Virus record (IMG/VR): IMGVR_UViG_3300034061_002198
Coordinates: 1-21,803 of that record
Source: a virus
Length of the DNA: 21,803 nt
Direction: 5' to 3' (one strand)
The notes below the pieces were generated by a model, which did not search any database, was not told the DNA's origin, and was given only the letters and a program-made list of their open reading frames with translations. The position numbers and the translations under genes were made by a program. Shown piece by piece: positions 1-21,803 of the stretch. Every line of letters starts with the position of its first letter. The stretch's first letter is position 1.

Positions 1-196
1 TTATAATGTCGTTATCGTAACAATAGAGTTCAAAACCTTCCAATGTCAATGGTCTTTCTTTCTTTCTGTTTACCTCATCCCCATCCTTGCCGACAAAGTC
101 TTGAACTAAAATAGGATTGCTTTTTACTTTTTGGCGATATGCTTCAAAGTATTCCCACATCTTTTCGGGTGTTTCTATGTATTTGTTCTTTCCCAT
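1..196 (-). CDS. terS: Terminase small subunit, 5' part only (runs off left edge)
   Basis: The gene starts at ATG 196-194 and stays open to the window edge, so about 65 residues are visible and the C-terminus is missing. The protein begins MGKNKYIETPEKMWEYFEAY and continues with a NPILVQDFVGKDGDEV stretch and a NRKKERPLTLEGFELYC stretch. This matches the N-terminal half of the small terminase subunits I know from Bacteroidota tailed phages, which recognise phage DNA and hand it to the large subunit for packaging. The start overlaps the methyltransferase stop as TAATG, which implies translational coupling. A TATATTTG box lies 20 bases upstream (216-223), inside the methyltransferase gene, but no TTTG sits at the proper distance, so a separate promoter is uncertain. 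The large subunit would be expected just beyond the left edge. Confidence 0.75.
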   Translation of the reverse strand, partial: MGKNKYIETPEKMWEYFEAYRQKVKSNPILVQDFVGKDGDEVNRKKERPLTLEGFELYCYDNDII

Positions 197-837
197 TAGC
201 TTAAATTTTCCTTTTCAAATATAGCAGATAAAATATTAATCGGTGTATTTGGTCTTTTCCTTATCGTGTCTTCGCAGTTCGACATGGTTATTAGTTTATA
301 GCCATTTAGCTTAAAATGTAGAATTAGTGAAAACTTATTGAAGTGGTGCAAATGTTCATTAGGTCTTAGGTGTATGTAGTGTCTCATCAAGTAATCAATA
401 TTCTTTGGTTGTTCGCAGTTAGGTACTGAAACATAAACATACTTGGTGTTAAGGTCTTTGATGAAGTTAATATCTTCAAAGTGTTCTAATACATCAAACA
501 TACATACTACATCTACTTGCTCAAATATGTTATCGGTTGCGGTTACTTTTGGCGGTGTGGGTATTCCTGTAATGTCATTGCCAAAACATTTGATGTCCTG
601 GTCTGCACATAATTGAATGAAGTCGCCTGCACCATAACCAATTTCAAGTATCTTAGTTGGTTTGCCTATGCTGCCTACCATATAACCATATCTTAGCATA
701 CTCATTTGTTTGCGAAGTTCAATGATTGCACCATACCTCGATGTTACATAATCAGAATCGTAAGTTATAACATTCGGATTGACTTGTTGAAGCACCCCTT
801 GTTCATTTATTTTATATTCAAATCCGTTTATATTCAT
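196..837 (-). CDS. Class I SAM-dependent methyltransferase
   Basis: I choose ATG 837-835, giving 213 residues starting MNINGFEYK, because it overlaps the upstream stop as ATGA; an in-frame ATG 13 codons earlier would overlap that gene by 43 bases. Motif I, LEIGYGAGDF, lies at residues 64-73 and binds S-adenosylmethionine. FDVLEHFED at 114-122 is the motif IV-like segment typical of the Methyltransf_23/UbiG-like group. The substrate cannot be read from sequence. Because it is directly coupled to two glycosyltransferase genes, a sugar or glycan methyltransferase is the best guess. A DNA methyltransferase is unlikely, since no target-recognition domain or catalytic DPPY/NPPY motif is visible. 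Confidence 0.8.
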   Translation of the reverse strand: MNINGFEYKINEQGVLQQVNPNVITYDSDYVTSRYGAIIELRKQMSMLRYGYMVGSIGKPTKILEIGYGAGDFIQLCADQDIKCFGNDITGIPTPPKVTATDNIFEQVDVVCMFDVLEHFEDINFIKDLNTKYVYVSVPNCEQPKNIDYLMRHYIHLRPNEHLHHFNKFSLILHFKLNGYKLITMSNCEDTIRKRPNTPINILSAIFEKENLS

Positions 838-1502
838 CTGTTTAATAATGTTTCGTTTGGTACGTTGTGAATGCAATTAGTGTGGTTATCTGCAACCATT
901 AATCGGTATGGTTTGCCCAATCCTTGTGCAATAGTTAAAGCAAACGACTGGTTACAACTTGTAACCGTTGCATCATTAATTAATTGAGCAAGTTCGAGAG
1001 CGTTGTTTGTTTTAAAGTATTCTAAGGAATTAAATGGTGATGTCATATCTTCTTGATATCCTACATAAAATACTTGTTTGTACTTTTCTTTTAGGTAGTC
1101 TATTTCAGCCTGCCAATCAAATCCTATTGCAGGGTAACGTGGTGTTACATTTACAAGTGCATATTCGCCTTCAATTAATCTCTTAGGTGTTATCGTTAAC
1201 CAAGTCTCATTCCAATTATCTTCACTTAAATTAAATGCTTTCAAATGGTTTTTAACCAAAGGCACTTCGCCAAGTCCTTGCATATTGCGAAAATCATCAA
1301 GATTATGTGTTATAGTTTCAAGTGAAGACTTAGGTAATACTTCTAAAATGTACGGTTGTTCCTCGAGCAATGGTTTGATGTTTTGATAATACACATCATC
1401 AAAATTAGTTTTGTAATAACCTTTCCCTATCCTTTTGCAAACCGCTAAGGAATAAATCATGTCTCCATGTCCACCACTATGTGAATATACTATTTTATCC
1501 AT
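834..1502 (-). CDS. GT9/heptosyltransferase-like glycosyltransferase
   Basis: This 222-residue protein has the layout of a small GT-B fold enzyme. Near the N-terminus is SHSGGHGDMIYSL, a glycine-rich loop like that at the start of heptosyltransferases. Towards the C-terminus, LELAQLINDA is followed by CNQSFALTIAQGLGKPYRL, which resembles the nucleotide-sugar binding half of GT9 enzymes, where the sequence asks whether the protein product is in the right place in a queue of sugar donors. It is shorter than cellular GT9 enzymes (about 330 residues), so activity is inferred. It overlaps the 97-residue gene upstream by 8 bases and the methyltransferase downstream by 4. Together with the GT4 gene it suggests that the phage alters a glycan, either on the host surface or on its own virion. 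Confidence 0.6.
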   Translation of the reverse strand: MDKIVYSHSGGHGDMIYSLAVCKRIGKGYYKTNFDDVYYQNIKPLLEEQPYILEVLPKSSLETITHNLDDFRNMQGLGEVPLVKNHLKAFNLSEDNWNETWLTITPKRLIEGEYALVNVTPRYPAIGFDWQAEIDYLKEKYKQVFYVGYQEDMTSPFNSLEYFKTNNALELAQLINDATVTSCNQSFALTIAQGLGKPYRLMVADNHTNCIHNVPNETLLNR

Positions 1503-1788
1503 TGCGTTTAGGTCTTCCTATCTTTTTAGTTTCTTGGGCTGCCTTATCTGATTCGTATTTGTTAACCCACCTAATCATATTCATTAACACTTCGATATTA
1601 CACCCACTACATCCGCCTGGTCTTATTCCAGTCAACTCATGTTGAAATTCTTTAAGTTGAAGAAGTTGGCTTGTTTGTCCTATCCAACTATTCTCAGTTT
1701 GAAAAACGTGAAGGAGTTCACGCAATGAATAACGGATTGTGTCATCCTTAAAAATTATTTCTTGGTAAATTTCGTCAAAGGTTTTCAT
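1495..1788 (-). CDS. Conserved phage hypothetical protein with CxxC motif
   Basis: A 97-residue soluble protein. The central segment GIRPGGCSGCNIEVLMNMIRW contains a CSGC pair that could bind metal or form a disulfide, but there is no second CxxC pair for a classic zinc ribbon. The tail, AAQETKKIGRPKRNG, is basic with a GRPKR sequence resembling an AT-hook core, so weak DNA binding is possible. It starts directly after the stop of the membrane protein gene and overlaps the glycosyltransferase gene by 8 bases. I recall similar small proteins near glycosyltransferases in Bacteroidota phages but know no function. Confidence 0.6.
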   Translation of the reverse strand: MKTFDEIYQEIIFKDDTIRYSLRELLHVFQTENSWIGQTSQLLQLKEFQHELTGIRPGGCSGCNIEVLMNMIRWVNKYESDKAAQETKKIGRPKRNG

Positions 1789-2034
1789 TTAGTATAATTT
1801 AATTAAAAGTCTTTTCATCAAAATAGCTAAGTAACTTGCAAAGCCTCCATAACCTAATGCAATAAGGAAAGGTTGCGTTATCGGTACAAATATAAATAAT
1901 AGTACACCAAATAATGTACTCCAAAAAGAAAGGCATACAATGCAGTTAAATGGTTTAAAGTCTAACCAACTTGGCAAACTACCTGCGGTGAAGAAACTAA
2001 TCCATAAAAAAGGTAATCCTAAAAGTGCTATCAT
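1789..2034 (-). CDS. Small membrane protein with FNCxxCLSFW motif
   Basis: An 81-residue, strongly hydrophobic protein with two to three predicted membrane segments (about residues 1-19, 36-52 and 54-75) and a short basic end (MKRLLIKLY). Between the first two segments sits KPFNCIVCLSFW. This Cys-x-x-Cys-x-x-Phe-Trp pattern recurs in small membrane proteins of Bacteroidota phages, but I know no defined role. It lies 2 bases after the GT4 gene and abuts the 97-residue gene, so it is part of the glycan cluster. It might anchor a glycosyltransferase or carry a lipid-linked sugar across the membrane, which is inference from context only. Confidence 0.6.
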   Translation of the reverse strand: MIALLGLPFLWISFFTAGSLPSWLDFKPFNCIVCLSFWSTLFGVLLFIFVPITQPFLIALGYGGFASYLAILMKRLLIKLY

Positions 2035-2036
2035 AA

Positions 2037-3110
2037 TTATTTATTTAAAATTTCTTTGTATGCTTCAAAGCGTTCTGTTGCTACATTGCTCATGTGGTAG
2101 CGTTGAACATCAATATATAATTGCGCCCTTAAATCTTCAACAAGATTCGGATTGTCTATTAGCTTCGTCATGTACTTATACCAATCGTTTTTATGTTTAA
2201 CTTTTAAGCAATTAACATTATGTTTCAAGTCAGGTGAATAAGGGTAAACATCGCTGCATATTACTGCTTTCATTTTAAACCCTGATTCTAATAATTTAAG
2301 GTTTGATTTATTGTTATTGAAACGATTATTGCGAAGTGGTATAAGCGATACGTTTATCAAATCATAAAAGTTGCCATATTCTTTAACTCCAGTTTCTTTG
2401 AAGATTCCAAATTGAGATTCACTTGCCTTGCCCCTTGCGCTCAATACACTAAGTATAGCTTGACTTGTTTCAGACTGCGTTGCAAATCCTCCATAAACAA
2501 CTCTAAACTTATCTTTATAATCATCTGCGGTGTAAAGTGAATACAAACCATCGTGCATTAAAATAACATCTTCTAGGTGCGTTATTGAACCACTCCATCC
2601 GAAGTTTAACTTACCATTGAATTGTGGTTCTCTTAATTCAAAATGTCCCTCTGGATAAATTCCATTAGGTACTATGTAAATATTTTTTTGTCCTAATTCC
2701 TTATTGAGTGTGCTTGCTAATAATTCATGAGTAGTGGTGCAGGCGGTTGCGTTCTTAACTGCTAAACTAATCTGTTCGGTGTGGTTGCCATCCTTTGCTG
2801 CATAGTATAAGATATGATTTTTAGGAAGAATATAATCATCATCTAAGTCAATCACATAAGGAAGTCCAACTCTTTTTAGTTTATCAATTAGTGCCTGCGG
2901 TTCGTTTGTCTTTGAAGCAAACCTATTCATCACTACCAAATCAAAGTCCTTTAAGAACTCATCTGTTGCGCTGTCTACTTCATTTATTAGACTTATATCA
3001 ATCTCATCTTTGAAAAGGTCTGACATCACATTGTGCGGCATCCATAACCTATGATAATCAACTCCGCTTATCTTTGGATAACTTGGAACTACTATTAATA
3101 GTTTAATCAT
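2037..3110 (-). CDS. GT4-like glycosyltransferase
   Basis: A 357-residue GT-B type enzyme of the size expected for GT4. The N-terminus, LLIVVPSYPKISGVDYHRLWMP, resembles the opening of family 4 enzymes. YVIDLDDDYILP lies in the middle of the N-terminal domain, IYIVPNGIYP marks the linker, and NFGWSGSITHLED opens the C-terminal nucleotide-sugar domain. Near residues 280-300, NLKLLESGFKMKAVICSD corresponds to the EX7E-like donor-binding segment, with only one of the two glutamates obvious. The gene overlaps the sigma-like gene by 4 bases (ATGA). It is most likely involved in decorating a host surface polysaccharide or a virion protein; the acceptor is unknown. Confidence 0.75.
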   Translation of the reverse strand: MIKLLIVVPSYPKISGVDYHRLWMPHNVMSDLFKDEIDISLINEVDSATDEFLKDFDLVVMNRFASKTNEPQALIDKLKRVGLPYVIDLDDDYILPKNHILYYAAKDGNHTEQISLAVKNATACTTTHELLASTLNKELGQKNIYIVPNGIYPEGHFELREPQFNGKLNFGWSGSITHLEDVILMHDGLYSLYTADDYKDKFRVVYGGFATQSETSQAILSVLSARGKASESQFGIFKETGVKEYGNFYDLINVSLIPLRNNRFNNNKSNLKLLESGFKMKAVICSDVYPYSPDLKHNVNCLKVKHKNDWYKYMTKLIDNPNLVEDLRAQLYIDVQRYHMSNVATERFEAYKEILNK

Positions 3111-3568
3111 ATTTGTTTCGCTTTTTGTTTAATTTTTTCTTTGACAGCTCGAAGTGCTGAATAACTAATCCCAGTTAATCGTTGGACTTTCTTCATATCT
3201 CCAAACTGATTATATAATAAGATGATCCGATTCTCAAATTCATTTAAGGATAACATGAACTGCTCCGCTTCCTTTGTCATTATCTCTTTTGATAGTTCAC
3301 TTGGTGTGTAGATGTCAAATTCGATTAACTCCCTTAAAACTATTTTACCTAACTTTCCATTGCGTGACATTACGTTAAATGCTACCCGGTAAAACCAAAA
3401 CTTTAAATAGTTAAGTTCGGGTAATCTTTCATCTGATATTGTTAGAATTTCGCAGATAGTTTCTTGGTAAATGTCTTCAGCATAGTGTGTATTAATCTTG
3501 AAGCACATTTCTTTAAATGACTTGTCGCTAACAATTACATCAACCAAATGCAGCCTATCAGGTTTCAT
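3107..3568 (-). CDS. Sigma-70-like (ECF-type) RNA polymerase factor
   Basis: A 153-residue protein with a sigma-like two-part layout. Residues 29-70 hold YAEDIYQETICEIL, close to the region 2 core (DxxQExF type), followed by LKFWFYRVAFNVMSRNGK, equivalent to the 2.3-2.4 helix that melts and reads the -10 element. Residues 105-148 form a region 4-like unit with a helix-turn-helix (MKKVQRLTGISYSALRAVKE) that would contact the -35 region. It is shorter than cellular ECF factors, and divergence suggests a phage-specific regulator. It overlaps a 15-codon ORF upstream and the GT4 gene downstream by ATGA junctions. It may direct host polymerase to later phage promoters, though a plain DNA-binding role is possible. 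Confidence 0.6.
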   Translation of the reverse strand: MKPDRLHLVDVIVSDKSFKEMCFKINTHYAEDIYQETICEILTISDERLPELNYLKFWFYRVAFNVMSRNGKLGKIVLRELIEFDIYTPSELSKEIMTKEAEQFMLSLNEFENRIILLYNQFGDMKKVQRLTGISYSALRAVKEKIKQKAKQI

Positions 3569-3612
3569 TCATCAGGATTTAATAATGCAAATATTTCATC
3601 TTCTCTTTCCAT
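3565..3612 (-). CDS. 15-codon micro-ORF coupled to the sigma-like gene
   Basis: ATG 3612-3610 opens a 15-residue reading frame (MEREDEIFALLNPDE) whose TGA overlaps the start of the sigma-like gene as ATGA. A Bacteroidota -7 box, TATTTTTG, lies only 4 bases before its ATG (3617-3624), so a transcript starting there would be nearly leaderless. No TTTG is found 19 bases further up. The peptide is acidic and matches nothing I know. It could be a leader peptide that sets translation of the sigma-like gene, the remnant of a longer gene, or chance. The evidence is positional only. Confidence 0.35.
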   Translation of the reverse strand: MEREDEIFALLNPDE

Positions 3613-3616
3613 TGCA

Positions 3617-3624
3617 CAAAAATA
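3617..3624 (-). promoter_or_regulatory. Candidate -7 promoter box TATTTTTG
   Basis: On the minus strand the sequence reads TATTTTTG, a full match to the Bacteroidota -7 consensus TAnnTTTG. It sits in the non-coding gap between the MazG-like gene and the sigma-like gene. The expected -33 TTTG at a 19-base spacing is absent (TAAA instead), so strength is uncertain. Confidence 0.35.
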
Positions 3625-3644
3625 GTTAATATAAATCATATAAT

Positions 3645-3917
3645 TTAATCCTTTCTTGTTTCGTTAAATAATGTTTTTTCTTCAAGTGCTTTTACGATGT
3701 CAATGTTATAGTGCTTAGACATTGACAAGCATACGAGAATAATATCGGCTAATTCCTTTTCATCGAAGGTTGAATTGTGCTTGGGGTAACTATTCCATAG
3801 TTCGTTTATTTCATCACGAATGTCGATTATCCAATCGTAGAAATCTATTTTTTTTGTGACCTTACCTCGCTTTAATTGGGCTGCATAATTGCGGTTTATT
3901 ATTTCTTCTATTGTCAT
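3645..3917 (-). CDS. MazG-like nucleotide pyrophosphohydrolase
   Basis: This 90-residue protein carries the metal-binding signature of all-alpha NTP pyrophosphohydrolases: DEINEL (E36, E39) in one helix, then KELADIILVCL (E55, D58) in the next, followed by MSKHYNIDIVKALEEK, which matches the C-terminal helix of MazG/dCTPase-type enzymes. These enzymes hydrolyse NTPs or dNTPs to the monophosphate and pyrophosphate. In phages they are thought to adjust nucleotide pools or lower the host alarm nucleotide ppGpp. The length fits a single-domain phage version. It overlaps the 65-residue gene by 4 bases. Substrate preference cannot be read from the sequence. Confidence 0.7.
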   Translation of the reverse strand: MTIEEIINRNYAAQLKRGKVTKKIDFYDWIIDIRDEINELWNSYPKHNSTFDEKELADIILVCLSMSKHYNIDIVKALEEKTLFNETRKD

Positions 3918-4111
3918 TTGTTACCTCCGTATGTTTCGTTGTAGTATTGTTCTGCTGTATTCATTGATATTTTATCATAAGCATCAATTATCTGCTCCTT
4001 GTGCTTGGCGTTGGCTTGTTCAAGTATATGCTGCCCACTTGTTTTATCAAACCAAGTTGAAGTTAGTTGTTCATATATCCATTCTGTTGCTGTCTGTTTT
4101 ACTTGTTCCAT
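3914..4111 (-). CDS. Small conserved Bacteroidota phage protein
   Basis: A 65-residue acidic protein, largely helical by composition. The pattern TATEWIYEQL near the start, KEQIIDAYD in the middle and AEQYYNETYGG at the end is one I recognise from many small hypothetical proteins of Flavobacterium-type phages, but no function is established. The gene overlaps the upstream 236-residue gene by 13 bases and the MazG-like gene by 4, so it is translated as part of the same operon. Confidence 0.65.
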   Translation of the reverse strand: MEQVKQTATEWIYEQLTSTWFDKTSGQHILEQANAKHKEQIIDAYDKISMNTAEQYYNETYGGNK

Positions 4112-4809
4112 AAGTCTTCTATTGTTATTTGTTTTGCCATGTTAATTACTTCTTTGCTGTCCATTGATAGCGTTTCAATCTTTGCTCTTAGCTTTCTTCG
4201 CAATAATAAATCATTGGTTTTAGACTGATATTCTAAGTCTTCTAATACATAATCATAAGCCTCTTGAATATTAGCGTTAAACTCGATATTACTTACCTCA
4301 TTGGTATCTACTAATATCTTGTATATGTCACCTATGCTTGGTTCATAAAGTCCAAAATGACCAGTTTTAAGGTAGGTAGATTTCGCATAACTCATAAATT
4401 CATCTCGAATTCTTAGCTTATCTTCTGCGGTGTATTCCTTTATTGGTTCAATTCTTGGTGTGCTGCGTATTTTTATCGCTTCTAATCGCTTTTCTTCAGC
4501 CATAAAGGATTTAATCCATTGGTGAAAGGTTACGATGTTTAAACCAAAATATTCGCCATAAACTTTCCGTACACCATTTTGGAAGCACAAATCTAATTCA
4601 TCAATTTTTAAATTAATAAAGTATCGCTTAATTTCGTTTATCACTCCATTCGATAGGCTGATTAACTCCTTTGATTCGATTACCTTTCCGCAATCAATGT
4701 AAGTCTTTGCAAGTACTTTTATTACTCGGTCTTTTAATTCTTGTTGCTGCATATCAACTATTAGCTTAGAGTTGAGCGCAGTTAAGTAGTGGTTGTCGTT
4801 TGTTTTCAT
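4099..4809 (-). CDS. Uncharacterised protein next to replication gene, possible primosome component
   Basis: A 236-residue soluble, helix-rich and highly charged protein with no catalytic motif that I can recognise. Features seen: KVYGEYFGLNIVTFHQWIKSFM near residues 83-104, which resembles a helix-turn-helix (FGLNIVTFHQWI), then a long charged region rich in Lys, Glu and Arg. It follows the DUF6291 replication-type gene, separated from it only by the direct-repeat-flanked cassette, so before that insertion the two were probably adjacent. A role in replication initiation or helicase loading is plausible from context but is not shown by the sequence. Confidence 0.5.
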   Translation of the reverse strand: MKTNDNHYLTALNSKLIVDMQQQELKDRVIKVLAKTYIDCGKVIESKELISLSNGVINEIKRYFINLKIDELDLCFQNGVRKVYGEYFGLNIVTFHQWIKSFMAEEKRLEAIKIRSTPRIEPIKEYTAEDKLRIRDEFMSYAKSTYLKTGHFGLYEPSIGDIYKILVDTNEVSNIEFNANIQEAYDYVLEDLEYQSKTNDLLLRRKLRAKIETLSMDSKEVINMAKQITIEDLWNK

Positions 4810-4824
4810 TTTTGTTTTATAGTT

Positions 4825-5028
4825 TTAGTTTTCATCCTGTATCATATTAAGTGCCTCTTTAGACCATTCAGAAAGTTTAGATTTTACAACTAATTTTAGT
4901 TCATCAACTTTTGACAATGGACAGCGAAAGGCAACCGTTTTTGTTTCTTCGTTGTATTTAGGTTTAGCACCCGACCCTTGCCGAGTGCCTCCCCTACCAA
5001 TTTTCTTTTTTTGTATATTTTTTTCCAT
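4825..5028 (-). CDS. Small ribbon-helix-helix-like DNA-binding protein
   Basis: A 67-residue basic protein. The N-terminus has KKKIGRGGTRQGSGAKP, a Gly/Arg-rich arm seen in many small phage DNA-binding proteins. ETKTVAFRCPLSKVDELK (about 28-45) fits a short beta strand followed by a helix, as in ribbon-helix-helix regulators. The last residues, KEALNMIQDEN, are almost the same as the end of the upstream DUF6291 protein (KEALNMLYDEN), and the DNA is also repeated there, so this C-terminus seems acquired by duplication. It overlaps the 83-residue gene by 35 bases. It may be the regulator that acts on the inverted repeat in the promoter of its own cassette. Confidence 0.6.
   Translation of the reverse strand: MEKNIQKKKIGRGGTRQGSGAKPKYNEETKTVAFRCPLSKVDELKLVVKSKLSEWSKEALNMIQDEN
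4843..4860. repeat. Direct repeat copy 1 (18 bp) at end of RHH gene
   Basis: CATATTAAGTGCCTCTTT occurs here and again at 5371-5388. Eight further bases (TTTTCATC) are shared six bases away in both copies with the same spacing. Both copies encode the last codons of a gene (KEALNMxxDEN then stop). Together they bracket a 0.5-kb segment with two genes and a promoter. Confidence 0.85.
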
Positions 5029-5245
5029 TTTTTGCTACTCTGTAATTTCTAAAATTTGCATTTGTACTAAAAGAACCGCTTGGATAATGAAAACCTAAAT
5101 ATGTTTGAAGTCTTGCCATTTCATCAGTAACTATACCAGTTGATAAGCATATCTGTTGATTACCTTTGGATATTTGGCTATCAATAAATTTCTCAAACTT
5201 TTCAATTTCTTGCTCTGTAAATGTTGGTTTTGTATACGCTTCCAT
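4994..5245 (-). CDS. Hypothetical protein, first gene of the repeat-flanked cassette
   Basis: An 83-residue protein that I do not recognise. It begins with a charged helical stretch (TEQEIEKFEKFIDSQISKG) and ends with a basic tail (YRVAKNGKKYTKKENW). The middle contains GFHYPSGSFSTNANFRNY, rich in aromatic and small residues. No signal peptide or membrane segment is visible. It has a strong promoter directly upstream and shares 35 bases with the RHH-like gene, so the two form a small unit, in layout like a phage moron or a toxin/antitoxin-sized pair. A toxin role is a guess with no motif support. Confidence 0.55.
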   Translation of the reverse strand: MEAYTKPTFTEQEIEKFEKFIDSQISKGNQQICLSTGIVTDEMARLQTYLGFHYPSGSFSTNANFRNYRVAKNGKKYTKKENW

Positions 5246-5268
5246 TTTGTTTGTTTTTAATTACAGAG

Positions 5269-5299
5269 CAAATATAAACCCATACTTTGAAACTGCAAA
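5269..5299 (-). promoter_or_regulatory. Bacteroidota promoter TTTG-N19-TATATTTG
   Basis: On the minus strand a -33 TTTG (5296-5299) is followed after exactly 19 bases by TATATTTG (5269-5276). Both boxes match the Bacteroidota sigma factor consensus TTTG-N19-TAnnTTTG without a mismatch. The start codon of the 83-residue gene is 24 bases downstream. It lies inside the segment bracketed by direct repeats, so the cassette carries its own promoter. Confidence 0.8.
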
Positions 5300-5309
5300 C
5301 TATTTCAAA
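5286..5309. promoter_or_regulatory. Candidate operator TTTGAAA-N10-TTTCAAA
   Basis: Two perfect 7-bp inverted arms (5286-5292 and 5303-5309) are separated by 10 bases, and the -33 box of the cassette promoter lies between them. A dimeric regulator binding here would block or guide RNA polymerase. The RHH-like protein of the same cassette is the obvious candidate. The AT-rich arms could also arise by chance. Confidence 0.45.
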
Positions 5310-5352
5310 TAATTATTAAATATATTTTATAACTTACTGAAAATCAAACGCT

Positions 5353-5997
5353 CTAATTTTCATCATAAAGCATATTAAGTGCCTCTTTTGCTGAATTTAC
5401 CATTGATTCCATTTTGCTCGGTTGTCCATTGGACAAATTTTGTCCTTTGTTATAATTATTACTTACCCACCTTTCTAATCTTCTATTTAAGTCCCAAGTC
5501 TTTTCTAATTCCTGCCTAAACTTTGTATTTGATTTATTAGGTTCTGTCCAATAGCCATAAAATTTATTTAAAGTTTCACGACCATATTGAGGTAAAAATA
5601 TTTGTAGTGTTGAAGCAAATTTTAATTTGCGGTCTTCTATATCATTAACCTTTACCTTACCATTATCCTTATCCTTATCCTTATCCTTATCGGGTTTTTT
5701 GGGTTCTTTAAAACCCAGTGGGTTATTTGGGTTTATTTGGGTTTCTACTTTGGCAGGTCTTCCACCTTTGATTCCATTGGTTTTATTCCTTTCAATAACA
5801 CTTAAATACTTTTCGTTATCAAGTCTAAATTGATTTTTAAAGAATAAAAAAGCCATGTATATAGATGATGTATTCAATGGTTCTATACCATCAATTTGAT
5901 ATTGAAATATTGCATCAAGTAGGTTACCTTTATCTTCACTGCTTAATCCTTTTATAGGTTCATAAAAAGACTTATATAATACAAATGATTCTTTCAT
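5353..5997 (-). CDS. DUF6291-type phage replication protein
   Basis: A 214-residue protein. Residues 1-80 (MKESFVLYKSFYEPIKGLS, GNLLDAIFQYQIDG, then NGIKGGRPAK) fit the DUF6291 domain found in replication regions of many phages, where it is thought to act like a replication initiator or helicase-loader adaptor. A low-complexity linker (KKPDKDKDKDKDN) follows, encoded by a run of hexamers, and a C-terminal part with TLQIFLPQYGRETLNKFYGYW that resembles DNA-binding C-termini of DnaD/DnaT-like replication proteins. It starts after a 121-base leader with repeated TTCACAAC boxes. Its last eleven codons are duplicated in the RHH gene downstream. Confidence 0.6.
   Translation of the reverse strand: MKESFVLYKSFYEPIKGLSSEDKGNLLDAIFQYQIDGIEPLNTSSIYMAFLFFKNQFRLDNEKYLSVIERNKTNGIKGGRPAKVETQINPNNPLGFKEPKKPDKDKDKDKDNGKVKVNDIEDRKLKFASTLQIFLPQYGRETLNKFYGYWTEPNKSNTKFRQELEKTWDLNRRLERWVSNNYNKGQNLSNGQPSKMESMVNSAKEALNMLYDEN
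5371..5388. repeat. Direct repeat copy 2 (18 bp) at end of DUF6291 gene
   Basis: Second copy of CATATTAAGTGCCTCTTT (first at 4843-4860), 528 bases away in the same orientation, again encoding the C-terminal residues just before a stop codon. This copy is most likely the original, as it belongs to the longer replication gene. Confidence 0.85.
5663..5691. repeat. Hexanucleotide tandem repeat (TTATCC, nearly 5 copies)
   Basis: TTATCC is repeated four full times plus TTATC. On the coding strand it encodes the Lys-Asp linker of the DUF6291 protein. Because the unit is two codons, slippage would change linker length without breaking the frame. Confidence 0.9.
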
Positions 5998-6118
5998 AAT
6001 TCACAACTTTAAATTCACAACTAAAAGAAAAAAAAAGGGGGGAAGGCGTTGTGAAACCTTTTACATCCATGCCTGAATAACCCTTTGCAAATATAACTTA
6101 TTGAAATTTAAAAAAAAA
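5998..6118 (-). promoter_or_regulatory. Leader of replication gene with three TTCACAAC boxes
   Basis: This 121-base gap holds a TATATTTG -7 box (6088-6095, no clear TTTG upstream) and then three copies of one octamer: GTTGTGAA in inverted sense at 6048-6055 and TTCACAAC at 6000-6007 and 6014-6021 (plus-strand reading). In RNA the first copy met by polymerase can pair over all 8 bases with either of the two others, and the last copy ends 2 bases before the start codon. Between them are runs of nine A and six G (plus strand). The boxes could be operator sites for a repressor or alternative RNA hairpins that control translation. Confidence 0.5.
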
Positions 6119-6778
6119 TTATTCTATAATTTCTGAATTATTATTTTCATCCATTTCAGCAATCCATGCTTTAGAAAAATCTTTATCATTAAATAATTCA
6201 GATAAACCACCTATTTGGCATAACCTTAAAACTTCATCAGCATCCATACCTAAATTTTTAGCTATTTTTTCATCACTCCAATTACGTTTTTTTAAGTCTA
6301 TAACAATATCACTCATAGCATCTATTTTATGCTTACCTCTTGCTCTGTTATGTCTAATTGTAGATGCTACCCTATCATTAATTTGGGTTCTATCTTCATT
6401 TATTGTTACCACTGGTAAATACCCATGTACTCTACTTTGTATTTCTTCACATTCTTTACCAACTCTATTTCTATGAAATCCATCTATAACTTCCCTTGTT
6501 ATATTATCATCATTTAACATAGATACGATGGGCTGCGTATAACCATCTGCCGAAATACTTAATCTTAATAATTCCATTTCAGGTGGTGCTACAGAATTAG
6601 GGTTGTAATCATTTGCTGCAACCAAATTATTTTTTACCCATAAAACACAATCTACTGGTTCTGTTTTCATTGGACTAATAGAATGTAAAAACAATTTTAC
6701 ATCATTAATTATTGCTACTTTCTCATCTGTTGTTAATGATTCAAAACCATTAAACAATTCTTTAATTTTGTCTATCAT
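6119..6778 (-). CDS. ibrB: IbrB-like ParB/Srx-domain protein
   Basis: A 219-residue protein with a ParB/sulfiredoxin-type fold: GYTQPIVSML (79-88), then the signature DGFHR at 99-103. NRARGKHKIDAMSDIV at 144-159 and a C-terminal LSELFNDKDFSKAW are close to what I remember of IbrB, the partner of IbrA in E. coli that was described as an activator of prophage-borne eib genes. ParB/Srx domains bind or hydrolyse nucleotides such as CTP or ATP; the substrate here is unknown. It overlaps the IbrA-like gene by 4 bases (ATGA), so the pair is made together. The region after its stop contains the replication gene leader. Confidence 0.75.
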   Translation of the reverse strand: MIDKIKELFNGFESLTTDEKVAIINDVKLFLHSISPMKTEPVDCVLWVKNNLVAANDYNPNSVAPPEMELLRLSISADGYTQPIVSMLNDDNITREVIDGFHRNRVGKECEEIQSRVHGYLPVVTINEDRTQINDRVASTIRHNRARGKHKIDAMSDIVIDLKKRNWSDEKIAKNLGMDADEVLRLCQIGGLSELFNDKDFSKAWIAEMDENNNSEIIE

Positions 6779-7989
6779 AAGTTGAATTTATTTGTTTCTC
6801 GTTGTTCTTTTTTTAACTTTAAATACTTTTCATACGCTTTTGTTTTATGTTGAGTAAAACCTAAACCTTTACACCAAAAATCATTTCTTAATAAAGATTT
6901 ACAAACCCTCCTCCAACTTGGAGCAAGTTTTTGGCTTTCTAATATGCTTGGGGCTTGGTCTGGTAATCCTTGTTTATAGCCTCTCTCTTTCCACCATTTG
7001 TCAAATACATATATTTTATTCTTGTAATGTTCTGATGTCTTTTCAGGTAATGTATTTAGGATTAATTCTGAAAATGATTTCCATGTATGATTTTGTGGTT
7101 TTGTAATTTTACCATATCCATTAATATTCCCAGTATCTTGAACATACAATGCGCCACTATTTGCACCATTCACTCTTGCTACTACTTTTGCCCATGTTTC
7201 AGGTTCAATAAGATGAAATAACCATAATCCCCGCCTTTGGTCATCTCCATATGGTTGACAAATTCTTTGTAATGAAATTGATAAACCTGCTTTGTGCATT
7301 AAATCGTATAAATGATTATGTCTTTTATTTTTAAATTTCCCATGATAAATCCAAATATCTTCAACACTCCAATCATAAATTGGGTAAACATTAAATACAT
7401 TATCTGTTACTTTTGTAGTCCATTGTTTGTCTTTAAATGTTACTTTTGATTTGCTTGCTATTGTTCTAAAACGATTTAAACTTTCATCTGCTCTAATACC
7501 AACTAAACATGCACAAGTTTTACCTTCAGAATACCACTCGCCAAATTCAGGCACAAACTCTTCAAATTCCATCCCTACTCTAAAAAATGGATAATGTTCA
7601 ATATCTATAATTGCATTTTTAGGTGGTTGCCTTATCCAATCTTCTTTTTTTTCCGAATCCCAACATAACCAAAAAGGCTCAAAAACACTAACTGCATTTC
7701 TTAAATGTATTGGTAAACAAACCCAGTTTAAATCTATGTAGTCCGAATACATATTTATACATTCTTTCATATGCTCAATAGTTAATTTATATTGACCTTC
7801 TAAGTCAACAATCATTATAGCAATTTTTCTATTTCTTTTTATAGCCTCATCCATAACCATGTGAAGCATAACTGTGCTATCTTTTCCACCGCTAAAAGAT
7901 AAATAAACCTTTTCAAAATTATCAAATGTAAAGTTTATCCTTTTAATAGCCTCTTCATAAACATTCGTTTCTAATCTAATTTTAGGCAT
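6775..7989 (-). CDS. ibrA: IbrA-like PAPS-reductase/ATP-pyrophosphatase family protein with DUF3440
   Basis: A 404-residue protein of full family length. The PP-loop SGGKDS lies at 33-38 and would bind ATP or an adenylylated substrate. Later segments FEEFVPEFGEW, GIRADESLNRF, YPIYDWSVEDIWIY, RRGLWLFHLIEPETWA, KITKPQNHTW, EHYKNKIYVFDKWW and SWRRVCKSLLRNDFWC follow the IbrA/DUF3440 protein almost block by block. True PAPS reductases carry a catalytic ECGxH cysteine; I see no such tail, so sulfate reduction is unlikely. Family members occur with IbrB-type ParB proteins in phages and islands, where regulation or nucleic acid modification has been suggested. Operon order is partner gene, IbrA, IbrB, with a 19-base overlap upstream. 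Confidence 0.85.
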   Translation of the reverse strand: MPKIRLETNVYEEAIKRINFTFDNFEKVYLSFSGGKDSTVMLHMVMDEAIKRNRKIAIMIVDLEGQYKLTIEHMKECINMYSDYIDLNWVCLPIHLRNAVSVFEPFWLCWDSEKKEDWIRQPPKNAIIDIEHYPFFRVGMEFEEFVPEFGEWYSEGKTCACLVGIRADESLNRFRTIASKSKVTFKDKQWTTKVTDNVFNVYPIYDWSVEDIWIYHGKFKNKRHNHLYDLMHKAGLSISLQRICQPYGDDQRRGLWLFHLIEPETWAKVVARVNGANSGALYVQDTGNINGYGKITKPQNHTWKSFSELILNTLPEKTSEHYKNKIYVFDKWWKERGYKQGLPDQAPSILESQKLAPSWRRVCKSLLRNDFWCKGLGFTQHKTKAYEKYLKLKKEQRETNKFNL

Positions 7990-8369
7990 AATTGTAATTT
8001 ATTAACTTGTTTTTGTTCCCACTTATTTATTACTTCTTGTGCTAGTTTATCTGCAATATCTCTATTACTCTTACTAACTAAACTCCATGCTTGCATTGTC
8101 AAAGTAGAAGGTACTCCACCATATATACAACACGCTGCTTGTCCTATATACGCAATTCTATTTATTGACATATTAGATAAATTATGTTCGCATGAATAAA
8201 CCCATTCATTTGTTACTTTTTCCATAAAAGTTTTAGTAAGTTCATTATTGCTAAACATTTCAACTGATTTATTTATTAATTCATCTTTATTTTTTCCACC
8301 TATGTTATCATAAAAGCCTGCTTTATAATCTTCCCATAAGTCAAATGGATGCCATATTTGAGATATCAT
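7971..8369 (-). CDS. Conserved third partner of the IbrA/IbrB pair
   Basis: A 132-residue protein without a named domain known to me. Distinct blocks are IWHPFDLWEDYKAGFYDNI at the start, EWVYSCEHNLSNMSINRIAY in the middle (about 56-75), IGQAACCIYGGVPS (74-87) and a C-terminal helical stretch with MQAWSLVSKSNRDIADKLA. I recall the same blocks (WHPW..WEDY and SCEHNL..INR..W/YIGQAA) in short proteins encoded beside PAPS-reductase and ParB genes in other phages. The Cys/His residues suggest metal binding. It overlaps the IbrA-like gene by 19 bases and the winged-helix gene by 4, which supports a three-component system. Confidence 0.6.
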   Translation of the reverse strand: MISQIWHPFDLWEDYKAGFYDNIGGKNKDELINKSVEMFSNNELTKTFMEKVTNEWVYSCEHNLSNMSINRIAYIGQAACCIYGGVPSTLTMQAWSLVSKSNRDIADKLAQEVINKWEQKQVNKLQLCLKLD

Positions 8370-8632
8370 ATAGAATAATTATTTATAAGTTTTTTTGATG
8401 TCTTTTTAAAGTCAAGCGAATACTCAATGAATGAGCAACTATTGCCAAAGATTGAAAGTTTATTCACTCGTTCTTTTTTGATTGAGAATCCCAGTGCGAT
8501 GATGTCTGCTATTCGCTGCGGTAACTTGGTGCAATATCCAAATTGCTTTTGAGTTGCTTGAATTGATGTGATGTTGTTTCCTGCTATTAAATAGCAGATG
8601 ATTGCTTCGGTTTGTGTTTTTGGTTTTTTCAT
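8366..8632 (-). CDS. Winged-helix DNA-binding protein
   Basis: An 88-residue protein with a small winged-helix pattern: KTQTEAIICYLIAGNNITSI (helix 1), QATQKQFGYCTKLPQRIADIIALGFSI (recognition helices) and KERVNKL...FIEYSLD (wing strands). This resembles the short phage HTH proteins grouped as HTH_39. Such proteins are often found in early regions of Bacteroidota and Gram-negative phages, but their targets are not known. It lies 4 bases downstream of the alpha-CTD-like gene and overlaps the gene that precedes the IbrA gene. Confidence 0.6.
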   Translation of the reverse strand: MKKPKTQTEAIICYLIAGNNITSIQATQKQFGYCTKLPQRIADIIALGFSIKKERVNKLSIFGNSCSFIEYSLDFKKTSKKLINNYSI

Positions 8633-8636
8633 GATA

Positions 8637-8984
8637 TTATTGGTTTGTATTTTTTAAAACGTATTGCAATTCACTTAGACATTTGTTGCCGAAATTTCGG
8701 ATTCTCAAAAGGTCTCTGTCACTTAATTGTTCTAAGTCTTTTAAGGTGTAGATTTTATTATCCATTAAGCAATTCTTAGTTCGTACCGACAAATCCATAT
8801 CTTTTATAAAGACTTGTTGTTCGGGTTCTTTTTTCTCATTCTTTTCTTCGTTGTATTTTAATAAACCTGCAAAGACATTCTTTTCATGATATCTAAGCAT
8901 ACCTAATGCTTCGATTGGTGTAACATCATCAGACCATTTGATTGAGGTCTGTAATCCATTGTATTCTATTGTTATTTTTTTCAT
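8637..8984 (-). CDS. RNA polymerase alpha-CTD-like protein
   Basis: A 115-residue protein with two parts. Residues 1-45 are a short domain of their own (KITIEYNGLQTSIKWSDDV..EALGMLRYHEK). Residues 58-111 match the C-terminal domain of the RNA polymerase alpha subunit: DMDLSVRTKNCL (62-73), YTLKDLEQLSDRDLL and RNFGNKCLSEL. By alignment to E. coli alpha-CTD, the DNA-contacting residues R265, N268, G296 and K298 appear as R68, N71, G99 and K101; C269 is C72 and S299 is replaced by C102. No N-terminal dimerisation domain is present, so it cannot be an alpha subunit. It could bind UP-element DNA or host activators in place of the host domain. It overlaps ninG by 4 bases. Confidence 0.75.
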   Translation of the reverse strand: MKKITIEYNGLQTSIKWSDDVTPIEALGMLRYHEKNVFAGLLKYNEEKNEKKEPEQQVFIKDMDLSVRTKNCLMDNKIYTLKDLEQLSDRDLLRIRNFGNKCLSELQYVLKNTNQ

Positions 8985-9502
8985 TTTATTTTGTATTTGT
9001 TTTTAATTTCTTGTAATTCTTCTATTGTCCATTTCTTTGTTCGTGTTTCATTCGCTAAGTCTTCAAGTGCGATAACATCGTCAAGTCCTATTTTTTTAAT
9101 CAATCCTTGCCTGTATGCTGCGGTGTTACCATCTAAGTATTGGTTACAATAGCTGCATTGTTTATTCGTGTTCCTTTCGTCAAATATAACTCCGCTGTAT
9201 ATTTCTGCTTTTAAGTAATGACCACCATCCCATTTAGCTTCATTCGTTCCACAACTGATACAAGGGTCTTTCTCATCTCGTAATCTACACCACTTTTGAA
9301 AGTGTAACTTAATCGGATTTCTTAGCTGTGCTTGAGTTTTAAGTTTGTTTTTAGCTTCGGATTTTATCTCGGAATTAACTCGTTTTATGCTTGTTTTTTT
9401 TGGGTGCAACTTACCCCATTCAATAGCACATTGATATCCGCAGACACTAATTGTACTATTGAATTGAGTGAAATCTTTTTTGCATAATTTGCACTTAGCC
9501 AT
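8981..9502 (-). CDS. ninG: NinG/Rap-like recombination protein
   Basis: A 173-residue zinc-binding protein that matches the phage lambda NinG (Rap) family. An N-terminal CKLCKKDF...CGYQCAIEW segment (Cys 4, 7, 21, 25) is a small zinc knuckle. The middle has the family pattern FQKWCRLRDEKDPCISCG, then GGHYLKAEIYSG, NTNKQCSYCNQYLDGN and YRQGLIKKIG. NinG binds and processes branched DNA in the lambda Red pathway and has an HNH-like arrangement. It overlaps the exonuclease gene by 8 bases, which places it in a recombination module with a phage exonuclease. Confidence 0.9.
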   Translation of the reverse strand: MAKCKLCKKDFTQFNSTISVCGYQCAIEWGKLHPKKTSIKRVNSEIKSEAKNKLKTQAQLRNPIKLHFQKWCRLRDEKDPCISCGTNEAKWDGGHYLKAEIYSGVIFDERNTNKQCSYCNQYLDGNTAAYRQGLIKKIGLDDVIALEDLANETRTKKWTIEELQEIKNKYKIK

Positions 9503-10235
9503 AAATAGTTTTTAAATAGTTTCTCATTTCAATCACTCTACTTTGCATAAATTTTAATGTTTCATCATGCGCTGTAAATTCTCTTATGCAGATTCTATCT
9601 TCTATTGGTATAGGTACAAATCTATTGATTAACTTATCTGTAAATTCATCGCCACCAAGTCCACGAATATTTATAAACCTATCAAAGTTTTCTTGAGTAA
9701 ATATCATGTCGGTTAAAATTTGCACCTCTCTCCATTCAGGAACATCACCTTTGTAGTTCTCAATTTCAAGTGATTTTAAAACCATTTCATCAGGGGCATC
9801 AGATAAAATATAAATCAATTTAAAGTTTGAACGCTTGTATAAGTTCATGTATGCTCTACCCTGAAATACATAATCTTGGTTGATTTCATGTTTTGCATCA
9901 TCAAACGTAAATAAATCCCAAGCATTTTTAACATCAATTATAGTATCTGTTAATTCATCATCAATATCACATTCGCCAGTAAAGAAATCATTAGTAATTC
10001 TTACCTCATTCTTTTTAAAGTCTCTTTGAAGATAGTCTGAAAGTTCTTTTATGCTGCTTTCTTCGACTTTTGTTCCCTTGTCGGTGTATTTACTTGTAAA
10101 TGATTTTACCCTTCCATATTTATGCTCTAAATAGATTTTGCGGGCTAACTTCTCGCCAGTCTTACCAAGTCCTTTTGGTTTGCATATTTCGCCACTTTGA
10201 GAGGCTCTTACAATTATTTCATCTATGTTTACCAT
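9495..10235 (-). CDS. PD-(D/E)XK exonuclease (lambda Exo/RecB-like)
   Basis: A 246-residue nuclease. The active site reads in order: GTKVEES (E58/E59), TGECDID (D90), IIDVKNA (D101 and K103), and QGRAYM (Q125 and Y129), which fits the GxxxE, D, (D/E)xK, QxxxY series of lambda-exonuclease and RecB/Cas4-type nucleases. Such enzymes resect double-stranded ends for single-strand annealing and for replication or packaging. It is placed between NinG and a small protein that may bind single-stranded DNA. No RecT/Beta-type annealase is recognised in the neighbours, so that role may be filled by an unknown protein nearby. Confidence 0.75.
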   Translation of the reverse strand: MVNIDEIIVRASQSGEICKPKGLGKTGEKLARKIYLEHKYGRVKSFTSKYTDKGTKVEESSIKELSDYLQRDFKKNEVRITNDFFTGECDIDDELTDTIIDVKNAWDLFTFDDAKHEINQDYVFQGRAYMNLYKRSNFKLIYILSDAPDEMVLKSLEIENYKGDVPEWREVQILTDMIFTQENFDRFINIRGLGGDEFTDKLINRFVPIPIEDRICIREFTAHDETLKFMQSRVIEMRNYLKTIYG

Positions 10236-10239
10236 GCTT

Positions 10240-10587
10240 TTATTTTTTTATGTATTTAACTCTAACTGCATCTACCACTTGACCAAATGCGCTAACTGGT
10301 ACAACATGAAGTGTAATTGATTGCCCTATCCATTGTTCAGTGTATGGTGTATTTAATGATTTGGTGATTAGCTTCATGTTTTCTTTGTTTAGTATAAGAG
10401 GTTTTTTTGCACCTTTAAACATCATTAAAACACATGATTTTGTTTCTAATTTTTTACCATTAAATAATTCTACATTTTCGGATGTGATTGATTCAATAGT
10501 GACTTGTAATTCTTGATTTGGTTGAAAATCGTGACTGCCGATAAATCTATTATCAACAAGTTTTTTCCAGTGGGTTAATTCGTTCAT
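10240..10587 (-). CDS. Possible ssDNA-binding partner of the exonuclease
   Basis: A 115-residue protein with alternating hydrophobic strands (LQVTIESITSENVEL, KSCVLMMFKG, PLILNKENMKLI, IGQSITLHVV, VDAVRVKYIKK), compatible with an OB-type beta barrel. The opening block (LTHWKKLVDNRFIGSHDF) is one I recall from small proteins encoded beside phage exonucleases in Bacteroidota phages. The position just before the exonuclease suggests single-strand binding or annealing, but no signature residue proves it. The gene overlaps the preceding coiled-coil gene by 4 bases and is 4 bases from the exonuclease. Confidence 0.55.
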   Translation of the reverse strand: MNELTHWKKLVDNRFIGSHDFQPNQELQVTIESITSENVELFNGKKLETKSCVLMMFKGAKKPLILNKENMKLITKSLNTPYTEQWIGQSITLHVVPVSAFGQVVDAVRVKYIKK

Positions 10588-10814
10588 TGTAGTAGTTCAT
10601 TAATTTGTTTAATTGTTTGTTTGTATTGTTTTTCGTTATGTGTAATTTGGGCTTCGCAGTTCGTTATCTGTGTTAAGAACAACTTGCTACTTTGTGTATC
10701 TTGTACTTGACTCCATTTATCCTGCAAGAATATAATTTGTTCTTTGTAATCCCTAATGAGGTTCAAAATTTCTCTTAAATTAGTGGTCAAATCATTGATT
10801 AATTGGTGGTTCAT
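10584..10814 (-). CDS. Small coiled-coil protein
   Basis: A 76-residue, Gln-rich, wholly helical protein with hydrophobic residues at heptad spacing (LTTNLREILNLIRDYKEQII and ITNCEAQITHNEKQYKQTI). No domain is recognised. It is coupled by ATGA junctions to both neighbours in the recombination module, so an accessory role there is possible. Confidence 0.55.
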   Translation of the reverse strand: MNHQLINDLTTNLREILNLIRDYKEQIIFLQDKWSQVQDTQSSKLFLTQITNCEAQITHNEKQYKQTIKQINELLQ

Positions 10815-11008
10815 TTTAGTTCTTTTAGTAATTCGTTGAATAATTCGGTTGCTTCTTTTGTTGATGATCGGTACTGGACTAATCCTACACCTTTCTTATA
10901 ATGGATAATCCGATAGTTAGCGTTGGTTAAATCACGTTCTAATACTATTTGTTCAGTTTTGCCCCATCTATAATCTAATCGCTTGTGTGTTGGTTTCTCT
11001 CTACTCAT
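10811..11008 (-). CDS. Small basic hypothetical protein
   Basis: A 65-residue basic protein (MSREKPTHKRLDYRWGKTEQ at the start, then an alternating pattern NYRIIHYKKGVGLVQYRSS and an acidic helical tail). It might fold as a short beta hairpin plus helix, but I recognise no family. It overlaps the following gene by 4 bases and the preceding one by 8, so expression as part of the operon is likely. Confidence 0.5.
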   Translation of the reverse strand: MSREKPTHKRLDYRWGKTEQIVLERDLTNANYRIIHYKKGVGLVQYRSSTKEATELFNELLKELK

Positions 11009-11234
11009 AACTTAAATCTCCTTTGTTCGTTAATGATGTGTATTCAATCTGCAATTTAGCTACTAATTCGGTTTGCTTATCCCACTCATTCAATGCTGCG
11101 GTGCATTCTTTGTAGGCTTCATCAGTTTCATACAAATAACGTCTGTTCAATGCTGCGGTGTGGTTTCTTTGGCACTCTAATAGTCGATGTTTTTGCCTTT
11201 GTAACTCTCGGTATTCTATTGATATTTCTCTCAT
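11001..11234 (-). CDS. Small coiled-coil protein with TAALN repeat
   Basis: A 77-residue helical, highly charged protein. An internal repeat is seen: HTAALNRRYLYETDEAYKE followed by CTAALNEW. The repeated TAALN is encoded by the same DNA in both cases (TTCAATGCTGCGGTG on the plus strand, 57 bases apart), which contains two of the CTGCGGTG octamers. The family is not recognised. Confidence 0.5.
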   Translation of the reverse strand: MREISIEYRELQRQKHRLLECQRNHTAALNRRYLYETDEAYKECTAALNEWDKQTELVAKLQIEYTSLTNKGDLSYE

Positions 11235-11494
11235 ATTATCTTTGTTATTAAAGGGAATGATTCGTTAACTTTAAATTCGTTTATTCGCTCTTGAGTTTCT
11301 GACATTAGTTGATTCAAATAGGCTCTTGCATCTTTTTCGTTTACAAAAAGTGTCCTATCAATTACATCAGCCCTTCCGTTATGGTGGCTGTGGCATACTT
11401 CATATAACTTCTTTTCATATAGATACTGCAATCTGAAACCATTAGCACCTATTGAGGTCTGCTCGAGTGTTGTTATGTGTCTTGTTCTTGGCAT
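11231..11494 (-). CDS. Hypothetical protein
   Basis: An 87-residue protein I do not recognise. The first half is beta-rich (FRLQYLYEKKLYEVCHSHH, then RADVIDRTLFVN) and the second half is helical (EKDARAYLNQLMSETQERINEF). The order, with a strand pair followed by a helix containing DARAYLNQL, could be a small fold that binds nucleic acid. It overlaps the next gene by 4 bases. Confidence 0.5.
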   Translation of the reverse strand: MPRTRHITTLEQTSIGANGFRLQYLYEKKLYEVCHSHHNGRADVIDRTLFVNEKDARAYLNQLMSETQERINEFKVNESFPLITKII

Positions 11495-11502
11495 ATTAAA
11501 TA

Positions 11503-11706
11503 CTAAACTTTATTTGACTTTTTAAGAAATTCAATTTCCTCTTTAATATTCAGCATAGAATTGTATTCTAATTCTACTTTTAAAGAATTTATAATTTTAC
11601 CTGCGGTGTTGGCTAATTCTTTACCAACATTTAAACCCATTTTTCCTGCTTTCATTCTTGTGTAATTGTCAGCAAGGCTTGTTCTTAATTCTGTGATGTT
11701 TTGCAT
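11503..11706 (-). CDS. Conserved small phage protein
   Basis: A 67-residue helical protein (ELRTSLADNYTRMKAGKMGL, VGKELANTAGKIINSLKVEL). The block L..NY..LK.GK....GKELANTAGKII..L resembles short proteins encoded in early regions of many Bacteroidota and Gram-negative phages, which have no known function. It overlaps the zinc-ribbon gene by 22 bases. Confidence 0.55.
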   Translation of the reverse strand: MQNITELRTSLADNYTRMKAGKMGLNVGKELANTAGKIINSLKVELEYNSMLNIKEEIEFLKKSNKV

Positions 11707-12128
11707 AATCTTTTTGTTTTAATTATTAATTTTTGTACTTCTATTATTTCAGGATTATTTGTAATTTGTTCGTTTGTAAACCCCTTTTGTTTTAATTTTG
11801 CCTTTAAGTAACTTGGAATAAGGTCTAACTTTTGTCTTTTATCACTTAACCGATTTTTAGCCATAATATGTGGTTTTTTATTATAGTCTTTTTGATATTG
11901 TAAAAAAACATCAGATTTTGTATATTTTTTAAGATATTCTTTTCTTTTTTCGGTTTTTTGATATTCCTTACAATATAGTTTAAACCTTTCAGATTTTGTA
12001 TATAATTTATAGCAATCCTTGCATTGGTAATATTTCCCGTCCTTTGTTCTTTTATGAGTAAAAAAACAATCTAATAATTTTTTTTCGTTACAAGTTCCAC
12101 ATTTTTTTAATTTAATTTCTGATTCCAT
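11685..12128 (-). CDS. Zinc-ribbon (HNH-adjacent) Lys-rich protein
   Basis: A 147-residue protein with a clear zinc-binding start: CGTC at 10-13 and CKDC at 36-39, separated by a loop with FFTHKRTKDGKYYQ. This zinc ribbon often precedes HNH endonuclease domains in phage proteins. Here no HNH catalytic block follows. Instead, the rest is extremely Lys/Tyr-rich with near-repeats (KLYTKSERFKLYCKEYQKTE, KEYLKKYTKSDVFLQYQKDY). It may be a DNA-binding protein, or a homing endonuclease relic that lost its catalytic part. It begins at a TAATG junction with the upstream gene. Confidence 0.6.
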   Translation of the reverse strand: MESEIKLKKCGTCNEKKLLDCFFTHKRTKDGKYYQCKDCYKLYTKSERFKLYCKEYQKTEKRKEYLKKYTKSDVFLQYQKDYNKKPHIMAKNRLSDKRQKLDLIPSYLKAKLKQKGFTNEQITNNPEIIEVQKLIIKTKRLCKTSQN

Positions 12129-12736
12129 TATGGTTCTATTATTAAAGGTTGACCACCCATGTTAAGATATGCTTGACAGATTTCTTCAAGGCTCATATCA
12201 TTTAGATCATACATTACTGGTATCTCTTTATGTTCAGGAACTCCGAAGTCGCAGGTATCAATTAATGCGGTGTCTTTGTATTCGCTTATTGCGGTTAATA
12301 CCTGGTCATAATTAAGGATTGAATTAAAGACAAAAAAAGATTGCTTAGGTGTGTATTGTACCTCTATAATATGTCCAAGTGTATCGTGTATGGTGCTTAC
12401 TGCGTATTCAACTTCATGTCCTAATCTGTTACAATAATAAATCGCTTCTATTAGTTTATCAAACTCGCTGTTATTATTAGGAGTTGAAAGCAAGAAAGTT
12501 TTTTTCATGTATTGGATAAACCAATCCAAGTGATTAGGTCTTTTCATTAGCATACTATCGTAGATGTCGCTAAACATCTTGCGTGCTGTCTCAACTTCAT
12601 TTAGTGTGTTAAGCATCGCTAATGCTATTCCTAATTGCGCTTGATAGTTTGGAGTTGTAAAGACTTCATCATCTTCGTTTAATTCTTGAAAGTTGCGGAT
12701 AAGGCATTCTTTAGTAGTTTGGTGTGGTGTTGTCAT
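12128..12736 (-). CDS. Hypothetical protein
   Basis: A 202-residue acidic protein with no recognised domain. It is mainly helical in its first half (YQAQLGIALAMLNTLNEVET, ARKMFSDIYDSML) and mixed later (IIEVQYTPKQSFFVFNSIL). There is no signal peptide or membrane segment. It lies in the early operon 4 bases downstream of a 70-residue gene and is coupled by TAATG to the zinc-ribbon gene. Confidence 0.5.
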   Translation of the reverse strand: MTTPHQTTKECLIRNFQELNEDDEVFTTPNYQAQLGIALAMLNTLNEVETARKMFSDIYDSMLMKRPNHLDWFIQYMKKTFLLSTPNNNSEFDKLIEAIYYCNRLGHEVEYAVSTIHDTLGHIIEVQYTPKQSFFVFNSILNYDQVLTAISEYKDTALIDTCDFGVPEHKEIPVMYDLNDMSLEEICQAYLNMGGQPLIIEP

Positions 12737-12740
12737 TTGA

Positions 12741-12953
12741 TTATGGTTTAATAAGTGAATTGTGGATTGAATTTAATAAATTTATAATGATAGTTTCATC
12801 TGCTTCTTTTGCGAATTTCTTAACAGCATCGGGAACGCTTAAATTACATAGTGTTAGTGCTAAGATAGTTTCAAATTCCTCTTCAGTTTCAATAAGAATT
12901 GTAATTGCTTTTGGTTGAAATGCTAATTTGTGGTTTTCCTTTGTTACTTTCAT
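12741..12953 (-). CDS. Small conserved hypothetical protein
   Basis: A 70-residue protein with one beta-rich segment followed by helices: KAITILIETEEEFETILALT, then CNLSVPDAVKKFAKEADE. The block ITIxIETEEEFxxI..L..LSVPxAV is one I recall from small early proteins in Bacteroidota phages; their role is unknown. It lies 22 bases after the ParB-like gene. Confidence 0.55.
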   Translation of the reverse strand: MKVTKENHKLAFQPKAITILIETEEEFETILALTLCNLSVPDAVKKFAKEADETIIINLLNSIHNSLIKP

Positions 12954-12975
12954 TTTAGTTTAGGTTTATTTTTAT

Positions 12976-13668
12976 TTAAATTTTTATTTTGTCTCCGCCT
13001 TTATTCCACTTATTTAAAATATTTTCAAATAATTGAATGTAATCAGTATAATTAGCTTGTTGTTTTATTGATGGTATTGCATTTAATATTTTATTTATTT
13101 GTTTTTCATGCAAACAATTGCATGCTCTTGATAAAGCCACTATAAATGCCTTAGTATCTGCAAACCCTATTATTTTTTTTACTTCTTGTAATTTGCTTAG
13201 TATGTAAAATCTTTTAGGGTTTATGTTTATTGGTTTACCTTTTCTGATAGTAGATGATTTGACGCTATCTATAAAATTCGGATTAGTTGCCATCACTAAT
13301 GCGGCTGTGCTTGATACACCAGAAGTTTCCATAAAATGTTTCAATTCTGCATATCCTAATATTCCATCGCTTGCATGCAGATTTATATAGTCTTTTAATA
13401 ACCAACTATTCTGACTTTTGTTTAATTCTTTCATCGCAATAGACATATCAATATCTGTTACCTCATAATATATAGGTAAGCCTAAATTAACACATGCTTG
13501 GAATCGGTGTTGCCCATCAATGATTAGAAATTCTGGATTTACTAAAATTGATTTTGATGAAACAAAACCTATTTTATTAATTGAGTCTTCAATAGACTTT
13601 ACTTTTGCAGGCACTAAAACTCTGTTTTGTTTTGCAAATTTAAAAAGATTGTAATTTGTAGTTTTCAT
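12976..13668 (-). CDS. ParB/Srx-fold protein
   Basis: A 230-residue protein with an N-terminal ParB/sulfiredoxin-type domain: LVPAKVKSIEDSINKIGFVS (helix and strand) then LIIDGQHRFQACVNLGLPIY, in which DGQHR at 51-55 is the family signature. The C-terminal part (about 100-230) is helical with no clear HTH. This is the second ParB-type gene in the window; it differs from the IbrB-like one by having no NRARGKH block. Phage members of this fold have been proposed as nucleases or DNA-modification partners. It is followed by 22 non-coding bases, and 1 base separates it from the gene upstream. Confidence 0.7.
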   Translation of the reverse strand: MKTTNYNLFKFAKQNRVLVPAKVKSIEDSINKIGFVSSKSILVNPEFLIIDGQHRFQACVNLGLPIYYEVTDIDMSIAMKELNKSQNSWLLKDYINLHASDGILGYAELKHFMETSGVSSTAALVMATNPNFIDSVKSSTIRKGKPININPKRFYILSKLQEVKKIIGFADTKAFIVALSRACNCLHEKQINKILNAIPSIKQQANYTDYIQLFENILNKWNKGGDKIKI

Positions 13669-13669
13669 T

Positions 13670-13897
13670 TTAGTTTAGATTTAATATTTGGTATGAATTG
13701 ATTTGATTTAATTTGATTGTGAGTTCTTTTAAAAGTCTGTTAGCTTGATAAACTTTGCAGAATGTATTATCATCTATTGCAATGTTTCGCAGCCTTTGAA
13801 CACGCTCGTAACGTGCAAGGATAGTGTTTGATTTTGATTTGTTCTGCATGGTCGTTACTTGTTCGCCATACATGATTTTTTTTAGTAGTTTTTCCAT
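13670..13897 (-). CDS. Small basic hypothetical protein
   Basis: A 75-residue basic protein (MEKLLKKIMYGEQVTTMQNK to the C-terminal NSYQILNLN), probably helical, with ARYERVQRLRNIA in the middle. A second in-frame Met at residue 17 is an alternative start. No family is recognised. Its place between a HTH protein and a ParB-like protein suggests a regulatory or accessory role, but nothing in the sequence shows it. Confidence 0.45.
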   Translation of the reverse strand: MEKLLKKIMYGEQVTTMQNKSKSNTILARYERVQRLRNIAIDDNTFCKVYQANRLLKELTIKLNQINSYQILNLN

Positions 13898-13900
13898 GTT

Positions 13901-14134
13901 TTAGTGTTCGATTAATTGGGTTAATTTGATTTCTTGTGTTAATGGTTCGGTGTAATTAGCGTGCTTTTTAAAGTAGCTAAGGAAACTATCTGTTGTCAAC
14001 TTGGGGCTATTGTTTACTGCCCACCTTTGAATGGTTCGATCATTGCAGCCTAAATCTAAACTTAATTTTATTCGTAAGTTGTAGTCGGTCGCTAACTGGT
14101 CTCGGTTTGCTTTTGTCATTTCTGTTCTTGTCAT
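13901..14134 (-). CDS. Helix-turn-helix regulator-like protein
   Basis: A 77-residue protein with a probable helix-turn-helix: NLRIKLSLDLGCNDRTIQRWAVN (about 19-41), with G30 at the turn and RTIQRW in the recognition helix, as in Cro/repressor-like or transposase-like HTH proteins. It is the second gene of the early operon, so it could act on the inverted repeat in the promoter 380 bases upstream. The remainder (LTTDSFLSYFKKHANYTEPL) is helical with no catalytic motif. There are 37 non-coding bases between it and the first gene. Confidence 0.55.
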   Translation of the reverse strand: MTRTEMTKANRDQLATDYNLRIKLSLDLGCNDRTIQRWAVNNSPKLTTDSFLSYFKKHANYTEPLTQEIKLTQLIEH

Positions 14135-14171
14135 TATTAATGCAGTTGGTTGGATGCTGCTCCCCTTTTTT

Positions 14172-14489
14172 TTATTTAGTTAAATTTTCAAATGTTACAC
14201 AATCTTTTTTAATATCATCCCAAACCATTCTACTACCATTACCATCAATAGATAATGATGAGAAAACTGTATCTCCATGTTTGTATATTGGTTGAACTAA
14301 TTCTTGCTCACTCCAATATGCTTTTTGTTGCACATAAGATTTTAAAGATGATAATCTTTTTTTGTAAATCATTCCACTATTTTTTTCTAAAGTAGTTGCT
14401 GTATTACCTTTTATTTCAGTAATTACATTTACTCCAAAAGCATTTGAAAATGTTACTTCTTGTCCGATTTGAAAATTTGTTGTTGTCAT
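14172..14489 (-). CDS. Hypothetical protein, first gene of the early operon
   Basis: A 105-residue protein I do not recognise. It is beta-rich (NFQIGQEVTFSNAFGVNVIT, then TATTLEKNSGMIYKKRLSSL and KHGDTVFSSLSIDGNGSRMV), which resembles small SH3- or OB-like barrels that read as GxxV...G.V..I. A promoter with a consensus -33 box lies 23 bases upstream. Being first in the operon it should be made early and in large amounts, as many anti-host proteins are, but that is inference. Confidence 0.5.
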   Translation of the reverse strand: MTTTNFQIGQEVTFSNAFGVNVITEIKGNTATTLEKNSGMIYKKRLSSLKSYVQQKAYWSEQELVQPIYKHGDTVFSSLSIDGNGSRMVWDDIKKDCVTFENLTK

Positions 14490-14511
14490 ATTTGTTTCGT
14501 TTATCTGAGTT

Positions 14512-14542
14512 CAAATGTCGGAGTATTGTACGACATTACAAA
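14512..14542 (-). promoter_or_regulatory. Early operon promoter TTTG-N19-GACATTTG
   Basis: On the minus strand TTTG (14539-14542) is followed after 19 bases by GACATTTG (14512-14519), one mismatch from the Bacteroidota consensus TTTG-N19-TAnnTTTG. The start codon of the first early gene is 23 bases downstream. The spacer contains a 7-bp inverted repeat, which suggests regulation. Confidence 0.7.
14514..14537. promoter_or_regulatory. Candidate operator AATGTCG-N10-CGACATT
   Basis: A perfect 7-bp inverted repeat with a 10-base spacer lies between and partly over the -33 and -7 boxes of the early promoter, exactly where a repressor dimer would block polymerase. The regulator could be the HTH protein encoded two genes into the operon. 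Confidence 0.55.
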
Positions 14543-14604
14543 ATAATGAATGAAAATAAATCATAACTTACTATAAATCAAGCTAATATTTTTTAGCATA
14601 AACG

Positions 14605-14637
14605 TAAAAAAAGCCCCAAAATGTTACTTTTGAGGCT
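14605..14637 (-). terminator. Rho-independent terminator after the spanin gene
   Basis: In minus-strand RNA AGCCTCAAAA and TTTTGGGGCT form a 10-bp stem (one T-G pair) around a 6-base loop, followed by seven T. It lies 25 bases after the spanin stop codon and isolates the spanin unit from the early operon. Confidence 0.9.
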
Positions 14638-14661
14638 GTTCAACTGTTCGGAAATCCCGAA

Positions 14662-15099
14662 CTACTCACTCTTTTTATGTGGCATAATGAGGTAGAACCC
14701 CAAAAACATAGCTAAAAACCCAATGACAGCGAACCAATCCCTCGCTTTTATGTATAAGGTCTCCCACCATTCTAATTTCTTAACCTTTGTTGGCACTTGC
14801 ACCTCAATTAATTTTGTCTTATAGATAGTATCTGATTTGCATTCGCCTTGTATATAAATCTTTTCGCCTACTTTTTTATATCGAATCTCTAAGCGGTCTT
14901 TGATGATCGTAAAACTATCAATACTTGAATTGAAGAATGTATCTACTTTGATTGCCTTTATAACTATTGTATCATGTACTATAATTGAATATGGAATACT
15001 ATCAGTTGAACAAAATTTCTCTATTGCTCGTTTCTTAGTGTATAAGCAACCAGATAATAAGCTAATCAAACATAAATGTAATAATAAGAGTTTTTTCAT
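14662..15099 (-). CDS. Unimolecular spanin (u-spanin) candidate
   Basis: A 145-residue protein with the layout of a u-spanin. Residues 1-18 are a lipoprotein signal: MKKLLLLHLCLISLLSGC with lipobox LLSG-C18. Residues 19-115 are an extended, beta-rich periplasmic region with repeated motifs of the kind VHDTIVIKAIKVDTF and CKSDTIYKTKLIEVQV. Residues 119-138 (WFAVIGFLAMFLGFYLIM) form one membrane helix and the tail HKKSE is positive. This anchors one protein in both outer and inner membrane, as phage T1 gp11 does, to fuse the membranes at the last step of lysis. It stands alone between terminators, away from the endolysin. Confidence 0.7.
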   Translation of the reverse strand: MKKLLLLHLCLISLLSGCLYTKKRAIEKFCSTDSIPYSIIVHDTIVIKAIKVDTFFNSSIDSFTIIKDRLEIRYKKVGEKIYIQGECKSDTIYKTKLIEVQVPTKVKKLEWWETLYIKARDWFAVIGFLAMFLGFYLIMPHKKSE

Positions 15100-15120
15100 A
15101 GTTTTATTTGTTTATTTTGA

Positions 15121-15128
15121 CAAAGATA
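15121..15128 (-). promoter_or_regulatory. Candidate -7 box TATCTTTG of the spanin gene
   Basis: The minus strand reads TATCTTTG, a full TAnnTTTG match, 22 bases before the spanin start. No TTTG is seen 19 bases further upstream. Terminators on both sides of the spanin gene make a private promoter likely. Confidence 0.5.
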
Positions 15129-15374
15129 ATAATTATTTACGGCAATGAGTTATGAGTTATAAGATGGTAATAATAAATGTTACTACCCCTACCCCTAAGA
15201 GATAGTAACCTTATTACCTTACTTACGTATAATTGAGAATTGAGAATTAAGTTTTGGTTCAAAAAGGATAATGTTACATCCATGCTTTTGATTTAAAATA
15301 TTTTTTGTGATAGTCATAAAAGACCTTGCACATCGGCTCATACACTTATAGTTGGTCGCCTTATGTTGTAGGCA
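15129..15374. other. Non-coding stretch with short tandem heptamers and a hairpin
   Basis: No convincing gene lies here. Visible items are TGAGTTA twice in tandem (15146-15159), TGAGAAT twice in tandem (15234-15247), a 7-bp inverted repeat GTTACTA/TAGTAAC (15179-15185 and 15203-15209) around a loop containing CCCCTACCCCTA, and a 40-codon minus-strand ORF (15219-15341) without known similarity. The 7-bp repeats resemble AT-rich intergenic repeats common in Bacteroidota genomes. Confidence 0.5.
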
Positions 15375-15407
15375 TAAAAAAAGCCCTCAATGTCGCACTT
15401 GAAGACT
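15375..15407 (-). terminator. Second late terminator
   Basis: In minus-strand RNA AGTCTTCAA and TTGAGGGCT form a 9-bp stem (two G-T pairs) around the 8-base loop GTGCGACA, followed by seven T. It lies 114 bases after the first terminator. Its loop is complementary to the loop of the hairpin at 15454-15471. Confidence 0.85.
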
Positions 15408-15453
15408 AATTTTATATCCTATCTACCCGAAAGTAATATTTTTAATATCTTTA

Positions 15454-15471
15454 GTTAAGTGCGACCTTAAC
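15454..15471 (-). ncRNA. Hairpin with loop complementary to the terminator loop
   Basis: In minus-strand RNA GTTAAG-GTCGCA-CTTAAC forms a 6-bp perfect stem with a 6-base loop. The loop GTCGCA is an exact complement of TGCGAC in the loop of the next terminator 47 bases downstream. In total 9 bases (GTCGCACTT and AAGTGCGAC) can pair. Either a small RNA ending at the second terminator or a structured 3' end of the late mRNA is suggested. Confidence 0.4.
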
Positions 15472-15520
15472 AACACTTCAAAAGTCGGATTTAATTTTAA
15501 CATAAAAAAATAATTTTTAA

Positions 15521-15550
15521 AATAAAAAAAGCCCCGATTTACTCGAGGCT
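15521..15550 (-). terminator. First late terminator
   Basis: In minus-strand RNA AGCCTCG and CGGGGCT form a 7-bp stem (one T-G pair) around the loop AGTAAAT, followed by seven T and further A/T. It begins 67 bases after the stop of the metallophosphoesterase gene and ends the late operon. Confidence 0.85.
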
Positions 15551-15616
15551 CTTAACCAAATTAATGAAACGAAATCTACAAAAAACTACTCCTGCAAATA
15601 TACTAAACTTTTAAAC

Positions 15617-16612
15617 CTAAAAAATTTTTCCTTCTATTATTGATTTTTGATAAAATTTATAATCTCCATTTTGACTAAGTTCTAAATACCCGAAGCCATG
15701 TGTCCACATATTGATTGGCATATAAGCAGGATGCAAGTCACATAAACAACCGATTGAGAAACATGAATAAGGGTGTTCATCTAAGTTTTTGCCCATGTCT
15801 TTTGTTTCTCGATGAAAGTGCGATGTTACTGCACTTTTGTTCAACTTCAATCTTAAAGAACGTGCAGGATTTACACCACCGGAAGTAAGTCCAGTTTCGT
15901 GACCATGAAATATTGCTAACTTTCCTGCATAGATGTATTGAGTTGAATCTACTTTGATAATATTTAAATCTCTTAACTTTAAAAGTTCATGCAGTTTTAT
16001 AAATTCAATGTCATATACCTCGGGTGCTTTTTGCATTATGTACTTGTCATACCTTAAATCATGGTTTCCATAACTCCAAACTATTAATGCTTTTGGGAAC
16101 ATAGCCCTCAAACCTTTTAAGAATACTCTTGTACAATCCATTTCGTATTTGACTGACCTTTTCCTCATGTCCTTTTCGTGTCTCGATATTGTGGCAAAAT
16201 CCGTCAAATCTCCATTGATTATGATAGTATCTACTTCCTGGTCTAATCCGTATTCTAATGCTGCGAATACTGCATCATCATTGTGGTAAGGAATATGCAA
16301 ATCGCTTATAATTAAAATCTTTTTACTTGCTTTTGGTAGTGTATAGGGTTGTATTCTTTCGCTTTCTCCCTTTGGTAGTTCTTTTTTTAGTGCTTCAAAT
16401 TGTTTGCGAAATTCAACATGAGTTTCTTGTTTGTTTTTAACACCATAAACACCTTTTAAAATTCTTATGTGATTCCTAACTTGTTCGAGGTCTTTGTAAA
16501 CACTTTTGTTTTCAGCATAAATCTTCTTTGCTAAAGTCATATTCGCAGTGTTAGGGAACTTTAACAAATACTCTTTTGCGATGTCGGATTTAATACTTGG
16601 TTGACCTGCCAT
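15617..16612 (-). CDS. Metallophosphoesterase
   Basis: A 331-residue protein with two parts. Residues 1-60 (SIKSDIAKEYLLKFPNTANM, then LEQVRNHIRILKG) resemble a small HTH-like domain found at the start of several Bacteroidota phage proteins. From about residue 94 the calcineurin-type metallophosphatase motifs appear in order: ISDLHIPY (DxH), INGDLTDF (GD), SYGNHDLRY (GNHD), FHGHETG and SHFHRE (HxH). Such enzymes use two metal ions to cleave phosphodiesters, which may be nucleotides or nucleic acid. It is the last gene of the late operon, directly after the endolysin, and is followed by two terminators. Confidence 0.85.
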   Translation of the reverse strand: MAGQPSIKSDIAKEYLLKFPNTANMTLAKKIYAENKSVYKDLEQVRNHIRILKGVYGVKNKQETHVEFRKQFEALKKELPKGESERIQPYTLPKASKKILIISDLHIPYHNDDAVFAALEYGLDQEVDTIIINGDLTDFATISRHEKDMRKRSVKYEMDCTRVFLKGLRAMFPKALIVWSYGNHDLRYDKYIMQKAPEVYDIEFIKLHELLKLRDLNIIKVDSTQYIYAGKLAIFHGHETGLTSGGVNPARSLRLKLNKSAVTSHFHRETKDMGKNLDEHPYSCFSIGCLCDLHPAYMPINMWTHGFGYLELSQNGDYKFYQKSIIEGKIF

Positions 16613-17041
16613 TTATAAGTGGAATAATTGTGCTTCTGCTTTTCTGCGATTTACTAAGCCTTGTAATACCTTACCGCCTCCCGTTGTGTAGTGTGTTTCC
16701 CACCATTGTTTAAGGTCTTTAGACTTGCTATTAACTAATCTAAATAAGGTTTCAGACTTACCGCAATTCCATGCGAAAGAAACTAAGGCATCAAATTGGT
16801 ATTGGGTTAAATCTATCTTGATATTCTTATTTACTATCGCTTCATATTGTGGCAATAAATCCATCAATAATTCTTCCGCTTGTTGCTGTGTAATCTTATC
16901 GCCTAATTTTATTTTAGATCCATTTTTATAAAAGGTATTTCCATAACCAATCGTGACTAATCCAGCAGGGCAAGTATAAGCAGTTAGTTTGCAGCCCTCA
17001 AATTTTTTGATTAATCCTAATCCTCTAATTCCCGTTTTCAT
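16613..17041 (-). CDS. GH24 endolysin (T4/lambdoid lysozyme type)
   Basis: A 142-residue muramidase that cuts peptidoglycan between MurNAc and GlcNAc. The catalytic series is E15 (KKFEGCKL), C24 (YTCPAG) and T30 (VTIGYGNT), the E, D/C, T spacing of the family. T4 lysozyme has Asp at the second site; Cys is common in many phage enzymes and is active there. DALVSFAWNCG (about 86-96) and LVNRRKAEAQLF at the end are also family features. There is no signal or SAR sequence, so it must pass a holin made by the neighbouring membrane proteins. It overlaps the holin-like gene by 17 bases. Confidence 0.9.
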   Translation of the reverse strand: MKTGIRGLGLIKKFEGCKLTAYTCPAGLVTIGYGNTFYKNGSKIKLGDKITQQQAEELLMDLLPQYEAIVNKNIKIDLTQYQFDALVSFAWNCGKSETLFRLVNSKSKDLKQWWETHYTTGGGKVLQGLVNRRKAEAQLFHL

Positions 17042-17228
17042 TGCTAAATAAGTTTGTTAGTTCATCAATAACTGCACCGCCAACTAATATCCAAAATGCT
17101 ACCTTTTCACTCCCATTTACATAAGCAGAAACCGAGATGGTCGCTAATATTGACTTGATTGCTAATAGCCATTTCTTGACATTCTTGGGTGTTGGCTCAA
17201 AGTAGTTTCTAAGTGATAATCTTTTCAT
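17025..17228 (-). CDS. Holin-like small membrane protein
   Basis: A 67-residue protein with two membrane segments (about residues 19-37, WLLAIKSILATISVSAYVN, and 42-58, KVAFWILVGGAVIDELT) and a short charged tail. The block PTPKNVKKWLLAIKSILATI followed by ILVGGAVIDELTNLFS resembles small putative holins common in Bacteroidota phages (TPK..KKIGDALL..S......ISLI.G..GK..TNFF). It lies directly before the endolysin, overlapping by 17 bases, the classical holin position. Confidence 0.65.
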   Translation of the reverse strand: MKRLSLRNYFEPTPKNVKKWLLAIKSILATISVSAYVNGSEKVAFWILVGGAVIDELTNLFSNENGN

Positions 17229-17590
17229 CTCAATTCCTTAAAGGTTTGCTCAAATCCAAATGATTTAATAAAAAAATAAGTTATCATTACAGACATCATA
17301 GTTGCCATAAAGCTATGTAGTATCTCATCATAAGAATAACTCAAACAAACACACGCTAACGCATCAAATATAAACTCTATTATTTTGATTCGATGTCCTC
17401 CATCATTTGGGAATGTATTCTCCCAATATCCAATTTTATTTCGAGTAAATCTCGCATAACTCCACCACTCCGAATATCCATGTTTCTCAAACAATGAATC
17501 AAACAAAACAATGCACTCGAACAATGCTCGGCAATACCCTGCAATCAATGCGAATAAAACACCTAATATCATGTAGTCAAATTGTATCAT
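17225..17590 (-). CDS. Membrane protein in the lysis cassette
   Basis: A 121-residue protein with two to three membrane segments: YMILGVLFALIAGYCRALFE at the start and, near the end, DALACVCLSYSYDE and SFMATMMSVMITYFFIKSFG. Between them is a polar loop with SEWWSYARFTRNKIGYWENTFP. Family is unknown to me. It overlaps both neighbours by 4 bases and could be an additional holin, an antiholin or a superinfection protein. Confidence 0.6.
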   Translation of the reverse strand: MIQFDYMILGVLFALIAGYCRALFECIVLFDSLFEKHGYSEWWSYARFTRNKIGYWENTFPNDGGHRIKIIEFIFDALACVCLSYSYDEILHSFMATMMSVMITYFFIKSFGFEQTFKELR

Positions 17591-17781
17591 TTCTTTAATC
17601 CCTTTTCAAAATCATCAATAGACTTATCGGTTATCATTTTTATGATCCAATTACAAAAACGAAATATCCAATAGATAATCGTACAAATCGAGGCAATCGA
17701 AGCGAATAAAAAATTATGTTTTTCTAACAAGGCTATAAAGCCCAATATTGAAACGAATATATCTAAGAATCTATGAGGCAT
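17587..17781 (-). CDS. Small two-helix membrane protein, possible holin component
   Basis: A 64-residue protein with two membrane segments (FLDIFVSILGFIALLEKH and FLFASIASICTIIYWIFRFC) and a charged tail (KSIDDFEKGLKK), the size and shape of a class II holin or antiholin. It starts the membrane-protein series before the endolysin. No family is recognised, and with three candidates in a row the real holin cannot be picked by eye. Confidence 0.55.
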   Translation of the reverse strand: MPHRFLDIFVSILGFIALLEKHNFLFASIASICTIIYWIFRFCNWIIKMITDKSIDDFEKGLKK

Positions 17782-17795
17782 ATATGTAATGATGA

Positions 17796-18014
17796 TTATT
17801 TTATTGTTTCTGTTATTACAATAGTTTTGTTATCTGTTAAATACTTGTCTGTTACACTATCACTTATAATTGCATAGCCCAAATCACATTTTATAGGCTC
17901 ACAATAAGTTAGCGTTGAGTTGTCTTCTGTTGGGAATCCTTCTTCTAAGTTTATTTTTTCAATTGCTTTTTGGCAATCTTTTAATTTCGTATATAAATAT
18001 CCGTTAAATTCCAT
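17796..18014 (-). CDS. Hypothetical protein after the fibre gene
   Basis: A 72-residue protein: a helical start (YTKLKDCQKAIEKINLEEGF), then a beta-like stretch (LTYCEPIKCDLGYAIISDSV, NKTIVITETIK). The family is not recognised. It overlaps the fibre gene by 11 bases. As in other phages, a small protein right after a fibre may be a chaperone or part of the fibre complex, but the sequence does not show this. Confidence 0.5.
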   Translation of the reverse strand: MEFNGYLYTKLKDCQKAIEKINLEEGFPTEDNSTLTYCEPIKCDLGYAIISDSVTDKYLTDNKTIVITETIK

Positions 18015-18903
18015 AATAATTAAGTTGGTCTTGAATGATTCCTGATGCGCTTTGTTGTGAGGTATAAATTATTACTTCTGGTATTGAACCAAAAAATTGT
18101 TGCTGACTAACAAAACCTCCGTCATCTGTTCTTCCAATAGTTGTTTTATTAGTTAGCAAACTATTAGGATTTGTTGGAAAAGTCAAACCATAATTTGTTC
18201 CATTTTTTGAAATTATAGTATTGCCGTTTGTATTAGCTGTACTCCAATTACTCCAACTAAATCGAAATATAACTTTTTCATTTAAATTTGTATTACTTGC
18301 ACTTGTTTGATTTGCTATGATACCTGCATAAGAATCTAAGGATGGTTTAATATTTGCATTAGGAAATGTTTGGTTAAATATCAATAATTGTGCTTTATTT
18401 GTACCAATTGAATTTCCTTGATGTAAGTAACTGCCATACTGCCCTGCTACTGCTTGACTTGATGAATTAGCAACGTAAAAATCTCCCGCACCTGTATAAG
18501 TAAATACTCCAAAATTTCCTTGTAGTTGTTGTAAATTAGTATCAAATAAAACAGTAGATTTTCCATTAAAAGTATTTAATGATAATTTAGGTTGATTTGC
18601 TGCTACAGCATTTGTTACATTTCTATCATTACCACTTTGGTCGTACCATGTAACAATAAATCCGCTACCACCACCAATAAATGCTGTTGCGCTTGCCAAA
18701 TCAAAATTGCCATCAACAAATCCTATTTGTTGTGTTGCATTGTCGCTGCTTCTTCGCAATAATATAGCATTACCACTATAAGCAGTTCTCAATAATCTAA
18801 GTGAATATGCTGCTGCTGCGTTTGGGTATAAATCTAAAATTGGTACTAATCCGCTCGAATGAACAAATGGTAAACCTATCGCTATCGTTGGAAAGTTTGC
18901 CAT
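18004..18903 (-). CDS. Probable tail fibre/receptor-binding protein with GH54/lectin-like fold
   Basis: A 299-residue protein rich in Asn, Ser, Thr and Gly, as phage fibres are. After a short start (MANFPTIAIGLPFVHSSGLV) comes AAYSLRLLRTAYSGNAILLR, then RSSDNATQQIGFVDGNFDL, GGSGFIVTWYDQSGNDRNV and QPKLSLNTFNGKSTVLFD. This order resembles the catalytic domain of GH54 alpha-L-arabinofuranosidase (ALYSSY..RASD..T.DIG...YDQSGNGNDL), a concanavalin-type fold. Catalytic residues cannot be confirmed, so glycan binding is as likely as cleavage. It follows head-tail genes and precedes lysis genes, and overlaps the 88-residue gene by 1 base. Confidence 0.65.
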   Translation of the reverse strand: MANFPTIAIGLPFVHSSGLVPILDLYPNAAAAYSLRLLRTAYSGNAILLRRSSDNATQQIGFVDGNFDLASATAFIGGGSGFIVTWYDQSGNDRNVTNAVAANQPKLSLNTFNGKSTVLFDTNLQQLQGNFGVFTYTGAGDFYVANSSSQAVAGQYGSYLHQGNSIGTNKAQLLIFNQTFPNANIKPSLDSYAGIIANQTSASNTNLNEKVIFRFSWSNWSTANTNGNTIISKNGTNYGLTFPTNPNSLLTNKTTIGRTDDGGFVSQQQFFGSIPEVIIYTSQQSASGIIQDQLNYYGI

Positions 18904-19169
18904 TATTGATACTCAATTACTGAACCACTTGACAACGTATAAGCAGTAATATTAAAATTAGGATTAGTAGGTAAATATGTTCCTGCTTTAATCGTTACTC
19001 CAGTCAAATTTTTTAAAGTCATTTGATTAACTCCATTGATTGCAAATGCTGTGAAAACGCAATCAGTCATTACAACTATGCTCTCTACTGCTAATCCTGT
19101 TCTTGCGGATGTTCCTGCGTTCACGTAGAACCCACCCATTCCGCTAATTTTCTCTAATGCTGTACTCAT
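18903..19169 (-). CDS. Small structural protein
   Basis: An 88-residue protein with a low-charge, Gly/Thr/Val-rich beta sequence (MGGFYVNAGTSARTGLAVES, NLTGVTIKAGTYLPTNPN), typical of small phage structural or decoration proteins. The stretch TGVTIKAGTYLPT is often seen in minor virion proteins of Bacteroidota phages. It is directly coupled to the fibre gene (TAATG). No enzyme motif is seen. Confidence 0.55.
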   Translation of the reverse strand: MSTALEKISGMGGFYVNAGTSARTGLAVESIVVMTDCVFTAFAINGVNQMTLKNLTGVTIKAGTYLPTNPNFNITAYTLSSGSVIEYQ

Positions 19170-19191
19170 AATATTATATATAAATTTTTGT

Positions 19192-19635
19192 TTAAATTGT
19201 TGGGACTTGACATCTGTCGTTTAATTCCATTAAGTCAAGTGCTATGTCTAACTTCCATCCATTCACTACATCCGGAAAGCCTTCTCTAACTTGTCCGAAG
19301 TTTACATCATATCTTACGTTAAAATAATCTTGGTAAATTGGGTCACTCAATTCTGCGATTAAATCCCTGCCTATGCTTAACGTATCGCTCAACACATCTA
19401 TCTCATTGCTATTGTCTGCTCGTTGAATGTCTAAAACATATAATGACAAATTCATGGTAAACATTCTTTCACTCATTTGGCTATCGTTTATGTCGCACCA
19501 AACCATCGTGTATTGTTCCTGCTCACTTGCACTTATATCTGTTATAGAACCAAAAACAAAACTATTTATTTGCAGATGGTTGGCGCAAATTGTTCTTATT
19601 ATATTTAGGACTTGGTTTAGTGTTATGAACTTCAT
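19192..19635 (-). CDS. Head-tail/tail-completion-like protein
   Basis: A 147-residue mixed alpha/beta protein: a helical start (TLNQVLNIIRTICANHLQIN), then strands FVFGSITDI, YTMVWCDIN and FTMNLSLYVLDI, a helical stretch (EIDVLSDTLSIGRDLIAELS) and a final strand GWKLDIALDLMELNDRC. This resembles tail-terminator/completion proteins of tailed phages in size and strand order, and in following the portal and adaptor genes. No signature is decisive. A short overlapping ORF covers its first 74 bases. Confidence 0.5.
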   Translation of the reverse strand: MKFITLNQVLNIIRTICANHLQINSFVFGSITDISASEQEQYTMVWCDINDSQMSERMFTMNLSLYVLDIQRADNSNEIDVLSDTLSIGRDLIAELSDPIYQDYFNVRYDVNFGQVREGFPDVVNGWKLDIALDLMELNDRCQVPTI

Positions 19636-19696
19636 TTTGTTGCTTTATAAATGCTTGTAACTTTTCGATGTTTGTCTTATTGATTCCCTTATTCAT
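19562..19696 (-). CDS. 44-residue ORF overlapping two head-tail genes
   Basis: ATG 19696-19694 overlaps the stop of the preceding gene as TAATG, the same junction used by many genes here, and opens a 44-residue reading frame (MNKGINKTNIEKLQAFIKQQ...) ending at 19562. Its end overlaps the first 74 bases of the next gene in another frame. It is basic and Asn/Lys-rich. Without it the 60-base gap would be unusual in this tightly packed block. Small size and overlap keep it doubtful. Confidence 0.35.
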   Translation of the reverse strand: MNKGINKTNIEKLQAFIKQQNEVHNTKPSPKYNKNNLRQPSANK

Positions 19697-20292
19697 TAGC
19701 AAAATGTGCAACCTCTGCCAGTTACACTTGGACTTGTTTCTAAATCTGTAAAATTATATTGACCCATGCAACAGCTATTATCATCTAATAGCATACCACT
19801 TGTGTAATTAGATTGCTTTGCGTAGATGGTAGCTAAATCTGAATTTGGTTGGTTCAAAAACAAAGGATAAATTGTATCGTTAGCATATAAATACTTGGTT
19901 AATCTTTCAGCATACCACTCCGCTTTATTCTTAGCCCTATCCATAACCATCGTTAGTTCATCAATGCTTGCAGGCTGCATATTATCTGCGTTCTGAACAC
20001 CCACCGCCTTGTTGAAATACTTATAATTAATATTCAATGGTAGTTCATATCTAACATACCAAATCATTGCAGGTGTGATGTATGTATCAAGTAATAATTT
20101 ATATGAATTACTCAATGTTCCTGCTATAATCTTTGTTACAAAATCATTGTACAATGCTGTTCCTAATATCGGTAGTATATAAAACGATTGAACATCAATT
20201 ATAGTCGGTGTTACTACCTTCATATCTACATTATCTTGCAAGATTGATTCTTGCTTCAATGTCGCTTCACTTAAAAATATCGCCTTTGCCAT
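19696..20292 (-). CDS. DUF6712-like head-tail adaptor protein
   Basis: I choose ATG 20292-20290 (198 residues, MAKAIFLSEATLKQESIL), which overlaps the portal stop as TAATG; an in-frame ATG 15 codons earlier would lie inside the portal gene. The block DNVDMKVVTPTIIDVQSFYILPILGTALYND is close to what I recall of DUF6712 proteins that follow head genes in Bacteroidota phages. The helical character and position suggest a head-tail connector. The C-terminus is Cys-rich (DDNSCCMGQYNF, GRGCTFC), which might bind metal or form disulfides, and is unusual for a connector. Confidence 0.6.
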   Translation of the reverse strand: MAKAIFLSEATLKQESILQDNVDMKVVTPTIIDVQSFYILPILGTALYNDFVTKIIAGTLSNSYKLLLDTYITPAMIWYVRYELPLNINYKYFNKAVGVQNADNMQPASIDELTMVMDRAKNKAEWYAERLTKYLYANDTIYPLFLNQPNSDLATIYAKQSNYTSGMLLDDNSCCMGQYNFTDLETSPSVTGRGCTFC

Positions 20293-21803
20293 TATCTTAT
20301 TTTCTTTACTAATTCTTGAACAAAAATATGCCTGCAAAAAGGCAAGTTTACATCTTGTTTAGGGTCGTGATACCATCCACCCCTACGCCTAAAAGCATCG
20401 TAGTTAGGTATTCCATATATTGCACCTAATTCTTGACCAATTTTGTCAATATCATCCTTTGAAAAGTAACGTGGATTTGCCATCATTGCTTCACAAAAAG
20501 GTCTACTTGTTCCACCTTTAACTAATGCAGGCGCATCGGGTCTTAAAACGTATCTATAACGTATATAAAGTTCTTGAAAACTTGGTACTACTTTTCTTGC
20601 GCCCGACCTTGTTAAACTTATCTTGCCTTCGCTGTCCAAATCAATCAAACCTTCATCTCCTAATGCTGTCAAACTTTCAATGATTGAAGTCTTATCTGTC
20701 TTTAAAATCTTTGTTAAATCTTCAATCGTGATATTAGGTGTTTTTTGAATCAAATCTAACACTCCATTGTCTTGCTTAGTCAATGCAAATTGCTGCGAAC
20801 TAAACATGAATTTCTTATGCTTTATGCTTACAAAATTCTCAATAGGCTCACCATATTTTGAGAATATACTAAAGTCCAAATCATCATCTGCTATTTCATC
20901 GTGTGAACACTTTGAGAATTGCGCTGTTGTATCTGTTGGAAGTATTGCATCGGCTGCTAATGGTGGCTTGTTTACTATACCTCTAATCTCATCTTGACTT
21001 AATGATGCTAATACCTTATTTGCAACAAGTGGACTTAATGAATTTAAGGCATCGCTAATAGTTGAATTAACATTGGTTTGAATGTCTAATGGTTTGCGAC
21101 CTATAATTTCTCGCATCTCATCCTTTGTTAGAATGGTCATTAAAGTTTGTTCACTAAAACTTGGCATGATTGGTTCTAATGCTTTTATTTTTAGCTTTCC
21201 TTTAACTGGTGCGAATAGATTATATATTTCTTCTTGTACTCTTTGTTTTGGATTAACGTAAGTATTAGCGAATAGATTGTAAGCATCAACCATTTCATTG
21301 CGCCCACCTAATTGCCCCTCTACTCTCACACCAAATAGCATAGGTGATGTGATTTTATGTCCAACAAATATTTCTTGTTGTATCGTATCGTTTAACGCTT
21401 CGTATTTCTTGTCAAAATCTCCTGCTGCTAAGTCTAAAATTTCAGGTACTCTATTCGGGTCATCTACGAAATCAATTACTATACTACCTGCATTGTCTGT
21501 TGGTGTAAACTTAGCTTTTAACTTTCGTTCTGTTGACTTCATTTCTTCATCTGAAGGTACACCATTTTTGAAGACAATCATTTTAGAACCTTTGAAACTA
21601 TTTTGTATTTCGGCTCTATGAAAATTAGCTATTTCAGCATCAGTAATAATTGCAGGTATTGCACCAATGTACTCGGGTAGTGTGTAAGTATTGATGTTAG
21701 GTCTATACGACTTATAATAGTAAATGCTTTCACTTGGTAGCTTCTTTAAACTTGGGTCGAATGGTGGTAAGGTCTTATATTCATCTTCTTTGATGTTTGT
21801 GTT
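20292..21803 (-). CDS. Portal protein with C-terminal extra domains, 5' truncated
   Basis: The frame is open to the right edge, so at least 503 residues are visible and the N-terminus is missing. The visible start holds YYKSYRPNINTYTLPEYIG and PAIITDAEIANFHRAEI, then GHKITSPMLFGVRVEGQLGG and NTYVNPKQRVQEEIYNLFAP, which fit the clip/wing and stem parts of portals in Bacteroidota phages. After about residue 330 come a winged-helix-like unit (NGVLDLIQKTPNITIEDLTK, ALGDEGLIDLD) and a Cys-rich end (GTSRPFCEAMMANPRYFSKD, FRRRGGWYHDP, NLPFCRHIF) like the C-termini of MuF-type minor head proteins. The portal forms the ring through which DNA enters the head. Confidence 0.7.
   Translation of the reverse strand, partial: NTNIKEDEYKTLPPFDPSLKKLPSESIYYYKSYRPNINTYTLPEYIGAIPAIITDAEIANFHRAEIQNSFKGSKMIVFKNGVPSDEEMKSTERKLKAKFTPTDNAGSIVIDFVDDPNRVPEILDLAAGDFDKKYEALNDTIQQEIFVGHKITSPMLFGVRVEGQLGGRNEMVDAYNLFANTYVNPKQRVQEEIYNLFAPVKGKLKIKALEPIMPSFSEQTLMTILTKDEMREIIGRKPLDIQTNVNSTISDALNSLSPLVANKVLASLSQDEIRGIVNKPPLAADAILPTDTTAQFSKCSHDEIADDDLDFSIFSKYGEPIENFVSIKHKKFMFSSQQFALTKQDNGVLDLIQKTPNITIEDLTKILKTDKTSIIESLTALGDEGLIDLDSEGKISLTRSGARKVVPSFQELYIRYRYVLRPDAPALVKGGTSRPFCEAMMANPRYFSKDDIDKIGQELGAIYGIPNYDAFRRRGGWYHDPKQDVNLPFCRHIFVQELVKKIR

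Follow-up and report, generated by a model that had tools for sequence, protein, structure and literature searches.

A two-gene insert with its own predicted promoter between two copies of a replication-gene end in an uncultured virus

Genes and repeats at the locus

The DNA analysed here is a virus record of 21,803 bases, called the window in its full length, and the four genes of the locus lie on its minus strand. On that strand a DUF6291 gene (5353-5997) is followed by an 83-aa gene (4994-5245), a gene for a 67-aa protein that we call RHH-like (4825-5028), and a 236-aa gene (4099-4809). The nearest named relatives of the window's portal-type protein are those of Nonlabens phages, and this distant match (28.7% over 113 aa) is consistent with a Bacteroidota host. 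All sequences used, including the loci given L numbers below, are uncultured metagenomic contigs, from collections that may omit near-identical records. The features of the locus are as follows.

5353-5997, minus strand: target gene, a DUF6291 replication-type protein of 214 aa with a shared C-terminal tail of about 33 aa
5354-5388, minus strand: tail copy 1, the in-frame 3' end of the DUF6291 gene (KEALNMLYDEN, stop); its distal part CTTTATGATGAAAATTAGAGCG is common to all four known inserts
5325-5348, minus strand: element TTTGATTTTCAGTAAGTTATAAAA, the left edge of homology to attC cassettes
5286-5309, minus strand: inverted repeat TTTGAAA-N10-TTTCAAA over the -33 box, a candidate operator
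5269-5299, minus strand: predicted Bacteroidota-type promoter of the insert, TTTG-N19-TATATTTG, a sequence match in a region conserved in 28 frames
4994-5245, minus strand: cargo gene, 83 aa, of no known family, found beside an untailed RHH-like gene in L191-L194
4900-5264, minus strand: probable recently exchanged cargo block (leader, cargo and first part of the RHH-like gene), identical to cassette L014 at 361 of 365 positions
4825-5028, minus strand: RHH-like basic protein, 67 aa; residues 1-56 are conserved in 76 IMG/VR loci and residues 57-67 are the acquired tail
4826-4860, minus strand: tail copy 2, the 3' end of the RHH-like gene (KEALNMIQDEN, stop), which fits the replication-gene 3' end in empty-site relatives
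4099-4809, minus strand: 236-aa gene downstream of the insertion site

A sequence-only reading of the window had reported an exact 18-bp repeat at the 3' ends of the RHH-like and DUF6291 genes. This repeat is present (4843-4860 and 5371-5388) and forms the core of a direct repeat of 35 nt, 86% identical between its copies at 4826-4860 and 5354-5388, with a spacing of 528 nt. The copies share one minus-strand reading frame and encode the C-termini KEALNMIQDEN (4825-5028) and KEALNMLYDEN (5353-5997), so that both proteins do end in the KEALNMxxDEN motif described for them. Among 200 third-order Markov shuffles of the window, an exact 18-nt repeat within 1 kb turned up in 2, and without other genomes the repeat would count as no more than modestly unusual. 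It goes beyond chance because it is placed at two in-frame gene ends and because of the comparative data; relatives and empty sites rule out a chance repeat. The copies are diverged alleles whose distal parts read CTTTATGATGAAAATTAG and ATACAGGATGAAAACTAA.

The two small genes claimed between the copies are genuine ORFs (83 and 67 aa) and overlap by 35 nt. The promoter and inverted repeat claimed there were also located (5269-5299 and 5286-5309), the promoter by match to the Bacteroidota consensus, and the insert would thus have a promoter of its own. The inverted repeat lies inside the core promoter and is kept in most frames, that is, operons with the same promoter region and RHH-like gene. 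At least 2 aligned frames have one broken arm (L017 and L102), and the conservation may come from nothing but the promoter with which the inverted repeat overlaps. Farther upstream, TTTCARTAAGTTATA occurs at window positions 5328-5342 and 6092-6106, upstream of the insert genes and of the DUF6291 gene respectively, and is possibly a shared operator. Its longer form GATTTTCARNRAGTTATAAAA is found at 39 IMG/VR places, mostly upstream of genes; it was rejected as a marker of RHH-like genes, most of these places being without a close homologue. Elsewhere in the window, a PAPS reductase/DUF3440 gene (6775-7989) adjoins a ParB-like gene (6119-6778).

A C-terminal tail common to unrelated replication proteins

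The ending of the DUF6291 protein belongs to a C-terminal tail of about 33 residues encoded at 5354-5455, NKGQNLSNGQPSKMESMVNSAKEALNMxxDEN, which is not specific to DUF6291 and is found on at least 6 unrelated replication-type N-termini. Its carriers are two kinds of DUF6291 protein, a DUF1376-like protein of L098 whose match falls under the curated cut-off, the Lin1244_N protein of L123 and L129, a SKLRSINTV... protein (L102 and L108-L110), a protein of L119 with a weak match to phage replication initiators, and a further kind in L013, L016, and L103. The 236-aa gene was found in 17 loci, and the tail lies upstream of it in all 14 that contain enough DNA on that side, 3 of which have two tails (L182, L184, and L188, the contigs of L013, L102, and L016) and are carriers of the module described below. 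Being upstream of the 236-aa gene in all judged loci, the tail is a constant joint between two variable parts, the replication gene on one side and the downstream slot on the other. The 236-aa gene was not found in cultured phages, nor was the tail at the thresholds used. The tail may be a peptide by which these proteins dock onto a shared replisome partner, and its occurrence on unrelated replication proteins is a separate, testable lead.

Empty and occupied sites in related genomes

Related phages had been predicted to include an empty site with one repeat copy and no cassette, and such sites exist in L002, L003, and L129. In the two IMG/VR loci L002 and L003, a DUF6291 protein of another kind but with the same C-terminal half ends in a single tail and is followed directly by the 236-aa gene, with the junction sequence ...AAAGAGGCACTTAATATGATACACGATGAAAACTAAAACTATAAAATAAAAATG. 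The empty site of L129 has a third kind of replication-type protein upstream. The window and L002 share 95.5% identity over 268 nt of left flank and 92.3% over 300 nt of right flank; between these flanks L002 has one tail and nothing else, and the structural difference at the site is an insert of 528 nt. Similar pairs are formed by occupied L013 and unoccupied L098 (flanks 90.7% over 281 nt and 98.7% over 300 nt) and by occupied L102 and unoccupied L108 (97.0% over 296 nt and 93.5% over 62 nt). The downstream sequences differ between the L013/L098 and L102/L108 pairs, and L016 has the downstream allele of L108. No module is present at the tail in L098, L108, or L119; L098 and L108 have attC-type sites and other genes farther along.

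The two tail copies can be assigned by comparison with these empty sites. In each occupied genome tail copy 2 matches the local empty allele, at 45 of 45 nt in L102/L108 and at 43 of 45 nt in the window/L002 pair, while tail copy 1 ends in the insert's own MTTTATGAYGAAAATTAGAGCG in all four occupied genomes. Because copy 2 fits the local empty allele, it is the displaced original 3' end, and the distal part of copy 1 came with the insert, making the replication gene whole again. A simple recent duplication of one tail is ruled out by the same observations, namely that the distal parts are different alleles and that copy 2 fits the local one. Two different alleles are better accounted for by exchange between phages than by a target site freshly duplicated. 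The sequence-only reading had proposed a moron-like insertion with duplication of the target gene end, leaving the replication gene intact and giving the inserted gene a new C-terminus. This reading is supported by the empty sites, the bracketing tails, the intact target gene, and the tail copies at both gene ends, and its target duplication holds as to the outcome, though with two alleles as the copies. The insert is flanked by direct repeats of its target.

Four tail-bracketed modules are known (window, L013, L016, and L102), all metagenomic, and they are flanked by three upstream gene types and three downstream alleles. Relatives that lack the insert and others with different passenger genes show the site as an apparently interchangeable cargo slot passed among phages.

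The RHH-like gene and its variable ends

Relatives of the RHH-like protein are encoded in 76 IMG/VR loci. As a check, homologues without the DEN tail had been suggested as worth seeking, and they make up the majority, SEWSVK followed by a stop being the end in 49 of about 67 tabulated homologues. The KEALNM tail is found on four RHH-like genes only, those of the window, L013, and L016 and a diverged paralogue in L102, always as SEWS-KEALNMxxDEN/Q, and in all four the upstream gene also ends in the tail. The sequence-only reading had tied this C-terminus to a DUF6291 neighbour. The neighbours in L013, L016, and L102 are not DUF6291 genes, which departs from that expectation in the letter only, as they are nevertheless tailed. 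Other RHH-like ends that start straight after SEW are CMADNK, F, SKVS, SVNILK, and LV, which suggests that residues past SEW are probably free to vary. The copied C-terminus is most simply read as a by-product of the position of the join. In L288, L295, L297, L280, L031, L037, L038, L048, and L064, the RHH-like 3' end joins other sequence straight after the SEW codons, and these nine loci may represent additional captures lacking att ends.

In the protein we distinguish a conserved arm (GGxRxGSGAKPKY), a strand (TKTVAFRCP), and a helix; the SVK form is too short past the strand for a normal second helix. It gave no credible match in Pfam, NCBIfam, Foldseek, or a PDB HMM search, and no helix-turn-helix family matched it. 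The AlphaFold model (mean pLDDT 76) has short strands and one long helix that continues through the tail. We use the label RHH-like for what is at most a putative ribbon-helix-helix protein: the model is not strand-helix-helix, and neither AlphaFold, Foldseek, nor the PDB HMM search supports that fold. Any DNA binding by the protein is putative. The gene was not found in cultured phages at the thresholds used and is present in 2 of 84,980 species genomes, L195 (JAKPEO010000044.1) and L196. L195 is a possibly viral contig of a bacterial MAG and has the gene in an attC-type cassette.

The same operon as an attC-type cassette

The pair of the 83-aa gene and the RHH-like gene recurs in L191-L194, where the RHH-like protein ends in SVK (SIK in L191) and has no tail. 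In this cassette form the pair starts at GTTAGCTGCTG and ends at CAGCTAAC. An attC-like hairpin ending in GCTG abuts TTAGCTGCTGTTTTT, followed by the promoter, the two genes, and TAAAATAGCAGCTAAC as the last bases of the cassette, with a full attC site next in L194. The first and last bases of the cassettes are complementary (GTTAGCTGC...GCAGCTAAC), as in integron cassettes, and a cognate start lies upstream in 27 of 45 deduplicated core-bearing loci, a few of these probably being chance matches. Hairpins of attC type with AAC/GTT cores adjoin the homologous cassettes; when six attC strands were folded, four had z scores of -2.6 to -4.7 and two were not significant. Many loci retain the first arm of the attC site only. 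A reversed reading of the arrays, with attI at the right and antisense genes, was dropped, since the cognate ends give a gene-then-attC order.

Homology between the window and the cassettes spans TTTGATTTTCAG to GAGTGGTC, which is the whole operon minus both att ends. No attC-like site was found in the window by a hairpin scan whose yield was 1-9 sites in tested loci with attC and 0-1 in shuffled sequence. Within the homologous span, identity to L014 is 361/365 in the block but only 60/85 in the promoter-side flank (Fisher P = 4e-16) and 31/38 in the 3' flank (P = 1e-5), and these sharp breakpoints support what would be a recent replacement of cargo inside an older frame. The cargo of L013 is also found as an attC-type cassette, in L019.

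Arrays of attC cassettes lie directly after the same replication-gene tail in L001, L004-L007, L103, L109, L110, and L123, and after the module in L013; examples are L005:5305-7320, L006:5302-5723, and L013:5477-6913, and some arrays have methyltransferase-like genes. No tyrosine recombinase of the integron integrase family (PF00589) was found in 21 partial virus records, so an integrase for the tail-adjacent arrays would have to be supplied from outside, in the simplest case by the host.

A family of frames with swappable cargo

Across 28 frames, comprising 24 distinct attC-type frames and the four tail-bracketed ones, the promoter region and RHH-like gene are constant and the cargo falls into 22 families (BLASTP E 1e-3). 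A pattern scan for the cassette start GTTAGCTGCTGTTTTT gave 65 sites with at least 900 nt downstream, of which 26 have both the promoter and the RHH-like gene, 39 have neither, and none is discordant. The cargo searched had no credible Pfam, PHROGs, or PADLOC match, and the tested cargo had no likeness to a known anti-defence protein or toxin and no known homologue.

In acr-aca operons, a single promoter with an inverted repeat in its core precedes one or more variable small genes, and a conserved regulator-like gene comes last; the operon here has this layout, and it is plausible that it works in a comparable way. We do not assign the operon to that class, because its putative regulator is not a helix-turn-helix protein and any anti-defence activity is putative. 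As a tentative proposal, somewhat more likely to need revision than to stand, the RHH-like gene would mark a family of swappable-cargo counter-defence operons of Bacteroidota phages. These would be delivered both as attC cassettes and as modules bracketed by replication-gene ends, loaded, unloaded, and re-stocked by homologous recombination, and the 22 cargo families would consist of new proteins directed against the host or its defences.

Origin and movement of the module

We think it likely that the window holds a moron, consisting of promoter, cargo, and RHH-like gene, at the 3' end of a replication gene and bracketed by its tail, such that the replication protein does not lose its C-terminus and the displaced end becomes that of the last inserted gene, with the tails acting as homology arms and with Aca-like repression. 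Occupied and unoccupied sites exist, tail copy 2 is the local allele, the operon has an attC form elsewhere, and cargo varies in fixed frames; to these observations the mechanism adds a recombination route, a repressor role, and an anti-defence role that we infer. At some point a cassette operon would have lost its att ends, and illegitimate recombination involving two phages would have fused it, at the SEWS codon, to the tail of a replication gene; this fusion would be one event because all four modules share the SEWS junction and the distal part of tail copy 1. The tails would then have served as homology arms, and the combinations of flanks suggest that the module moves between phages that differ in replication gene and downstream allele. 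Such arms would let phage recombination insert, remove, or re-stock the module in any tailed phage, while the conserved promoter and RHH-like gene would be inner arms for cargo exchange, as the breakpoints support. Judging by the layout, the most probable role of the RHH-like protein is to repress the strong promoter, by way of the inverted repeat, once an early burst is over, in the manner of Aca proteins, and the cargo would act against the host or its defences. The window encodes NinG/Rap (8981-9502, E 9e-37) and an exonuclease-like protein (9495-10235), which would be suitable phage enzymes for the recombination. Against the use of the tails as arms, 18-35 nt of homology is short for efficient recombination, and the route is drawn from comparison of sequences.

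The module need not have had mobility of its own. A single ancestral illegitimate join of an operon ending in the RHH-like gene to a tail, with flanks later reassorted by ordinary phage mosaicism, is an appreciable if somewhat doubtful possibility. It agrees with the common distal part of tail copy 1 and the SEWS-KEAL junction of the four inserts, whose fusion was probably one event, but the three upstream types, three downstream alleles, and matching unoccupied relatives require several exchanges at the tails. Moreover, the L098 tail ATATATGATGAAAACTAAAAC resembles a hybrid of the two copies, which is what excision would leave, although as a single case this is weak evidence. Insertion by an integron integrase at the replication-gene end, with later erosion of the att sites, is very doubtful. 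Such a history would suit the attC arrays at the same tail in the nine loci listed above, but it does not explain why tail sequence replaces the att ends on both sides, and both the lack of an attC-like site in the window and that of a tyrosine recombinase in the 21 partial records speak against it.

The remaining alternatives concern function. If the tail is a docking peptide of replication initiators, the RHH-like protein may have gained it to interfere with or regulate replication, in keeping with its retention on at least 6 unrelated replication-type proteins and its in-frame position on all four RHH-like proteins, where the model has it prolonging the last helix. However, these RHH-like proteins have just 11 of the tail's roughly 33 residues, and the many other ends straight after SEW make the residues beyond it look dispensable, so we regard a functional fusion as quite improbable. 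A toxin-antitoxin module, with the cargo as toxin, the RHH-like protein as antitoxin, and the tails incidental, is a little easier to entertain but still unlikely. Antitoxins usually vary along with their toxin, whereas here one nearly constant partner accompanies 22 unrelated cargo families, and no toxin family was matched. In favour of such a module are the two overlapping small genes under their own promoter and the promoter-bearing toxin-antitoxin cassette described from a phage integron (PMC9892861).

Comparison with known systems

Phage morons are gene units with their own promoter inserted between two phage genes, and mosaic phages use short conserved boundary or linker stretches as crossover points. 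The window likewise has an inserted unit with a predicted promoter of its own between phage genes. Here, by contrast, the coding end of the target gene itself serves as linker; it lies on both sides of the insert and supplies the C-terminus of the inserted gene. Long target duplication accompanying insertion has been described for restriction-modification units in bacterial chromosomes (Nobusato et al. 2000, as cited in PMC3031569). In that summary, too, an accessory unit is flanked by direct repeats of its target, whereas in the window the target is the end of a phage replication gene and the copies come from different alleles.

Integron gene cassettes and attC clusters occur in phages (Qi et al. 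2023, PMC9892861). Like those cassettes, the homologous operons elsewhere have cognate ends and neighbouring attC hairpins but no integrase. A constant promoter/RHH-like frame with swappable cargo is not among the cassettes reported in the portions of that study consulted, and the window copy is without att ends. In acr-aca operons, a strong promoter with an inverted repeat precedes one or more variable small genes, and a conserved small regulator gene comes last (PMC9410906; archaeal counterpart, PMC11065993). The window shares the predicted promoter with its inverted repeat, the variable cargo, and the conserved small gene for a putative DNA-binding protein in last place. Known bacterial Aca families are helix-turn-helix proteins, which the RHH-like protein is not, and the anti-defence role here is putative. 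We know of no acr-aca operon delivered as an attC cassette or as a tail-bracketed module.

The locus is a worked case, with matched occupied and unoccupied sites, of how a phage can take a foreign operon into its replication region with little loss: the insert brings a spare copy of the end of the gene in which it lands. As this operon occurs both as a cassette and as a tail-bracketed module, integron-type cassettes are here connected with ordinary phage mosaicism. The fixed promoter/RHH-like frame could also serve as bait for small phage genes that are probably anti-host, in the way that aca genes have served for anti-CRISPRs.

Follow-up and report, generated by a model that had tools for sequence, protein, structure and literature searches.

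The window analyzed here, a 21,803-nt stretch of a virus of Bacteroidota bacteria, encodes a 115-aa protein that, with near certainty, carries a genuine C-terminal domain of the RNA polymerase alpha subunit (alphaCTD). The gene and the neighbors that bear on it are as follows.

8637–8984, minus strand: 115-aa ORF with an ATG start, N-terminal beta-beta-alpha module plus alphaCTD
8649–8813, minus strand: alphaCTD, residues 58–112 (from PF03118 and the VIA-align superposition on 7vpd_S)
8835–8984, minus strand: N-terminal module, residues 1–50 (strands 2–8 and 11–17; helix from 23 to about 49)
8981–9502, minus strand: NinG/Rap recombination endonuclease gene, directly upstream with a 4-nt overlap (PF05766, E 9.3e-37)
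8366–8632, minus strand: HTH_39 winged-helix gene, directly downstream (PF14090, E 1.3e-6)
3107–3568, minus strand: sigma-like gene, a possible functional partner (TIGR02937 sigma70-ECF, E 6.5e-6)

Identity of the 115-aa protein

Residues 47–111 aligned with positions 2–66 of the 67-position Pfam profile PF03118 (RNA_pol_A_CTD) at E 1.7e-18, scoring 66.5 bits against a curated cut-off of 23.8. When PDB sequences were searched with phmmer, every match down to E 0.051 was an RNA polymerase alpha chain, and the top non-alpha match, a topoisomerase II, appeared at E 0.089. The predicted structure (mean pLDDT 79.9, pTM 0.45, from an alignment of 12 sequences) consisted of two strands, a long helix, a lower-confidence linker, and the four alphaCTD helices. 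Among the 50 PDB matches listed by Foldseek, all were RNA polymerase alpha chains or polymerase complexes, with a TMt of 0.92 for the alphaCTD fold; VIA-align superposed 57 residues on 7vpd_S at 0.8 Å rmsd (Z 11.7, 37% identity), and the solved alphaCTDs fitted by the model include DNA-bound ones. A RAD51/Dmc1-type HhH domain also fitted (Z 9.2, rmsd 1.6, 19% identity), so that the fold alone sets the alphaCTD apart from this type only modestly, and it is the sequence that settles the identity. A generic HhH or RAD51-type identity was rejected, given its worse fold fit and strong sequence matches to RpoA only. Neither profile search nor structure prediction gave best matches to unrelated HhH proteins; profile score, RpoA-only strong PDB matches, and fold thus uphold the preliminary description of this ORF as an alphaCTD protein.

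The same description took the protein to be a free alphaCTD lacking the alpha N-terminal domain. The second part was borne out: Pfam and NCBIfam recognized no such domain in the 115 residues, and the NCBIfam RpoA models scored the protein at 37.8–61.2 bits versus cut-offs of 227.8–523. The word "free" is inaccurate, however, since a structured N-terminal module precedes the alphaCTD. Modeled alone with AlphaFold, this module reached a mean pLDDT of 87.1. It found no match at E 10 in the phage collection, only a 10-residue run in gasdermin among PDB sequences, and no Foldseek match below E 4.2. Phrog_11210 matched weakly (E 0.019 with the whole protein; at best 0.054, for five of six members, with the module alone), and the top row in structure comparison, the RSV nucleoprotein (Z 4.8), was taken as a chance likeness. 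The module is therefore a beta-beta-alpha unit without a known relative in the searches run.

We judge the gene to be real and under purifying selection, stronger in the CTD, because its dN/dS against nine close relatives was low, at about 0.13–0.26 (NG86; dN 0.034–0.094, dS 0.164–0.618); dN of the CTD part was 0.019–0.027 in the nine comparisons.

We compared residues at the alphaCTD positions that contact DNA, in E. coli numbering: R265, N268, C269, N294, G296, K298, S299, and E302. The first seven were invariant in an alignment of 64 RpoA, a panel of long ORFs (length at least 315) from fetched loci taken as RpoA; since ORF length set the panel, L040, L035, and L058 (RpoA or parts of it) lie outside it. 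The mapping given previously (R68 to R265, N71 to N268, G99 to G296, K101 to K298) proved correct in the aligned columns, and the window protein keeps seven of the eight residues, with S299 replaced by C, as in the main lineage of the phage family. Across 13 distinct family rows, R265, C269, N294, and G296 were kept in all and N268 in 12, while K298 was present in all 12 rows reaching that column. On the sigma side, the acidic D62 and D64 correspond to D259 and E261. In the relative from a metagenome-assembled genome (MAG; L041, row L044), N268 is replaced by K, E302 by Q, and E261 by R; in L012 (row L065), E261 is replaced by G. Together with S299C, these substitutions indicate that strict conservation extends over neither the full DNA surface nor the sigma surface.

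Family, gene neighborhood, and origin

The family comprises 15 loci: the window, 13 IMG/VR contigs (12, and then L024) with relatives at 61–93% identity in the best segment, and L041. Four remoter IMG/VR loci (L026–L029) also matched, with a different architecture, and no further members emerged when viral contigs were scanned with the module, with the CTD, or with the two divergent relatives. L041 was the one contig recovered by the genome_contigs scan (one of 31 pattern-matching stretches); it belongs to a Bacteroidetes MAG, its relative is 57% identical, its gene content agrees with that of the phage, and the same MAG also has its own RpoA. A match at E 1e-5 occurred in 57 of the 64 genomes of the MAG's family, and the matches other than that of L041 lay mostly in ORFs of about 330 aa that were 46–51% identical over the CTD and that we regard, by length, as RpoA. 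The window protein resembles the alphaCTD of RpoA (PF03118) in its sequence, in its predicted fold, and at most of the positions that contact DNA; unlike RpoA, it lacks the alpha N-terminal domain, has C at S299, and lies on a long branch, and its identity to RpoA of the MAG's family is the 46–51% given above.

NinG lay upstream in 15/15 family loci (in L016 at a distance of 1,375 nt, in L019 close to where the contig begins); HTH_39 lay downstream in 14/15, L024 being cut off there. Conversely, five other neighbors (ORF10240, an exonuclease, ORF7971, a PAPS reductase, and a ParB-like gene) were common to the window and L023 only. The NinG–alphaCTD–HTH_39 trio is thus a stable core within a mosaic region.

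Other features of the window were also recorded. A DUF3440/PAPS-reductase-like gene (phrog_2302) is followed by a ParB-like gene (phrog_2159) with a 4-nt overlap (6119–7989, minus strand); the product of the former has weak similarity to DndC (E 5e-8). PADLOC gave no hit for the 115-aa protein. A gap of about 0.5 kb (15099–15617) holds three terminator-like hairpins on the minus strand and is possibly the border of lysis/structural versus early genes; the region scanned, 8300–16700, held no excess of terminators (4 versus a shuffle mean of 3.7).

A tree of 73 alphaCTDs over 61 columns, with ten long-branched or distant loci and L113 left out, united the phage family (support 93/89), a grouping that recurred in 93% of bootstrap trees. 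The branch leading to it measured 2.25 changes per column, and the tree did not fix where among Bacteroidota RpoA it joins. The phage alphaCTD thus appears as a long-branched lineage and no recent copy of host rpoA, although with 61 columns only this is weak evidence on origin.

alphaCTD proteins in other phages and in Bacteroidota

The alphaCTD had been called little described in phages. A full-text literature search, with subscription journals mostly outside its scope, found no paper on a phage-encoded alphaCTD, and the available part of a jumbo phage overview treats sigma factors and gp33 without an alphaCTD passage (PMC7824862). In the main text of a review of alpha-like subunits, the word "phage" is absent; alphaCTD is described there as binding UP elements, activators, and NusA (PMC13374769). 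PglW of the BREX system has a domain resembling alphaCTD (PMC12839542). In databases, however, phage alphaCTD proteins are already annotated, so that the window protein joins a known kind that is apparently unstudied in the literature searched.

Such annotated alphaCTDs occur in several phage groups. Several predicted viral structures are already labeled "RNA polymerase, alpha subunit, C-terminal," and the best BFVD match of our protein was A0A6J5QDR9 (E 6.1e-5). Proteins of uncultured Caudovirales, Rhodococcus phage Finch, and Mycobacterium phage Mithril have the same C-terminal fold, and those of the uncultured Caudovirales phages are likewise small (98–135 aa), but they are only 14–31% identical to the window protein in structural alignments, their N-terminal parts being compared by Foldseek. 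Microbacterium phages have an alphaCTD within a "DNA binding protein" (Atraxi, PF03118 E 4.5e-11). The "RNA polymerase subunit alpha" of Bacillus phage Goe8 (210 aa) is also non-RpoA with an alphaCTD at its end, but has another N-terminal part, resembling a stretch of Bacillus phage SBSphiC. In Goe8 (L014, 1959–2588) the N-terminal 143 residues match SBSphiC at 31.5%, with the alphaCTD outside the match, so that an alphaCTD may have been added to, or dropped from, a phage protein. Since the Goe8 alphaCTD groups with Firmicutes RpoA (99/93), its capture was separate from that of the window family.

We read the ORFs of 7 of the 18 matching phage-collection records. In five (H1, H3, H8, H9, and H12) the match was RpoA or part of it, while the matching ORFs of Goe8 (H15) and of the Ruegeria phage V16 (H18) were not RpoA; most phage-collection matches thus seem to be host rpoA. 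Five phage-named public records (L035, L036, L037, L038, and L040) carry whole or partial rpoA and look like host DNA. The best 25 of 62 records in a plasmid search were annotated as RpoA or carried no annotation, and none concerned the phage family.

Within the class of the MAG, PF03118 matched at E 1e-5 in 292 of 296 genomes, more than once in 14 of them. Thirteen of these were searched again, the fourteenth being the MAG itself, and gave 30 matches, 17 of them beyond the first of each genome; ORFs were read for 15 of the 17, and the other two (L126 and L127) were RpoA by length. The extra alphaCTDs include Sigma70_r4 fusions, a DUF1801 fusion, and short proteins whose genes have AbiEii or SNF2 genes nearby. 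The Sigma70_r4-like plus alphaCTD proteins, with L026, are the following.

L130, 1102–1710: above the Sigma70_r4 cut-off
L132, 1114–1719: below the cut-off
L139, 703–1704: above the cut-off
L026, 7320–8255: above the cut-off
L129, minus strand: 335 aa, read by eye only

Like the window protein, these fusions hold an alphaCTD outside RpoA, and L026 is on viral contigs; unlike it, they carry sigma region 4 (some also HTH_17). Genome G257 has a tandem array of three short alphaCTD-like genes beside an SNF2 helicase gene (L141, 58–1692), and a further copy follows an AbiEii nucleotidyl transferase gene (L133, 1282–1689). DUF1801-type Bacteroidota proteins (L135 at 1015–1674, L136, and L138) end in an alphaCTD-like HhH in which R265 and N268 are missing in the alignment; the Pfam analysis of these covered L135.

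Possible action at promoters and its alternatives

We tentatively favor, at a little short of even confidence, the reading that the 115-aa protein is a phage transcription factor whose alphaCTD works next to sigma region 4 on AT-rich promoter DNA. In the scheme that we infer for its timing, DNA binding, sigma contact, and direction of effect, a true alphaCTD, captured long ago and carried by the N-terminal module, would be made probably early or mid-infection, with the module perhaps oligomerizing or holding a partner. The alphaCTD would grip the minor groove of UP-like, AT-rich promoter DNA via R68, N71, N97, G99, and K101 and would sit by sigma region 4 of a host or phage sigma through D62 and D64, and the promoter choice of host RNA polymerase would be altered in infection. 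The DNA-side and sigma-side residues point to action at promoters, as do the Sigma70_r4 fusions of Bacteroidota, an arrangement to be expected if an alphaCTD acts next to sigma region 4. Counting against this reading are S299C, the replacement of N268 and E302 in L041, and the lack of the sigma-like gene in L016. A scan of 8300–16700 gave no excess of sigma70-type sites (39 versus a shuffle mean of 42.5), a consensus from which Bacteroidota promoters depart.

The sigma-like factor proposed 5 kb downstream is ORF 3107–3568; it matches TIGR02937, but its 25.9 bits fall below the curated cut-off of 42.9, and among PDB sequences it had no convincing match (best E 0.42, unrelated). The gene was found in five of the seven relatives' records searched (G002 and G006 were without it), and in seven of the eight loci reaching far enough (the window, L015, L017, L018, L019, L020, and L025). 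The eighth, L016 from G002, runs from a MazG-like gene to a putative terminase (by eye) and lacks it, so that the pairing of alphaCTD and sigma-like gene is usual but not obligatory. That the detached alphaCTD acts in trans as an extra UP-element-reading arm, directing host RNA polymerase to phage promoters together with the phage sigma-like factor or the host sigma, we consider unlikely.

It is similarly doubtful that the protein is a decoy or inhibitor that dampens host transcription by competing for activators or UP elements with the alphaCTD of the host: its DNA-side and sigma-side residues are host-like and it lacks the alpha N-terminal domain through which alpha is assembled into polymerase, but the activator patch (positions 285–288) is by eye unlike both E. 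coli and host-type RpoA. The constant position beside NinG, overlapping it by 4 nt in the window, makes a recombination role possible, in which the protein, as a DNA-binding partner of NinG or of the recombination genes, would use its HhH on branched or plain DNA and have no part in transcription. The RAD51/Dmc1-type fit agrees with this; the better fit of alphaCTDs, strong sequence matches to RpoA only, and the kept alpha DNA residues argue against it, and we hold it to be quite improbable.

Very unlikely, in our judgment, is a truncated alpha, in which the module would be what is left of the alpha N-terminal domain, namely its last hairpin and helix, and the protein could pair with host alpha: phmmer and NCBIfam alignments extend into the end of that domain, Foldseek alignments cover at least 115 columns of several whole RpoA chains, and hhalign of residues 1–57 finds RpoA 197–218, the right place (score and place were both matched by 7 of 400 column shuffles), but the score alone was reached by 48 of the 400, adding residues 1–57 did not raise the CTD profile score (118 versus 121), and the module alone, besides lacking a Foldseek match as described above, matched one plastid RpoA at only Z 2.6.

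On the promoter reading that we favor, the 115-aa protein is a good candidate for a transcription regulator, and no new kind of system. Many bacterial activators dock on alphaCTD, and a near-intact alphaCTD fixed beside NinG would make it possible to test directly whether phages use a borrowed polymerase arm to redirect transcription.
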